This document shows, piece by piece, positions 1 through 64,000 of a DNA stretch of 64,000 nt. Position numbers and translations under genes: made by a program. Source of the stretch: Polyangia bacterium (GTDB lineage Bacteria; Myxococcota_A; Polyangia; Fen-1088); contig DATATI010000002.1 of the NCBI GenBank assembly GCA_036268875.1, positions 1-64,000 on the forward strand, given 5' to 3'. The first letter of the stretch is position 1. Every line of letters starts with the position of its first letter. The notes below the pieces were generated by a model. It was not told the origin of the DNA and made no database searches. It saw only the letters and a program-made list of their open reading frames with translations.

Positions 1-56
1 GTGTCCGTCCGCTGGGGCGCAGTCGACGGCTGGACGGATCTGACCGGACGTTGCGT

Positions 57-275
57 TCAGTTGACGGGGGCGGGAGCCGGTGCGCCGGTGGTCGCGGCAG
101 CCTGACGCGCAGCCTTCCACGCGGCCGGGAGCATGGCCGGCACATCGCGCAGCCTCAGGCCGCGCGCGAGTCGCGGCAGGACGTCGGTGAGGTACTCCAC
201 CGGATTCACGTCGGCGAGCCGGCAGCAGCCAAGGATCGTGTAAGCGATCGCGGCGCGCTCTCCCCCGTGAAATCT
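57..275 (-). pseudogene. C-terminal stub of IS66-family transposase
   Basis: Reading the minus strand from about 275 to the TGA at 59-57 gives about 70 residues that match the typical C-terminal end of IS66 transposases: GGERAAIAYTILG, then a short cysteine-containing turn, NPVEYLTDVLPRLARG, and LRLRDVPAMLPAAWKAA. Nothing upstream (higher coordinates) continues the transposase; the 3' end of the TSUP gene begins within 50 bases. The DDE catalytic core is therefore absent and the element is dead. The family call is from recognised sequence pattern, not a search. The 5' break may mark an old insertion or deletion edge. The first 56 bases hold no feature I can name; terminal inverted repeats were not seen. 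Confidence 0.75.
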
Positions 276-323
276 TGGGCGCTGGTACGTGGCGGAAATG
301 GTGCCAGCGCCTCTTCCGGACGC

Positions 324-1214
324 TCATCGAACGTGCGATCCCAGGTCCCAGAGCACCGCGGCCACTGCCGCGAAAAGCACGGCCGCGTGAATCCGACCGA
401 GCGCTGATCCGGACAGACGACGGCTGGTGAGGGCACCGACCTGGGCGGAAATCGTCGCGCCAAACAGCATCACGGCGGCCAGCCGCAGGTCCACGTGGCC
501 GGCGAACGCATGGGTGATCGTCCCGACGACAGCGGTGGCGAACAACAGAACGATTCCCGTCCCCACCGCCTGCTTGATCGGAAACCCGAACCCGTAAATA
601 AGAATCGGATTCAGCGCCACGCCGCCGCCGATGCCGAGTAGCCCGCTCAAGAAGCCGAGCCCGAGACCCATGTACGCCACCAGCACAGCCGACACGTGTT
701 CAAGCGGAACGGCAGGAAGCGCGACGGCTGGTCCCAAACGAAACCGCGAAAAAGGACCCGGACGCAATTGCTGTAAGACGTCCCCTTTGCTCTTGCCCTG
801 GCGCCAGTAATTTATGGCCACGATTCCCAGCAGCAGCGCGTAGCACGACTCTACGATCAGGTTCACCCACGGAATCGAATGACCCGCCGCCGTCGCCGCC
901 CCGGCCCGACTCAACAACGTCAAGGCGCGGGCGCCGAGGGGGACGCCAGCAAGACTGCCCGGCAGCATGAGAAAGTCGATCCGAACCTCGCCTTGCCGGA
1001 CCCCGCGATGCCGGAGGTATGCCACCAACGATGTTCCCACCATCTGGCACAGTCCCGTTCCGACGGCGATCGGAAGCGGCACTGCGAACAGAACAACCAG
1101 CAACGGCGTGAGCAGGAAGCCTCCGCCGATGCCAAACATGCCCGCGACATAGCCAACGCCGACGCCCAGGACGGCGGTGCCCGCCAGCGACACCTGATGG
1201 CCGTCAACGATCAT
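324..1214 (-). CDS. TSUP (TauE/SafE) family sulfite/sulfonate exporter-like permease
   Basis: The 296-residue protein has the duplicated architecture of TSUP permeases: two membrane halves, each with a GIGGG motif (residues 28-32 and 194-198), joined by a charged cytoplasmic loop near 140-165. Family members move sulfite, sulfonates, or other small organic anions; the substrate here is not known. The ATG at 1214 was chosen because homology starts with a short leader followed directly by the first helix, and because it sits in a TGATG overlap with the stop of the small membrane gene upstream, implying translational coupling. A longer reading frame extends to 1541 but its first 109 residues look non-coding and overlap the small gene in another frame. 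Confidence 0.88.
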   Translation of the reverse strand: MIVDGHQVSLAGTAVLGVGVGYVAGMFGIGGGFLLTPLLVVLFAVPLPIAVGTGLCQMVGTSLVAYLRHRGVRQGEVRIDFLMLPGSLAGVPLGARALTLLSRAGAATAAGHSIPWVNLIVESCYALLLGIVAINYWRQGKSKGDVLQQLRPGPFSRFRLGPAVALPAVPLEHVSAVLVAYMGLGLGFLSGLLGIGGGVALNPILIYGFGFPIKQAVGTGIVLLFATAVVGTITHAFAGHVDLRLAAVMLFGATISAQVGALTSRRLSGSALGRIHAAVLFAAVAAVLWDLGSHVR

Positions 1215-1360
1215 CAGATGTGATAGTCGATGTACGGAAGGCCGGCACCTTTGCTCGCGCGTCGCCGCTTGCGGTCCCAAACCCCAAAGACGACGTACAT
1301 CACGAGGCCGATCGCACAGGGCAAAGCGACGCATTCGAGCGCGTATGCCCAGCCAATCAT
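1214..1360 (-). CDS. Small single-pass membrane protein coupled to the TSUP gene
   Basis: This 48-residue reading frame has one clear hydrophobic helix (residues 4-27, with two cysteines) followed by a basic stretch DRKRRR and a short polar tail, as expected of a small inner-membrane protein with its C terminus inside. It ends in TGATG, sharing one base with the start of the TSUP permease, so it is probably translated first and coupled to it. No family was recognised. It could be a small accessory subunit of the permease. No strong Shine-Dalgarno sequence is visible, and an upstream extension to 1507 is possible but looks non-coding. Confidence 0.55.
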   Translation of the reverse strand: MIGWAYALECVALPCAIGLVMYVVFGVWDRKRRRASKGAGLPYIDYHI

Positions 1361-1492
1361 GCGCGAAGGATACCACCCGGCCCTCTCGACCGTCGGTGCA
1401 CTGGAAGTCCAGCGCGCGCCCGACCATCGCGAGCGGGACGAAGTGGGTTGTAACCTCGGTATTCGGCACCAAGTTCTCACGCGCGGAACGCC

Positions 1493-3004
1493 ATGAGCCG
1501 AAATCAACGCTTGGTCCTCGTCGCGAGTATCCTGGGCTCATTCGTGGCGTTCCTCGACATCGCAGTCGTCAACGTGGCGTTGCCGGCGATTCGTCGAGAG
1601 TTGGGCGGCGGAATCGGCAGCCAGCAATGGGTGGTCGACGCCTACCTTTTGGCGCTGGGGTCACTGATCCTGACCGCCGGTTCGCTGTCCGACCTCTTCG
1701 GGCGCAAGCGCGTGTTCGCGGGCGGACTGCTGGGCTTCGCGGCGACCTCCGCGCTTTGCGCCGCGGCCCCCAGCGTGCAGATCCTGATCGTCGCGCGTGG
1801 ATTACAAGGCGTGGCGGGCGCGCTTCTGGTCCCGAGTTCGCTGGCGCTCATCATCGCCAACTTCGACGGCCCTGCGCAGGGCAAGGCCATCGGGACCTGG
1901 ACGGCGTGGACCGGCATCTCTTTCGTGCTCGGTCCGCTGGCAGGCGGCGCGCTGGTCGATACCGGTTCGTGGCGGTGGGTCTTCGCCATCAATGTCGTGC
2001 CCGTCGCGGCCACCCTGGCCGTGCTCGCGCGCGTCGCGCCCGAGGCACGTCCGACCGGCCGCACGCCGATCGATCTCGTTGGTGCAGGGCTTTGCGCCGT
2101 CGGCCTCGGCGGGATCATCTTCGCGCTCATCGAGCAGCCGGCACACGGTTGGAGCGCGCCGTCGATCTACTTGCCCCTCGCGGGCGGCGCGGTGGTCTTC
2201 GCTGCCTTCCTGATGTTCGAGCGCGCGACCGAGCATCCGATGCTGGACTTCACGCTCTTCCGCAGCCGCAACTTCGCAGCGGGAAACCTGGCCACCGTGG
2301 CGATCTACGCCGGACTGACGGCGTCGACCTTCCTGCTGACGGTGTTCCTGCAGCAGGTCGCAGGATATTCCGCCATGGCCGCCGGGCTGGCGCTCTCGCC
2401 CGTCACGTTGATCATGTTCGCTCTGTCGCCGGTCTTCGGCCGCCTGGCGGCGCGGCACGGACCGCGCCTCTTCATGACGGCGGGACCGATGGCAACCGCC
2501 GCGGGCTTTGGTCTCATGACCAGACTCGACGCCCACGCAAGTTATCTCCCGCAGCTCCTGCCCGGCCTGCTCGTCTTCGGTCTCGGGCTCGCCACGACGG
2601 TGGCACCCTTGACGGCGGCCATCCTGGGCGGCATCGACCAGCGCCACGCCGGCATCGGATCCGCCGTCAATAACGCCATCGCCCGCGTTGCTGGTCTGCT
2701 GGCCATCGCCGCAATCGGCGCCATCGTCGCGTCAAGCTTTGCAGCGGCGATCGATCGCGCAACCGCGGAACCGCGCAGGCCCGACGCCCCGGCGCGGGCT
2801 TTTCTCGAGCAAGCGCGGAGCCGGCCACTCGACACGTCGGTGCCGGAGCTCCGCGCGCCCGGCGAGCCGATCAAGCCGATACTGAATGCCGCGTCGGTCG
2901 CGGCGCTCCATGCCGGCCTATGGTCGATGGCGGCGTTGCTCGCCGTCGGTGGCCTGATCAGCGCGGCCGGAATCCGAAATCCGACGCCGACGGCGAAGAC
3001 CTAG
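1493..3004 (+). CDS. DHA2-type (EmrB/QacA) MFS drug exporter, 14 helices
   Basis: The 503-residue protein is a proton-coupled multidrug exporter of the inner membrane. The first helix carries the LDIAVVNVALPAI signature of the DHA2 group; motif A is seen as GSLSDLFGRKR (about 63-73) and motif C as LGPLAGGALVD (about 145-154), followed by GSWRWVFAINV. Length and hydrophobicity fit 14 transmembrane segments, with a larger polar loop near 425-465 before the last helix. It is transcribed away from the TSUP pair, leaving 132 bases for both promoters. The ATG at 1493 is the natural start because the N terminus (MSRNQRLVLV) runs straight into helix 1. Substrate is unknown. Confidence 0.9.
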   Translation: MSRNQRLVLVASILGSFVAFLDIAVVNVALPAIRRELGGGIGSQQWVVDAYLLALGSLILTAGSLSDLFGRKRVFAGGLLGFAATSALCAAAPSVQILIVARGLQGVAGALLVPSSLALIIANFDGPAQGKAIGTWTAWTGISFVLGPLAGGALVDTGSWRWVFAINVVPVAATLAVLARVAPEARPTGRTPIDLVGAGLCAVGLGGIIFALIEQPAHGWSAPSIYLPLAGGAVVFAAFLMFERATEHPMLDFTLFRSRNFAAGNLATVAIYAGLTASTFLLTVFLQQVAGYSAMAAGLALSPVTLIMFALSPVFGRLAARHGPRLFMTAGPMATAAGFGLMTRLDAHASYLPQLLPGLLVFGLGLATTVAPLTAAILGGIDQRHAGIGSAVNNAIARVAGLLAIAAIGAIVASSFAAAIDRATAEPRRPDAPARAFLEQARSRPLDTSVPELRAPGEPIKPILNAASVAALHAGLWSMAALLAVGGLISAAGIRNPTPTAKT

Positions 3005-3053
3005 AGGAGAATTCGAGCCGCTCAGTGATGAGGTGCAGAGCAGGACCGATCGC

Positions 3054-3527
3054 TCAGTGCCCGGCGGGCTTCACGAACAGATGGTTTCGGACGGCAACCA
3101 CGCCGCTTACGGCCTTGGCCACGTTGGCCGCCCTCTGCGCCTCGGTGGCAGAACCGACCGTCCCAGAAAGCGTCACGGCCTTGCTGTCGGTGTCGACGTG
3201 CACGTGGACAGGATCGAAGCCCTCCTTGGTGAGTTCGCTCTTGACCTTCGTCGTGATCCACGTGTCCTGGCCACTCGCGCCGGCCTTGTCCGTCGCATCA
3301 TCCAGGCTCTTCCCGGCTTTTTCGCCGAGACCGACCGTGGCGTGGCCGATGTCCTTCGCCGCCTTCTCGGTCGCCTTGGCCACCCCTTTGACGTCGTCGT
3401 CGACAACGCTCCCGGAACTTCCAGACGGCCGCGGCGCCGAGCTTGCGGCGTCTCGCGTGCACGCGATGGGCGAGACCGAAGCCATCAGGCACGCCATTGC
3501 GATAAGAGCACCCCGACAGCGGTTCAT
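3054..3527 (-). CDS. BON-domain exported protein
   Basis: The 157-residue protein has an N-terminal signal sequence ending in SPIAC (Cys23), which could be a non-standard lipobox, then a Ser/Gly-rich segment, a helical Lys/Ala-rich stretch (about 48-85) and a C-terminal BON domain (about 88-155) with the typical ITTKVKSEL start and KAVTLSGTV strand. BON domains occur in OsmY-like periplasmic stress proteins and bind membranes or lipids. A TTG six bases upstream would add two residues; ATG 3527 is preferred. The gene converges on the MFS exporter. A role in envelope stress is inferred from the family only. Confidence 0.82.
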   Translation of the reverse strand: MNRCRGALIAMACLMASVSPIACTRDAASSAPRPSGSSGSVVDDDVKGVAKATEKAAKDIGHATVGLGEKAGKSLDDATDKAGASGQDTWITTKVKSELTKEGFDPVHVHVDTDSKAVTLSGTVGSATEAQRAANVAKAVSGVVAVRNHLFVKPAGH

Positions 3528-3599
3528 GCCCAAAGGGATGATGCTCCTGCCTTGAAAAACAAGAGCGGAGCACCACCCAGGGAAGAGGTTTCGTGGAGC

Positions 3600-5345
3600 T
3601 TACGGCAGCGGCATCTCGAAGCTGACGCAGTAGTTGCGTTGGTCATTGCGAAAGGCGAGGTCGGCGGTCCCGGAGCTGCCCGTCCACGGCTGCGACAACG
3701 TCATCGCGCTGTCCGACGTCTTGGTCACAACGATGGTCTCCGGTTTCAGCCCGGCGCCTGTCGCGAGATCGCGGCCTTCGCGGGTGCGGAAAGAGCCCGG
3801 CGTCCGGGCTTGAACTTGCGCCGATCCGCTGGTGACGGTGCACCTGATGGTCTGGGCGTCGACGGCGACGAAAGGATCGGAATCGCGCAGCTGCCCGCGC
3901 CGCCCGCGGGTGGGACCGGCCATTTGTCCCGCGTCGTCTTGAACGGTGGCGTAGCCGACCACCCAGCCCGACGCCTGACTGTCGGCCGCCAGCGTGAGCA
4001 CCACGGTTGAGCCGACGATTGCCACCGAATCGATGGTGGCGCGCCCGCTGGCATTGCGAACCTCGAAGCCGCGGCCCTTGGCCCACTCGGTCATGGTGGT
4101 CTGATGCGGGGGCGGAATATTTTCGTCCCAGTTCAGCGGCCCCACCGGCACATTGAAATCAATGGTGATGGTCTTGCCGTTTTTCACCGCTGACTTTGGC
4201 TGCAGCGGCTGCCATTGTCGGCCGAGGGCGATGGTCTGGTAATAGATCTCGGCATATTTGGCGCCCAGCCGATCGTAGCCAGGCGTGGTCAAGTGCCGGC
4301 CTTCAGACTGATACTGATACTGATACTTGGGTCCAGCGCAAACGATGTCTCCCGGGTACATCACGCCCAGTCGCCACGCCGCCTGCGTCGAATCAGCCGC
4401 CGACCCAGCCGTGAAGGGCGCCGAGTGTTGCTGGGTCAGCAGCATCGGAATGGACGTGGTCTGCCCGGTGATGACCCTCAGGTCGGCATTGTAGTCGGAC
4501 CACAGCTGGTGGACGGCGGCGCCATAGTTCTTGTTGGTGGCGTCTTCCTCGCCATGGGTGAAGATGATGGCGCCGACGCCATAGGTCTTGCCCGCCGCCT
4601 TCGCTAACCGGGCGATGGCCTTGACCTCGAACAGGGTCGCCGCATAGGCGCGTCCGGTGCGTCCGGTGTCGGGCGCGCCCTTGCTGATGACGGCGATGCC
4701 TTGTCCCGACTCGCCGACCACCGAGTGAACGGTGACGTACTCGCCTTGGTTCCAGGGCGCGTACAGCGTGGAGATCTGATTGGCCATGAAGCTGTGAGGC
4801 GTCTCGCCGAAGATGTTGGCGGGATAAGCGCTGGGGTAAGCGGCCAGCGGGACCAGGGCGCGGATCGGTTCTGTCAGCGGAACCAAAGACAAAGAGGCAT
4901 CGTTTGGATCGAAGGGCGGCGAGCCGTTGCTCTGGCCCAACGATATTTTTAAATTGTGAAAGACACTGTCCACAGTGTTGACGGGCACGCCCAGGTTCCC
5001 CACCGCCAGACTTTGCCCGGTTCCAATGACGCCCATCCAATCAAATGCCGGCCGAGCGGGTCGCGACGAATCGGTCGGGTCAACCGACGGATCATTTGGG
5101 CCATCGTCGAGCGATCGGTCGTCAGATCCAACATCGGCCGCGGCGCTGTCGCTGGCGGCGGCTCCGCCTGTCGACCCGGCGCTGGTGTCAATCCCGGAAA
5201 CGGCGCCGGCACCATCGCCGCCCGTACCATCGTGTCCACCGACGCCAGTGGCGGCGTCATTCGGCGAACGGGCGCAGGCAAGAAGAAAAACGCCGGGCAC
5301 AACCAGCCACCACGGGCGACGACCATCAAACAGCCAAGAGGTCAT
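3600..5345 (-). CDS. Secreted lipoprotein with sialate-O-acetylesterase (SGNH-like) domain
   Basis: The 581-residue protein begins with a lipoprotein signal (FLLAC, Cys24), followed by about 75 residues of Gly/Ala/Ser/Asp-rich linker. The catalytic region starts near residue 103 with GTGQSLAVG, where Ser112 is the likely nucleophile. Later blocks GESGQG and HGEEDA resemble the family's conserved GES and QGE(x)D blocks, and GRHLTTPGYDRLG is the expected histidine-bearing block. The C-terminal third looks like beta-sandwich modules. Such enzymes remove acetyl groups from sugars at the cell surface. The linker style matches other lipoproteins in this window. Exact carbohydrate substrate is unknown; the family call is by motif recognition. 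Confidence 0.72.
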   Translation of the reverse strand: MTSWLFDGRRPWWLVVPGVFLLACARSPNDAATGVGGHDGTGGDGAGAVSGIDTSAGSTGGAAASDSAAADVGSDDRSLDDGPNDPSVDPTDSSRPARPAFDWMGVIGTGQSLAVGNLGVPVNTVDSVFHNLKISLGQSNGSPPFDPNDASLSLVPLTEPIRALVPLAAYPSAYPANIFGETPHSFMANQISTLYAPWNQGEYVTVHSVVGESGQGIAVISKGAPDTGRTGRAYAATLFEVKAIARLAKAAGKTYGVGAIIFTHGEEDATNKNYGAAVHQLWSDYNADLRVITGQTTSIPMLLTQQHSAPFTAGSAADSTQAAWRLGVMYPGDIVCAGPKYQYQYQSEGRHLTTPGYDRLGAKYAEIYYQTIALGRQWQPLQPKSAVKNGKTITIDFNVPVGPLNWDENIPPPHQTTMTEWAKGRGFEVRNASGRATIDSVAIVGSTVVLTLAADSQASGWVVGYATVQDDAGQMAGPTRGRRGQLRDSDPFVAVDAQTIRCTVTSGSAQVQARTPGSFRTREGRDLATGAGLKPETIVVTKTSDSAMTLSQPWTGSSGTADLAFRNDQRNYCVSFEMPLP

Positions 5346-5507
5346 GCTTCAGGAGCGGCGCGGGACGCCCTTATGGTTGGTTGACGCTCCCGGCGACGAG
5401 ATCAGGCAGGTGCGGCCGACGACCAGGGCGCCTTTCGCGTGGCCCAGCCACCGAACGATCCAAAGATTTCTTAGAATCTCTCGGAAAAGATCGATTGCCC
5501 TCCCGAA

Positions 5508-6116
5508 ATGTTACCGGTATCATTGCACTCAATGATCGGTGGTCCTTTTCTGCCGCCCACCCAGATTGACGGCATTGCGGGCTTGTCTGTGAATCCGCTC
5601 AGCGATGCAGCGATGTGTGCCGCCCTCGCCGCCGGCGAACACTGGGCCACGGAGGTTTTCTACGATCGTGTCGAAGAGACGGTAAACACCGTTCTGTTTC
5701 GACTGCTCGGCGCTCTGGACATTGATCGCGAAGACCTCATGCAACAAGCGCTGGAGCGACTGATCGCCGGAGCCGTTTGGAAGCGGCTTCCGCCGCTTTG
5801 CAGCCTCGACGGATGGGTCGCGCTGGTCACCCAGCAGGTGGCCTTCGGAGCTTTGCGCGGCCACCTTCGAAAAGGCGAGACCGTCGACCGCGATCTTCCG
5901 ACCGAGGCCCGGCCCAGCCGGAAAGCCTTGCTTTTAGCCCTGGCTCAGCTTAAACCGGCGCGCGCCGAAGCAGTGATCATGCACGACGTGCTGGGATACG
6001 AACTGCAGGAGATTTCCAATCTCACCAGCATTTCGCCAGCGCGGGCCAGGTCGTTACTGTTGCACGGCCGCAAAGACCTCACCACCTTGATACAGGCCGG
6101 CCTAGGAAAACGCTGA
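5508..6116 (+). CDS. ECF-like RNA polymerase sigma factor
   Basis: The 202-residue protein has the layout of a short sigma-70 family factor. Region 2 is seen around residues 45-105 (a helical stretch with DIDREDLMQQALERL and SLDGWVALVTQQVA), and a C-terminal region-4-like helix-turn-helix around 140-190 (LKPARAEAVIMHDVLGYELQEI, then SISPARARSLLLHGRKDL). It lacks a long insertion, so it fits the ECF group, although region 2 is divergent. No anti-sigma factor gene is adjacent. Starts at 5508 or 5532 are both possible; neither has a clear ribosome-binding site. The methyltransferase gene follows 55 bases downstream on the same strand and may be co-transcribed. Confidence 0.68.
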   Translation: MLPVSLHSMIGGPFLPPTQIDGIAGLSVNPLSDAAMCAALAAGEHWATEVFYDRVEETVNTVLFRLLGALDIDREDLMQQALERLIAGAVWKRLPPLCSLDGWVALVTQQVAFGALRGHLRKGETVDRDLPTEARPSRKALLLALAQLKPARAEAVIMHDVLGYELQEISNLTSISPARARSLLLHGRKDLTTLIQAGLGKR

Positions 6117-6171
6117 GCCACCGCGGACCGAACGGATTGCCAAGTCCGACGATCGGATCGACAGTGGACAC

Positions 6172-7251
6172 TTGAGCGAACGCCTCCTTGACCATGTCGT
6201 TTGTGTGCTGTGTGGCGGCTCCCTTGATCCGCGCGCCAACCCGCTCAGGTGTGCGGGGTGCCAGCAGGCGTACCCGCGCGTCGGTCCCATCCCCGTGCTG
6301 CTGCCCGAGCCGGACGCGCACCTCAAGCTGTGGCGCGGCCAGCTTGCGCTGCTGCTGGCGAACGGACAGCAAACCCAGACCGGCCTCGAGGGCGAGGCGG
6401 GCAAACCCGGCCTTCCCACCGACGGTCGCACCCGGCTGCGCGCCATGGCGCAGGCGGTTCGCGATCAAGTCGACGACTTCGCAGCGCAGCTCGGTCCCGC
6501 GCTGGGAGGCCCGCTCGACGGCAACGCCAGCGGCCTCCCCCGCGGCGTGGTCGAGTACAGCTACTACCTTTTCCGCGACTGGGGGTGGATCGGCCCCGAC
6601 GCACGCGAGAACCAGCAGGCGCTCGACGCTCTCCGCGAAGTCACCAGCGGCGCGCTCGGGCGCGTCCTGGTCGTCGGCGCCGGTGCCTGCCGCCTGGCCT
6701 ATGATCTACAAAGACACAGTGGCGCGACCGAGACCGCCGTCCTCGACATCGATCCGTATCTATTCGTGATCGCGGAGGCCGTCGTGCGTGGCCGCACCGT
6801 TCGCCTCACTGAAGCCAGCTTGAACGTCCTCGAGGCCAGCCGCGCCTCGACGGCCTGGACGCTAAGCGCCCCCGACGGTTCGCTGGCCGAACGGGACTTT
6901 CATTTTTTCCTGGCCAACGGATTGGCGCCGCCGTTCACCGATGGCACCTTCGACACGGTGGTCACACCCTGGTTCATTGACCGCGTGCCTACCGACCTGG
7001 GGCTCTTTCTAGAAACGGTGAAGCGCCTCTTGCGGCCAGGCGGCCGTTGGCTGAACCAAGGACCGCTGCTTTACCCCCCCGAAACGCCGCTGACCCGCCG
7101 CTGGTCCCGCGAGGAAATTTTCGACCTGGCCGGCAAGCACGGTTTTCAGCTGGGCCGATGGTCTGCCGCCTCGCGTCCTTATCTGGTCTCGCCGCTCACC
7201 GGCGCCGGCAAGATCGAACGAGTCCTGACCTTCGAAGCCGTCCGCGGCTGA
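6172..7251 (+). CDS. N2227-like (carnosine N-methyltransferase-related) SAM methyltransferase with zinc ribbon
   Basis: The 359-residue protein has an N-terminal four-cysteine ribbon (C11, C14, C27, C30) and a class I SAM-dependent methyltransferase domain. The SAM motif is VLVVGAGACRLAYDL (165-179) followed by an acidic strand end (LDIDP). Family-specific blocks are YSYYLFRDW (129-137), TPWFIDRV (265-272) and GGRWLNQGPLLY (290-301), which closely recall eukaryotic carnosine N-methyltransferase and the N2227 family, where these parts line the substrate pocket. Bacterial members have unknown substrates, probably small amines, imidazoles or peptides. The start is a TTG at 6172, chosen to keep the ribbon complete; no good ribosome-binding site is seen. 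It follows an ECF-like sigma gene. Confidence 0.7.
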   Translation: MSERLLDHVVCVLCGGSLDPRANPLRCAGCQQAYPRVGPIPVLLPEPDAHLKLWRGQLALLLANGQQTQTGLEGEAGKPGLPTDGRTRLRAMAQAVRDQVDDFAAQLGPALGGPLDGNASGLPRGVVEYSYYLFRDWGWIGPDARENQQALDALREVTSGALGRVLVVGAGACRLAYDLQRHSGATETAVLDIDPYLFVIAEAVVRGRTVRLTEASLNVLEASRASTAWTLSAPDGSLAERDFHFFLANGLAPPFTDGTFDTVVTPWFIDRVPTDLGLFLETVKRLLRPGGRWLNQGPLLYPPETPLTRRWSREEIFDLAGKHGFQLGRWSAASRPYLVSPLTGAGKIERVLTFEAVRG

Positions 7252-7278
7252 CGCCGGGCATGAACACCGTATTCGCGG

Positions 7279-7294
7279 TGGCACGGCGTTCGCA
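7279..7294 (+). promoter_or_regulatory. Sigma-54-like -24/-12 element before glsB-type gene
   Basis: The sequence TGGCACGGCGTTCGCA lies in the 77-base gap before the GlsB-type gene. TGGCAC matches the -24 consensus exactly, the spacer is five bases, and TCGCA differs from the -12 consensus TTGCA by one base while keeping the GC. The GG-to-GC distance is 12 bases as required. A start point near 7305 would leave a leader of about 24 bases containing the AAGGAG ribosome-binding site. Three related elements occur elsewhere in the window. Confidence 0.5.
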
Positions 7295-7328
7295 GACTCT
7301 GGTTCTGTCCTGAAACAAGGAGAACCCG

Positions 7329-7589
7329 ATGAGCTTGCAGATGCTTCTGATTTGGATCGTCGTGGGATTGATTGCAGGTTGGTTGGCGTCGGCCGTGGTG
7401 GGCGGAGGGCTGGGCGCGGTGGGCGATATTGTGGTGGGGATTGTGGGCGCCTTTCTCGGCGGGATGCTGTTCCGCGGGCTGCACGTCGGTGTCCCGTTCC
7501 ATGGGTTACCGGCCACAATCTTCGTGGCCTTTGTGGGCGCCATCGTGCTGCTGTTGATCCTGCGGCTGTTTCGTCGCGTGGCTCGTTGA
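7329..7589 (+). CDS. GlsB/YeaQ/YmgE family stress-response membrane protein
   Basis: The 86-residue protein has three hydrophobic segments with the glycine zipper-like pattern typical of the GlsB/YeaQ/YmgE family (GLIAGWLAS, GIVGAFLGGML, then a last helix ending LLRLFRRVAR-like basic residues). Members are small inner-membrane proteins, formerly called transglycosylase-associated, induced by envelope, osmotic or acid stress; their molecular job is unclear. AAGGAG stands eight bases before the ATG. The gene is probably monocistronic: the methyltransferase ends 77 bases upstream and the next gene is on the other strand. A sigma-54-like promoter at 7279-7294 suggests stress-regulated expression. 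Confidence 0.9.
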   Translation: MSLQMLLIWIVVGLIAGWLASAVVGGGLGAVGDIVVGIVGAFLGGMLFRGLHVGVPFHGLPATIFVAFVGAIVLLLILRLFRRVAR

Positions 7590-7659
7590 CGTTTCCCGCC
7601 GGTGACACCGTTACGCTTGCGCCACCCGTTCCGTTCTAAAACAATCGTGGCGGACGGTT

Positions 7660-9102
7660 CTAGCGGCGCCCGCGGCCGGCACCGCCGCCACCAAAGTGGC
7701 CACCGCCGCCACCGCTGAAGTGGCTGCCGCCGCCACCGAAGTGACTGCCGCCGAAGCCAGACGGATGGCTGTAGCCGCCAAAGGATGGCGCCACCGGGTG
7801 ATAGATCGGTGGTTGATAGATCGGCGGACGCACAAAAGGACGAGCGGCATATGGCGCAGCGTAGGATCGTGCCATCGGCGCCGAACGGTAGAGAGGGCCT
7901 TGATAGCGAGGCACGTATGAAGCGGACGGACGTCCAAACGCCGGCGTGGGTGGGCGCGCAGCTCCCGACGAAAACACCGGCGCGCGGCCGGCGGGCGCGA
8001 CGAATCCTGCTGGCCCATTTGACGACGCGCGAACGCGCGCGCCGGCTGACCAGAGCGGGCCGCCACCGGCCGCCGGCGAACGATTGCTCGGCGGAAACCG
8101 GTAGACGGGTGTTTGTTGCCTGACCGTCGCGCCGGCGGCCCACGGCCGGTTGGCCACGGCGACCCCGACATGCGGCGAAATTGCGCGCGGGGGAACCGCG
8201 TGAGGGGCCACCGCTGCGAAACGAGCAGCCGCCACCGGCGCGCCTTTCTGGTCGAACACGCGTGCCGGACCGGCGTTCACCCGCACCGGCGCGCCGTTCA
8301 TCGACAGGACACGCTGGTTCGAAACCACAGACGTACGCGCGAAAATCGCCGGCACCGCTCGCGACGACAAATAAGCCGGCTGCGTGGCGCCCAGGCGCCC
8401 GCTGGCAGTGAAACGCCACGGCGAGCGGGTGCCGAGGGGCCGGCCCAGGCCGACGCCGCGCGGAGGCAGTGGCGCCCAGCCGACGTAGCCGCCGCCGGAG
8501 CGCCACGAAACCCACGCCGGTCCCCACAGGGTTCCGGGCACCCAGCCCCAACCGCGACCACCCAGCACGGTCCAGCGCCCGTAATGAAACGGGGCCCAAC
8601 CCCAATCCCAGCCGGAAACCCAGGTCCAGCCGAACTCGGTCAGCGCCCAGTGGCCGTTGCTGGCATAGGGCGAAAAGTCGGCGCCGACAATCGACGACGA
8701 CGGCATCCACACCCGACCGTACGTGCCGTCGTCAATCCAGCTTCCGTACGGCGACAGGGCGTCGGCGAACTGACTGTACGCTTCCGGATCGTATCCATCA
8801 TCGTACGACTGAGCGACCTGATCGTCGTACGTCACGTCGGTGTCGATCGAATCGGCGTACATGTTGGGATCGTATTCTTCGCCGGGCGGCGCCTCGGGCA
8901 GGGTAGGCATCGTGTCTGACGGCGGCGGCGGCCCTGCTGGCGGCGCGGCATTCGGATCAGCCGGCGGCGGCGAGAACACCAGTGCAGGCGCGGGCGCAGT
9001 GAGCGCGGGCAGGACAGGCGCAGGTGCAGTCGGCGGCGCGGCCGCCGCGGCGGCGGTGACCACCATCAGAGCGAAGGCCGGCAATGCGCCCAAAGCTTTC
9101 AT
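7660..9102 (-). CDS. DUF6600-type exported proline/alanine-rich protein
   Basis: The 480-residue protein starts with a signal peptide (MKALGALPAFALMVV... ending in an Ala-rich cleavage region), then a long Pro/Ala stretch, then a Trp/Gly/Tyr-rich region of about 110 residues with repeated WxPxxWGW-like patterns (for example GWTWVSGWDWGWAPF and VPGTLWGPAWVSW), which is characteristic of DUF6600. The C-terminal half is low-complexity Ala/Pro/Arg, ending in His/Gly/Ser repeats (GGSHFGGGGSHF). The function of DUF6600 is unknown; a cell-envelope or matrix role is plausible. The ATG at 9102 was chosen for its signal peptide and the GGGGG purine run upstream; a longer reading frame to 9468 is non-coding in appearance. 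Confidence 0.75.
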   Translation of the reverse strand: MKALGALPAFALMVVTAAAAAAPPTAPAPVLPALTAPAPALVFSPPPADPNAAPPAGPPPPSDTMPTLPEAPPGEEYDPNMYADSIDTDVTYDDQVAQSYDDGYDPEAYSQFADALSPYGSWIDDGTYGRVWMPSSSIVGADFSPYASNGHWALTEFGWTWVSGWDWGWAPFHYGRWTVLGGRGWGWVPGTLWGPAWVSWRSGGGYVGWAPLPPRGVGLGRPLGTRSPWRFTASGRLGATQPAYLSSRAVPAIFARTSVVSNQRVLSMNGAPVRVNAGPARVFDQKGAPVAAARFAAVAPHAVPPRAISPHVGVAVANRPWAAGATVRQQTPVYRFPPSNRSPAAGGGPLWSAGARVRASSNGPAGFVAPAGRAPVFSSGAARPPTPAFGRPSASYVPRYQGPLYRSAPMARSYAAPYAARPFVRPPIYQPPIYHPVAPSFGGYSHPSGFGGSHFGGGGSHFSGGGGGHFGGGGAGRGRR

Positions 9103-9263
9103 GAATGAAAAGCCCCCTTTTTCACGGCGCCGGCGCCAGTCCCCACAACATCGACAAAGACCCGGTCCGTCCCGCGAAGTTAGTTTAGCACCAGCCCGAT
9201 CTTTTCCGGCCCTGGCGCGCCTGGCTAGATATGAGGCACCGTCCCCCAAACAATGACCGCCGA

Positions 9264-11492
9264 TTAGCGCTCGCCCGCTTCGAACCGGCGCACGTTGACC
9301 GCGCAGTGTTTGTACGCAGGCTGCCGTGAATGGGGATCGAATGCCGGGAACGTCAGGCGGTTCATGGTCTCGTCGTGCATGGGAACGAAGACCTGACCAG
9401 GCTGGACGTTGTTGGTGACAAAGGCGCGAGCCCGGATGGACCCGCGCCGCGACGAGACCTCGATCCATTCGCCGGGCGGGATCTTCAGCTTGCCGGCGTC
9501 AATGGGGTTGATCTCGACGTAGACGTCTTTGGGGTACAGCCGCCGCAGCACCGCTGATTTTTTCGTGCGCGTCTGGGTGTGCCACTGGCTGGAGCTGCCC
9601 CGGCCGGTGAGCAGCACGTACGGATATTGATCATTGGTCAGCTCGGGAGGCGGGCGCGGATCGTCGAAGACGAAGCGCGCTTTGCCGTCGGCGTGAAAGA
9701 AAACGCCGTCGCCAAACAGCCGCCGCTCGCCGTCCTCTTCGCCGACCGTCGCGCCCGCCGGCAGCGGCCACTGGATGCCGCCGGCGCGATCGATCATCGC
9801 GTAGTCGGCGATGCCGCCGATGTCGCACGGCTGGCCTTTCGAGCAGCGTTTCACGATCTGAAACACCGCTTCGGGACTGGACCAGTCACGGAACAGCTCG
9901 CCGCAGCCCCAGGCTTCGGCCACCAGGCGAAAGATTTGAAAGTCAGCCAGGGCTTCTCCCGGCGGCCGCGCCACCTTCTTCACCACGCCGATGCGCCGTT
10001 CTGAATTGACGAAGGTGCCTTCTTTTTCACCCCAGCCGGCGGCCGGCAACAACAGATGCGCCATCTGCGCCGTCTCGGTCGTGGTGTACATGTCTTGCAC
10101 CACCAGAAAATCCAGGCGCCCCAGGATCTCGTGAAAGTCGCGCTGGTTGATCCACGAATGGGCCGGGTTGGTGCCGATGATCCACAGCCCGCGGATGCGC
10201 CCGGCCAGGATCTGCTCGACGATCTGATCGTAGGCCAGGCTATTCTGCGGGGTGATGCGCTCCTCTGGCAGGCCGGTGGCGGCGGCGATCTTGCGACGGT
10301 CGTCGGCATCGGTGAAGTCGTGCCCGCCCAGTAAATTTGTGGTGTTCGAAAAAAGCCGCGACCCCATGGCGTTGCACTGCCCGGTGATCGAGTTGGCGCC
10401 GCTGCCCGTCCGCCCGATGTGTCCGCCCATCAGCGCCAGGTTGATGATCGCCTGCGCCGTGCGCACCGCTTCGTGACCCTGGTTGACGCCCATGGTCCAC
10501 CAGAACGAAACCCGCCGTTCCGGACGCAGCAGCGCCGTCACGTCGAGGATCTGGCTTTCCGACAGTCCGGTCTCCGCCACCACCCGCGGCAACGGAAACG
10601 ACGCCAGGTGCCGCCGAAAGTCGGCATAGCCGACGGTCGAGCGTTCAATGAACGCTTCGTCCACCCAACCATGATCGACGGCGATTCGTGCCAGGCCGTA
10701 CAGCAACACCAGATCCGACTTTGGCCGCAGTGGCAAGTGATGGGTGGCGGCCATCGCCGTCTCGGTCTTGCGCGGATCAATGACGACAATGGCCGGCTTG
10801 CGTTTGTTCCGGCAGATGCGCTCCCACATGATCGGGTGGGCGATGCACAGGTTTGATCCGACCAGCACGATGACGTCGGACTCTTCAAAGTCGGCGTACG
10901 AAAATGGCGGGGCGTCGAAGCCGAACGCCTGCTTGTACGCGGTCGCGGCGGTGGCCATGCACTGGCGTGTGTTGCCGTCGCCGTGAACCATCCCCATGCC
11001 GAACTTGGCCACCGCGCCCAGCAAGGCCATCTCTTCGGTGACGATCTGGCCGCTTGAGAGAAAGGCCACCGCCGCGTCGCCGTGCTTGGCCTGGATGGCC
11101 TTGAAGCGGGAGACCATCGTTTCCAGAGCCGCTTCCCAGGTCGTCGGTTCCAGCTTGCCGCGTTTTCCGCGCAGCAGCGGGGTGGTGGCGCGATCAGGCG
11201 CGGCCAGAGGGGCCAGCGCTTGCCACCCTTTCGGGCAGGCCATGCCCAGGTTCACCGGATAGTCCGTGGTAGGCGAAAGATTGACCGCCGCGCCGTCTTT
11301 CATGTGCACGGTCAAGCTGCAACCGGTGGAACAAAATCCGCACACCATGGTCGTGGTGGCGTCGGGGCGCAGGCGCGACGGAACCTGGCCCAGGCCGAAA
11401 CGACCGGGCGACTGCAAAAGATCGCGGGTCAGCGGCCCCTGACGATCATAGAGCGCCCGCCGCGCCAGCGCGCGCAGCTTGTCGACGGCCAT
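9264..11492 (-). CDS. nasA: Assimilatory nitrate reductase catalytic subunit (molybdopterin)
   Basis: The 742-residue protein is a bis-MGD molybdoenzyme of the NasA/NarB group. The N terminus binds a [4Fe-4S] cluster through C51, C54, C58 and C86. The block [12 protein letters not shown] puts Cys178 where nitrate reductases have the molybdenum-ligating cysteine, which separates it from DMSO reductases (Ser). The C-terminal dinucleotide-binding domain ends with [14 protein letters not shown], a typical NarB/NasA ending. It reduces nitrate to nitrite in the cytoplasm; its likely electron donor is the DmsB/DmsC fusion encoded just upstream. Its ATG shares one base with that gene's stop (TGATG), indicating coupled translation, and it is the last gene of the nirBD operon. 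Confidence 0.88.
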
Positions 11493-13192
11493 CAGCCTTG
11501 CGCTCCCGGCATGCGCGACGGGGGCGCCGACCGGAAGAACAGCGAGCGTTCGATCAACTCCCCGATGAAGAGCAGCAGCGCGACGGCCGCCGCGCCCGCC
11601 ACCGACGGCGCCGCGCCGGCGCCCAGCAGCAGCGCGGGCAACACGATGCCGCCCAGCCCACCGACGGCGAAACGCACCACTGTGGGCCCGCGCAGGGCCC
11701 CCACCATCAGCAGGGCCACGCGCTTCCAGGTGGTGTGCGGGCGGCTCCACAGATGGCGAAACACCGACGCCTCGAAGGCCAGCTTCAGCGCCGAGCCGAC
11801 GATGACGATCTTCAGCAACACAACGGCGCCGGGCGCGCTGACCCCCAGCGCCGCGTCGGTGACCAGCGCGGCGGCGACGCCCAGAATCACGCCGCTGACC
11901 AAGAATTTGAAGGCGGTCGCCGGGCCGCCCCACTGCGCCCGTCGCGTGGCCGCGTAGATCATCACCGAGCACGCCACGCCCCCTGCCCCTGCGGCGACCG
12001 CCGCCAGCTCCCAGACGCTGCGCCAGCGCGCCAGCAGCGCCAACCCCGGCAAGGGAATGCGCGCCGGCACCAGCGATGCCGCGTAGAGCGCCGCCGTCGT
12101 GGCGAACAGACCGAAGGCGACGATCTCCCGGCTCATCCACGAGGTGGCAAAACCCAACACGGCGCGAAAGGCGAACTGCGGCCGGCCAAGGTGCAGGGTC
12201 GCCGCGCCGATGGCCATCAGCGCCAGCGCCAGCGCCACCACCGCCTGCACCGCGCCCATTGCCGGGCCCTGGTGCAAGACCCGCTCTTTCACCACGTTGG
12301 TGATGAACGTGCCCACCGCCAGCTGGGTCAGCACCAGCATCACCGCCAGCGGCAAATGTCCGTGCTCGGGGCTGACGCTGTAGAAATCCGCCGGCAGCAG
12401 ATTGCGCGCCACCGGACGCGCCGTCTTGTACACAGTGGTCGGCAGGGTGTGGTCGGGCGCGGGCGCGCCGGGCAGGAACACGCCTGCCTCACTGGCCTGC
12501 ACGGCCTGCGTCTGATCGCTGATGCGGATGCGGATGGCCTGGTTCGGGCACGCCTGCACGCAGGCCGGCGCCTCACCGACGGCCAGACGATCGCTGCACA
12601 TGTCGCACTTGCGCACGATGCCCCGGCTGGCGCTGTACTTGGGCGCGTCGTACGGGCACATCAGCGTGCAGTACTGGCAGCCGATGCACTGGTCGTCCAG
12701 GTGGTGGACGATGCCGGTGACCGGATCTTTTTCGTACGCCTTGACTGGACAGCCGCGCATGCACGCCGGATCGACGCAGTGGTGGCACGACGTGGTCACG
12801 GTTTGCTGCGCCGGCGCGTCGGCGGTGCCGCCGTGAAGCAGCCCGACGGTGCGCCACACCTCGCCTTCGTCCAGGCCGTTCAGCGCGTGGCACGACGCCA
12901 CGCACGCCTTGCAGCCGGTGCAGACGTCCAGGTCGACCTCGAACGAATACTGCTGGCCGGGGCCGGGGCGATGAAACGGGATCAGATCGCGGTAGTACCG
13001 GCCCTGAGCCGGCGCCTGCCCGTCGTCGTGGTGGCGCGAGAAGCGATCGACGGCGGTCAACTGTTGTTGCTCGTGAAGGACGCGATCCAGAAACGCCGTC
13101 AGCTTGCTGGGCACGCTGCTGGCGACATCGGCGGGCGGCGCGATCCGCAAAAGCGTGCTGCGGACGGCGGTGGGACTGCTGGATGGTGGCAA
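11492..13192 (-). CDS. DmsB-DmsC fusion: four-cluster ferredoxin subunit joined to quinol-oxidising membrane anchor
   Basis: The 566-residue protein joins two normally separate subunits. Residues 85-225 carry four [4Fe-4S] motifs: C91-C94-C97-C101, C136-C139-C144-C148, C169-C172-C175-C179 and C196-C199-C211-C215, as in DmsB/NrfC. From about 285 to the end there are eight or so hydrophobic helices of the DmsC type, which oxidise menaquinol at the membrane. Residues 1-84 are an extra soluble stretch. It sits between nirD and nasA, so it probably feeds quinol electrons to the nitrate reductase in place of NADH or soluble ferredoxin. Seven bases separate it from nirD and it overlaps nasA by one base. 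Confidence 0.82.
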
Positions 13193-13199
13193 CCGACGC

Positions 13200-13613
13200 C
13201 TACTTGGTCACCGACGGTGAATCGAGCTGGACATCGACCTTCACTTGGACGCGTCCGTCGCGCACCCGCACCGGAAAGGCCGCCACCCGCACCGCCGCGT
13301 CGTCGAGGCAAATGCCGGTCCGCAGATCAAAGCTTTGCTTGAAGATGGGCGAGGCGATCTTCGGAACGCCGTTGCGATCGCCCATGATCCCGCGCGACAA
13401 CACCGACGCCTGGCTGAAGGGATCGATGTTGTCCAGGGCATACAGGGCGGGCGCGGTGCCTGGGCGAAAGATGGCCACCTGCCGGCGCCCCACCAGCGCG
13501 CACACCGCCGCCTTCGGGCGAATGTCGTCCAGCGCGCAGACGTCGATCCATTCCGCTTGATCCGCGACGACGTCGGCGTCCATTGCCAGCGGCAAACGGG
13601 CGGCCACGCTCAT
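13200..13613 (-). CDS. nirD: Nitrite reductase (NADH) small subunit
   Basis: The 137-residue protein has the Rieske-like fold of NirD: WIDVCALDDIRP, VAIFRP, LYALDNIDPFSQASVLSRGI, and ICLDDAAVRVAAFPVRV are all typical blocks. As usual for NirD, the Cys/His ligands of true Rieske clusters are missing (NIDPFSQA in place of CPHR), so no [2Fe-2S] cluster is expected. It partners NirB in the cytoplasmic six-electron reduction of nitrite to ammonium. Its ATG overlaps the NirB stop by four bases (ATGA). Length is slightly above the usual 105-120 residues because of about 15 extra N-terminal residues. Confidence 0.92.
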   Translation of the reverse strand: MSVAARLPLAMDADVVADQAEWIDVCALDDIRPKAAVCALVGRRQVAIFRPGTAPALYALDNIDPFSQASVLSRGIMGDRNGVPKIASPIFKQSFDLRTGICLDDAAVRVAAFPVRVRDGRVQVKVDVQLDSPSVTK

Positions 13614-16174
13614 TGCGCTCTCCGGTCGGTTTCAGCGGGGCGCACCATCGACTGTCGTTCCTCGACGGTGGCGGGGCGATGTTGCTGGCGCAGCGGCACA
13701 CGCACGATCCCCGGATCGGGCGCGTCGGAGTTCACGAAGGTGCGGAACATCTTCAGCTTGTCCGGATCGCCCAAGGTGGTCGTCCACTCGCACTGGTACG
13801 TGTCGACGACGTTCTTCATCTCGGCCTCCAGTTCGGCCGCGATACCCAGCGCGTCGTCGACCACCACCCGGCGCAAATATTCGATGCCGCCTTCGAGCTT
13901 GTTCAGCCAGGTGGCCGTGCGTTCCAGACGATCGGCGGTCCGGACATAGAACATCAGGAAGCGATCGACGTAACGAAGGACGGTGTCCTCATCGAGATCG
14001 GACGCCAGCAACTGCGCGTGCTGCGGCTTCATCCCGCCGTTGCCGCAGACGTAAAGGTTGTATCCCTTCTCGGTGGCGATGACGCCAAAGTCCTTGCCCT
14101 GGGCCTCGGCGCACTCGCGCGCGCAGCCGGACGCGGCGGCCTTCAGCTTGTGCGGGCTGCGCAGGCCCTTGTATCGGTTCTCCAGGCGAATGGCGAAGCT
14201 GACGGAATCCTGCACGCCGAACCGGCACCAGGTGCTGCCCACACACGACTTCACCGTACGCAGCGCTTTGCCGTAGGCGTGGCCGGATTCAAAGCCGGCG
14301 GCGATCAGCTGGCGCCAGATGGCCGGCAGTTGATCCAGCGTGGCGCCGAACAGATCCACCCGTTGAGCGCCGGTGATCTTCGAATAAAGTCCGAAGCGCT
14401 CGGCCACTTCACCAAGGACAATCAGCTGGCGCGGCGTGATCTCGCCGCCCGGCACGCGCGGCACCACGGAGTAGGTTCCGTCACGCTGCATGTTGGCCAG
14501 CGCGCGATCGTTGGTGTCCTGGAGGCCGGCGTGGTCGGGACCGAGAACATATTCGTTCCACAGCGACGCCAGGATCGACGCCACCGCCGGTTTGCAGATC
14601 TCGCAGCCGGCCCCTTTGCCGTGCGCCTCCGCCACCTCGTCGAAGGTGCGGTGGCGCTTCACCCGCACCAGGTGAAACAGCTCTTGCCGCGAATGGGGAA
14701 AGTGTTCGCAGATTCCGTGGTTGACGGTCACGCCGGCTTTTTTCAGCTCGACCTTCAAGATCTCGCCGACCAGCGTGGAGCACGAACCGCAGCCGCTGCC
14801 GGCCTTGGTACACTTCTTCACGCTGGGCACATCCAGAAGGTTCTTGGTGGCGATGGCCTCGCAGATCTCGCCCTTCGAGACGTTGTGGCAGCTGCAGATC
14901 AGCGCCTCGGCCGGCAGGTTCGCCGGCGACAGGCCGCCGCCGCGCGTGCTGCCTTCACGACGCGGAAGGATCAACTCGTCGGGCTCGGCGGGCAGCGCGG
15001 TGCGCGTCTGCACCATCGCCAAAAGCTGGTTGTACGCCGCCGCGTCGCCCACCAGGATGCCGCCCAGCAGTCGTTGCTTGTCGGCGCTGACCACCAGGCG
15101 CTTGTAAACGCCCGCCACCGTGTCGACCAGGCTGACGGTGTGCGCGCCGGCGTCCAGGCCGAAGGCGTCGCCAAAGCTGGCGACGTCCACGCCCAGCAGC
15201 TTCAGCTTGGTGCTCATGTCGAACGTGGTGAGGTGGCGATCGCCGCCGCCGCCCAGTTGTTCGACGGCGATCTCCGCCATGCGGTAACCGGGCGCCACCA
15301 GGCCGTACACGCGGCCGTCCCACGACGCGCACTCGCCGATGGCGAAGATGTCGGGGTCCGACGTGCGGCAGTGCTGATCGACGACGATCCCGGCGCGCGA
15401 GGCGATGGCCAAGCCGCAGGCCCGCCCGAGTTCGTCGCGCGGCCGGATGCCCGCCGAGAAGACCACCATCGCCGTGTCCAGCTGCCCGCCGTCGGCGAAC
15501 TGCAACCCGACGACGCGCCCTTCTTCGACCAGGATCCGTTTGGTCGCCATGCCGGTGTGCACGCCGACGCCCAAGGCTTCGATCCGCCGCTTCAAGACCG
15601 CGCCGCCGATCTCGTCCACCTGCAGCGGCATCAGGCGCGCCGCCATCTCCACCACATGGGTTTCGAGTCCCAGGTTCCGCAGCGCGTTCGCCGCCTCCAA
15701 GCCCAAGAGGCCTCCGCCGACCACTGCGCCCACGCTGACGTCGGCGGCGTAGGCGCGAATCGCTTCCAGATCGGCGATGGTGCGGTAGACGAAGCAACCG
15801 GCGGCCTCGCGGCCTTCCAGCGCCGGCACGAACGGATAAGAACCGGTGGCCAGCACCAGCCGGTCGTAGGGAACCGCTTGCCCCGTCGACGATCGAACGA
15901 CCTTCGCGGCGCGATCGACGGCCACCGCGTTCTGACCCACCAGTACGCGCACGCCGGCCGCGGCGTAGTGTTCTGCGGTCGCCAGCGTCAGGCCGTCGGC
16001 GCCCTGGCCTTCGAAGAACTTCGACAGGTTCACGCGGTCGTAGGCCAGCCGCGTCTCGTCGCAAAAGACGGTGACGTCCCAGCCGTCACTTTGCGGGCCA
16101 GAGGTCAGCTGATCGACGAAGCGATGGCCGACCATGCCGTTGCCCACCACCACCAGTCGCCGCCGAGAATTCAT
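13610..16174 (-). CDS. nirB: Nitrite reductase (NADH) large subunit
   Basis: The 854-residue protein has the full NirB order: FAD-binding Rossmann motif (VVGNGMVGHRF, 9-19), a second nucleotide-binding motif (VVGGGLLGLEAA, 151-162), a [2Fe-2S] BFD-like domain (C427, C429, C462, C465), and the siroheme/[4Fe-4S] site (C644, C650, C684, C688 within KSCVGSTWC and GCARECAEAQ). It takes electrons from NAD(P)H and reduces nitrite to ammonium in the cytoplasm. It is the first gene of the nirB-nirD-dmsBC-nasA operon; GGGAGATG gives a ribosome-binding site right before the start. Three regularly spaced repeats lie upstream (16212-16263). No nitrate transporter or NasT-type regulator is present in the window. 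Confidence 0.95.
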   Translation of the reverse strand: MNSRRRLVVVGNGMVGHRFVDQLTSGPQSDGWDVTVFCDETRLAYDRVNLSKFFEGQGADGLTLATAEHYAAAGVRVLVGQNAVAVDRAAKVVRSSTGQAVPYDRLVLATGSYPFVPALEGREAAGCFVYRTIADLEAIRAYAADVSVGAVVGGGLLGLEAANALRNLGLETHVVEMAARLMPLQVDEIGGAVLKRRIEALGVGVHTGMATKRILVEEGRVVGLQFADGGQLDTAMVVFSAGIRPRDELGRACGLAIASRAGIVVDQHCRTSDPDIFAIGECASWDGRVYGLVAPGYRMAEIAVEQLGGGGDRHLTTFDMSTKLKLLGVDVASFGDAFGLDAGAHTVSLVDTVAGVYKRLVVSADKQRLLGGILVGDAAAYNQLLAMVQTRTALPAEPDELILPRREGSTRGGGLSPANLPAEALICSCHNVSKGEICEAIATKNLLDVPSVKKCTKAGSGCGSCSTLVGEILKVELKKAGVTVNHGICEHFPHSRQELFHLVRVKRHRTFDEVAEAHGKGAGCEICKPAVASILASLWNEYVLGPDHAGLQDTNDRALANMQRDGTYSVVPRVPGGEITPRQLIVLGEVAERFGLYSKITGAQRVDLFGATLDQLPAIWRQLIAAGFESGHAYGKALRTVKSCVGSTWCRFGVQDSVSFAIRLENRYKGLRSPHKLKAAASGCARECAEAQGKDFGVIATEKGYNLYVCGNGGMKPQHAQLLASDLDEDTVLRYVDRFLMFYVRTADRLERTATWLNKLEGGIEYLRRVVVDDALGIAAELEAEMKNVVDTYQCEWTTTLGDPDKLKMFRTFVNSDAPDPGIVRVPLRQQHRPATVEERQSMVRPAETDRRAQ

Positions 16175-16211
16175 CTCCCTTCTGAAATACCGGCGAACGT
16201 GTTTCGTAGGC

Positions 16212-16263
16212 GTTAACGAAGCGCCCTATTGACGTAAACGACGAAACGCAGAGCTGTTAACGA
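16212..16263. promoter_or_regulatory. Three GT(T/A)AACGA repeats at 22-base spacing before nirB
   Basis: GTTAACGA occurs at 16212-16219, GTAAACGA at 16234-16241, and GTTAACGA at 16256-16263, so the copies start exactly 22 bases apart, about two helical turns. They lie 38 to 89 bases upstream of the nirB ATG (minus strand reads TCGTTAAC). The area is visibly more AT-rich than the genes. Same-face spacing suggests an array of binding sites for a regulator of the nitrate operon. The regulator is unknown. Confidence 0.5.
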
Positions 16264-16316
16264 CGGTCCGTCCTGCCGGTGTTGCGTCGTGGAGCGCGCG
16301 CTAAGAGCGAGCAAAA

Positions 16317-16802
16317 TCAGTGGTGGCCGCCGGGACCGTGCACGTGACCGTGGGCCAGCTCGTCGGCGGTGGCGTTGCGCACTTCGACCACGTCGACGGT
16401 GAAGTGCAACGTCATCCCGGCCAGCGGGTGGTTGCCGTCGACGGTCACCTGATCACCGTCGATGGCGGTGACCTCCACGACGTGCGCGCCACCAGCAAGC
16501 CAGGCCCGATAGCGACCGCCCACCTTGACCTTGCGCTTGTCGTCGACCTGCAGTTGGCGCAGCGGGATGGTCTGCCGCAACGATTCGTCACGCGCCCCGT
16601 ACCCGTCGGCCGGCGGCAACGAGACAGCCACGTTGTCGCCCGCGCTCTTTCCTTCCAGCGCGCGTTCCAGGCCGGGCACGATGTTGCCCAGGCCGTGCAA
16701 ATACGTCAGCGGGTCGGTTCCCATCGACGTGTCCAGGATCTCGCCCGCGTCGTCCTTGACCGTGTATCCGATGGTCACGGCCTTCTTCGCGCTGATTTTC
16801 AT
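16317..16802 (-). CDS. SlyD-like FKBP-type peptidyl-prolyl isomerase with His-rich tail
   Basis: The 161-residue protein fits the SlyD group: short FKBP half (KKAVTIGYTVKDDAGEILDTS), PLTYLHGLGNIVPGLERAL, an inserted flap domain (about 70-125), then NHPLAGMTLHFTVDVVEV and a C-terminal metal-binding tail rich in histidine (HGHVHGPGGHH). SlyD enzymes are cytosolic prolyl isomerases and chaperones, and they bind nickel through such tails. The ATG at 16802 was chosen because it begins exactly at the FKBP domain; a longer frame reaches 16907. It lies downstream of the nirB promoter area but on the same strand and 142 bases before nirB's start, so it is a separate unit. Confidence 0.9.
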   Translation of the reverse strand: MKISAKKAVTIGYTVKDDAGEILDTSMGTDPLTYLHGLGNIVPGLERALEGKSAGDNVAVSLPPADGYGARDESLRQTIPLRQLQVDDKRKVKVGGRYRAWLAGGAHVVEVTAIDGDQVTVDGNHPLAGMTLHFTVDVVEVRNATADELAHGHVHGPGGHH

Positions 16803-17004
16803 GGGGCGGCATGCTCGCACAGGGTCTATCCGTCGTCGATGGTGCTGGAAGATCAAAAACGACATGGGCGACGCGTCGGATTTTATTGACCAGCGCATTG
16901 GGGGCAATTAGTGCCAACAACGAAATGGTCCTGATGTAGCATTGTCTTCGACGCCGTCGCCCCGCGCGCGTCGCTCGCGCCTTAACGCCGAGCGAGGAGG
17001 AACA

Positions 17005-17391
17005 ATGGACCGTCAGAATCTGTTTCGTGCGGCGAGAAAATTGTCCGTTGCGTTGGCGCTGAGCGGCTGGGCGTGGCTGGCATTGCCGGCGACAGGACAA
17101 GCGGCGACCGGGATGCAATACGAACCGGCCAAAGGTTACCCCACGCCCACCGGCGGCGGCGGCGCCAGCGCCACCGACAGCGGCGCGACCGGTGACGACG
17201 GCGCCGCGGGCAGCACCGGCAGCGGCGGCGCCGCGGGAAACGTCGACACCCCGGCGTCGTCAGGCGGCGGGTGCGCGATCGCGGGCGAGACTTCGCTGCC
17301 AACCGGCGCGGCGTTCGGTCTGACGATCGGCCTGGCGGCGCTGGCCCGACGCCGCGCTCATCAGCGCACGCCTCAAAATTCGTCGCGCTAG
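17005..17391 (+). CDS. Small secreted Gly/Ser-rich protein with MYXO-CTERM-like tail
   Basis: The 128-residue protein has a signal peptide (hydrophobic core LSVALALSGWAWLALPA, cleavage near GQAA), a short mature part (GMQYEPAKGYPTP), a Gly/Ala/Ser/Thr/Asp-rich region, and a C-terminal sorting signal: a GGGC patch, a hydrophobic helix (AAFGLTIGLAALA) and an Arg cluster (RRR). This matches the MYXO-CTERM pattern, which is processed by a dedicated exosortase/rhombosortase-type protease and anchors proteins at the outer surface. GGAGG stands eight bases upstream of the ATG. Its TAG stop shares a CTAG palindrome with the convergent gene, which encodes another MYXO-CTERM protein. Function unknown. 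Confidence 0.72.
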   Translation: MDRQNLFRAARKLSVALALSGWAWLALPATGQAATGMQYEPAKGYPTPTGGGGASATDSGATGDDGAAGSTGSGGAAGNVDTPASSGGGCAIAGETSLPTGAAFGLTIGLAALARRRAHQRTPQNSSR

Positions 17392-18845
17392 CGGCGCCGC
17401 GGGCGGCGGCGCAGCAGCAGCGTCGCCAGCAGGCCGGCCACCACCAGCAGCCGACCAGCCCCGCCAGCACCGTCGGTGCTGACCAGTCGGCAACTGCAAC
17501 CGCCGTCCGAGCCGACCGCGCCGGCGGTCGGTGATCCGTCTGCGCCGGCATCCGCGCCGACGATCCCGCCGACGGCGCCGCCGCTCCCTGTCGGCGATAC
17601 GCTCCCCCCGCCCGAGCCGGACGCGCCGCCAGAGCCGCCGGGACCCACCATGCTGCCGCCGCCACCGGTGCCCGACGGTGGCGTGGTCGTCGCGTCCTTG
17701 GCAACGCTGGCGTCGGCGGCGGGCGCACCAGCATCACGCATACCGGCGCTGTCGATTGCCCCGCTGTCGGCAAGAGCGCCCGCGTCCACCTCGGTCGGCG
17801 TCGTCCCGTAGGTCAGCGTGTATTGATCGCTGCCCGCCGACGAGCCGCCCCACCCGCAGGTGCGCGGCAACTCGGCGGGCGTGCTCTTGGGGAAGGTGTG
17901 CAGGCGATAGACGTACGTCAGCGGGCGGCCGGTGGAATCGGTGACCTGATGGTTATAGAAGGTCGTCTGCCCGTTGGCCGGCAACATGTCGCACGAGGTG
18001 ATGTCGTAAGTCTCCAGCACGCCCGGATCGATCTCCACCACCTTGGGCAAACCGGTCTTGTGCAGCACCGTTGATTTGCCGGTGCTGAGATCGGTGGTGG
18101 TGATGGTCCACGTCTGGCACCCGCCCGACACGCAGCCGGTGCCGGCGATGGTGCCGCGGATGGTGTCGCCCACGCCGACGTCGACCGGATCGGTCTGCAC
18201 ATCCATCGGGGCGCAGCAGTACTCCGAGATCACCCACCAGCGTTTACCGGGCGCATAGAACTCCAGCACCGGTTGCACGATGCCAGGATCGGCGTTGCCG
18301 GTCTGGGTCTCGACGCTGTTGAAGAAAGCGATGTCTTGCTTGACCACTGTGACCGGCGCCTTCGGCACCAGCCAATCGGTGCTGACGGTCAACCCGCTGT
18401 CGAAGCTGATCGCGCTGGTATAGTCGTACCAGGTCATCCAGCCGTCGTAGGTGTGCGACGACGGCGACGGAGCCGACGACGACGCGCCCAGCATGTGTCC
18501 GGCGCGGTCGAAGCGTGGATACGCACACGGCGCAACCCGGTCACGCACGACGCCGCCGAGATCGCTGATGACGCCGTCGTTGTCGATCGATTCGTCGGCG
18601 CGCAGCTTGATAACGCATGACGGATGAAAGAACCCATTGCGGGTGAAGACGTACGACGCCGGCACGCCGAAGGGCTTGTCCACCGGCTGCAGCAGCACCG
18701 CGTGGCGGTCGAACGGACGCGCCGACAAGTCCACCGGCGGCGCAGCCGGCGCCGCCGCCGTCGACGCCAGCAAAAGCCCCAGGGACAAGAACACCGTCGG
18801 CACCGCTCGACGACAAAAACAGCCAAACCCAAGACAGGCGTTCAT
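17388..18845 (-). CDS. Secreted protein of unknown function with MYXO-CTERM tail
   Basis: The 485-residue protein has a signal peptide (residues about 12-40, ending AAAPAAP), a folded region of about 320 residues with several cysteines (for example YCCAPMD, CVSGGCQTW, CDMLP, TCGWGG) and no domain I recognise, then a long Gly/Ser/Ala linker (about 385-450) and a C-terminal DGGCSC patch, hydrophobic helix and RRRPRRR cluster of the MYXO-CTERM type. It is likely cell-surface anchored. The ATG at 18845 is used; 18851 is equally possible. It is divergent from the Hsp70-like gene and converges on the small MYXO-CTERM gene. Confidence 0.72.
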   Translation of the reverse strand: MNACLGFGCFCRRAVPTVFLSLGLLLASTAAAPAAPPVDLSARPFDRHAVLLQPVDKPFGVPASYVFTRNGFFHPSCVIKLRADESIDNDGVISDLGGVVRDRVAPCAYPRFDRAGHMLGASSSAPSPSSHTYDGWMTWYDYTSAISFDSGLTVSTDWLVPKAPVTVVKQDIAFFNSVETQTGNADPGIVQPVLEFYAPGKRWWVISEYCCAPMDVQTDPVDVGVGDTIRGTIAGTGCVSGGCQTWTITTTDLSTGKSTVLHKTGLPKVVEIDPGVLETYDITSCDMLPANGQTTFYNHQVTDSTGRPLTYVYRLHTFPKSTPAELPRTCGWGGSSAGSDQYTLTYGTTPTEVDAGALADSGAIDSAGMRDAGAPAADASVAKDATTTPPSGTGGGGSMVGPGGSGGASGSGGGSVSPTGSGGAVGGIVGADAGADGSPTAGAVGSDGGCSCRLVSTDGAGGAGRLLVVAGLLATLLLRRRPRRR

Positions 18846-19059
18846 CAGCATCGCGGGTGTGAGCAGCAATTGTCATTCCAGAGGACAATCGCCGCAAGCC
18901 GCGGCGATCGACGACCGATCCTGGCTTTGTGCGCTGACGGCCAGCGCAGTTCGCGATGCGAGCGATCGCACCCGTCGCCGACCGCCCGCCACCTCCCGCG
19001 CGACGGATCGCCGGCGCAGGAAATTAGGAAACCGTGGCGCGGTCGCGCACCATAGGGCG

Positions 19060-20343
19060 ATGTCCGCGGGGGATCGACGTTCGGTCGGGATCGACTTTGG
19101 AACCACCAACACGGCCGTCGGTCTGGCCGACGAGGCCGGCGGGGTGCGTCTGCTGTCGTTGCCCGGGCCGGGCGGCGCGCCCGCCACCACCTGGCGCACG
19201 GTGCTTTTCTTTGAAGACGGGTTGCCGCCCAACGCGGGCGCCCCGGCCATCGATCGCTTCTTGACCGTGGACGGCGACGGGCGGCTGGTGCAGTCGATCA
19301 AATCGCACCTCAGCAGCGCGTCGTTTTCGCGCACGATGATCCTGGGCCGGACGTACACCCTGGAGGCGTTGATCGCCGTCTTCCTGCGCGCCGTGCGCGC
19401 GGCGGCGGAAAGCGGCGGCGTGGACCTGGGCGGGCGGGCGGTGATCGGGCGCCCGGTGCGGTACTGGGGCGCACGCGACCCCGAAGACGAGGCCCGTGCG
19501 TTGTCGCGCATGCGGGCGGCGCTGGATCTGGCGGGGTTTTCCGACGTCGCCTTCGAATACGAACCGATCGCCGCGGCTCTGCGTTACGGCGCCACGCTGG
19601 ATCACGACGAGCTGATCCTGGTGGCCGATTTCGGCGGCGGCACCAGCGATTTTTCTTTGGCCCGCGTCGGCCCGCAGGTCGCGCCCGGCGACAGCAGCGC
19701 CATCCTGGCCACCGGCGGCCTGGCCATCGGCGGCGACAGCTTCGACGCGCGGGTGATCGATGCGTTGGTGGCGCCGGCGCTGGGATTGGGCACGCATTAT
19801 CGCGACGAGCTGGGCGCGCGCACGGCGGTGCCGGCGGCGCTGTTCGGACGCCTGCGACGCTGGCACCACCTGTCGTTCTTGAAAGAGCCGGCCACGCTGC
19901 GCCTGCTGGAACGCATGGAGCACGGCGCCGAGGCGCCGCGCGAGATCGGCCGCCTTCTGCAAGTGGTGCGCGACGAGCTAGGCTTGCCCCTTCACCGCGC
20001 CGTCGAACGCGGCAAGGTGGCGCTGTCCGCCGACACCAGCGCAGCGTTGGACATCGACGATCTCGAGCTGCGCTTGCCCATGCAGCGTCGCGATTTCGAT
20101 CGTTGGATCGTCCCGGAGCGCGAGGCCATCGATCAGGCGATCGCCCGCGTCCTCGGTGACGGCAACGTCAGCGCCGCCGATGTGGACACGGTGTTCGCCA
20201 CCGGCGGCTCGTCGCTGGTGCCCGCCGTGCGGCAGTCGCTGGCCGCGCGCTTCGGCGCCGGCAAACTGGCCGGCGGCGAAGAGCTGACCTCGGTCGCCTG
20301 GGGTTTGGCCGCCCGCGCGCGGCAGTTGTTCAGCGACCGCTAG
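19060..20343 (+). CDS. Hsp70-family (YegD-like) ATPase without substrate-binding domain
   Basis: The 427-residue protein covers only the actin-like ATPase fold of Hsp70. Phosphate-1 motif VGIDFGTTNTAVGL is near residues 8-21, the phosphate-2 motif VADFGGGTSDFSL near 188-200, and the adenosine motif ATGGSSLVPAV near 383-393. The C-terminal peptide-binding domain of DnaK is absent, as in YegD and related short Hsp70s, so it is unlikely to be a classical chaperone; function unknown. Start ATG 19060 puts the first strand directly after six residues; upstream frame to 18637 is non-coding in appearance. Stop shares CTAG with the convergent esterase gene. Confidence 0.85.
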   Translation: MSAGDRRSVGIDFGTTNTAVGLADEAGGVRLLSLPGPGGAPATTWRTVLFFEDGLPPNAGAPAIDRFLTVDGDGRLVQSIKSHLSSASFSRTMILGRTYTLEALIAVFLRAVRAAAESGGVDLGGRAVIGRPVRYWGARDPEDEARALSRMRAALDLAGFSDVAFEYEPIAAALRYGATLDHDELILVADFGGGTSDFSLARVGPQVAPGDSSAILATGGLAIGGDSFDARVIDALVAPALGLGTHYRDELGARTAVPAALFGRLRRWHHLSFLKEPATLRLLERMEHGAEAPREIGRLLQVVRDELGLPLHRAVERGKVALSADTSAALDIDDLELRLPMQRRDFDRWIVPEREAIDQAIARVLGDGNVSAADVDTVFATGGSSLVPAVRQSLAARFGAGKLAGGEELTSVAWGLAARARQLFSDR

Positions 20344-21710
20344 TTGACCGGATACCCGCGCCACACCCACTGCAGCGCCTCGGCCAGGGTCTGGCCGACG
20401 ACGTTGCCGTCGACGTGCCCGGCGCTGAGCGCGTGATCATAGTGATAGTGATAGCCGCGGGTCTTCATCGACAGCGCCATGCGGATGTTGGCCAGGTTGA
20501 AGTCGCGGTATTCGATCGGGCCGTACTTGGTGTCCAGGAGGTGACCGGGCGTCCCCAGGTCGCCGTCGGCGGATTCCAGCCAGACGCGGATCGGTTTGTT
20601 CACCGTGGTATTCCAGACGCAGCCGGCAGTCTCGCAGTCGGCCTGGGTCAGCGGTGTGTCGCAGGGGCCGGGGTTGTCGCTGCCTTTGTCGGCGCCGGTC
20701 TTCGGTTCGCAGTGCTGGACGATCAGACCGTGGGCCGGATCGGCCATCGGGTCGACGAAGTGCGGATCGACGTCGTGATAGACCCAGCAACCGTGCGGGA
20801 ACGGCGCGCCCGCCGGCACCTGCGAGACGAACGTACCCGAGTAGGTCAGCACGCGCCGGAACAGATCCGGGTGCCACCACGCCATCGAGAATGACGCCGC
20901 TCCACCCGAGCTGCCGCCGAACGTGCCGTGGCCGTTCGGATCGTCGGTGAAAGCGAGATTGATCTGCAGCTGGTTCTTCACCTCGGTGATAGCGCGCGGC
21001 AGAACCTCTTTGATGACGAACGTGGCAAACAGGCCGGAGACGGTGTCGTACTCCAGGCCGCGTTCGCTGCCCATGGCGTCGCCGCCGCCGTTCTGCACGA
21101 ACAGCACGACCAGCTTCGGCATCTTGTTCATGGCGATCAGGTTGTCCAGCGCGGGCGGCACCGTGTCCGTCCCCATCGCGTCCTGCGTGACGATGAAGGG
21201 AGCGGGCGTGCCGGGCACGTACTGCATCGGCACGTACACGCTGACCGATCGGTTGTAGGCGCCGTTGACGCCTTTGTAGATCTGGCTCTGCGCGCCGGTC
21301 ATGGTGAAGTTGATCATGCGGCCCTTGGGCACGCCGTTTTGAAAGCTGAGCAACGGATCGCGCTTGTACGTCGGTCCGATGGTGCGATCGCCGTCGCCAT
21401 CGGCCGAAACGTCGGGCAAGCCTCCGCCGTACCCGCCAGGGCCGGTCTCGCCGCCGCTGTCGATGCTGTTGACGTCGTTGCCGGCGTCCGTGGCCACGGT
21501 CCCGCCGCTGCCGGCGATTGCTCCCCCGCTGCCGCTGCTGCCACCGCTGGCAGGTGGCGCGCCGCCCGACCCGCTGCTGCTACCCCCGCTCCCGCCGGCC
21601 GCCGCGCCACCGCTGCCCGTTGCCGCCGGGCTGCTGCTTGTCGAACAAGCGCCTCCGGCGACAATCAACGAACCAACCAGAACTATTCGTGTCAGGGCAA
21701 TACGATTCAT
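20340..21710 (-). CDS. Esterase-D/Fes-like alpha/beta-hydrolase lipoprotein
   Basis: The 456-residue protein carries a lipoprotein signal (LIVAGGAC, Cys22), a Gly/Ser/Ala linker (about 23-85), and an alpha/beta-hydrolase domain of the putative-esterase family. Blocks seen: QYVPGTPAPFIVTQDAMG, KLVVLFVQNGGGD, the nucleophile elbow GTFGGSSGGAA (GxSxG), and a late His in DHALSAGHVDG. Relatives include enterochelin-esterase-like and feruloyl-esterase-like enzymes, so it may cut esters on plant or microbial polymers outside the cell. ATG 21710 is the start that leads straight into the signal peptide. The gene is convergent with the Hsp70-like gene. Confidence 0.8.
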   Translation of the reverse strand: MNRIALTRIVLVGSLIVAGGACSTSSSPAATGSGGAAAGGSGGSSSGSGGAPPASGGSSGSGGAIAGSGGTVATDAGNDVNSIDSGGETGPGGYGGGLPDVSADGDGDRTIGPTYKRDPLLSFQNGVPKGRMINFTMTGAQSQIYKGVNGAYNRSVSVYVPMQYVPGTPAPFIVTQDAMGTDTVPPALDNLIAMNKMPKLVVLFVQNGGGDAMGSERGLEYDTVSGLFATFVIKEVLPRAITEVKNQLQINLAFTDDPNGHGTFGGSSGGAASFSMAWWHPDLFRRVLTYSGTFVSQVPAGAPFPHGCWVYHDVDPHFVDPMADPAHGLIVQHCEPKTGADKGSDNPGPCDTPLTQADCETAGCVWNTTVNKPIRVWLESADGDLGTPGHLLDTKYGPIEYRDFNLANIRMALSMKTRGYHYHYDHALSAGHVDGNVVGQTLAEALQWVWRGYPVN

Positions 21711-21775
21711 TGACCTAATGACGGCGAAGCCCCAAAAATCAGGCATCAATCGTGGCGACTCCGCCGCCTGCCGTC

Positions 21776-22159
21776 CTAAATAGGATAGCGCGTTCCCAAA
21801 ATCCCTCGAATCGTCTTTACCAGGAGATGGCTTTCGATCGGTTTGCGCAGCTTCACGATGTGCTCGGGAAGCCAGTTCTGATCGATGCTGGCGCTGAGGA
21901 TGACGACCGGAACCGCCGCAGCCGCCTCAGCTGCCTGCAGTTGGTACAGAAACTGATACCCGTCCATCACGGGCATCGCCAGATCGAGGATCACCAGCGC
22001 CGGTTGTTCCCCTTTGGATGCCAATTGCTCCAACGCATCGGCGCCGTTCTCCGCATCCCGCACCCGAAACCCCTCGTCGGCCAGGAAATCCGTCAGCGCC
22101 TCGCGGACGTGCGGATCGTCGTCGACGATCATGATCTCGGGTGCGGGAGCCGCCAACAT
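21776..22159 (-). CDS. Single-domain response regulator (CheY-like receiver)
   Basis: The 127-residue protein is a lone receiver domain: acidic cluster in IMIVDDDPHV, phospho-acceptor Asp in LVILDLAMPVMDGYQ (about residue 58), the Ser of VVILSAS, and the Lys of LRKPIE. There is no output domain, so it probably acts by protein contact or in a phosphorelay. It is the third gene of a compact unit after the YtxH-like and Lmo0937-type genes; its ATG shares one base with the Lmo0937-type stop (TGATG), so translation is likely coupled. Upstream reading frame to 22399 overlaps the small membrane gene and is not real. Confidence 0.88.
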   Translation of the reverse strand: MLAAPAPEIMIVDDDPHVREALTDFLADEGFRVRDAENGADALEQLASKGEQPALVILDLAMPVMDGYQFLYQLQAAEAAAAVPVVILSASIDQNWLPEHIVKLRKPIESHLLVKTIRGILGTRYPI

Positions 22160-22311
22160 CAATCCACGATTCGTCTTCCTTGGATGAGGCGAATGGCCAC
22201 TGCGATGACCGCGAGAATCAGCAACAAGTGGATGAACCCGCCCAAGGTATAGGACGTGACCATCCCGAGACCCCACAAAATCAGCAACAGAACTGCAATT
22301 GTCCATAACAT
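22159..22311 (-). CDS. Lmo0937-family small membrane protein (50 aa)
   Basis: Direct reading of the minus strand gives a 50-residue protein beginning MLWTIAVLLLILWGLGMVTS and ending RLIQGRRIVD. The pattern of two hydrophobic helices around YTLGGFIH and the closing RLIQGRR matches the Lmo0937 family of tiny membrane proteins, found across bacteria near stress genes and of unknown molecular role. CAGGAG stands seven bases before the ATG. It starts two bases after the YtxH-like stop and overlaps the receiver gene by one base. It is easily missed because of its length. Confidence 0.88.
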   Translation of the reverse strand: MLWTIAVLLLILWGLGMVTSYTLGGFIHLLLILAVIAVAIRLIQGRRIVD

Positions 22312-22313
22312 GA

Positions 22314-22589
22314 CTACGCTCCTGCCATTTGAGTTGACTCCAGTAGATCCTGCGCGCGACCAACCGCGCGCCAGGCACTGCGTTTGATTCGACGTTCAAG
22401 CTCGCGGCGCGTCGCTTGGCCCGATCGCGGCGCCAGCAAAAGTCCCAGGCCGAGCCCGGTCATCACGCCGAGACCCAGAATTGAAATGGTGCCAACGAAG
22501 GCCGCCCCCGTTGAATTTTTCTTTGCCAGCCCCAGCGTTTCCAAGATGGAGCTCTTCCGCAGCCGCTCGATGCTTTTCTTCGCGTTCAT
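22314..22589 (-). CDS. YtxH-like membrane-associated stress protein
   Basis: The 91-residue protein has a basic N terminus (MNAKKSIERLRKSS), one glycine-rich transmembrane helix (GAAFVGTISILGLGVMTGLGLGLLLAP) and the RSGQATRREL motif right after it, which is the hallmark of YtxH-domain proteins, followed by an amphipathic basic helix. YtxH proteins are general-stress proteins in Firmicutes and elsewhere. ATG 22589 has AAGGAGG seven bases upstream and is clearly preferred over the upstream in-frame start at 22640. It is the first gene of the three-gene unit with the Lmo0937-type and receiver genes; a sigma-54-like element lies about 65 bases upstream. Confidence 0.8.
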   Translation of the reverse strand: MNAKKSIERLRKSSILETLGLAKKNSTGAAFVGTISILGLGVMTGLGLGLLLAPRSGQATRRELERRIKRSAWRAVGRAQDLLESTQMAGA

Positions 22590-22652
22590 CGCGCCTCCTT
22601 TTGTGTGCGTCCCAAAAACTCGTTTGGTTTCAATCGCCACGAAGGGGAGTAC

Positions 22653-22668
22653 TTCAATTCACGTGCCA
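22653..22668 (-). promoter_or_regulatory. Sigma-54-like -24/-12 element before YtxH operon
   Basis: On the minus strand the sequence is TGGCAC-GTGAA-TTGAA. The -24 half and the five-base spacer match sigma-54 promoters; the -12 half keeps TTG but has A instead of C. A start point near 22642 gives a leader of about 53 bases. The same TGGCAC-N5-TTGA(A/T) form stands before the AI-2E pair and the Ser/Thr kinase operon. Confidence 0.45.
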
Positions 22669-22739
22669 GCAGGATCGGCCGCATCGAACGGCGGGGTTGC
22701 CTGCCGCGGAGGCGCAAACTCGTTACAAACACGGAATTC

Positions 22740-22755
22740 GTTACGGCGGCGTAAC
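22740..22755. promoter_or_regulatory. Inverted repeat GTTAC-N6-GTAAC before the NtrC-type gene
   Basis: GTTACGGCGGCGTAAC has five-base inverted arms and lies 72 bases upstream of the NtrC-type ATG and about 72 bases upstream of the sigma-54-like element of the divergent YtxH operon. A further CGTTAC half-site is at 22721-22726. The place suits an activator binding site that serves one or both operons, but the repeat is short and could be chance. Confidence 0.3.
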
Positions 22756-22826
22756 CTCGGCGGCGGCTGGCAGCCGCGCGTGTTAAACCTGCGACCGTGG
22801 GAGGCAATCAAAGCGGGAGCGGGCCA

Positions 22827-24254
22827 ATGAAGATCCTGGTGATCGACGACGAAGTCGAGCTCCGCGGGGTCATCTCGGATGTTCTGCGCGACGCCGGCCA
22901 CCAGGTCGTCGAAGCCGGCGACGATGGTCCCGCCGCGCGCACGTTGGTGGATGAAGGCGGCTTTGATCTGGTGCTCAGCGACGTGCGGTTGCCGGGCGTC
23001 GATGGGTTAGAGCTGTTCCGGCGCGCCCGCACCACGTCGCCCTTGTCCGATTTCATGCTGATGACCGCCTTCGCCGATGTTGGCGAAGCGGTGGCCGCGC
23101 TGAAAGAGGGCGCCGCCGACTACCTGACCAAACCGTTCGACCCCGACGAGCTTTTGCACCAGGTCAGCCGCATCCAGGCCAGCCGGGCCATGCGCCGCGA
23201 GCTGATCGAAGCGCGGCAGGCACTGGCCCAGCGCTCGCCGGCCAACCAGCTGGTCGGCCAATCGCCGCAGATGCTGAAGATCCAGGCCCGCATCGAGATG
23301 ATCGCGCAAAGCGACGCCGCCACGCTGATCACCGGCGAGAGCGGCACCGGCAAGGAACTGGTGGCCCGGCTGCTGCACGATCGCGGCGCCCGCGCCCAAA
23401 AGCCATTCGTCGCGGTCAACTGCGCCGGCTTTCCCGACACCTTGATCGAAGCCGAGCTGTTCGGCGTCGAGCGCGGCGCTTTCACCGGCGCGGTCAAGCG
23501 CCGCGAAGGCCGATTCAAAGCCGCCGACGGCGGGACGCTGTTTCTCGACGAGGTCGCCGAGCTGCCCCTGACGGCACAGGCCAAGCTGCTACGGGTCCTG
23601 CAAGAAGGCATCGTCGAGCCGCTGGGCACCAACACGGCGATCAAGGTCGACGTCCGCCTGGTCTCCGCCACCCACCGCAACCTGCGCGAACGGATCGCCG
23701 CCGGGCTTTTTCGGGAAGATCTCTTTTATCGCATCAACGTCCTGGACGTGGCGTTGCCGACGCTGCGCGAACGCGACGGCGACCTGCCCATCCTGGTGCA
23801 ATTTTTTCTGGACGGGTTCGCCCGCGCCGACGGTCAGGGCAAGCCCAGGGCGCCCACCATCTCGAGTGACGCTTACGGGGCGCTGAGCGCATACGGTTAT
23901 CCCGGCAACGTGCGCGAGCTGGCCCACGCCATCGAACACGCGGTGGTGCTGGCTGGCGGCGGCGAGATCACCCTCGATCATCTGCCCGCGGCGATCGCCG
24001 AAGCGGCGCCCGCCGGTCGAGCGAAGGCAGCCGCGGCGAATGGCTCAGCGCCGGTGGTGGAGGCCGACGTCGCCGCGCCGCTGGCCCAGGCGGTGCGGGC
24101 CTTTGAAAAGGCCCATCTTTTGAAGGTGCTGAACGCCGCCGGTGGCAAACGGGTGCGCGCCGCCGAGATGCTGGGCATCTCGCGCAAGAGCCTGTGGGAA
24201 AAATTGCGCTCCTATGACCAGGCCGAAGCCGAACGCGACAAAGAATCCGACTGA
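22827..24254 (+). CDS. NtrC-family sigma-54-dependent response regulator
   Basis: The 475-residue protein has three domains: receiver (1-120, phospho-acceptor Asp52 in SDVRLPGVDG, Lys102), AAA+ (about 143-375) and a Fis-type helix-turn-helix at the C terminus (RVRAAEMLGISRKSLWEKL). In the AAA+ domain the Walker A is GESGTGKE (170-177), the sigma-54 contact loop is intact as GAFTGA (217-222), and Walker B is GGTLFLDEV (235-243), so it should activate sigma-54 promoters. No cognate kinase is in the same operon, but four kinases lie within 8 kb. ATG 22827 is chosen because the receiver starts at residue 2. Four sigma-54-like promoters in the window are candidate targets. Confidence 0.92.
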   Translation: MKILVIDDEVELRGVISDVLRDAGHQVVEAGDDGPAARTLVDEGGFDLVLSDVRLPGVDGLELFRRARTTSPLSDFMLMTAFADVGEAVAALKEGAADYLTKPFDPDELLHQVSRIQASRAMRRELIEARQALAQRSPANQLVGQSPQMLKIQARIEMIAQSDAATLITGESGTGKELVARLLHDRGARAQKPFVAVNCAGFPDTLIEAELFGVERGAFTGAVKRREGRFKAADGGTLFLDEVAELPLTAQAKLLRVLQEGIVEPLGTNTAIKVDVRLVSATHRNLRERIAAGLFREDLFYRINVLDVALPTLRERDGDLPILVQFFLDGFARADGQGKPRAPTISSDAYGALSAYGYPGNVRELAHAIEHAVVLAGGGEITLDHLPAAIAEAAPAGRAKAAAANGSAPVVEADVAAPLAQAVRAFEKAHLLKVLNAAGGKRVRAAEMLGISRKSLWEKLRSYDQAEAERDKESD

Positions 24255-24289
24255 CAGCGCGCGGCCGCCGCCGTCGTTGTGATCGGCGA

Positions 24290-25495
24290 TCAAGCAGCGC
24301 GGTCTTCGAAACGCGGTCGGTGATGATCGTGCGGGTGGTGGTCGCCGCGCTCGATGCTTTCGACGGCGGCCAGCAGGCCGCCTAGGTTCGACAGCAGACC
24401 CAGCCTGCGGCGCGAGGTGCTTTTCTTGGCCAGCGACTCGGCGGTCAGCTGATCAAAGCGAGCGCGGATGTCCGCCACGGTGACCGGGGCCTGAGCGGCG
24501 TCCTGGCGGGCGCGAAACGCCGCTTCGATGGTGATCTGTACGGCGGCGGCCACTGCCGGGGCGAGAACCAAGCCGATCCACCCGATGGTGCTGGCCAGCA
24601 GCAAGGCCACGAACGCCACCAACAGCGGATTGTATTCGCGCGACCGAAGCATCCGCGGAACGATCCGTTGCAACGCCAGCAGCAATGCTCCGGTGCACAG
24701 AGCAACGATCGCCGCCATCACCACGCCCAGCGGCGCCACCGCCACCGCCACGACCAGCATCGACAGACCCAGGCCCGCGATCGGCACCACGCGCAGCACC
24801 GCCACCAGCAACGCCGTCGAGATCGGGGCCGGCGCGTGCAGCGCCGCCAGCGCCAGCGCCGTCACTGCCAGGGCGATCAGCGATTTGCACGTCTCGCCGA
24901 AAACATGCAGTCCCACGCCGACCCCGAGATCCGACGCCAGCCGGCGGAAAAGCGGACGCAGCTCGGCAGGGATCAGCGCCGCCAGGCCGGACATCACCGG
25001 CTCGCGGTGAACGGACCAGCTCAGGCTCAGCACCACCACCAACACACTGGAGGCCAGCGCCTGCAGCACCATCAGCGTGGCGTGCCACGCGCCACCCATG
25101 AGCGCCGCCGACCGCACATGCGTGGCCAGCGCCGTCGCCGACGGCAGCCAGTGCGCCAGCAACGCCAACCGCCCGCCGGCCCCGCGCCAGCCGCCGAGGT
25201 GCCGTTCGTACGACGGCAAAAAACCATCCAGGGCCGCGGTCAACTCGTTGCCGACGCTGGGAAGCAGCAATGCCACTACCGTCACCGGCGCCGCCGCCGC
25301 GCAGAGATAGCCAATCACCAGGGCCAACCCGCGCGGAACGCGGTAACGAATCAGGGCCATCACCAGCGGGCGAACCGCGGCGGCCAGCACAATGGCCAGC
25401 GCCAGCAACGCCACCACCAGGCGCAACCGATAAAGCAGACTGATGGCGGTCAGCGTGGCGGCCGCCAGCGCGGTCACTTGCGCCACGCGCCTCAC
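24290..25495 (-). CDS. AI-2E family (PerM-like) membrane transporter, second of pair
   Basis: The 401-residue protein is hydrophobic with about eight helices in the AI-2E/PerM arrangement: N-terminal helix pair, a periplasmic-type segment near 85-115 (VGNELTAALDGFLPSYERH), and a C-terminal block of close helices with TIGWIGLVLAPAVAAAV. The C-terminal tail (about 330-401) is polar and basic, and ends in a His-rich run (HHPHDHH). Family members export small molecules or act as Na+/H+ exchangers; the name AI-2E refers to one member. It is more divergent than its partner. Its start overlaps the partner's stop by four bases (ATGA), so the two are co-translated and could form a hetero-oligomer. Confidence 0.8.
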   Translation of the reverse strand: MRRVAQVTALAAATLTAISLLYRLRLVVALLALAIVLAAAVRPLVMALIRYRVPRGLALVIGYLCAAAAPVTVVALLLPSVGNELTAALDGFLPSYERHLGGWRGAGGRLALLAHWLPSATALATHVRSAALMGGAWHATLMVLQALASSVLVVVLSLSWSVHREPVMSGLAALIPAELRPLFRRLASDLGVGVGLHVFGETCKSLIALAVTALALAALHAPAPISTALLVAVLRVVPIAGLGLSMLVVAVAVAPLGVVMAAIVALCTGALLLALQRIVPRMLRSREYNPLLVAFVALLLASTIGWIGLVLAPAVAAAVQITIEAAFRARQDAAQAPVTVADIRARFDQLTAESLAKKSTSRRRLGLLSNLGGLLAAVESIERGDHHPHDHHRPRFEDRAA

Positions 25496-26742
25496 GACAT
25501 CACCTGGGGTGGCGTCGGTGATTCAGCGTCGGACAATAGCCGCGCGGTGCGCAAGGCCAGCAACTCGGCGGCGTCTTCGACGGTGCAATCGCGTCCCACC
25601 GCCGCGCGCTGGCGGCCCATGCGCCGGGCCGCCAAGGCCACCGTGATGGCGCGGTAGCGCAGCAAGCTGACCGCGTCGCGCCCCTCCGGCGCCACCTCGC
25701 GCGGCGCCTGTACCAACAAGCGGGTCAGCCCCATCTGCAGCAGCGCCGCGATGGGCACCGCCACCATCGCGCCCATGACGCCGCCAAGAGCACCCAGCGC
25801 CACCACGGTCAACAAGACCAGCAGCGGATTGATCCCCACCGACTTTCCCATCACGAAAGGCGTCAGCAGATAGTCGCTGGCCATGCGCAGGGCCGCGGCG
25901 AAAATAATCACCGGGACGATCAGCGACGTCTCCGTGCCCGCCGCGCACAGCACGCCGACCGCCGCCGCCATCAGCGGGCCGGCGATGGGAATGACCTCGG
26001 CGAAGGCGGCGATGGTCCCCAGGGCCAGCGCGCCGGGGACGCCGCTGATCAAATAAAAGATCGTCGTCACTGTGCCGACGATGAAAGACAGCAGCGCCTG
26101 CCCGCGCACGAAGGCGCCCAGCCGCCCGTCGATCTCGTCCATCAGCACGCGGCCCGCGTCGCGGCGCTCGGGCGCGACCAGCTTCAGGATCCCGCGCTGG
26201 ATGGTGGCCCGTTCGGTGATCCAGGCGTAGGCGCCCACCAGCGCCGCGGCGGCCGCCCACAGCGGATCGCCCAAGCTTTCGACGGCGGTCCAGTTCGCGC
26301 TGGTCACCGTCGCCAGGCCGCAATCACCGGGCAGCGCTTGCTGGATGGTGCTGGTCAGCAGGTGCGACGGACGCGACAGGGTCCAGGCGCGCAGCGATCG
26401 ACAGATCTGCGGCGCGCGCTCGGCGACGTGTCCAATTTGATCGGCCACCGTCGGGAACAGCAGCAAAGCGGCGCCGCCGCAGATCATCACCAGCAGCGCC
26501 AGCACCAGAAATCCGGCCACATGGCGGGGGATGCCCCGTCCGGTCAGCCACATCACCGCGGGCTCGCTGGACACGGCCAGCACCAACCCGAGGACCAGAT
26601 ACGGCAGCACGCCGCCGGCCAGCGACAGCAAGGCGAACGCCCCCGCCACCGCGACCGCCACCAATGTCGCCAGCACCAACCGGCGCGGCGTCCACGCCGG
26701 CGGCGCCGTGGTGGCGCCGGGCGCAGGATCGATCGCCGTCAT
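25492..26742 (-). CDS. AI-2E family (PerM-like) membrane transporter, first of pair
   Basis: The 416-residue protein shows the standard AI-2E family signature in its C-terminal half: GVPGALALGTIAAFAEVIPIAGP, then SDYLLTPFVMGKSVGINPLLVLL and GALGGVMGAMVAVPIAA. The N-terminal helices start near residue 20 after a Pro/Ala-rich leader. The C-terminal 70 residues are soluble. It is the first gene of a two-gene unit with a second, more divergent paralogue overlapping by four bases. A sigma-54-like element lies at 26829-26844. Whether it handles autoinducer-2, another small molecule, or ions cannot be told from sequence. Confidence 0.88.
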   Translation of the reverse strand: MTAIDPAPGATTAPPAWTPRRLVLATLVAVAVAGAFALLSLAGGVLPYLVLGLVLAVSSEPAVMWLTGRGIPRHVAGFLVLALLVMICGGAALLLFPTVADQIGHVAERAPQICRSLRAWTLSRPSHLLTSTIQQALPGDCGLATVTSANWTAVESLGDPLWAAAAALVGAYAWITERATIQRGILKLVAPERRDAGRVLMDEIDGRLGAFVRGQALLSFIVGTVTTIFYLISGVPGALALGTIAAFAEVIPIAGPLMAAAVGVLCAAGTETSLIVPVIIFAAALRMASDYLLTPFVMGKSVGINPLLVLLTVVALGALGGVMGAMVAVPIAALLQMGLTRLLVQAPREVAPEGRDAVSLLRYRAITVALAARRMGRQRAAVGRDCTVEDAAELLALRTARLLSDAESPTPPQVMS

Positions 26743-26828
26743 GCCAGCCGCCGGGCAACCAACTTGATTCCAAACGACGGGTTCATGGGCAAGGGCTCCT
26801 GGTTGCAGATTTGGTGTTGCACAAGTCC

Positions 26829-26844
26829 ATCAAGCGGCGTGCCA
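26829..26844 (-). promoter_or_regulatory. Sigma-54-like -24/-12 element before AI-2E pair
   Basis: On the minus strand the sequence is TGGCAC-GCCGC-TTGAT, the same form as before the Ser/Thr kinase operon and nearly that before the YtxH operon. A start point near 26818 gives a leader of about 76 bases. The gap from 26743 to 26969 holds no other feature I can name. Confidence 0.45.
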
Positions 26845-26969
26845 GAAACAGCGTGCGTGCGACGCTCGAAAACGCCGAGAACAACGTCGTTGGGCGAATG
26901 CGATCGCGACAATCTGTTACCCAGCAGTGACGCCGCTACCGACCGGCAACCAAGCGGCTGCGCGCGCTT

Positions 26970-28493
26970 TCAGCCCGGCTTGGTATGGCCCTTTGGCGGC
27001 GTGAGCAGCGCCTGGTCAACGGCCGGTGGCTGCTTGGGCAGGCGCACCGTGAAGCACGTTCCTTCTCCGCGCGCCGAGCGAACCGTGATCGTCCCGCTGT
27101 GCGCGTCGACGATGCGGCGAACGATGTAAAGACCCAGACCCAGGCTGTGGCGTCCCGCGCCTGGGCCGCGGCGGTAGGCTTCGAAGACGTGGGGCAGGAA
27201 CTCCGGCGCGATGGGCTCGCCTTGATTCTCCACCGACAGATCAAGGGCCTTGCCGTCGGGCACCGTCGCGCAGGTCACGGCGACCGCGGTGCCGGCGGCG
27301 CTGTATTTCACGGCGTTGCCCAGCAGGTTTTGCAGCACCTGGTGCAGCCGATCGGGATCCCAGGTGCCGCGCAGGTCGCCCTGCTTGCGCAGCGAAAATT
27401 CGCGGCCGGCGTGGGCGGCGCGCGCCTCGTTGACCGCGTCGTCGGCGATGACGCCCAGATCGCAGGTCCGCAGGCGGACCGGAATGCCCTTGCCCAGCGC
27501 CGCCGCGGTGTAGTCGAACAGATCTTCGATCATCCGCCCCATGCGGCTGGCGCTTGAAGTGATGCGCGTGGCGGTCTTCACGCGCCGGTCGTCCGGCAGC
27601 GAATCAGCGCGGGCCAGGATGGCGGCGTTCATGGCGATCGCCGACAGCGGGTTGCGCAGATCATGGCTGGCGATGGCCATGACCTGACGTTGATAGGCCT
27701 CGGTGGCGCGCAGCTCGGTCAGATCGTCGAACTGGATCAACGTGGCCGCCTTGGCCCCGTCGTCGCCAATGACATCCAGGCGGCGCAGCCGCACCACTGC
27801 GCTGCCGCGCGCGCCGACCACCTTGAAGTCCTCTGACTCGGCGTCGCCGCCGCCCAGCGCAGCCGCCAGCGCCTGCCGACCGCGCGGCACGTCCGGCAGG
27901 CGCGCCGAACCGGCCACCAGTTCGGCCAGCGTCTCCGCGTGGGCCAGATCGGCGCCCAGCATTTCCAATGAACGGGCGTTGCGCAGCAAGATGCGGCCGT
28001 GCGGATCGGCGATGATCAGGCCCGCGGGGAGCTGTTCGATCACCGCATTCAAAAGACTCTGCTGGTTTTGTATGCGCGTCTCGGCCAGCTGGCGCTCCCG
28101 TTCAGCCAGGCTGGCGCGGCTGGCCCGGCGCACCACCTGATCCAGGCGATCGCGCGACAGCGCTCGCTTGGGCAAATAATCGGCGGCGCCGGCGTTCAGC
28201 AGGCGCACCACCACGTCGGCGTCATCGAGGCCGGTCAACATGACGACCGGCACCAGGACCTTGGCCACGCCGAACGCCGCCAGCGCCGAGAAGCCGTCGC
28301 CATCGGGCAGCGAATAGTCCAGTAGCACGCAGTCCACCGCCGATGGATGATCGCGCAGCCGGGTCATCGCCTGTCCCAGAGATCCCGCCTCGGCGACCTG
28401 AAACCCGAGACCCTCGCCCAGGCGGCGCACGGCCATGCGATCCACCTCGTCGTCGTCGACGACCAGGACGTTCAAGATCTGGGGGGCGTTCAC
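26970..28493 (-). CDS. Receiver-PAS-histidine kinase
   Basis: The 507-residue protein has an N-terminal receiver (LVVDDDEVDRMAVRRL; phospho-acceptor Asp in LLDYSLPDGDG), a short coiled linker, a PAS domain (about 150-270, LPAGLIIADPHGRILLRN), a HisKA dimerisation domain with the H-box IASHDLRNPLSAI, and a HATPase_c domain with the G-box LGLGLYIVRRIVDAHSG. It is cytoplasmic. The GTG at 28493 is taken as start because it overlaps the upstream receiver gene's TGA by four bases (GTGA); an in-frame upstream start at 28514 would overlap more. It is the last gene of a four-gene kinase operon. Confidence 0.88.
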   Translation of the reverse strand: MNAPQILNVLVVDDDEVDRMAVRRLGEGLGFQVAEAGSLGQAMTRLRDHPSAVDCVLLDYSLPDGDGFSALAAFGVAKVLVPVVMLTGLDDADVVVRLLNAGAADYLPKRALSRDRLDQVVRRASRASLAERERQLAETRIQNQQSLLNAVIEQLPAGLIIADPHGRILLRNARSLEMLGADLAHAETLAELVAGSARLPDVPRGRQALAAALGGGDAESEDFKVVGARGSAVVRLRRLDVIGDDGAKAATLIQFDDLTELRATEAYQRQVMAIASHDLRNPLSAIAMNAAILARADSLPDDRRVKTATRITSSASRMGRMIEDLFDYTAAALGKGIPVRLRTCDLGVIADDAVNEARAAHAGREFSLRKQGDLRGTWDPDRLHQVLQNLLGNAVKYSAAGTAVAVTCATVPDGKALDLSVENQGEPIAPEFLPHVFEAYRRGPGAGRHSLGLGLYIVRRIVDAHSGTITVRSARGEGTCFTVRLPKQPPAVDQALLTPPKGHTKPG

Positions 28494-28954
28494 GGAAGCT
28501 CGACCAGCGTCCAATACTTGTTCAAAGTGCTCATCAATTCGGAAAAGCCAAGGAACGAGACCGGCTTCAGCAGATAGCCGGCCACGTTCAGATGATACGC
28601 CTCGACCTTATCGCGGTCGTCGTTCGACGTGGTCAGCACCACCACCGGCAGCGACGACAGCGCGGGATCGCGGCGAATGGCGTGCAGAAACTCGAGGCCG
28701 TTCATGCGCGGCATGTTCAGATCCAGCAGCACCAGGCGGCGCTGCGCCGGCACCACCCCGTTGCGCAGCATCTCCAGCGCCTCGACGCCGTTGCCCGCGG
28801 TCCACAGCGGGTTGGTGATGTTGTTCTTGCGAAAGGCGCGGCGGACGTTTTCCACGTCCACCTCGTCGTCCTCGACCAGCAAGATGTTCAGCGGGTGTCC
28901 GGTCAGGGCGGCGCTTTTTTCTTCCGCCGAGATCTCATGGTCGGGGTCGTTCAT
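28490..28954 (-). CDS. Rcp1-type single-domain response regulator
   Basis: The 154-residue protein is a receiver of the Rcp1 type, recognised by LLVEDDEVDVENVRRAF, the Asp-bearing LVLLDLNMPRMNGLEFL, VVVLTTS and the Lys of LLKPVSF. Such regulators usually pair with phytochrome-like or CHASE3 kinases. There is no output domain. It overlaps the upstream kinase stop by four bases and the downstream kinase start by four bases, so it sits in the middle of a phosphorelay operon. Confidence 0.9.
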   Translation of the reverse strand: MNDPDHEISAEEKSAALTGHPLNILLVEDDEVDVENVRRAFRKNNITNPLWTAGNGVEALEMLRNGVVPAQRRLVLLDLNMPRMNGLEFLHAIRRDPALSSLPVVVLTTSNDDRDKVEAYHLNVAGYLLKPVSFLGFSELMSTLNKYWTLVELP

Positions 28955-30372
28955 GCGCGCTCCTGTGGTTGGTCATAGTGTTCGATGAACTGTTTGGGCC
29001 AGGCGACGTGGAAGGTGGCGCCCGCGCCCGGCGACGACTCCACCCAGGTGGTCCCGCCCCGGCTCTCGACGATCTTTCGCACCGTCGCCAGCCCGATGCC
29101 GGTGCCGCCTGTCTTGTCGCGCGACTCCAGGGTCTGGAACACGCCCCAGATGCGTTCGTGAAACTCCTTGGCGATCCCCGGGCCATTGTCCTTGACGGTG
29201 AAGTCCCAGAACATCCCGCTGTCCGCCACGTCGATCTGGACCCGCAGGTGGTCGGTCTGTCCGTGCTTGAGCGCGTTATCGATCAGGTTCTGGAAGACCT
29301 GCTGCATCGGCACCGGCTCGGCGGTCAACTGCGGTAGGTGGGCGCCGATCTCCACCGTGGCCTTGGCGCTGGGGGACAAAAGCTCGACGATGTTGCGTAA
29401 AAGCTTGCCCACGTCGACCCGTTCGGGCGTCGACCGCTGCTGCCCGGCGCGCGAGTAGGAAAGGATCCCATCGACCAGCGCCTCCAGGCGCGCCACCCGG
29501 CCACGCAGCTGCAGCAGGTACTTGCGGCTGGTGTCGTTCAGGTGCTCGCCCATGTCTTCTTCGACCCAGGTGGACAGGCTGGCGATCCCGCGCAGCGGGG
29601 CCTTCAGATCGTGCGAGGCGGCGTACGCGAACCGATCCAGATCGCGGTTGCTGCGCTCGAGATCGCGGATCAGGCGCTCACGCTCGCGCTTTTCGTTCAC
29701 CAGACGCGCTTCCAGTCTCTCGCGCCGATCGAGGTCGCGCTGGATGCGCACCAGGCCCACGCCCATCCCTGCCAAGATGCCGGTGGCGCTGAGGATGATG
29801 GCGATGGCGATGTGATCAAAACGCGCTTTTACTTGCCGGCGCCGGGCCAGCAGGCGTTCCTCTTCGTGCATCATCTCGTCGATGAGCCCGCGCACCTGAT
29901 CGGTCAGGAACCGGCCGCGCTCGATGCGCGCGCGCAGCGGCGGACCATAACTGGATTCGCTCTCGGCGAGCCGCTCGTCGATGGTGGTGTCAACCAGGCG
30001 CAGCCGGTCCATGCCGCTGCCGCGCAACGCCCGTGCCCGAGCCTTCTGCTCCGGGTTGTCCGAGACCAGCCCTTCCAGGTGAGCCGTGGAAACCGCGAAG
30101 CGATCGGCGAACGGCGGCTTCGCCGCTTGCAAATAGCGAGCGTCGTCGGTCAACAGATAGCCGCGCTCCATGCTTTCGGCATCCAGCAGCAGCAGCAACG
30201 ATCGATCCAGCGCCGCCGCCACGTCATAGGAGTGGCTGACGGAATCGTCGACCACCTGCGATTTTCTTTCGATGACGAAGGCCAGGCCGGTCACCACCAG
30301 CAGCAATACACCGGCCGCCAGCGTGAAGACGATGGCTCGTGCTTTCGGATGTATTTCCGGCAGGACCGCCAT
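28951..30372 (-). CDS. Membrane histidine kinase with CHASE3 sensor domain
   Basis: The 473-residue protein has a first helix (about 14-36), an extracytoplasmic CHASE3 domain with the typical ESMERGYLLTDDARYL block, a second helix (about 200-222), a coiled coil with Arg-Glu repeats, HisKA with YAASHDLKAPLRGIASL, and HATPase_c with GTGIGLATVRKIVESRGG. CHASE3 ligands are unknown. This architecture is often paired with Rcp1-type receivers, as it is here. ATG 30372 is preferred; the frame opens at a TTG at 30411. It starts 47 bases after the Ser/Thr kinase stop and is probably co-transcribed with it. Confidence 0.88.
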   Translation of the reverse strand: MAVLPEIHPKARAIVFTLAAGVLLLVVTGLAFVIERKSQVVDDSVSHSYDVAAALDRSLLLLLDAESMERGYLLTDDARYLQAAKPPFADRFAVSTAHLEGLVSDNPEQKARARALRGSGMDRLRLVDTTIDERLAESESSYGPPLRARIERGRFLTDQVRGLIDEMMHEEERLLARRRQVKARFDHIAIAIILSATGILAGMGVGLVRIQRDLDRRERLEARLVNEKRERERLIRDLERSNRDLDRFAYAASHDLKAPLRGIASLSTWVEEDMGEHLNDTSRKYLLQLRGRVARLEALVDGILSYSRAGQQRSTPERVDVGKLLRNIVELLSPSAKATVEIGAHLPQLTAEPVPMQQVFQNLIDNALKHGQTDHLRVQIDVADSGMFWDFTVKDNGPGIAKEFHERIWGVFQTLESRDKTGGTGIGLATVRKIVESRGGTTWVESSPGAGATFHVAWPKQFIEHYDQPQERA

Positions 30373-30419
30373 TCCGTCGACCGTCTGTCGCGCGGCGGAA
30401 ATCGCCGCCAAGCACCGGT

Positions 30420-31742
30420 TCAGATCTTCAAGCGAGCACGAGCAGCGTCAATCCATTGACCGAATCCCTCCGCCACCCGACGCGCCTCCAGCCGCGCGGA
30501 AGACGACGCCGACGTCACCGCCCGCTGCGTGTCCAGCGGAGCGCTCATGCGGGCGCCGAGCAGCAGCACCAATACGATCAGCGTCAGCGTCACGCCGGCC
30601 AGGGCGCGCGGCGAGTAATAGCGCGCCGGCACCAGCAGCTCGTCGTCGAACGAATCGTCCTCCAGCGCGGTCATCGGCGCCGACACCAGCGACAGCGCGA
30701 CGTATGGAGACGACGAGGACGACGAAGATGAAGAATGCGACGGTGACGACAGCGATGAAGACGACGTCGAAAACAACGTCGACGGGCAACTGGTCGGCGG
30801 CAGCTCCAGCGCGCCGCACTGCCTGAGCGCCGCTTCCAGGGCCTCGGCAAACTCGAGCACCGACGAGAAACGGTCGTCGCGCGCGCGGGCCATCCCTTTG
30901 CGCAGCACCGCTTCGACCTCGGCGGCCGGCCACGAGACCTGGTCGGACAGGGTCTCTGGCTCGCCGTGAACGATGGCCGACAAGGTCGCCAGCGGCGTGT
31001 CGCCCCGAAACGGCGGCCGCCCCGCCAGCAGCGTGTGCGCCACCGCGGCCAACGCGAACTGGTCACTGCGCGCGTCGATCTCCTCGCGGCGGCCCAGCGC
31101 CTGCTCCGGCGACATGTACTCGGGCGTGCCCATCACCCTGCTGTCGGTGGTGATGCGCGGTCCGACGCCCGAGATCGAAATCCCAAAGTCGATCACCTTC
31201 ACCACCGGCGCCTGTCCCGACACCGTGATAAGGACAATGTTCTCCGGCTTGAGATCGCGGTGGATGACGCCCACCGCGTGCGCCGCCGCCAGGGCGCTGG
31301 CCACCTGACGAACAATCGACATCACCTCGACCGGCGCCAGCAGGCGCCCGCTGCGCAGGTCGGTGGCAAGATCAGGGCCGTCGATGAATTCGAGCACCAG
31401 ATAAGGAACGCCGTTCGGCGTGATGTTGAAGTCAACCACCTGCACCACGTTGGGGTGGCGCACGCCAGCCAGGATCTCCGCCTCGCGGCGAAAGCGCGCC
31501 AGTGATTCAGGGTGGTAGGCCAACTCGGCCTGCAACGCCTTCACGGCGAAGTACCCTGGCAAGCGCTGGTGAGCGGCCAAATACACCTCGCCCATCCCGC
31601 CCGAGGCGATGCGCTGGACGATGCGATAGGTGTTGTCCAGCACTGTGTCCGGTCCGAAGATCGCGCTGCCGGACGGGGAGAAGCCTGACATTATTTGGGG
31701 GGAATTACTGGGCGACTCGGAGGCGGCTAGTACATTTTCCAT
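30420..31742 (-). CDS. Membrane-anchored Ser/Thr protein kinase (PknB-like)
   Basis: The 440-residue protein has a Hanks-type kinase domain at about 38-310: glycine loop IASGGMGEVYLA, catalytic Lys in FAVKAL, HRDLKPEN catalytic loop, DFGIS metal-binding motif and GTPEYMSPEQ. After it come a poly-Ser segment (about 320-345), an acidic juxtamembrane part (LEDDSFDDELL), one transmembrane helix (AGVTLTLIVLVLLLGA) and a short extracytoplasmic tail of about 50 residues. GAAGGAA-type purines precede the ATG. It leads an operon with three two-component genes, so Ser/Thr and His-Asp signalling may be wired together. A sigma-54-like element lies about 33 bases upstream. Confidence 0.93.
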   Translation of the reverse strand: MENVLAASESPSNSPQIMSGFSPSGSAIFGPDTVLDNTYRIVQRIASGGMGEVYLAAHQRLPGYFAVKALQAELAYHPESLARFRREAEILAGVRHPNVVQVVDFNITPNGVPYLVLEFIDGPDLATDLRSGRLLAPVEVMSIVRQVASALAAAHAVGVIHRDLKPENIVLITVSGQAPVVKVIDFGISISGVGPRITTDSRVMGTPEYMSPEQALGRREEIDARSDQFALAAVAHTLLAGRPPFRGDTPLATLSAIVHGEPETLSDQVSWPAAEVEAVLRKGMARARDDRFSSVLEFAEALEAALRQCGALELPPTSCPSTLFSTSSSSLSSPSHSSSSSSSSSPYVALSLVSAPMTALEDDSFDDELLVPARYYSPRALAGVTLTLIVLVLLLGARMSAPLDTQRAVTSASSSARLEARRVAEGFGQWIDAARARLKI

Positions 31743-32109
31743 TGGGTGTTCCTTCGTGGGGCGCGCTGATGTTCATCAAGATGTGTGCCATGGCGCGACA
31801 GCCTCCGAAGCCCGTGTCGGCGGTTCGGCGGTGGCAGCACCGGCGGCAAATCGGTTTCGCCGCGGTAGCAACGTCACCTCCTGGAAACACTGGCTCGCGG
31901 TTGCGACCCTGCCTTCCACGCTATCTGATCGATAGGCAGACCCCACTCGCGGGACCAAACTCGCGTGGAAAAAATTGGCCCCGACGGCCTGCATCGCACC
32001 GATTTTTCTAGCGGTCCTGCCCGTTAGCGGAAGAGCCGCGGGCACCGATTCAAGGCGCGGGCGATGATCCAGCGCTGACGTGGCGTGCGGCTTGCTTTGT
32101 GGTGGCGAC
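31743..32109. other. Divergent intergenic region between Ser/Thr kinase and RpoH-like genes
   Basis: These 367 bases hold no convincing gene. Besides the sigma-54-like element at 31775-31790 there is a small inverted repeat, CTATC-N5-GATAG, near 31920-31934, and two ACTCGCG copies near 31947 and 31963. It must contain the start signals for both flanking genes. No RNA gene was recognised. Confidence 0.6.
31775..31790 (-). promoter_or_regulatory. Sigma-54-like -24/-12 element before Ser/Thr kinase operon
   Basis: On the minus strand the sequence is TGGCAC-ACATC-TTGAT. It has a perfect -24 half, the right five-base spacer and the same TTGAT -12 half as the element before the AI-2E pair. A start point near 31764 would give a 22-base leader that still includes the GAAGGAA ribosome-binding site before ATG 31742. 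Confidence 0.5.
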
Positions 32110-33162
32110 ATGCAAAGCAACGCGGAAAGAATCGAATCGTCAAGTGACGATCGCGGTCCCCACTCGACCGGCGCCGTTGGCCGGTCCGGCAAGAACAAAA
32201 GCGCCGCCCTGAGCAGCGTGGCCGAGGAGGCCGCACCAGGTGAAGACCGGGACGGCGGCGGCGCGCGGGCTCCTCGCTCGGACGTTCGGTCGTCGATGGG
32301 TTGGTACCTGCACGACGTGCGTCGGTACCCCCTGCTCTCGCGCGAGGAAGAGCACGAAATCGCCCTCGAGTACGCCCGCACCGGGAAGAAGGCGCTGGCC
32401 GATCGGTTGACCACCGCCAACCTGCGCCTGGTGGTCAAGATCGCCCTCGAGTACAAGCGCGCCCACCACAACCTGCTTGACCTGGTCCAGGAAGGAAACA
32501 TGGGTCTCGTGCGGGCGGTGGAAAAATACGACGCCCGCCGCGGGGTCAAACTGGCGACCTACGCCTCCTGGTGGATTCGCGCGTACATTTTGAAGTTCAT
32601 CTTGGCCAACGCGCGCCTGGTCAAGATCGGAACCACCCAGGCCCAGCGCCGGTTGTTCTTCGGCCTTGGCCGCGAGCGGACGCGCCTGGAAAAACGCGGC
32701 GAAGGAAAGGCCGACACCAAACACCTGGCCGCCGTCTTCGACGTCAACGAAAGCCTGATTGTCGAGATGGAGCGACGCCTTGGCTCGAGCGAAGCCTCGC
32801 TGGACGCCCCGATGGCCCGCGGCATCGAAGGTGGCGACCGCACGCGCGGTGAATCGCTGAGCGCCGAGGCCGACGTGCGGCCCGACGTGCAGTCTGAAAC
32901 CTCCGAGTTCCGCGCGGCTCTGCAGCGCGAGCTGGCCGTCTTCGAGAAGACCTTGAAGGGCCGCGACATCGAAATCTTCCACGCCCGACTGGTGGCCGAA
33001 GACGGCAAGACCCTGATGGAGATCGCCGACACGTTCGGGGTCAGCCGTGAACGGGTACGCCAGATCGAATCGCGCCTGAAGAAGCGCCTGCGCCAGCACC
33101 TGCGCCAGACCCTGGGCGACGCCGTCCCCGCCGAGGGCGAAAGCGCCGCGCTGACGATGTGA
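32110..33162 (+). CDS. RpoH-like sigma-70 family (heat-shock type) sigma factor
   Basis: The 350-residue protein has sigma region 1.2 (SMGWYLHDVRRYPLLSREEE), region 2 (NLRLVVKIALEY, DLVQEGNMGLVRAVEKYD, LATYASWWIRAYI) and the RpoH-type block FILANARLVKIGTTQAQRRL, where other primary sigma factors differ. Region 3 is short, and region 4 is a clear helix-turn-helix at the C terminus (TLMEIADTFGVSRERVRQIESRLKKRL). The N-terminal 60 residues are Ser/Gly/Asp-rich and poorly conserved, so the start is uncertain: ATG 32110 is used, 32080 and a later ATG before GWYLHD are alternatives. RpoH factors drive heat-shock genes; myxobacteria have several paralogues, so its regulon may differ. Confidence 0.87.
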   Translation: MQSNAERIESSSDDRGPHSTGAVGRSGKNKSAALSSVAEEAAPGEDRDGGGARAPRSDVRSSMGWYLHDVRRYPLLSREEEHEIALEYARTGKKALADRLTTANLRLVVKIALEYKRAHHNLLDLVQEGNMGLVRAVEKYDARRGVKLATYASWWIRAYILKFILANARLVKIGTTQAQRRLFFGLGRERTRLEKRGEGKADTKHLAAVFDVNESLIVEMERRLGSSEASLDAPMARGIEGGDRTRGESLSAEADVRPDVQSETSEFRAALQRELAVFEKTLKGRDIEIFHARLVAEDGKTLMEIADTFGVSRERVRQIESRLKKRLRQHLRQTLGDAVPAEGESAALTM

Positions 33163-33177
33163 TCCGCCAGGGACGCG

Positions 33178-33194
33178 GCCGTCGTCGCGACGGC
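33178..33194. terminator. GC hairpin between converging genes
   Basis: GCCGTCG-TCG-CGACGGC forms a seven-base-pair stem with a three-base loop, placed between the rpoH-like stop (33162) and the stop of the converging exported protein (33205). There is no T-run on either side, so if it terminates transcription it does so weakly or with Rho. Confidence 0.4.
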
Positions 33195-33204
33195 TCGCGC
33201 CGCT

Positions 33205-33978
33205 TTACGGACGCACCACGGTCTTCGTCTTCCGCGGTGACTGCGGCGGCGGCTCGGGCGCCGGGCGCTTGATGCGGTAAAGCGCGCGCACCACGTCGCT
33301 GGTGCGGCTGTGGCCGAGCGCGAAGGCCGGCTGGCCATCGATGGCCTTCTTCAGATGCGCCGCCGCGCTTTCGAAATCATTTCCATCGCGGGCCTGCAGG
33401 CCGGCGCCGTACTCCAGCGCCGCCGCCAAAGTGGTCGGGTGATTGGCGTGCGCGCCTTGCTTGATGCGCTCGCCATCCCCGGGCCCGAGCACCCCGGCCA
33501 GCACGTCGACCACCTTCGCCACCAGCGCGTCCTGCGCCTCCACGAAGTGATCGGCGCGTCCGCTGGCGGTGGCCGCGCACACCACCGTCGCGTCGGCCAC
33601 CCGCACCGCGCGCACGTCAATGCGCACCGCCGGCGCCACCGAGCGGATCGCCGCGACGACGACGTACGCGGCGCCTGCCGCCTGTCCCGCTGCCTTGGCC
33701 GCCGCCTGATCAAACAGACCGGCCGGCTCTTTCACGCCGGTGGGGGGGTTCGCCGCCGCCCGAACCTTGCCGACCACCTGCAAGCCGGTCGACGACGCCA
33801 GGTCGTTGAAGACCATGTCGGCCAGGCCCACCGACAGCGGGGCGTACTTTGCCTTGCCGGTGGCGTTGTCGAACGGCAGCACGGTGATGGTGGCGGCCGG
33901 CGACTCGGGCGGCGCCGCCCAAGCCGACCCACCGACGGTCACCACCAGAAAAAGAAACCACACCATCACGCTTTTCAC
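33205..33978 (-). CDS. Exported CsgG/TolB-N-like protein with repeat-type C-terminal segment
   Basis: The protein of about 257 residues has a signal peptide (SVMVWFLFLVVTVGGSAWA) and then a fold pattern like CsgG/FlgO/TolB N-terminal domains: TITVLPFDN, SVGLADMVFNDLASS, LQVVGKVR, AAYVVVAAIRSVAPAVRID, VRVADATVV. The C-terminal part (ALEYGAGLQARDGNDFESAAAHLKKAI) looks like one TPR unit, then a Pro/Lys/Arg tail. Such proteins measure or build envelope lipoprotein assemblies; function here is unknown. GTG 33978 is used; GTG 33990 or ATG 33966 are possible. It converges on the rpoH-like gene and diverges from folA. Confidence 0.62.
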   Translation of the reverse strand: MKSVMVWFLFLVVTVGGSAWAAPPESPAATITVLPFDNATGKAKYAPLSVGLADMVFNDLASSTGLQVVGKVRAAANPPTGVKEPAGLFDQAAAKAAGQAAGAAYVVVAAIRSVAPAVRIDVRAVRVADATVVCAATASGRADHFVEAQDALVAKVVDVLAGVLGPGDGERIKQGAHANHPTTLAAALEYGAGLQARDGNDFESAAAHLKKAIDGQPAFALGHSRTSDVVRALYRIKRPAPEPPPQSPRKTKTVVRP

Positions 33979-34043
33979 GGCGCTGGCCACCCTAGCACGG
34001 GGCCGGCTTGCCAACAGTCGGCCCCGGTGGGCAATGATCGGCC

Positions 34044-34538
34044 ATGCCTGCCGTGCCCGCGCCGTTGACGTTGATCGCCGCCATCAGCCGCAACGGCGTC
34101 ATCGGGCGCGGCGGCAAAGTGCCGTGGGATCTGCCCGAGGACCGCGCCCACTTTCGTCGCACCACCGTGGGCCACGCTGTGATCATGGGCCGGCGCACCT
34201 GGGACGAGACCGGCCGCGCCCTGGACAGACGCCGCAACATCGTCGTCTCGCGCGACGGCGCCGTCAGCGGCAGCGGTCGCGAAGTGGTCCCGTCGCTGGA
34301 CGAAGCGATCGCCCTGGCCCGCACCAGCGATCCCGATCCCTTCGTCATCGGCGGGGCCCAGATCTTTCGCCTGGCCTTGCCGTTGGCCACGCGCCTCATC
34401 CTGACCGAGGTGGCCTTCGACAGCGATGGCGACACGTTTTTCCCGCCATTCGACGCCAACCAGTGGCGAGCGGTCGATCGGCGGGTGGGCGATCGGGCGG
34501 CCTATGTCACGTACGAACGGGTCGAGTCGTCGCCTTAG
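34044..34538 (+). CDS. folA: Dihydrofolate reductase
   Basis: The 164-residue protein is a complete type I DHFR that makes tetrahydrofolate with NADPH. Visible landmarks are LIAAISRNGVIGRGGKVPW, the catalytic acid in LPEDRAHFRRTT, the NADPH-binding VIMGRRTWDE and NIVVSRD, and FVIGGAQIFRLAL. Length fits the family. Start at ATG 34044 with the first strand at residue 8. It is not next to thyA. The downstream membrane gene starts 48 bases later on the same strand but is functionally unrelated. Confidence 0.95.
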   Translation: MPAVPAPLTLIAAISRNGVIGRGGKVPWDLPEDRAHFRRTTVGHAVIMGRRTWDETGRALDRRRNIVVSRDGAVSGSGREVVPSLDEAIALARTSDPDPFVIGGAQIFRLALPLATRLILTEVAFDSDGDTFFPPFDANQWRAVDRRVGDRAAYVTYERVESSP

Positions 34539-34586
34539 GACCCCGGCGCACGCCTCAAAATCCCCCGCTTCGCTATTATCCGGACG

Positions 34587-36254
34587 TTGGACCGGCAAGG
34601 TGGCGTAAGCGATCGGAAGACCGGTTTGGCGGTCGCAGCCCGAGCGATTCTCTTCGTGGCGATCTGGGCCTTGCTGAACGCGATGGCCAACGGGCGCGCG
34701 CCTGCCCGCGACGTCGGACCGGGTTGCTGGTTCTTTCTGCCGTCGGTGGACGTGACGGTGGTCCTGGGGATGTTCGCCCTGCTCGGGTGGCGGGGCATTC
34801 GGGTTCCCGCGATGGTCGGGTGGCTGTTGGCGGGACTGCTGATCGCCGTGCGCATTTTTCGACTGGGCGACGGCCTTATCCGTTTGAACTACTACCGGCC
34901 GATCAACCTGTATCTGGACGTGCCACTCGTGCCCGAGCTGGCGCGGCTGCTGGTCAGCACCGTGGCGTGGCCAAAATTGTTGCTGGGTGCCGCTGCCCTG
35001 CTGCTGGCGGTGGGCGTGGTGGTGGCGCTGACCGCGGCGGCCATGGGATTCGCCCAGCGAGCGCTGACCACCCAGGCGACGCCACGCTGGATTTTGCTGG
35101 GCGGCGTGATGGTCTGCCTGGCGCTGACGCCGCTGTGGCGATCGTACGATCAGCTGCACATCGGCCTGTTCGGGCAAAGCGTGCTGCCGTCGCTGGTCGA
35201 GCAGGTTCGCTTTGGCCTGGCGGCGGGCGAGCTGCGCCGGCGAAAATCAGCGGAGATCGCCGCCACCCAGGAAAAGCTGCGCGTCCCATCGGCGACGCTC
35301 TCCAGCCTGGGTGGCGCCGACGTGTTCGTGTTCTTCGTGGAATCCTATGGCAGCACGGTGTTTCGCCAGCCGGCCTTCGCCGCCGCGCTGGCGCCGACGC
35401 TGAACACCTTCGCCGCCGAGCTTGGCCGTCATGATCTGTTCGTGGCGACCGGGCTGCTGGATTCGCCGACCTACGGCGGCGGTTCCTGGCTGGCTCACGC
35501 CACCTTCGCCTCGGGCGTGACCATCAAGAACGGTCTCGAGTTCGCCGTGCTTCGCCAGACCACGCCGCCGCCCCGCACCCTGGCCTCGTTCTTTCGCGAC
35601 GCCGGCTATCGAACCATCCTGGTCCAACCCGGCACCACGCGGCCGTGGCCCGAGGGCGAGGTCTCCGGGTTCATGCGCAAGTACTATGCGGCCGACTTTC
35701 ACTATCGCGGTCCGCCGTTCGGCTGGGCGACGATGCCCGATCAATTCGTGGTCGATTTTCTGCACCGCCAAGAGGTGGCGCCGGCCGACCGACCGCTGTT
35801 CATTGAATACGCGCTGGTCTCCAGCCACGCGCCGTGGAACGCGCAGTCGCCGCTTTTGTCCGATTGGTCGCGCCTGGGTGACGGCAGCGTCTTTCACACC
35901 GTCAAGCCGCTGGTCTTTCCCGTCACCTGGCAAAATCTGGAAGCCGGCGGACCGGCATACATCAGATCGCTCATCTACGACTTTCAAGCGTTGCAGCAGT
36001 ACATCGCCCGCCTGGCCGACCGGCGCGCGCTGTTCGTCATCCTGGGCGATCACCAGCCGCCAGGAAATGTCAGCAAAGACGATCCCTCGCCGGCGGTGCC
36101 GGTTCATCTGATCAGCCGCGATCGGCAATTGCTCGATCGTTTTGCCGCCGACGGCTATGTGGCCGGCATGAACCCGCCCGCCACCGGCGAGACCGCCGGC
36201 ATGGACACCTTCCTGCCCATGTTCTTGGCCCGGGTCCGCGGCGGAGAAAAATAA
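34587..36254 (+). CDS. Membrane sulfatase/alkaline-phosphatase-fold protein (LtaS/phosphoethanolamine-transferase-like)
   Basis: The 555-residue protein has about five N-terminal helices (within 12-195) and an exported hydrolase domain from about 240. Landmarks are FFVESYGSTVF with the likely metal-binding Glu and nucleophile Ser/Thr, TYGGGSWLAHATFASG, and FVILGDHQPP with the metal-binding Asp-His. This is the layout of LtaS-type and phosphoethanolamine-transferase enzymes that modify envelope glycopolymers or lipids. Compared with LtaS the helical part is similar but the substrate is unknown. The start is TTG 34587 or a TTG near 34626. Polar lipid or capsule modification is plausible. Confidence 0.75.
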   Translation: MDRQGGVSDRKTGLAVAARAILFVAIWALLNAMANGRAPARDVGPGCWFFLPSVDVTVVLGMFALLGWRGIRVPAMVGWLLAGLLIAVRIFRLGDGLIRLNYYRPINLYLDVPLVPELARLLVSTVAWPKLLLGAAALLLAVGVVVALTAAAMGFAQRALTTQATPRWILLGGVMVCLALTPLWRSYDQLHIGLFGQSVLPSLVEQVRFGLAAGELRRRKSAEIAATQEKLRVPSATLSSLGGADVFVFFVESYGSTVFRQPAFAAALAPTLNTFAAELGRHDLFVATGLLDSPTYGGGSWLAHATFASGVTIKNGLEFAVLRQTTPPPRTLASFFRDAGYRTILVQPGTTRPWPEGEVSGFMRKYYAADFHYRGPPFGWATMPDQFVVDFLHRQEVAPADRPLFIEYALVSSHAPWNAQSPLLSDWSRLGDGSVFHTVKPLVFPVTWQNLEAGGPAYIRSLIYDFQALQQYIARLADRRALFVILGDHQPPGNVSKDDPSPAVPVHLISRDRQLLDRFAADGYVAGMNPPATGETAGMDTFLPMFLARVRGGEK

Positions 36255-36275
36255 CGGCGCCCGAGGCGGCGGCGC

Positions 36276-37448
36276 TCAGGCCACCGAGACCGGAATCTGA
36301 TACGGGCCGCCAAAGGGAACGCCGCCGCGGATGGTCTGCACCGGCCGCAGGTAACATGTGCCTTCTCGCGTGTTGTTGCCGGTGTCGATGAATTGGACCG
36401 GCTCGTCGTGCAGCTGCATGATCGCCACGTCGGCCGGCGCGCCTTCCTGCAGCGTGCCCAGTTTTTCCACGCGATTGATGATGCGCGCCGGAGCGACGGT
36501 GGCCATGGCGACGACGTCGGACAGGGAAAAGCCCAGGTTCAAGAACTTGCTCATCACCCACGGCATGTACGGTTTGCCGGGCGAGTTGGTGCTGAAGGCG
36601 TGGATGTCGCTGGACAGCGTGTCGGGCAACAGGCCCTGGGCGAACGCCGTCTCCGCCACGGCGTAATCAAAGCTGCCGGCGCCGTGCGCGACGTCCAGGA
36701 TCACGCCGCGCTGCTTGGCGGCGCGCGCCGCCGGCAGCACCTGGCCGTCCTGCACGATGTTGTTGCCGACGCCGCTGAAGGCGTGCGTGACGATGTCCCC
36801 CGGCCGCATCAGATCCAGCAGCGCCGACAGCGACTGCGGCACGTTGCCGATGTGGCACATCACACGGGCGCCGTTGCCGGCCAGCTCGGCGGCGGCGATG
36901 GCCCGGCGCAAAGGTTCGAACCCGTTGTCACCGACCATCCAGGCGGTCTGGCGGACCTTGATGCCAAGGGCGATGTCTTCGTTCTCCGCCACCGCGCGCG
37001 CCGCCACCTCGACGTCGGCGTGATCGATGTTCAGCATCTCGGGAACGGGAAATCCGGCCAGGCCGTGGTTGGCGATGTGCACGAAGGCAAACAAGCGCGT
37101 GCGCGACTGGGCGACGATGTGGCGGCGAAAGGCGGCAAAGTTGTTGGCCCCCGCGTCGCCGGCGCTGACCGCGGTGGTAGTACACGACAGCGGCACCATC
37201 TCGTCGGCGGCGATGCCGATGGCCGAACCGTAAGGATAAACGTGAGCGTGCAGATCGACGATGCCGGGCATGACCAGCTTGTCCTTGGCGTCGATGACGT
37301 CCTTGGCCCGATCGGCAGCGATGTCGGTGGCGACCACGGCGATGCGCCCGTTCTTGATTCCGAGGTCGCGCACCGCCGCCAGCGACTGGCTGGGATCGAT
37401 CACGCGGCCGCCTTTGATGACCAGATCCAGCTTGTCCTGACGATTCAT
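36276..37448 (-). CDS. COG3964-type amidohydrolase/deacetylase metalloenzyme
   Basis: The 390-residue protein is an amidohydrolase-superfamily TIM barrel. The metal site is seen as HxH in IVDLHAHVY, a likely carbamylated Lys in LGIKVRQTAW, and His residues in VMCHIGN and VTHAFSG; the acid is near the DVAHG/SSDIHAF region. The N-terminal strand VIKGGRVIDPSQSL and the C-terminal TLQEGAPADVAIMQ are standard. As I recall, a characterised COG3964 member (Atu3266) hydrolyses acetyl-(R)-mandelate and N-acetyl-D-amino acids, so the older dihydroorotase label is wrong. It diverges from ridA with only 39 bases between them, so the two sides probably share regulation. Confidence 0.85.
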   Translation of the reverse strand: MNRQDKLDLVIKGGRVIDPSQSLAAVRDLGIKNGRIAVVATDIAADRAKDVIDAKDKLVMPGIVDLHAHVYPYGSAIGIAADEMVPLSCTTTAVSAGDAGANNFAAFRRHIVAQSRTRLFAFVHIANHGLAGFPVPEMLNIDHADVEVAARAVAENEDIALGIKVRQTAWMVGDNGFEPLRRAIAAAELAGNGARVMCHIGNVPQSLSALLDLMRPGDIVTHAFSGVGNNIVQDGQVLPAARAAKQRGVILDVAHGAGSFDYAVAETAFAQGLLPDTLSSDIHAFSTNSPGKPYMPWVMSKFLNLGFSLSDVVAMATVAPARIINRVEKLGTLQEGAPADVAIMQLHDEPVQFIDTGNNTREGTCYLRPVQTIRGGVPFGGPYQIPVSVA

Positions 37449-37487
37449 TGCCGGTAGACAATCTGCACGAAGGGGGTTTCCCGCACA

Positions 37488-37874
37488 ATGTCCACCTCGC
37501 GCAAACCTGTCGTCACCGACCAAGCGCCGCGCCCGATCGGTCCCTACTCGCAGGCGATCGTCGAAGGCGATTTCATCTTCGTCGCCGGCCAAGGCCCGGG
37601 AAATCCCGCCACCGGCCAGCTGGAAATGGGCGACGTGACCGCGCAGACCGTGCGCACGCTGGAGAACATGAAGGCGATCTTGCAAGCGGCCGGCTCATCG
37701 CTGGACAAGGTGGTCAAGTGCAACGTCTACCTGGGCAACATCGCCGACTTCGCGGCGATGAACGAGGTCTACGGGCGGTACTTCACCGCGCCCTACCCGG
37801 CCCGCACGACGATCCAGGCGGGGGCGTTGCCGGGCGGCATCGCCGTCGAGATCGAGTGCATCGCCCGCAAATGA
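37488..37874 (+). CDS. ridA: RidA (YjgF/YER057c) family enamine/imine deaminase
   Basis: The 128-residue protein is a typical RidA trimer subunit: APRPIGPYSQAIVEGDFIFVAGQ at the start, VYLGNIADFAAMNEVY in the middle, and PARTTIQAGALPGGIAVEIECIA at the end with the active-site Arg in ARTT. RidA hydrolyses reactive 2-aminoacrylate and related imines formed by PLP-dependent dehydratases. Here its stop overlaps the start of a D-serine dehydratase/D-threonine aldolase-like gene (ATGA), which gives it an obvious upstream partner. Confidence 0.93.
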   Translation: MSTSRKPVVTDQAPRPIGPYSQAIVEGDFIFVAGQGPGNPATGQLEMGDVTAQTVRTLENMKAILQAAGSSLDKVVKCNVYLGNIADFAAMNEVYGRYFTAPYPARTTIQAGALPGGIAVEIECIARK

Positions 37875-38890
37875 ACGCCGCCGATCTGGACACGCCCACC
37901 GTCTACGTCGACCTCGACGTGATGGAAGCGAACATCCGCGGCATGCAAGAGCGCTGTCGCGCCTGGGGCGTGGGCCTGCGCCCGCACACGAAGACGCACA
38001 AGATCCCCGAGATCGCCCAGCAGCAACTGGACGCCGGCGCCATCGGCATCACCGTCGCCAAGCTGGGCGAGGCCGAGGTGCTGCCGGGCGACGACGTGCT
38101 GGTGGCGTACCCGATCATGGCCGCCAAGCTGCCGCGCCTGCGCGCCCTGGCCGCCAAGCGCCGCATCACCGTGGTGGTCGATTCGCCGGAGGCGGCGCGC
38201 GCCCTGCCCGGCATCGGGACGTTGATCGAGGTCGACGTGGGCGCCGGGCGCGTCGGCGTGCAGACCCCCGAGCAAGCGGTGGCGGTTGCCCGCGCCTGCA
38301 CGGATTTTCGCGGCGTCATGTACTGGCCGTCATGGCTGGACGAGCTCGGCTTTTCGCGGGCGCGCGCCCAGCTGGACGCGCACATCGGCGCGCTGGAGGC
38401 GGCGGGATTTCCCGTCGGCATCGTCTCGGGCGGGTCGACGCCGGGCGCCGGCAAGACGCCGCTCATCCCCCGCACCACCGAGATCCGTCCCGGGACCTAC
38501 GTCTTCAACGACATGAGCCAGGTGGTGAACGGCCACGCCACCGTCGAGGAATGCGCGCTGCGCGTGCTTGTCACCGTGGTCAGCACCGCCGTGCCCGGCC
38601 AGGTGGTGATCGACGGCGGCACCAAGACCTTCTCGGGCGACGGCACCCACGGCGGCACCGGCCACGGCCTGTTCGTCGATCGCCCCGGCTGGTCCCTGAA
38701 GAAAATGAACGAGGAACACGGCTACGTGAAGCTGGACAACGGTCCCAGCGGCGCCACCATCGGCGAAAAAGTCTGGGTCATCCCCAGCCACGTCTGCGCC
38801 ACCGTGAACATGCACGACGAGATCGCCTACGGCCGCAACGGCCGCGTCGACGGCGCCTGGAAAGTCGCCGCCCGCGGCAAGGTTCGCTGA
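37871..38890 (+). CDS. PLP-dependent D-threonine aldolase / D-serine dehydratase-like enzyme
   Basis: The 339-residue protein belongs to the fold-III PLP family of DSD1/D-threonine aldolase. LDTPTVYVDLDVMEANI starts the alanine-racemase-like barrel, RPHTKTHK holds the PLP lysine, GSTPGAGK and the late block PSHVCATVNMHDE hold phosphate and metal sites; the H-x-C pair in SHVC is the zinc/manganese site known from eukaryotic D-serine dehydratase. It should act on D-Ser, D-Thr or a D-3-hydroxy-amino acid, giving 2-aminoacrylate/pyruvate or glycine and aldehyde. It overlaps ridA by four bases and precedes a peptide ABC importer by 113 bases. Confidence 0.85.
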   Translation: MNAADLDTPTVYVDLDVMEANIRGMQERCRAWGVGLRPHTKTHKIPEIAQQQLDAGAIGITVAKLGEAEVLPGDDVLVAYPIMAAKLPRLRALAAKRRITVVVDSPEAARALPGIGTLIEVDVGAGRVGVQTPEQAVAVARACTDFRGVMYWPSWLDELGFSRARAQLDAHIGALEAAGFPVGIVSGGSTPGAGKTPLIPRTTEIRPGTYVFNDMSQVVNGHATVEECALRVLVTVVSTAVPGQVVIDGGTKTFSGDGTHGGTGHGLFVDRPGWSLKKMNEEHGYVKLDNGPSGATIGEKVWVIPSHVCATVNMHDEIAYGRNGRVDGAWKVAARGKVR

Positions 38891-38906
38891 TTCGGTTGGG
38901 CCCCTT

Positions 38907-38936
38907 TTGACAAGTGGAAACCCCGGCTGTTACGTT
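38907..38936 (+). promoter_or_regulatory. Possible sigma-70-type promoter before dppA-like gene
   Basis: TTGACA (38907-38912) matches the -35 consensus exactly. Eighteen bases further is TACGTT (38931-38936), a poor -10. It lies in the 113-base gap before the binding-protein gene, whose ATG is at 39004. The -35 is convincing by itself, the -10 is not. Confidence 0.35.
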
Positions 38937-39003
38937 GCGCCGGTTCGTTGTACCGGCGCCCAGCCCGCGGTCGATTTTCCCGCACCACGCCAAGGAGGCC
39001 CCC

Positions 39004-40563
39004 ATGTCCGGCCGATCGTCTTCCCACTTGCGGCAACTAACGTTCGTCACCCTCGCCGCTCTCACGTTGTTTGGCGCGGCACCCACCGACGCGGCCGCGA
39101 CCCCTCCGAAAGGCGGCACGGCCACCCTGGCGATGATCGCCGAGCCGCAGTCGCTGGACCCGATGACCACCACGGCGGATCTGACCGCGACGATCATGCA
39201 GCACGTTTACGAATCGCTGTACACCTTCGACCAGGGCTGGAACATCCGCCCGATGCTGGCCGACAAGCTGCCGAAGATTTCCAAGGACGGGCTCACCGTG
39301 GAGATCCCGCTGCGCAAGGGGGTCAAGTTCCACAACGGCCGCGAGATGAAGTCCGACGACGTGGTGGCATCGCTCAGGCGCTGGATGGAGGTCGCCCCGC
39401 GCGGCAAGGCGCTGGCCAAGAACGGCGCCACCGTCGACGCCAAGGGTCCCTATGTCGTCGTCTACAAGCTGACCCAGCCGGTGCCGTCGCTGCTGGCCCA
39501 CCTGGCGATGCCGTCGGGCTTCGCCGCCATCATGGCCAAGGAAACCCTGGCCAACCCGCTGAAGGAATACATCGGCACCGGCCCGTACAAGTTCAAAGAG
39601 CGCAAGCCCGATCAGTACGTGGTGCTGGTGCGCTTTGATGGATACTCGGCGCGCAGCGAGGCCGGCAGCGGCTACGCCGGCAAGCGCGAGGCGCTGCTGG
39701 ACGAACTGCACTTCGTGCCGGTGCCGAACGCCAACACCCGCGTCGAAGGATCGCTTTCTGGTCAGTACGACTTTGCCGACCTGTTGCCGGTCGAGGCGTA
39801 CTCCCGCCTGGACAAGCAAGCGAAGGTCGAGCCGCTGCTGACCAAGCCGTTCGGGTTTCCGTATCTGGTCCTCAACACCAAGGCCGGACCGCTGGTGAAA
39901 AAAGAGCTACGCCAGGCGGTACAGGAAGCGCTGAACGAGACCGAGATGATGACCGCCGGCTTCGGCGATCCGAAGTTCTTCAGCATCGAGGGCAATCACT
40001 ACCCGAAGGGCTCGCTTTATTACAGCACCGCCGGCGTCGAGCACTATAACGTCGCCGATCCGAAGAAGGCCGCCGCCATGGCCACCGCCGCCGGGTACAA
40101 CGGGACGCCGATCCGCATCCTCACCAGCAAGCAGTACGAGTTCCACTATCGCATCGCCCTGGTGATGGCCGAGAACTTGAAGAAGGCCGGCTTCAAGACC
40201 GACATGCAAGTGGTCGACTGGGCCACGCTGGTCCAGCGCCGCGGCGATCCCGCGCTGTGGGACATCTACACCACGCACTCGCCGTTCTTGCCCGAGCCGA
40301 CGCTGACGCCGCCGCAGCTGGGCGACGATGCGCCCGGCTGGTGGAAGTCGCCGGCCAAGGACGCGGCGCTGAAGGCGTTCAACGGCGAATCCGATCTGAA
40401 AAAGCGCGGCCCGCTGTGGGGCAAGGTGCAGGCCGTGGTCTACGACGAGGTCCCGTACATCAAGGTCGCCAATTTCAACGGGCTGACCGCACGCTCCAAG
40501 CGCCTGGAGGGCTACACTCCCATGCCGTGGCCGTCGTTCTGGAACACCGGGATCCGCAAGTAG
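39004..40563 (+). CDS. ABC transporter substrate-binding protein, peptide (DppA/OppA, family 5)
   Basis: The 519-residue protein has a signal peptide (hydrophobic core LTFVTLAALTLFG, cleavage near DAAAT) and the family-5 solute-binding fold: GGTATLAMIAEPQSLDP, a YESLYTFDQ block, VEIPLRKGVKFHNGREMKSDDVV, and YIGTGPYKFKE. It would capture peptides or similar solutes in the periplasm for the permease encoded directly downstream. ATG 39004 follows an AAGGAGG ribosome-binding site in the preceding dozen bases. First gene of a five-gene transporter set dppABCDF-like. The upstream D-amino-acid genes suggest D-containing peptides as a possible ligand. Confidence 0.9.
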   Translation: MSGRSSSHLRQLTFVTLAALTLFGAAPTDAAATPPKGGTATLAMIAEPQSLDPMTTTADLTATIMQHVYESLYTFDQGWNIRPMLADKLPKISKDGLTVEIPLRKGVKFHNGREMKSDDVVASLRRWMEVAPRGKALAKNGATVDAKGPYVVVYKLTQPVPSLLAHLAMPSGFAAIMAKETLANPLKEYIGTGPYKFKERKPDQYVVLVRFDGYSARSEAGSGYAGKREALLDELHFVPVPNANTRVEGSLSGQYDFADLLPVEAYSRLDKQAKVEPLLTKPFGFPYLVLNTKAGPLVKKELRQAVQEALNETEMMTAGFGDPKFFSIEGNHYPKGSLYYSTAGVEHYNVADPKKAAAMATAAGYNGTPIRILTSKQYEFHYRIALVMAENLKKAGFKTDMQVVDWATLVQRRGDPALWDIYTTHSPFLPEPTLTPPQLGDDAPGWWKSPAKDAALKAFNGESDLKKRGPLWGKVQAVVYDEVPYIKVANFNGLTARSKRLEGYTPMPWPSFWNTGIRK

Positions 40564-40585
40564 TCGTCGGTTTGATCGGGCGCGG

Positions 40586-41527
40586 ATGATCAAATACGTC
40601 GCCCGACGGCTTCTGGGCATGGCGGCGGTGCTGGTCATCGTCGCCGTGCTGGTTTTTTTGATCACCCGTCTCGCGCCCGGCGATCCCGCCGCCGTCATGC
40701 TGGGCGATCAGGCCACGCCCGACGACGTCGCCAAGCTGCGCGTGGTCTACGGCCTGGACAAGCCCATCACCACCCAGTTCTTCCTGTGGCTGGGCGAGAT
40801 CGCCCACGGCAACCTGGGCCAGTCCATCTTCCTGCAGCGCCCGGTCACCCAGGCGCTGTGGGAACGCGCCGAGCCGACCGGCCTTTTGACGCTGCTGTCG
40901 CTGGGCATCGCGCTTTTGATCGGCCTGCCCTGCGGGATCGTCTCGGCGGTGTTTCGCGGCAAGTGGATCGATCAGGTCTTCACCGGCGTGGCGATGCTGG
41001 GGGCCAGCGTGCCCAGCTTCTGGTTCAGTTTGATCCTGATGCAGCTTTTTGCCGTCCGCCTGGGCTGGTTTCCCGTCGCCGGCTACGGCGATCCGGGCGT
41101 GGGCCTGCTGGAACGGATGTACCACCTGGTGCTGCCGTCGACGGTGCTGGGGGTCTTGAACTCGGCGCTGATCATCCGCTTCACCCGCGCCAGCATGCTG
41201 GACGTGCTGGGCGACGATTACATCCGCACCGCGCGCGCCACCGGCCTTTCCGAAGTGCGCGTGGTGCTGAAGCACGCGCTGCGAAACGCGCTGATCCCGG
41301 TGCTGACGGTGGTGGGCTTGACGGCGGCGCTGCTGCTGGGCGGGGCGGTGGTGACCGAGACGGTGTTCGGTCTGCCCGGGATCGGGAACCTGGTGGTCAG
41401 CGCCGTGCTTCGCCGCGACTACCCGGTGATTCAAGGCGCGCTGCTGGTCATCGCGGCGATGTACGTGCTGGTCAATCTGGCCATCGATCTGGCGTACCTG
41501 GTGATTGATCCGCGGGTGAAATACTAG
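40586..41527 (+). CDS. Peptide ABC transporter permease, DppB-like
   Basis: The 313-residue protein has six helices and the DppB/OppB start ([34 protein letters not shown]). The EAA-type loop that contacts the ATPases is seen as [29 protein letters not shown]. It starts 22 bases after the binding-protein gene and its TAG overlaps the next permease's GTG by one base. Confidence 0.92.
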
Positions 41528-42387
41528 TGTCGCGCGTGAGAACGACCCGGCCGTTCGTGCTTTTTCTGGCCAAGCTGTTTCGCCGCCGACTGGTCTTGAT
41601 CGGCGCGGTGGTGCTGGGGCTGCAGCTCCTGGCGGCGGTGTTCGCGTCGCTGATCTCCGCGCACGATCCGCTGGAGCTGAAGGTGCTGGAACGCCTGCAC
41701 CCGCCGTCGATGGCGAACCTCCTCGGCACCGACGAGTTCGGGCGCGACGTCTTCGCCCGCATCATCCACGGCGGGCGCTACTCGCTGACCATCGGCCTGG
41801 CGGTGGTGGCGCTGTCGGGCCTGGGCGGGTTGCTGCTGGGATTGCTGGCCGGGTACTTCACCAAGCTCGACGGGCCGATCATGCGCCTCGTCGACGCGCT
41901 GATGTCGTTCCCCGACATCTTGCTGGCCATCGCGCTCATGGCCATCCTGGGCGCGGCGGTCAGCAACGTGGTGCTGGCGCTGTCGCTGGTCTACACGCCG
42001 CGGGTGGCGCGGGTGGTGCGGGCGTCGACGCTGGTGCTGCGCGAGATGCTGTTCGTCGAGGCGGCGCGCGCCCTGGGCGTGTCCACCCGCCGGATTCTCA
42101 GCGTGCACATCTTTCGCAACCTCACGTCGCCGCTGCTGGTGCAGGCCACGTTCATCTTCGCCTACGCCATCCTGGCCGAGGCCAGCCTGTCGTTCCTGGG
42201 CGTCGGCGTGCCGCCCGAATTGCCCACCTGGGGCAGCATGATCGCCAGCGGCCAGCAGTTTTCCCACGACGCCTTCTGGGTGGTGCTGTTCCCCGGCATC
42301 GCCATCGTGCTGGCCGCGCTGTCGCTGCAGATGGTGGGCGACGGCCTGCGCGACATGCTGGATCCCCGGCTGCGCAAGGCGCTATGA
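41527..42387 (+). CDS. Peptide ABC transporter permease, DppC-like
   Basis: The 286-residue protein is the second permease: an N-terminal helix after a basic leader, [22 protein letters not shown] typical of DppC, and the EAA loop [23 protein letters not shown]. It pairs with the DppB-like permease. The start is a GTG overlapping the dppB stop by one base, giving tight coupling; the stop overlaps the first ATPase gene by four bases. Confidence 0.92.
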
Positions 42388-43466
42388 CGACGACGACGAC
42401 CGCCAACACGCCGCTTTTGGACGTGCGCGAGCTGCGAACGTCTTTTGCCACCGACGACGGCCCGGTGCGCGCGGTGGACGGCGTCAGCTTCTCGGTCGAG
42501 TCGGGACAGACGCTGGCCATCGTCGGTGAATCGGGGTCGGGAAAATCGGTCACCGGTCTGTCGATCATGGGCCTCATCCCCGATCCGCCCGGCCGCATCG
42601 TCGGTGGCGAGATCCTTTTTCGCCGGCGCGACGGGCAGACGCTGGATCTGGTCAAGGTGCCGCGCCGCGATCTCCTGGCCCTGCGGGGCAAGGAGCTCGG
42701 CATGATCTTCCAGGAGCCGATGACCAGCCTGAACCCGGTGTTCACCATCGGCGATCAGATCGCCGAATCGGTACGCCTGCACCTCGGAAAAAATCGTCGT
42801 GAGGCGCGCGACCACGCCTGCCACATGCTGGAGCTGGTGGAGATCCCGGCGGCGCGCCGGCGTCTGGACGAATACCCGCACCAGCTGTCGGGCGGCATGC
42901 GGCAGCGGGCGATGATCGCGCTTGGCCTGGCCTGCACGCCGTCGCTGCTGATCGCCGACGAGCCGACCACCGCGCTGGACGTGACCATCCAGGCCCAGAT
43001 CCTGACCCTGCTGGCCAAGCTGCAGGCCGAGCTCGGCATGAGCATCATCTTCGTCACCCACAACCTGGGCGTGGTGGCGCAGATCGCCCATCAGGTGGTG
43101 GTGATGTACAGCGGCCGCGTCGTCGAGAGCGGCCCCGTCGAAGCGCTGTTCGCCCGCCCGCTGCACCCGTACACGCGCGGCCTTCTGCGCAGCATGCCCA
43201 GCCGCGCGCTGGCCGAAGCGTTGGCGCAGCAGCAAGCATCGTCAGCGACGGCAGCCGCCGCGCCGGCCGCACCGACCATCATTCGCCGCGCCCGCCTGAA
43301 CGCCATCCCCGGACAGGTGCCAAGCCCGCTGTCGCCGCCGCCAGGGTGCGCCTTCGCCCCGCGCTGCGAGCTGCGCCTGCCGGCCTGCGAGGAAGTCGTC
43401 CCCGCGCTGACCGATTTTCCCCCGTCGCAAAAAGCGCGCTGCATCCGCGCCGGCGAGGTCACGTGA
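42384..43466 (+). CDS. Peptide ABC transporter ATP-binding protein, DppD-like
   Basis: The 360-residue ATPase has Walker [13 protein letters not shown]-loop [13 protein letters not shown], signature [16 protein letters not shown], Walker [13 protein letters not shown] and H-loop [13 protein letters not shown]. The C-terminal oligopeptide extension has four cysteines ([17 protein letters not shown]...RCI), as in DppD/OppD, which in some homologues bind an iron-sulfur cluster. Starts and stops overlap its neighbours by four bases each (ATGA and GTGA). Confidence 0.94.
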
Positions 43467-44524
43467 GCGCCAGCGACAGCGGCATCCACGTCGAGGTGAC
43501 CGTCAGCGGCCAGGGCACCGCGCCGGCTGCGGTCGGCCCCGGCGCGGCGCCGCCGCTGCTGGACGTGCGCGGCCTGCGCAAGCACTTTGGCCGCGGCTTG
43601 CACCCGGTGCGCGCCGTCGACGACGTCAGCTTCACCGTCGAGCCGGGCGAGGTGCTGGGACTGGTCGGCGAGAGCGGCTCGGGCAAGAGCACCATCGGCC
43701 GCTGCATCTTGAAGCTGCTGGAGCCGACAGCGGGAAAAATCCTGTACCAGGGCCGCGACCTGACGGCGCTGTCGGCGCGGGCGATGCGGCCCTTGCGGCG
43801 CCAGCTGCAGATCATCTTTCAAGATCCCTACGCCAGCTTGGACCCGCGCCTGCGCGTGCGCGACATCCTGGGCGAGGCGCTGGACACCCATCGTCTGCAC
43901 TGTGGCGCCGCGCGCGCCCCGCGCATCGGCGATCTTCTGCGCCTGGTCGGTCTGCAGCCGGAACACGCGCGAAGGTTTCCCCACGAATTTTCCGGCGGGC
44001 AGCGCCAGCGCATCGGCATCGCCCGCGCCCTGGCCGTCGAGCCACGCTTCATCGTCGCCGACGAGCCGGTGTCGGCGCTGGACGTGTCGATCCAGGCCCA
44101 GGTGTTGAATCTGCTGCAGGACCTGCGCGAGCAGTTGAACCTGACCATGCTGTTCATCTCGCACGATCTCGACGTGGTCGAGTTCCTGTGCGACCGCGTG
44201 GTGGTCCTTTACCTCGGCAAGGTGATGGAGGTGTCGCCCACCGCCGCGCTGTACGAGGCGCCGTTGCACCCGTACACCGGCGCGCTGCTGGCGGCGTCGC
44301 CGAAGCCGGATCCCACCCACCGCCGGCCGCGCATGCTGCTCCAAGGCGACATCCCGAGCCCGGTGGCGCCGCCGTCGGGCTGCGTGTTTCGCACCCGTTG
44401 CCCGTACGCCGTGCCGGCGTGCGCCGAAGAGGTTCCGGCCTTGCGCGAAATGGCCCCCGGTCGGTGGAAAGCCTGCATTCGCGACGATCTGGGCGATGAC
44501 CTGCGCGGCGCCGCCAGGCCCTGA
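43463..44524 (+). CDS. Peptide ABC transporter ATP-binding protein, DppF-like
   Basis: The 353-residue ATPase has Walker [26 protein letters not shown], signature [16 protein letters not shown], Walker [13 protein letters not shown] and the oligopeptide C-terminal region with [18 protein letters not shown]. The GTG start at 43463 overlaps the dppD stop (GTGA). An N-terminal extension of about 30 residues (Gly/Ala/Pro-rich) precedes the ABC core. It completes the importer. The next gene, a second binding protein, lies 139 bases downstream. Confidence 0.93.
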
Positions 44525-44663
44525 ACAAAAATAAATCAGTGTCTCTTTCGCGGCTCGGCGCGCGTTGTCTTGTCAGGCCCGGGCGACTCTTCTAAAGTCC
44601 GGCTCCGCTCGGGCCGCTTTTTCCGCCGATTTTCCACCTCCGCCGGCCGAGCGCAGGGTTGCC

Positions 44664-46757
44664 ATGGCCAAACAGCGAACGACGTGGACCCGGCGCGAGT
44701 ATTTGCTCAACACCGCGGCGCTGGCCGGCGCGACGACCTTCGCCAGCGCGCTGCCGTCGCGCGCGGCGGGCGCCGAAAACGCCCCGCCGCCCGGCCCAAA
44801 GGCGCCGAAGATGGGCGGAAGTTTGATCGGCAACCTGGAAGGCCCGACGCTGGTCCTCGATCCCGCCAGGCGGCCGACCAAATTTTCCGAAGCGCCGGCA
44901 CTGGCCGAGCTGGTCAAGGCCGGCAAGCTGCCGCCCGTCGAGCAGCGTCTGCCCAGCGAGCCGCTGGTGATAAAGCCGGTGCACCGCATTGGCCGTTACG
45001 GCGGCACCTGGCGGCGCGGCTTCACCGGCCCCGGCGACAGCGAGAACGGCGCGCGCTTGGTGTCCACGGACAAGCCGCTGTTCTGGGATTACACCGGCAC
45101 CAAGGTCGTGCCGTGCCTGGCGCGCGAGTGGAAACAGAGCGCCGACGGCAAGACGGTGACCCTGTCTTTGCGCAAGGGTCACAAATGGTCGGACGGCGCA
45201 CCGTTCGGGGCCGACGATTTTTTGTTCTGGTACGAAGAGATCTATCTGAACAAAGAACTGCAGCCCACGCCCCATCCCGACCTGATGGTCAACGGCAAGA
45301 CGGGAAACATGCGCAAGGACGACGAGCTGACCGTCGTCTTCGCGTTTCCCGAACCGAATTATTTATTCGTTGAACTCCTGGCCGGCAGCACGGCCATCGG
45401 CGGCGGGCAGGCCAGCCGCCAGACCCAGGGCAACAGCATGGGCGCGTACATGCCGCGGCACTATCTGAAGCAGTATTTGCCGAAGAACTCGTCCAAAAAC
45501 GAGCTGGAGAAGAAGGCCAAGGCCGCTGGTTTTGACAGCTGGGTCACCTTCATCAAAAGCCGCTGGGACTGGCGTCTCAACCCCGAGCTGCCGGTGCTGA
45601 CGCCGTGGCGGATGGTCTCGCCGATCAACAAACCCACCTGGGTGCTGGAGCGCAATCCGTACTATTTCGGCGTCGACATCCAGGGCAACCAGCTGCCCTA
45701 CATCGATCGCGTCAGCTTCTCGCTGGCGGAAAATCTTGAGGTGCTGAACCTGCGCGCGGTGGCCGGCCAATATGATTTGCAGGAGCGGCACACCTCGCTG
45801 GGAAAACTGCCGGTGTTTCTGGAGAACCGCGACAAAGGTCATTACGACGTGCGGTTGGATCCGGCGTTGAACGGCTCGGACGCCACCTTGCAAAACAACC
45901 TGACCTTCGACGCCGATGCCGAGATCGCCAAATGGTTGGGGACGCGCGACTTCCGGCGCGCCCTGTCGCTGGGCATCGATCGCCGCCAGTTGAACGAGTC
46001 GTTCTGGCTGGGCGTCGGCACCCCCGGCTCGGCGGCGCCATCCGAGAGCATGCCCTTCAGCCCCGGCCCGGAGTGGCGCAACAAATGGTCGACCCACGAT
46101 CCGAAGCAGGCGTCGGCGCTGCTGGACAAGGTCGGGCTTTCCAGGAAAGACAGCGAGGGCTATCGCCTGCGCAGCGACGGCAAAGGCCGCCTGCGCATCG
46201 AGCTGCAGACGGTGGCGGCCGCGTACATTCCGCTGACCGCCATCGCCGAGATGATCCGCGAGCAATGGAAAAAGATCGGCGTGCAAGCCGACGTCAAGGA
46301 GCTGGAGCGCAGTTTGTTTTTCGCGCGCACCAAAGGCAATCGCCATCAGATCGCCCTTTGGCCCAACGACGGCTCCGAGATGATCTTCCAGGTCCCCGAC
46401 CACGCGCTGCCGGTGAACCCGGGCGCGTCGATCTTGAGTCCGTCGATCGCCGTCTGGTACGCCAGCCGCGGCGAAAAAGGCACTGTCCCGAAGGATCCGC
46501 AGCTGCGCAAGGCGATGGAGCTGTTTCGTTCCGCCGCCGGCAAGAAGGCACACGAGCGCAACAAGCTGGCCCAGGAGATCTGGAAGATCTTGATCGACGA
46601 GCAATACAGCATCGGCACCGTCGGCCTGTCGCCCGCCACGATGGGCGTGCGCGTGGTGAGCACCAAGATGGGCAACATCCCCGCCCGCCAGATGAACGCG
46701 CCTCATACGCGAACGCCCGGATCGTCGCACCCGGCGACGTTTTTTTTCAAGGCGTAG
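44664..46757 (+). CDS. Large Tat-exported family-5 solute-binding protein
   Basis: The 697-residue protein starts with a twin-arginine signal (TRREYLLNTAALAGATTF, cleavage near SRAAGA). It is a family-5 binding protein of the enlarged kind (typical DppA is about 520 residues): WKQSADGKTVTLSLRKGHKWSDG, DDFLFWYEEI, an insertion around 250-340, then VLERNPYYFGVDIQGNQLPYIDRV and FRRALSLGIDRRQLNE. Enlarged members often sit in clusters for plant-polysaccharide oligomers. It lacks its own permease and may use the dppBCDF-type importer just upstream. Its position before a pectin-type gene set (kduI/kduD) supports an oligo-uronide ligand, but this is inference. Confidence 0.82.
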   Translation: MAKQRTTWTRREYLLNTAALAGATTFASALPSRAAGAENAPPPGPKAPKMGGSLIGNLEGPTLVLDPARRPTKFSEAPALAELVKAGKLPPVEQRLPSEPLVIKPVHRIGRYGGTWRRGFTGPGDSENGARLVSTDKPLFWDYTGTKVVPCLAREWKQSADGKTVTLSLRKGHKWSDGAPFGADDFLFWYEEIYLNKELQPTPHPDLMVNGKTGNMRKDDELTVVFAFPEPNYLFVELLAGSTAIGGGQASRQTQGNSMGAYMPRHYLKQYLPKNSSKNELEKKAKAAGFDSWVTFIKSRWDWRLNPELPVLTPWRMVSPINKPTWVLERNPYYFGVDIQGNQLPYIDRVSFSLAENLEVLNLRAVAGQYDLQERHTSLGKLPVFLENRDKGHYDVRLDPALNGSDATLQNNLTFDADAEIAKWLGTRDFRRALSLGIDRRQLNESFWLGVGTPGSAAPSESMPFSPGPEWRNKWSTHDPKQASALLDKVGLSRKDSEGYRLRSDGKGRLRIELQTVAAAYIPLTAIAEMIREQWKKIGVQADVKELERSLFFARTKGNRHQIALWPNDGSEMIFQVPDHALPVNPGASILSPSIAVWYASRGEKGTVPKDPQLRKAMELFRSAAGKKAHERNKLAQEIWKILIDEQYSIGTVGLSPATMGVRVVSTKMGNIPARQMNAPHTRTPGSSHPATFFFKA

Positions 46758-46807
46758 CGCGCGCCACGCCTCAATAACCGTTCCCTGCACCTCGAACGGC
46801 GCGGCGC

Positions 46808-48219
46808 CTAAGGCGCGATGGGAATGGTCGCGCTCCGTGTTTGTTCGCCGCGCAAGATAGCCCCCGCGGCGCCGGTCAGGCGCAGGTACCAGTCGCTGGG
46901 CAGCGCTTGGCCGTCGATGTTCAAGGGAACGAAGGTGCCTTGCGCCGGCTGGGCCGCGGGCGTGGCGGCGACCTTGAACAGCGCGGTGCCTTCGTCGACC
47001 TCGTCGAACATCGCGCCGTACAGCATGGTCGCGCCCGCGCCGAGGACGTTGTCGAGCTGGTGCCAGTAAAACGCGCCGCCCTGCCGCGGAATTTGATTCA
47101 GTGACGACGGGCCGCCTTTCAGGTTTTTCCAGCTGAACCCGGGAAAGACCACCGGCAGGTACGCCACGCCGGCCGCTTGCGCCGCCGCCAGATCGGGCAC
47201 CACCTGCCGGCTGAGAAATTGTCGGCGCCCGCCGCGTTGGCGAAGGCCCCGACGGTCCAGGGACTGATCACGTCGAACGATCGATAGACCGCCGACCATT
47301 CGGCTTCGGGACGGGCATCATTGGTCAATGTCCGCCAGCCCCACGGCACGCCGCCCAGCAGCGTCACCTGCTCGGCCGCCGGCGCGGATGATTTGAAGTA
47401 CGTGATGATCGCCTGCGCCTGGGCGGCCGTCGGGCCAGCGGCAAAGCCCAGGCCCCAGATGGCCAGCAGCGGTTTTCCCTGCTGTCGCAGGTAGCGATCG
47501 CTCTCGGTGACCTTCAGCGTGTTGACCAGATACGACCAGTCGGTCTTCAAGGTCTCCAGCAACGTCGCGGCGTTCGCCCCGCTCACGTCGTACATCACGG
47601 CGAACACCCGGCCGTACTGTTCGGCGCCGCTGCGCACGTTCTTGGTCACCTGGTTGCGAAAGGCGAACAACGATTGATCGCCGAGCTCCGCCGAGAACCG
47701 CTGCAGCATCACGCCATCGAGATCGGCGTCGCGCATCCAGCGAAAATGCCGCTGTACAGTGGCCGGCGTCCACGCTGAATAAAGGCGGGCTGGCTGGCCG
47801 CCAGGTAAGGTCATGCTGGTGTCGAACAGCTCGTCGTCAGCAAGTTCGGCCAGATCGGGCCACAGATCGACGGTGACGTCGGCGGCGGTCGGCGTCTGGC
47901 CGCGAAACCAGTGCACCCAGCGGTTGGTCGGCGCGCCGTCGGCGGGACAGGCGAACCAACCTTGATAGCCCATCAAGAATTTGTGCAACAGCGTGCTGGC
48001 GTCGATGACCGCGCGGTCCGCGGCATCGGCGCCCGAACCGCCCGCGCCACCCACGCCCATCGCCCCGCCGGCGCCGCCCGAACCGTTTGCGCCACCGGCA
48101 GCTGCCCCACCGCCGCCGTTCCCGCCGCCGGTCACGCCGCCGATCGTGCCCGAGCCCGCGCACGCCGCCACCGACAGCGCCCCGATCGCCAGACTGTTGA
48201 GACGACCAAGCATACCCAT
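46808..48219 (-). pseudogene. GH71/99-like glycoside hydrolase lipoprotein, broken by one-base frameshift
   Basis: Two frames make one protein. From 48219 a lipoprotein signal (LSVAACAG), a Gly/Ala linker, and a domain with MGYQGWFACPADG, WVHWFRGQTP, VDLWPDLAEL, and LDGVMLQRFSAEL match GH71/99-like proteins. After GAFANAAGADNF the frame goes wrong and stops at 47119, while the other frame resumes as LSRQVVPDLAAAQAAGVAYLPVVFPGFSWKNL and runs to 46808. One missing base in an A-run at 47216-47218 (T-run on the coding strand) explains it: 1,412 bases plus one is 471 codons. It could be a true mutation or a sequencing error. The intact enzyme would act on polysaccharide outside the cell. Confidence 0.78.
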
Positions 48220-48252
48220 TGGTCACCCGCTAACTGTCAACTGTTTATCAGT

Positions 48253-50226
48253 CTATGGCTGTCCGAACCCGATCGGCCCATAAATCCACAAACCGTCGTC
48301 GGCGCCACCGGCGTTGACGTCGAAAATCACGTACTGTCGGTCCGGCTCCAGCAGACCAAAGACGCGGTCGGCGCCGGCGCGGATGACGGTGCTGCCGGCG
48401 GCGGGCCAGGCGGCGCCAGCGCCCAGCTTGGCAAAACGAACGGTCGACGTGGTCGGCCCCACGTTGTCGCTGAAGATCAAGCCGGCGTCGCCCGCGGCGA
48501 ACCAGAAGTCGACGTCGGTGGCGAATTTTTGTTTGGCGCTGCATCCGTCGGGGTTGGCCAGCCAGCCTTCGGCGGCGCCCGTGTTGGGATCAACGTTGTC
48601 CGCCCAGAAGACCAGGCCACCCCCGGGAAGGAATTGATCGCCGTAGACGTCGGAGGTGGTTCCCGGCGCCAGCGCGCAGTTGCCGGTGCCGTCGTTTCTC
48701 ACCACCCGCGCGTCGCTGAGCAGGGTCGTGTTGTTGAACTGCGTCTGCAAGAAGCTGAACCGTCCGTCCGGCGAACCCACCGCCGTGTACACGCCCGACG
48801 CCACCGTCGCCGCGGTGGTCGATTGGGCCGGATTGCTGATGATCTTGTACGTGCCGCGGCCGCCCACCAGGTCGGCAAGAAAGGCCACCCCGCGATCGGT
48901 CTCGGCGTCGCCCAGCGGGACGTAAGCGCCCACCTGCGTGGCGATGGTCCTCTCGCCGCCGCCACCGGGAAAGTCGGCCATCACCAGCGTCCCCGACGGA
49001 TCGACGACACTGGCGCGCGGGGGATAGTTGAAGCCGCGCATGAAGTACCAGTGCTTGCTGTCGGTGGCGATGTCCCACTGCGAGACGTCGGTGGCCACGG
49101 TCAATCGTTTGGCCTGCGTCCCGACGTCGTCGATGGCATAGGCGAACAAGTTCTCCGGCTCGCTGACCGTCACGCCGCCGGTGGAATAGGCGAAGTAGTC
49201 GCCCGCCGGCGAGAAGGCCAGCGACCACTGGCCGGCCTCGCCGGCGGTGTTGGGATAAATGGTCGCCGCCAGCGGCAGCGCGGTCGGTGCCACCCGCCCG
49301 GCGTGTAGATCGAAGTGCACCGGGTTGGTGGTGGTCTGCAGATCCTCCACGCACAAGGCGGCGTCGCTGCGCGGATGGCCGTCGCAGCTGGCAGCGTGCG
49401 CGCCGCTGATCTGGCGCGGCGCCGTCAGACCGGGCCGCCAGGCAAGGACCGGTCCGTCGTATGGCGCCGTCCCCACCACCGGCGCCGCATAGAAGATCAG
49501 CGTCTGCCCATAAAACTGGTGCGAGTACGGATGCGCCGGCCCGGTGTCCGGCTGCCCCGTCCACAAGGTGGTGGTCAGGCGCAAGCACGACGCGCTGGTA
49601 CCGTCGCAGGGGACCGGCTGGCCGAGCGCCTGGCTGACGTTCATCACCCACAGCTCGGTGGCGCCCAGCGCCTGGCCGGGCAGTGTGAAGGCGCACCAGT
49701 GATCGGCGGCGGCGGCGCCCACCGGCACCGAACTGCAGGCGGTGGTCGGCGTGCCCACCAGGCGCGCCCGTCCGGTGAGAAGATGCTTGGCCATCGCGGT
49801 GAGCGGACCATCGCTGCCGCCATCGCCGCCGCCGTTGGTCTCCGGGCCGGCGTCGGTGTCGGTGACGGTGCTGACTTCCGCGCCGGCGTCGATCGCGGTG
49901 TCGGCGATCCCGTCGACGCCGCTCTCGGCGCCATTGGTTGATAGATCGACGACGGACAGATCGCTCTCGCGATCAGCGGATTCATCGGCCGGCGGGTCCG
50001 CCGAAAGATCCAGCGCGCTGTCGATCGGCGCGCCGCCGGTGCCAGCGTCGCCCACCCCGGCGCCGCCGCTGCCCGTGCCCCCGGCGCCGGCGCCGCCTTG
50101 GGCGCCCACTTGATCTTTCGCCGCATCGGTTGCCGCGCCCCCACCGCTGCCACAACCCGCGCCGACCAGGGTCACTGCCAGCGCCACCCAGACAAATTCC
50201 ATGCTCACGCTGCCCAGCCGCCTCAT
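48253..50226 (-). CDS. Large beta-propeller-like lipoprotein with Gly/Asp linker
   Basis: The 657-residue protein has a lipoprotein signal (VALAVTLVGAGC), about 130 residues of Gly/Ala/Ser/Asp-rich linker, and a large region with repeated strand-turn units of TolB/WD-type character, for example WSLAFSPAGDYFAYSTGG, SQWDIATDSKHWYFMRG and AVGSPDGRFSFLQTQ. No enzyme motif is visible. It is probably a surface-exposed binding or scaffold protein. ATG 50226 has AAGGAG upstream; ATG 50202 would also give a signal peptide. It stands between the broken GH71/99-like gene and the GH105 stub on the same strand. Confidence 0.65.
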   Translation of the reverse strand: MRRLGSVSMEFVWVALAVTLVGAGCGSGGGAATDAAKDQVGAQGGAGAGGTGSGGAGVGDAGTGGAPIDSALDLSADPPADESADRESDLSVVDLSTNGAESGVDGIADTAIDAGAEVSTVTDTDAGPETNGGGDGGSDGPLTAMAKHLLTGRARLVGTPTTACSSVPVGAAAADHWCAFTLPGQALGATELWVMNVSQALGQPVPCDGTSASCLRLTTTLWTGQPDTGPAHPYSHQFYGQTLIFYAAPVVGTAPYDGPVLAWRPGLTAPRQISGAHAASCDGHPRSDAALCVEDLQTTTNPVHFDLHAGRVAPTALPLAATIYPNTAGEAGQWSLAFSPAGDYFAYSTGGVTVSEPENLFAYAIDDVGTQAKRLTVATDVSQWDIATDSKHWYFMRGFNYPPRASVVDPSGTLVMADFPGGGGERTIATQVGAYVPLGDAETDRGVAFLADLVGGRGTYKIISNPAQSTTAATVASGVYTAVGSPDGRFSFLQTQFNNTTLLSDARVVRNDGTGNCALAPGTTSDVYGDQFLPGGGLVFWADNVDPNTGAAEGWLANPDGCSAKQKFATDVDFWFAAGDAGLIFSDNVGPTTSTVRFAKLGAGAAWPAAGSTVIRAGADRVFGLLEPDRQYVIFDVNAGGADDGLWIYGPIGFGQP

Positions 50227-50294
50227 GGATTCGCTCCTTCGCGGGGCGCAGCATAACCGATCCGGACAGAATTCCGCGGGTGGCGGTTTGTCCT

Positions 50295-50576
50295 TTACGC
50301 CGAGATGGCGCGAACGAAATCCGGATCGCTGATCCGCGCCACCTCGGTGGTGGCCAGCAAGAAGGCGCCCACGCCGAAGGGCGCGGTGGTCTCGGCGGTG
50401 GTGGGGGCCGGCAAAGCGGCCACCGGCTGAACCCAGCCCAGCTGCCCATCGGGGCGCACCAGCGCCAGCAGCGACGGATCGCGGATGGTCCGGTACGTCG
50501 CCATGAGGCCCGCCCAGCCAGCAGCGTGGATCCAATCTTTGGCCTGGCCCATGCGCGGCAGCTGCCACTGGGATAC
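50295..50576 (-). pseudogene. C-terminal stub of GH105 unsaturated rhamnogalacturonyl/uronyl hydrolase
   Basis: About 90 codons ending at 50295 read QLPRMGQAKDWIHAAGWAGL, then VRPDGQLGWVQPVAALPAP and FGVGAFLLATTEVARI. This is the standard C-terminal end of GH105 (YteR/YesR-like) hydrolases, where DGxLGWVQP and YGVGAFLLAGSE are conserved. The rest of the (alpha/alpha)6 barrel, including the catalytic Asp, is missing: the frame opens only at 50624 and the divergent kduI gene starts at 50726. So the gene is a 5'-deleted remnant. Its neighbours kduI and kduD process the products such an enzyme would release. Confidence 0.68.
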
Positions 50577-50725
50577 CTTTTTCAGGGCCAAAACCGCGGA
50601 TTTTCGGACAACATCGCCGCGCACTAGAGTCTGCCGGCGGCGGCCTTTGACAATCGGAAGCGCGGCGCTAGCTTGGTCGCCTCCGCCAAGGCCGCCGCGT
50701 GTTATTCACCCCGAGGAGCCCGCCC

Positions 50726-51556
50726 ATGCAGAGCCGTTTCCTGCCCGATATCATTCGCTACAAATCCATGGACTCGGCCGCGCTGCGAGCGGCGTATCTT
50801 TTCGAGTCGGCGTTCGTCCCCGGCAAGGTGGAACTGTTCGGCGTCGACGCCGATCGCGCCGTGGTGGGCGGCGCCGTGCCCACCAACGCGCCGCTGACGC
50901 TGCCGGTGCCGTCTGAATTGCGCGCCACGTATTTTTGCGAGCGGCGCGAGATCGGCATCATCAACATCGGCGGCGCCGGCAAGGTGCGCGCCGACGAGCA
51001 GACCTTCGCCGTCAAACCGCGCGAGTGTGTCTACGTCGGCCGCGGCACCAAGGCCGTGACCTTCGAGAGCGACGATCCGGCGGCGCCGGCGGCGTTCTAT
51101 CTGGTCAGCTTTGCCGCGCACGCCGCCTACCCGACGGTGCACGCCGGCCTGGACAAGGCGCGGGTGAAAGACATCGGCAGCGCCGAACAAGCCAGCCGCC
51201 GCCGCCTGCACCAGTACATCCACCAGGAAGGCATCAAGAGCTGCCAGCTGGTGATGGGCTTCACCGAGATCGAATCGGGCAGCGTGTGGAACACCATGCC
51301 GCCGCACACGCACACCCGTCGCTGCGAGATCTACCTGTACTTCGACATGGCCGCCGACGCGCGCGTCATGCACTTCATGGGCACGCCCGAAGAGATGCGC
51401 ACGCTGGTGGTGGCCGACAGGCAAGTGGTCGCCTCGCCGGCGTGGTCGATGCACTTTGGCGCCGGCACGCAGAACTATCGTTTCGTCTGGGCCATGGGCG
51501 GCGAGAACCAAGCCTTCGACGACATGGACGGCGTGGCCGTCACCAAGCTTCGCTGA
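50726..51556 (+). CDS. kduI: 5-dehydro-4-deoxy-D-glucuronate isomerase
   Basis: The 276-residue protein matches KduI in length (about 278) and in landmarks: a start of MQSRFLPDIIRYKSMDSAAL, AVVGGAVPTNAPLTLP, FCERREIGIINIGG, and the zinc site in the cupin strand NTMPPHTHTRRCEIYLYFD plus GAGTQNYRFVWAMGGENQAF. It converts 4-deoxy-L-threo-5-hexosulose uronate to 3-deoxy-D-glycero-2,5-hexodiulosonate in pectin breakdown. GAGGAG stands nine bases before the ATG. kduD follows 19 bases later. Confidence 0.94.
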   Translation: MQSRFLPDIIRYKSMDSAALRAAYLFESAFVPGKVELFGVDADRAVVGGAVPTNAPLTLPVPSELRATYFCERREIGIINIGGAGKVRADEQTFAVKPRECVYVGRGTKAVTFESDDPAAPAAFYLVSFAAHAAYPTVHAGLDKARVKDIGSAEQASRRRLHQYIHQEGIKSCQLVMGFTEIESGSVWNTMPPHTHTRRCEIYLYFDMAADARVMHFMGTPEEMRTLVVADRQVVASPAWSMHFGAGTQNYRFVWAMGGENQAFDDMDGVAVTKLR

Positions 51557-51575
51557 AAGAGCGCTCCCAGAAATC

Positions 51576-52352
51576 ATGTCGATCCTGAATCAGTTTCGGT
51601 TGGACGGAAGACTGGCGTTGATCACCGGCGCCAGTCGGGGGATCGGGCTGGCGTTGGCCGTCGGTTTGGCGGAGGCGGGAGCGGACATCGTGGCGGTCAG
51701 CGCGACCATGCCGGAAGATCCCGCCGCCAGCGAGATCGGGCGTGCCGTCACCAAGCTGGGCCGCAAATTCCGCGGGCTGCCCTGTGACATGCGCGATCGC
51801 CAGGCGATCTACGCCATGCTCAAGCGCGCGACGATCGACAGTCCGCCGATCAACATCCTGCTGTGCAACGCCGGCACCATCCGGCGCAAGCCGGCCGCCG
51901 AGCACCCCGACGAGATGTGGGACGAGGTTTTGAACGTCAACCTGACCGCGCCGTTTATTATCGCGCGGGAGCTGGGCAAGGGAATGGTCGAGCGCGGGCG
52001 CGGCAAGATCATCTTCACCGCGTCGCTGCTGTCGTTCCAGGGCGGCCTCACCGTGCCGGGCTACGCGGCCAGCAAGGGCGGCATCGCCCGCCTGACCATG
52101 GCCCTGGCCAACGAATGGGCCGGCCGCGGCGTCAACGTCAACGCCATCGTTCCGGGTTACATCGCCACCGACAACACGCAGGCCCTGCGCGCCGATCCGG
52201 TGCGCAGCGGGCAGATCCTGGCCCGCATCCCCGCCGGCCGCTGGGGCGAGCCGGACGACTTCAAAGGCGCCGCCGTCTATCTGGCCAGCGACGCCGCCCG
52301 CTATGTGCACGGCGCGCTGCTGGCCATCGACGGCGGCTGGCTCGGCCGCTGA
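51576..52352 (+). CDS. kduD: 2-dehydro-3-deoxy-D-gluconate 5-dehydrogenase (SDR family)
   Basis: The 258-residue short-chain dehydrogenase has the NAD motif TGASRGIGLAL, NAG in LLCNAGT, the Ser/Tyr/Lys set (FTASLLSFQGG, PGYAASKGG) and ends AIDGGW. It fits KduD in length and in its place right after kduI. It reduces the KduI product to 2-keto-3-deoxygluconate. Its TGA forms the palindrome TGATCA with the stop of the converging lipoprotein gene, so there is no intergenic space. Confidence 0.9.
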   Translation: MSILNQFRLDGRLALITGASRGIGLALAVGLAEAGADIVAVSATMPEDPAASEIGRAVTKLGRKFRGLPCDMRDRQAIYAMLKRATIDSPPINILLCNAGTIRRKPAAEHPDEMWDEVLNVNLTAPFIIARELGKGMVERGRGKIIFTASLLSFQGGLTVPGYAASKGGIARLTMALANEWAGRGVNVNAIVPGYIATDNTQALRADPVRSGQILARIPAGRWGEPDDFKGAAVYLASDAARYVHGALLAIDGGWLGR

Positions 52353-53705
52353 TCACATCGCCGGCGGGCAGTCGGTGGTCTTGAGTCCGGTGATCCAGTC
52401 GGAGATGACCTTCGTCCCCAGTTGATCGATCACCACCGTGCCGATCTCCGGCATGCGCACCTTGTCCTCGGTCGAGTTCATGCGCAGATACATCACCGAT
52501 TTGCCCGGCGTGCCCGGGATCAGATCCAGCGCGCCGTCGACGCCGATAGTTCCTTTCATCGGCGGCTGATTGCAGACGCCGCGGCTCTTGAGCGGCGTGT
52601 CCAGCCGAAAATCAAAGTTGTAGAACGTGCCGTCGGGGCGATGGCAATAGCTGCAGTTGGCGTGCAGGTACGACAACGCACGCTGCGGGACTGTTGACGT
52701 CGGCGTCAGATCGACGATCTGTCCGGCGATCGCGTACGGCGTGACCAGCGCCGCCTTGTATGGCTTGGCCGGCGCGCTCTCGAACATGTTCTTGACGGCC
52801 ATGTCGTCGAGCTGGTTGGTGGTGGTGCCGGCGGGAACGCGATTCAACTGGACGGTCTCAGGGCCGATGAAATAGCCGACGCCTTTGTTGTGGCAGGTCA
52901 TGCAGTCCATGCGGCTGGGATAATTCCAGGCCACGCTGCGCATGCCGGTGTTGAACATCACCGACAGACGATCGGGCGACACAATGGTGGCGTCGGTCTG
53001 CTGTTCGTCCCACTGATACGAATAGCCGACCCAGTCCGTGTCACTTTGCCGCATGAAAAGGCGGGTCTCGACCAGCTTGTTGTCGAAGAGGAAGTTTTTG
53101 ACGATCACTGACCCGGTCGGCAGCACCCAGCGGCCATCGTCGGCGGGCGGCAGACAGTTGGGATAGTTGTTGGGATCGACGACGCAGCATTCGTCACCCA
53201 TGGTCAGCGTGGCGGCGGTCTTGTCGGCGCAGTTCTTGACGTGGATTTTTCCGCCTGGCGGCAAGGCCATGCCGCGCGTCTTGGCGGCACCGTCAGACCA
53301 CAGCGGCGCGTTGACCTCGTAGGCGAACACGCGCGCGCTGTTCATCTTCGTGACGTCTTTGGGATCCATGCAGCCGGTCTGGCTGAGCTTGTCGTAAGGC
53401 TTGCCGAGATCCGTCGGTGGCTGGCAGGTGCCGGGGATAGGCATCATCGCGGCGGTGTCCGAACCGCCGTCGCTGCCCGCCGCGCCGCCGCTGCCGCCGT
53501 CGGTGACCACTGCCCCGCCGCTGCCGCCATCCGTCGCGACGGCCCCGCCGCTGCCCGTCGCGCCACCGGTGCCTGTCGCGCCACCACTGCCCGTCGCGCC
53601 ACCGCTGCCGTTGGGCGGCGTCGTGCCGGGCGAAGACCCGCCACAACCAACCAGCAACGACAATGAGGTCAGAAGAATGCCGGCAGAAAAATCGTTGGAC
53701 TTCAT
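52353..53705 (-). CDS. SO2930-type diheme c-type cytochrome lipoprotein
   Basis: The 450-residue protein has a lipoprotein signal (SLLVGC, Cys21), a Gly/Ser/Ala/Thr repeat linker (about 22-85, made of GSGGAT-like units), and a domain with VFAYEVNAPLWSDGA and LPPGGKI. Two CxxCH haem-binding motifs are present: CMTCH (268-272) and CSYCH (351-355). This agrees with the SO2930 family of diheme cytochromes. Such proteins are at the cell surface or in the periplasm with unknown electron partners. ATG 53705 leads straight into the signal peptide. It is divergent from the NagD-like gene. Confidence 0.83.
   Translation of the reverse strand: MKSNDFSAGILLTSLSLLVGCGGSSPGTTPPNGSGGATGSGGATGTGGATGSGGAVATDGGSGGAVVTDGGSGGAAGSDGGSDTAAMMPIPGTCQPPTDLGKPYDKLSQTGCMDPKDVTKMNSARVFAYEVNAPLWSDGAAKTRGMALPPGGKIHVKNCADKTAATLTMGDECCVVDPNNYPNCLPPADDGRWVLPTGSVIVKNFLFDNKLVETRLFMRQSDTDWVGYSYQWDEQQTDATIVSPDRLSVMFNTGMRSVAWNYPSRMDCMTCHNKGVGYFIGPETVQLNRVPAGTTTNQLDDMAVKNMFESAPAKPYKAALVTPYAIAGQIVDLTPTSTVPQRALSYLHANCSYCHRPDGTFYNFDFRLDTPLKSRGVCNQPPMKGTIGVDGALDLIPGTPGKSVMYLRMNSTEDKVRMPEIGTVVIDQLGTKVISDWITGLKTTDCPPAM
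53542..53613. repeat. Four 18-base tandem units in a lipoprotein linker
   Basis: Units start at 53542, 53560, 53578 and 53596, each 18 bases long, differing by two to five bases. On the coding (minus) strand each encodes one six-residue GSGGAT-like unit of the diheme lipoprotein linker. Longer, less regular units continue to about 53465. Confidence 0.8.
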
Positions 53706-53895
53706 CGAGTCGTTCAGACTAGCGCGGCAGGACCGACCCGTCCATTGGGTTCGCGCACCGTCGGAAACACGACCAGCGACAGAAAACTGGCGCGCGAATT
53801 TACAGCATCCCCGCGTCACGGAAACAGCATCTTGTCGAAAGTGCCGCTAGGGTCGCAATCGCTTCAAAGGACCGAAGCGACGCAGGAGGACTGAG

Positions 53896-54714
53896 ATGAT
53901 TCGTGCAGTGACTGGGTTTCTGATCGACATGGATGGGGTGATGTATCGGGGGAGCAAAGCCATTCGCGGGGCGGCCGATTTCATCTCGCAGCTTCAGCAG
54001 GTCAATCACCCGTTTCTTTTTCTCACCAACAACAGCCAGCGCTCGCGCCGCGACGTGTGCCTGCGCCTGCGCCGGATGAGCATCCGGGTGGGGGAAAAAC
54101 AGATCTTCACCTGCGCCATGGCCACGGCGCGTTTTCTGGCCCGCCAGAATCCGGGCGGCTCGGCGTACGTCATCGGCGAGGGTGGGCTGGTGACGGCGCT
54201 GCACACCAACGGATTTGTCTTTGACGATCAAAAGCCCGACTACGTGATCGTGGGCGAGGGCAAGACGCTGAACATGGAGATGCTGGAAAAGGCGGTCACG
54301 CTGATCAACAACGGCGCCCGCCTGGTGGCCACCAATCTGGATCCACACTGCCCGACCGAGACCGGCACCCGCCCCGGCTGCGGCGCGGTGATCTCATTGC
54401 TGGAGGCGGCCACTGGCCGCAAAGCGCTGGGCATCGGCAAGCCCAGCCCCATCACCATGCAAGAGGCGGCGCGGGAACTCGGCACCGCGCCCGAAGACAC
54501 GGTGGTCATCGGCGACACCATGGACACCGACATCCTGGGCGGCGTGCAGCTGGGATTTCGCACTGTCCTGGTGTTGTCCGGCGGCACCAAGCGCGCCGAC
54601 GTCGACAAATACGCCTTCCGACCCACCTATGTCGTCAATTCGATCAACGATTTGATCGACCACGACGTGCTGGGGCCGGTGTTGCCGCGACAGCCGGAGC
54701 GACAAATCGCCTAG
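53896..54714 (+). CDS. HAD-IIA family phosphatase (NagD-like)
   Basis: The 272-residue protein has the HAD nucleophile motif FLIDMDGVMYRG, motif II LTNNSQRS, a type IIA cap domain, the Lys of GIGKPSP, and the metal-binding GDTMDTDILGG. NagD-type enzymes dephosphorylate sugar phosphates or nucleotides in the cytosol. AGGAGG stands about nine bases before the ATG. It is alone, divergent from the cytochrome gene and convergent with the sensory operon. Substrate unknown. Confidence 0.9.
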   Translation: MIRAVTGFLIDMDGVMYRGSKAIRGAADFISQLQQVNHPFLFLTNNSQRSRRDVCLRLRRMSIRVGEKQIFTCAMATARFLARQNPGGSAYVIGEGGLVTALHTNGFVFDDQKPDYVIVGEGKTLNMEMLEKAVTLINNGARLVATNLDPHCPTETGTRPGCGAVISLLEAATGRKALGIGKPSPITMQEAARELGTAPEDTVVIGDTMDTDILGGVQLGFRTVLVLSGGTKRADVDKYAFRPTYVVNSINDLIDHDVLGPVLPRQPERQIA

Positions 54715-54751
54715 CGTGGTGGTACGCGCGCCGGCTTCGCGGCGGGGTGAC

Positions 54752-56353
54752 CTAGCGGACCAGGTTATAAACCAGCGCGCGCAGGGTCCCGACGTCGAAG
54801 GGTTTGCTGATGCGCGGGTTTTTCACCTGGTGCAAAAAATCGCGCACGACCGGCACGTAGGTGCCGCCCGACATGAAGACCATCCGGTCGGCCTGATCGG
54901 GCGCTTGCGTGCTGAGGGTGGCGTGCAGATCCATGCCGGTCACGTCGGGCATTTGCATGTCGGTGAACAGAATGTCGAAGCGCTGGCCTTTGTCGATCAG
55001 CTCCAGCGCCTGGCGGGCGCTGGTCACCTCGACCACGTCGTGCTCGGCGGACAGCAGGCGCGTGATCACCGTCGCCACGGCCGCCTCGTCGTCGATGACC
55101 AGCACGCGCCCGCGCCGCGCCAGCCTGGGCGTGGTCATCAGCGGCGGCGGTGTGCCAGCGGCGTCACCGCTGGCAGCCAGCAACTCGACGCGGAACACGG
55201 TACCTTTGCCCTCCTCGCTGTCGACGCTGATGGTGCCGCCCATCTCCGAGATCAAGCGGTGGCAGATCGACAATCCGAGACCGGTGCCGACGCCCACCGG
55301 CTTGGTGGTGAAGAAGGCGTCGAAGATCTTGCTGCGCACCGACTCGGGAATGCCGGACCCGCTGTCGCGCACGTCGATGGCCACCCGCCCGCCGGCTGCT
55401 GGCGTGGTGGTTATGGTGATCTCGTTTTCGGCGGGATTCCCCTCGACGATGGCCTGGGCGGCGTTGACGATCAGGTTCAGGAACACCTGCCCCAGGCGCG
55501 ATTCGTTGCCCAGCACCACCGACAAAGGGCCGTAATTTTTTTGCAGGCGGGCGCGGTTGCGGATCTCGGTCCAGGCGATGCGCAGGGACGAATCCAAGAT
55601 GCGGTGCACGTCGACCGCGTGGCGCGAGCTGTCGGCGGCGCGCGAGAAGATCTTCACGTCCTTGACGATCTGCCGCACCCGATCCGCCGCCTCGCGCGCG
55701 TCGCGCAACGGCTCCTCCAGCTCGCGCAGGCGGGCGTCGAGGATCGAGCTTGTTTTGGCGGCGTCGTCGGCGCCGTCGGTCTTGGCGTTTTTCGGGACGT
55801 TCTCACGCGCCTTGGTGATCTCGGCGACGGTCAGCGCCACCACGTCCAGGTTGGCCACCAGCGCGGCCAGCGGGTTGTTGATCTCGTGCGCCACGCCGGC
55901 GGCCAGCGTTCCCACCGACACCATGCGATCGGACACCAGCAGCTTCTCCTGCATGGTGCGCCGCTCGCCGCGGATGGCCGCCTCGCGCAGCTCGCGCTCG
56001 ATGGCCGGCTGCAGACGGGCCAGGCGGCCCTTGACCAGAAAATCCTGGGCGCCGGCCCGCATGGCGTCGACCGCCATCTCGTCGTCGATGGTCCCCGAAA
56101 TGATGATGAAAGGAATGTCGATGCTGTGTTCCTTCAGCACGGCCAGCGCCGCCGGCGCGCTGAAGGTCGGCATGGAAAAGTCGGACAGCACCAGATCCCA
56201 GTTCTCGGCCAGCGCCGCCTGCATGGCCGCCTCGGTATCGACGCGCTGATGAACGACGTCGTAGCCGATCTGGCGCAGGTGGCGCAGCAGCAAAGCGGCG
56301 TCGTTCTCGTCGTCCTCCACCAGGAGGATCCGCAGCGCCTTCCTATCGGACAT
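54752..56353 (-). CDS. Receiver-histidine kinase-receiver hybrid protein
   Basis: The 533-residue cytoplasmic protein has an N-terminal receiver (LLVEDDENDAALLL; Asp in LVLSDFSMPTFS, where the usual MPxMDG is MPTFSAP), a short coiled linker, a HisKA domain of the NtrB/AtoS style (AAGVAHEINNPLAALVANL), HATPase_c (GTGLGLSICHRLISEMGG), and a C-terminal receiver (LVIDDEAAVATVI; Asp in ILFTDMQMPDVTG). It is the last gene of the seven-gene operon and overlaps the receiver gene upstream by 11 bases. The two receivers allow a phosphorelay within one protein. Confidence 0.9.
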   Translation of the reverse strand: MSDRKALRILLVEDDENDAALLLRHLRQIGYDVVHQRVDTEAAMQAALAENWDLVLSDFSMPTFSAPAALAVLKEHSIDIPFIIISGTIDDEMAVDAMRAGAQDFLVKGRLARLQPAIERELREAAIRGERRTMQEKLLVSDRMVSVGTLAAGVAHEINNPLAALVANLDVVALTVAEITKARENVPKNAKTDGADDAAKTSSILDARLRELEEPLRDAREAADRVRQIVKDVKIFSRAADSSRHAVDVHRILDSSLRIAWTEIRNRARLQKNYGPLSVVLGNESRLGQVFLNLIVNAAQAIVEGNPAENEITITTTPAAGGRVAIDVRDSGSGIPESVRSKIFDAFFTTKPVGVGTGLGLSICHRLISEMGGTISVDSEEGKGTVFRVELLAASGDAAGTPPPLMTTPRLARRGRVLVIDDEAAVATVITRLLSAEHDVVEVTSARQALELIDKGQRFDILFTDMQMPDVTGMDLHATLSTQAPDQADRMVFMSGGTYVPVVRDFLHQVKNPRISKPFDVGTLRALVYNLVR

Positions 56354-56783
56354 GGGGTGGCACGCGACGGTTGAGGCTCAGCCAGTAAAGTCCCAGATCG
56401 CGGGTGGCCTCCAGGAACTGGCTGAAATCGACGGGTTTTTGCACGTAACTGTTGGCGCCCAGGCGATAGCTCTCGGTAATGTCGCGCTCTTCCACCGACG
56501 AGGTCAGCACCACCACCGGCACGTACCGCGACGCCGCGTGCTGGCGCAGTTGTTCCAGCACCTGCAACCCGCCCAGCTTGGGAAGGTTGAGATCGAGAAG
56601 GATCAGCTCCGGCATACGGTCCACCTCGCGGCCGGCGTACTGGCCCTGGCCCATGATGAAGTCCAGTGCCTCGCGGCCGTCGCGCGCCACCGCCACCTGC
56701 TCGCGCAGCTTGGCGCGCTCGAAGGCCCGCAGGGTCAGGGCGATGTCGTCCTCGTTGTCTTCCACCAGCAAAATCCTGGGCAT
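56343..56783 (-). CDS. Rcp1-type single-domain response regulator
   Basis: The 146-residue receiver has LLVEDNEDDIALTLRAF, the phospho-acceptor Asp in LILLDLNLPKLGGLQVL, VVVLTSS and the Lys of YVQKPVDF. It has no output domain. The upstream receiver-kinase gene stops at 56784, directly before this ATG, so they are contiguous. It probably carries phosphate between the three kinases of this operon. Confidence 0.92.
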   Translation of the reverse strand: MPRILLVEDNEDDIALTLRAFERAKLREQVAVARDGREALDFIMGQGQYAGREVDRMPELILLDLNLPKLGGLQVLEQLRQHAASRYVPVVVLTSSVEERDITESYRLGANSYVQKPVDFSQFLEATRDLGLYWLSLNRRVPPHVR

Positions 56784-57923
56784 CTACGAACCTCCTCCGG
56801 GTGGCGTCAGCGTGAACAAGAACGTAGCGCCGTGGCCAACCTCCGACTCGGGCCAGATGGTGCCGCCATGGCGCTCGACGATGCGGTGAACGATGGCCAG
56901 CCCGATGCCCGTCCCCTCGAAGGCGTTGTTGGCGTGAAAGCGCTGGAAGGGCTGGAACAGTCGGTTGGCGCGGGCGGCGTCGAACCCCACGCCGTCGTCG
57001 CGCACGAAATAAACCGGGTGACCGGCGCCGCCGGTATTTGCCGGCGCATCGGCCCTCACGCCGAACGCGATGGTGGCCGGCGATTTGTCTTTGGTGAATT
57101 TCCAGGCGTTGCGCAGAAGGTTCTCGAGGACGATGCGCAGAAGGTGCGAGTCGCCCTGGCAGGTCACCCCCGGCTCGACCACGGTGTTCACCGCCCGCTC
57201 GCCGTTGTCGATGCGCAGCTCGGCCAGGATCTCTGTGGCGATGGCGCTCAGATCCACCGACTGGCGGCGCAGCTCGCTGCGGCTCAAGCGCGACAGGTTC
57301 AGCAGATCGTCGATGAGCTGGCCCATGCGCTGGGCGGCGTTGCGGATGCGACGCAAGTAATCCTTGGCCTGGTCGTCCAGCTTGTCGCTGTAGTCATCTA
57401 GCAACACCTGGCTGAACCCGCCCAAAGGCCGCAGCGGCGCGCGCAGATCGTGCGACACCGAATAGTTGAACGCCTCCAGATCGCCCAAGGTCTGCTTGTG
57501 CGCTTCGATCTCGTCGGCCAGCCGCCGCCGCCCCAGATAAAGGTCGATGAACACCCGCACCTTGCTGGACAGCACGTGCGGGTTGATCGGCTTGAACAAC
57601 AGATCAACCGCCCCGCTGCCGTATCCGCGCAGCACGTTGCCTTCCGTCTCGTGCATGGCGGTGACGAAGATGATGGGGACGTCGCGGGTGGCCGGGTTGT
57701 CGCGCGCATAGTGCGCCACCTCGAAGCCGTCCATGCCCGGCATCTGCACGTCCAGCAGCATGACCGCGAACTCGCGCCGCAGAAGCTGCTTCAAGGCGTC
57801 GTTGCCGCTGGTGGCGCGCACGATCTCGCAATTGAGGCCGGCCAGCAGGGCCTCCATCACCACCAGGTTCGCCTCGACGTCGTCGACCACCAGGACCGCC
57901 GGTTTTGCCGCTGGTGTGTTCAC
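56784..57923 (-). CDS. Receiver-histidine kinase (phytochrome-kinase-like transmitter)
   Basis: The 379-residue protein has an N-terminal receiver (LVVDDVEANLVVMEALL; Asp in VMLLDVQMPGMDGFEV), a coiled linker, HisKA with YSVSHDLRAPLRPLGGF, and HATPase_c with GTGIGLAIVHRIVERHGG. No sensor or membrane segment is present, so its input is phosphorylation of the receiver. Its ATG overlaps the CheR stop by four bases. Confidence 0.92.
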   Translation of the reverse strand: MNTPAAKPAVLVVDDVEANLVVMEALLAGLNCEIVRATSGNDALKQLLRREFAVMLLDVQMPGMDGFEVAHYARDNPATRDVPIIFVTAMHETEGNVLRGYGSGAVDLLFKPINPHVLSSKVRVFIDLYLGRRRLADEIEAHKQTLGDLEAFNYSVSHDLRAPLRPLGGFSQVLLDDYSDKLDDQAKDYLRRIRNAAQRMGQLIDDLLNLSRLSRSELRRQSVDLSAIATEILAELRIDNGERAVNTVVEPGVTCQGDSHLLRIVLENLLRNAWKFTKDKSPATIAFGVRADAPANTGGAGHPVYFVRDDGVGFDAARANRLFQPFQRFHANNAFEGTGIGLAIVHRIVERHGGTIWPESEVGHGATFLFTLTPPGGGS

Positions 57924-58742
57924 CTCAGGCCTCCGAACCGGTATATCCGTTCCCGATCGTCAAACGTCGAGAACACATCCTGGTAGACGGGCGCCAACCT
58001 TTCGCTGCTGCCCAGGCACAGGAAGCCGCCGGGGCACAGGCTCTCGACGAATTTTTTCAGCACGCGCTCGCGCAGGGCCGGCTCGAAATAGATGAGGACG
58101 TTGCGGCAGAAGATGATGTGCATCTCGGCAAAGACGTGGTCCGAGACCAAATTGTGCTGGAAAAATAGGATGCGCCGGCGCAGGGACTCTCGCATCGCGA
58201 AATGATCGTAAGCGGTTCGATAATAGTCGGCGAACCGCGCCGTCCCGCCCGCCGCTTCATAGTTCGCCGAACACTGCGGGATGACCTCGGCTGAATAGAG
58301 GCCTTGCTTGGCCTGCTCGAGGGCCCGGTCGCTGAGGTCGGTGGCATAGATCTGCACCCGGTCGTACAGACCCTCCTCGGTCAGGATGATGGCCGACGAA
58401 AAAGCTTCCTCGCCCGAGGCGCAGCCGCTGTGCCAGACGTTCAGCAGCGGATAGGTGCGCAGGATGGGAATCACCTGGGTGCGAAACGATCGATAAAAGC
58501 TGGGATCGCGAAACATCTCGCTGACCCGCACGGTGAGGTCTTCGAGGACGGTGGTGAAAAGCTGGGGATCGTTCAAAACCTGGTGTTGCAGCTCGCCCAG
58601 GTGGGCAAGGCCGGTCTTGGCCAGCGCCGCCAGCAGCCGCCGGCGGATCGACGGCGTCGAGTAATCGCGCAGATCGTATCCATACCGATCGTGAATCGCC
58701 TCCAGGAACAGGCGCACCTCGATGGCCTCGATGTCCTTTCCG

Positions 58743-58750
<8 letters not shown>
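57920..58750 (-). CDS. cheR: CheR-type methyltransferase
   Basis: The 276-residue protein has the CheR N-terminal helical domain ([23 protein letters not shown]) and the SAM domain ([32 protein letters not shown], and the closing [11 protein letters not shown]). Usual CheR enzymes methylate glutamates of chemoreceptors; no chemoreceptor or cheB is in the window. It sits between a giant hybrid kinase (8-base overlap) and a receiver-kinase (4-base overlap), which suggests that it modifies a sensor of this operon or supports an adaptation-like function. Confidence 0.92.
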
Positions 58751-62321
<3,571 letters not shown>

Positions 62322-62330
62322 GATCCACCG

Positions 62331-62792
62331 TCACCGCAGGATGGTGACAACCTTGACATGTTCGGCGTTGGCGGCGCCGGAAACGTAGCCGATGGCGCCG
62401 GGAAAGCGCAGCACGTAGCGGATGACGTCTTCGTCGCTGTCCATCTCGGGCGGCGGCACCTCGCGGCCCGAAAAGACCAGCTGCTGCCAGTAGCTTTTCA
62501 CCGCCGACACCGAACGCTTGATGATCTCGTCGGAGAACCGTCCCCGCGCCGGCGAATCGGGCGACAAGTCGACGGGGCGGATGATCTCGCCGTCGGGCCA
62601 GCGGGTGATCTTCTTCAGGAAGGCGTCGACCACGAACTTGCGATCGACGCTGGTGGCGCTGTTCTGCGGGTTAACCACCACCCGATACGATGACGACCCG
62701 GCGGCGTGCGAAAGCACCGGCGCCGCGGCCGCCACCGCCAGCACCAACGCAACCAAAAACCGGACTGAAAAAAGCGAACGCACGGGTGCCAA
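62331..62792 (-). CDS. Half-length PstS-like periplasmic binding protein
   Basis: The 153-residue protein has a signal peptide (FLVALVLAVAAAAPVLSHA) and a single lobe of a phosphate-binding-like fold: YRVVVNPQNSATSVDRKFVVDAFLKK, WPDGEIIRPVDL, and FPGAIGYVSG, where true PstS proteins have a second lobe and are about twice as long. Short proteins of this kind are usually not ABC transporter subunits. It is directly after the outer-membrane gene (stop at 62793) and nine bases before the hybrid kinase, so it may act as the kinase's periplasmic ligand-binding partner. Confidence 0.83.
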   Translation of the reverse strand: MAPVRSLFSVRFLVALVLAVAAAAPVLSHAAGSSSYRVVVNPQNSATSVDRKFVVDAFLKKITRWPDGEIIRPVDLSPDSPARGRFSDEIIKRSVSAVKSYWQQLVFSGREVPPPEMDSDEDVIRYVLRFPGAIGYVSGAANAEHVKVVTILR

Positions 62793-63965
62793 TCAGAAAT
62801 AGGCCGTCGTCTTGATCAGGAACACCAACCAGTCCTTGTCCAGCGTGCCCAGATCCATCGAGCTGACGCCGTTCATCGTCGCATCCAACCCCGCCGCGTC
62901 GTGCATGTAGTGCTCTTCCAGCTTGATCAACCAGTGGGCGTTGATGTCGAAACGAAAAGTCAGGGCGATGTCGTGCTGATTGTTGGCCACGCCATAACGA
63001 TTGCTGATGTTCGGGAACAGCAGCGAATAATAGACCGAGGTCTGGAACCAGCGGCTGAAGCGATAGGCGGCCAGGGCGTAAAAGCGCTCGCTGGTGGTGT
63101 CGGGCATGCCGGCGAATGTCGGGTTGCTGCTGTCGGCGTGCGAATACCACCGGCCGTACTCGGCCGCCAGCAGCCAGTCCTGCCCGGCGTACTCCGCCGA
63201 CGCGATCCACAGAACCGCCGGGACAGCGTACGTGAACGGCATCCCCATCGTGGTCAGGTTCAGGTTCAGGCGCAGCGCCTGCAGACTGCCTCCGACCCGC
63301 AGGCCGTCAAGCGGCGTCTCCCAGAACAGGCGTCCGCCGACGACGTAAGGGGTTTCGATCGACGTGATCTGAAGGGGCGAGCCCGCCTGCGGCGGGGTGT
63401 CGACCTCGATCGACCCGCCGTAAAGACGGTAGTCCAGCGCGCCCGCCGCCCCCACCCGCACATAGCCGTAAAGCTCGGCGCCGGTCTGGGCCAGCAGGAA
63501 ATCGCGATCGGCCAGCGGATAAATCGACTGCGGCAGCAGCACCGGCACGCGGGCGGCGTCGACGTCGTTGACCTCGTTGTATAGGCCGAAGGGCAATTTC
63601 ACCCGGCCCGCGCGCAGCCCCAGCCAATCGCGCCAGTGATAGTCGAAGTAGAACCAGTCCGCCTTGACACTGAAGGTGCCGGTGGTGCCCAGGCGCCGCG
63701 AGAACAATTGAAAGCCCAGGCGCAGGTTGTCCATCGGGCGGGCGGTGAAGTTCAGCCCCACCTCGCTGAAATCGACGCTGCCGCGTTTCGAGTTGACCAG
63801 ATAGTTGTACTCGGTCGACTTGATGGCGCCCTGGCTGACGAAGCCGTGGGTTTCGATGGGCAGCGCCTCGCCCGCATCGCCACTGCCGGCGAAAGCGACC
63901 ACCGGGATCAGCCACGCGGCCAGCACGGCCGCCACCGCTGCCGCCCGTCGCGCCGTCACCAGCAT
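62793..63965 (-). CDS. Outer-membrane beta-barrel protein (porin-like)
   Basis: The 390-residue protein has a signal peptide (AVLAAWLIPVVAFAG) and then alternating amphipathic strands rich in aromatic residues (ADWFYFDYHWRDWLGLRAG, LLAAEYGRWYS, WFQTSVYYSLLFP), ending in TTAYF with a C-terminal Phe as expected of outer-membrane barrels. It is the first gene of the operon in the window; only 35 bases of upstream sequence are present. Its pairing with a half-length phosphate-binding protein and a membrane kinase suggests uptake or sensing of a solute such as an anion, but the ligand is unknown. Confidence 0.8.
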   Translation of the reverse strand: MLVTARRAAAVAAVLAAWLIPVVAFAGSGDAGEALPIETHGFVSQGAIKSTEYNYLVNSKRGSVDFSEVGLNFTARPMDNLRLGFQLFSRRLGTTGTFSVKADWFYFDYHWRDWLGLRAGRVKLPFGLYNEVNDVDAARVPVLLPQSIYPLADRDFLLAQTGAELYGYVRVGAAGALDYRLYGGSIEVDTPPQAGSPLQITSIETPYVVGGRLFWETPLDGLRVGGSLQALRLNLNLTTMGMPFTYAVPAVLWIASAEYAGQDWLLAAEYGRWYSHADSSNPTFAGMPDTTSERFYALAAYRFSRWFQTSVYYSLLFPNISNRYGVANNQHDIALTFRFDINAHWLIKLEEHYMHDAAGLDATMNGVSSMDLGTLDKDWLVFLIKTTAYF

Positions 63966-64000
63966 CCACGAACTTCGAAGGGCCGGCCGAGCTGCAACGC

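Follow-up and report, generated by a model that had tools for sequence, protein, structure and literature searches.

A class-wide CHASE3 kinase–Rcp1 gene trio beside a Hanks-type kinase of different history in a Polyangia genome

Four minus-strand genes lie head to tail at 26970–31742 of the window (the whole stretch of 64,000 nucleotides analysed here), in a 6.15 Mb genome of 95 contigs. A Hanks-type Ser/Thr kinase stands first in transcription order and the components of a His-Asp relay follow, which raises the question of whether this kinase leads or regulates the relay, as the initial annotation suggested, or is a neighbor of separate origin. The features considered are listed below.

30420–31742, minus strand: Hanks-type Ser/Thr kinase, first in transcription order (Pfam Pkinase, E 8.7e-40)
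28951–30372, minus strand: CHASE3-HisKA-HATPase membrane sensor histidine kinase, second (Pfam CHASE3, 1.3e-20; HATPase, 4.4e-27)
28490–28954, minus strand: Rcp1-type single-domain receiver, third (Pfam receiver, 2.2e-20)
26970–28493, minus strand: REC-PAS-HisKA-HATPase soluble histidine kinase, a REC-controlled kinase, fourth (Pfam domains)
30373–30419, no strand: 47-base gap from the Ser/Thr kinase stop to the CHASE3 kinase ATG (sequence)
31743–32079, no strand: intergenic region common to the Ser/Thr kinase and a divergent sigma-70 family gene (sequence)

The open reading frames, Pfam matches and key residues confirm the four genes and their places as initially annotated, and all domains of the four proteins score above the Pfam cut-off. 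The spacing also holds, given an ATG start at 30372 and a GTG start at 28493: a 47-base gap is followed by two 4-base overlaps. Alternative upstream TTG starts at 30411 (CHASE3 kinase) and 28514 (REC-PAS kinase) would instead shorten the gap to 8 bases and lengthen the second overlap to 25. Neither a sigma-70-like promoter nor a terminator was detected in the gap at 30373–30419. This promoter scan decides nothing, because it returned zero sigma-70-like promoters anywhere in the 6.3 kb scanned; a short gap with no recognisable terminator or promoter is nonetheless consistent with a single transcript, and co-expression can matter. Based on the spacing, the Ser/Thr kinase and the trio that follows it are probably carried on one transcript in this genome, and the promoter of such an operon would be expected in the intergenic region 31743–32079. 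On the far side of this region, the sigma-70 family factor gene (32080–33162) diverges from the Ser/Thr kinase gene, with which it has this upstream region in common. Beyond the trio, 24290–26742 holds a tandem, same-strand pair of AI-2E family transporter genes that overlap by 4 bases.

The three relay proteins are intact in their signaling residues: the phospho-acceptor His is present in both histidine kinases and the acceptor Asp in both receivers. In the first histidine kinase, the CHASE3 domain (residues 43–180) lies between two predicted membrane helices and is followed by HisKA, with the acceptor His254, and HATPase_c, the arrangement of a CHASE3 sensor histidine kinase. The best matches to its kinase core are bacteriophytochromes. 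The receiver gene at 28490–28954 overlaps this kinase gene by 4 bases, and its product carries an Rcp1-type C-terminal extension ending in KYWTLVELP. It matches the solved structures of Rcp1, RcpA and RcpB (1i3c/1jlk, 1k66, 1k68) up to residue 149, extension included, as expected of an Rcp1-type receiver; 6xvu and 5te9 match better still, and a bacteriophytochrome response regulator is among the matches. The last protein of the trio has an N-terminal receiver with its Asp intact and then an intact kinase core, which is the LvrB-like architecture of a REC-controlled kinase. Domains and residues thus bear out the initial description of these three proteins as the members of a His-Asp relay.

Each part of this relay has a counterpart among known systems. 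Cph1 and CphA are the partners of Rcp1 and RcpA. As in the window, the Cph1-Rcp1 and CphA-RcpA pairs are encoded by adjacent genes and combine the same type of histidine kinase core with the same type of single-domain receiver. In contrast, Cph1 and CphA have a PAS-GAF-PHY light sensor, whereas the window kinase has a CHASE3 membrane sensor; because CHASE3 takes the place of PAS-GAF-PHY, the window kinase is not a photoreceptor. A CHASE3 histidine kinase also begins the RsfS/RsfR pathway of Mycobacterium smegmatis and the RsbK/RsbY pathway of Bacillus cereus, where the regulator is a PP2C phosphatase with an anti-sigma antagonist as its target (PMC10950880). The regulator in the window is an Rcp1-type receiver, and the four-gene cluster contains no PP2C gene. 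In LvrA/LvrB of Leptospira and other REC-controlled kinases, an upstream histidine kinase activates a second through its N-terminal receiver (PMC13269768), and the trio may operate likewise. LvrB is REC-DHp-CA, whereas the REC-PAS kinase of the window has a PAS domain between receiver and kinase; in addition, the upstream kinase in the window is a CHASE3 membrane protein.

Conservation of the trio was assessed by a class-wide search for Rcp1 in 192 genomes (threshold 1e-25). Matches were obtained in 49 genomes at 73 listed places, one of which is the window itself, and regions were fetched around 40 of the other 72. A related histidine kinase lies immediately upstream of Rcp1 in 31/40 loci and a REC-histidine kinase immediately downstream in 23/40, with both flanks present in 20/40. 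Gene order in relatives, the comparison proposed in the initial annotation, is therefore conserved as far as the trio is concerned. Across the fetched loci, the sensor part varies while the kinase core, the receiver and the gene order persist. Judged from these loci, the CHASE3 kinase–Rcp1–REC-PAS kinase trio is a relay of a known kind, ordinary and well conserved across the class.

In a tree of histidine kinase/receiver pairs, the window pair falls among pairs from elsewhere in the class and away from every pair of its own family; no starred set of this tree holds the window (the row for the Sorangium locus L034 was mispaired, had a very long branch and was given no weight). Similarly, the best receiver elsewhere in its own family is 49% identical, versus 70% in another family. 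This separate placement could reflect transfer into the lineage or loss in relatives. Foreign base composition was considered as a sign of recent transfer and rejected: GC3 in the trio is 0.84–0.86, like that of its neighbors (0.82–0.89).

The best explanation of the locus, and one held with considerable though not full confidence, is a phytochrome-like branched phosphorelay that probably shares a transcript with the neighboring Hanks kinase. In its favor, the receiver matches Rcp1, RcpA and RcpB, the kinase core matches bacteriophytochromes best, and the gene order recurs. In the proposed mechanism, the CHASE3 membrane kinase would sense a periplasmic or membrane signal through its CHASE3 domain, autophosphorylate on His254 and pass the phosphate to the Rcp1-type receiver. 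In a second branch, phosphate would also go to the receiver domain of the REC-PAS protein, and the kinase part of that protein would then act on a further regulator. A branched relay fits the persistence of core, receiver and gene order alongside a variable sensor, and finds a parallel in LvrA-LvrB (PMC13269768). The Hanks kinase would be an older local gene, of a lineage not tied to the CHASE3-Rcp1 relay elsewhere.

The Ser/Thr kinase is itself intact. Its kinase domain (residues 39–260 by Pfam match, reaching to about 300) retains the P-loop, the VAIK-type Lys, HRDLKPEN and DFG, as is characteristic of Hanks-type kinases, and its best match is PknB (2.2e-48). After the kinase domain come a Ser-rich linker that includes nine consecutive Ser, a single predicted membrane helix (381–399) and a 41-residue tail. 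PknB/PrkC-type Hanks kinases likewise have a PknB-matched kinase domain and one membrane helix; the window kinase differs in having the 41-residue tail only, with no PASTA or other extracytoplasmic domain, and Pfam finds nothing in it beyond the kinase domain. The initial annotation was correct in describing a short-tailed kinase lacking an extracytoplasmic sensor domain, but its figure of 50 residues for the tail is replaced by the measured 41. Its suggestion of CHASE3 as the likely sensor is also supported. Several relatives, including the Ser/Thr kinases of L131, L140 and L143, have in common a tail past the membrane helix with AxW-type and WxS/WIS stretches; a similar GQWI near the end of the window tail is weakly aligned.

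The pairing of this kinase with the trio is not a recurrent one. No Ser/Thr kinase directly precedes the trio in any of the 40 fetched Rcp1 loci; a same-strand one is present within 4 kb in two of them (L111 and L127, the latter about 3 kb away). In L111 (5690–9943 in G102, from another family), a different, 295-residue Ser/Thr kinase follows the REC-histidine kinase of the trio after ~34 bases; the pairing is independent of that in the window, but a single such case is roughly the number expected by chance. Proximity within the genome itself gives the same picture. With weak and split rows left out, Ser/Thr kinase domains are matched 96 times and receiver or HATPase domains 203 times; 4/96 of the former, window pair included, have a two-component domain on the same strand no more than 2 kb away. 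In 500 random placements, which took each contig to be as long as its largest listed coordinate, such pairs numbered 4.5 ± 2.0. Thus, the four genes are more than chance as genes, but Ser/Thr–two-component pairing in this genome is not above random placement, and because proximity occurs at the random rate, the pairing in the window needs no special explanation. Where a genome has about a hundred domains of one kind versus two hundred of the other, operon-like adjacency says little about cross-talk between them.

Phylogeny also separates the kinase from the trio. A tree of 39 kinase domains joins it to six others from its family (support 96/86), and its closest relatives are ~50% identical. 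None of these six other clade members adjoins an Rcp1 trio (0/6); other two-component genes are nearby instead. The claim that the Ser/Thr kinase leads or regulates the relay is therefore not supported, on three counts: 0/40 loci with a Ser/Thr kinase immediately upstream, six clade members that are not beside such a trio, and a random genome-wide rate. The conserved neighborhood by which the initial annotation would have judged the kinase–trio link is absent: conserved pairing of the kind expected for a Ser/Thr kinase-controlled two-component system is seen in 0/40 loci upstream, and a different kinase lies downstream in 1/40. These comparisons indicate that the four genes are two units of different history, a class-wide trio and a family-level Ser/Thr kinase. 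An operon that includes the kinase is plausible here but would be lineage-specific.

A stricter form of this separation, in which the 3′ end of the upstream kinase gene holds a separate promoter for the trio and the two units are neighbors by accident, is rather unlikely yet deserves to be taken seriously. It would account for the unconserved pairing of a class-wide trio with a family-level kinase. However, the intergenic distance of 47 bases or fewer argues against it, and the lack of sigma-70-like promoters in the region is uninformative for the reason given above.

Cross-talk, in which the Ser/Thr kinase would tune the relay by phosphorylating a Ser or Thr on one of its three proteins (the CHASE3 kinase, the REC-PAS kinase or the Rcp1 receiver), is improbable. 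The spacing is operon-like, the intact catalytic residues suggest an active kinase, and there are precedents: Hanks kinases phosphorylate response regulators including WalR, CovR, GraR and VraR (PMC6213207), and serine phosphorylation regulates DegS of Bacillus subtilis (PMC3033389). All six fetched clade relatives also lie near two-component genes. Against this, the pairing with the trio is not conserved and genome-wide pairing is at the random rate. Searches of open-licence papers listed none in which a CHASE3-Rcp1 relay shares an operon with a Ser/Thr kinase. It is adjacency that points to phosphorylation of the relay by this kinase; the link is possible, and the comparative data lend it no support. 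Should the pairing prove functional, the locus would offer a compact system for studying such a link, since a single transcript would encode the sensor, the relay and the Ser/Thr kinase.

The surroundings of the clade relatives suggest a weaker association. A two-component gene lies within about 5.7 kb of 6/6 other clade members versus 3/14 other Ser/Thr kinase loci, the 14 being the remaining loci of 20 fetched together; distances were taken from approximate kinase midpoints with a 5.7 kb cut, and several loci end at contig ends. The one-sided Fisher p is about 0.002 by hand arithmetic, for members that share ancestry and are not independent. In G002 and G003, the neighbors include sigma-54 activators 55–58% identical to that at 22797–24254 in the window, and an AI-2E family transporter lies nearby in G008 and G003, as in the window. 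The Ser/Thr kinase lineage thus seems to belong in regulatory islands, which claims less than control of the CHASE3 relay. A loose functional tie of the clade to two-component signaling is possible, the six loci sharing ancestry. Because 6/6 fetched relatives sit among sigma-54 activators, receivers or histidine kinases, a stronger reading can be formulated, that of a short-tailed Hanks kinase clade specialized in tuning nearby two-component proteins, whose member here now fronts a CHASE3 phosphorelay that the genome acquired from beyond its own family; there is only a small chance that this is so.

Very improbable is a relay that feeds the sigma-54 activator at 22797–24254, with the REC-PAS kinase as its moved partner: relatives of the activator do usually adjoin a sensor kinase with a related core (those in L129, L148, L149 and L161 lie near histidine kinases whose cores are 40–42% identical to that of the REC-PAS kinase), but both partner kinases searched against this genome had their best match at C7:66351, the window kinase ranking third in one list of matches and second in the other, and the sensor domains of the partners (MEDS, PAS) differ. 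The activator subgroup itself (22797–24254 and its homologs in L129, L130, L148, L149 and L161; 55–60% identical) is found in most genomes of the family, often near MEDS- or PAS-type histidine kinases, which the window copy is not. The contig of the window also contains two further dense receiver and histidine kinase clusters (G000:C2:54770-60461 and 77130-80154). Finally, elsewhere in the same genome, a 1663-residue open frame (G000:C90:13132-17934) combines Ser/Thr kinase and histidine kinase ATPase domains and would encode a fused Ser/Thr-His kinase.
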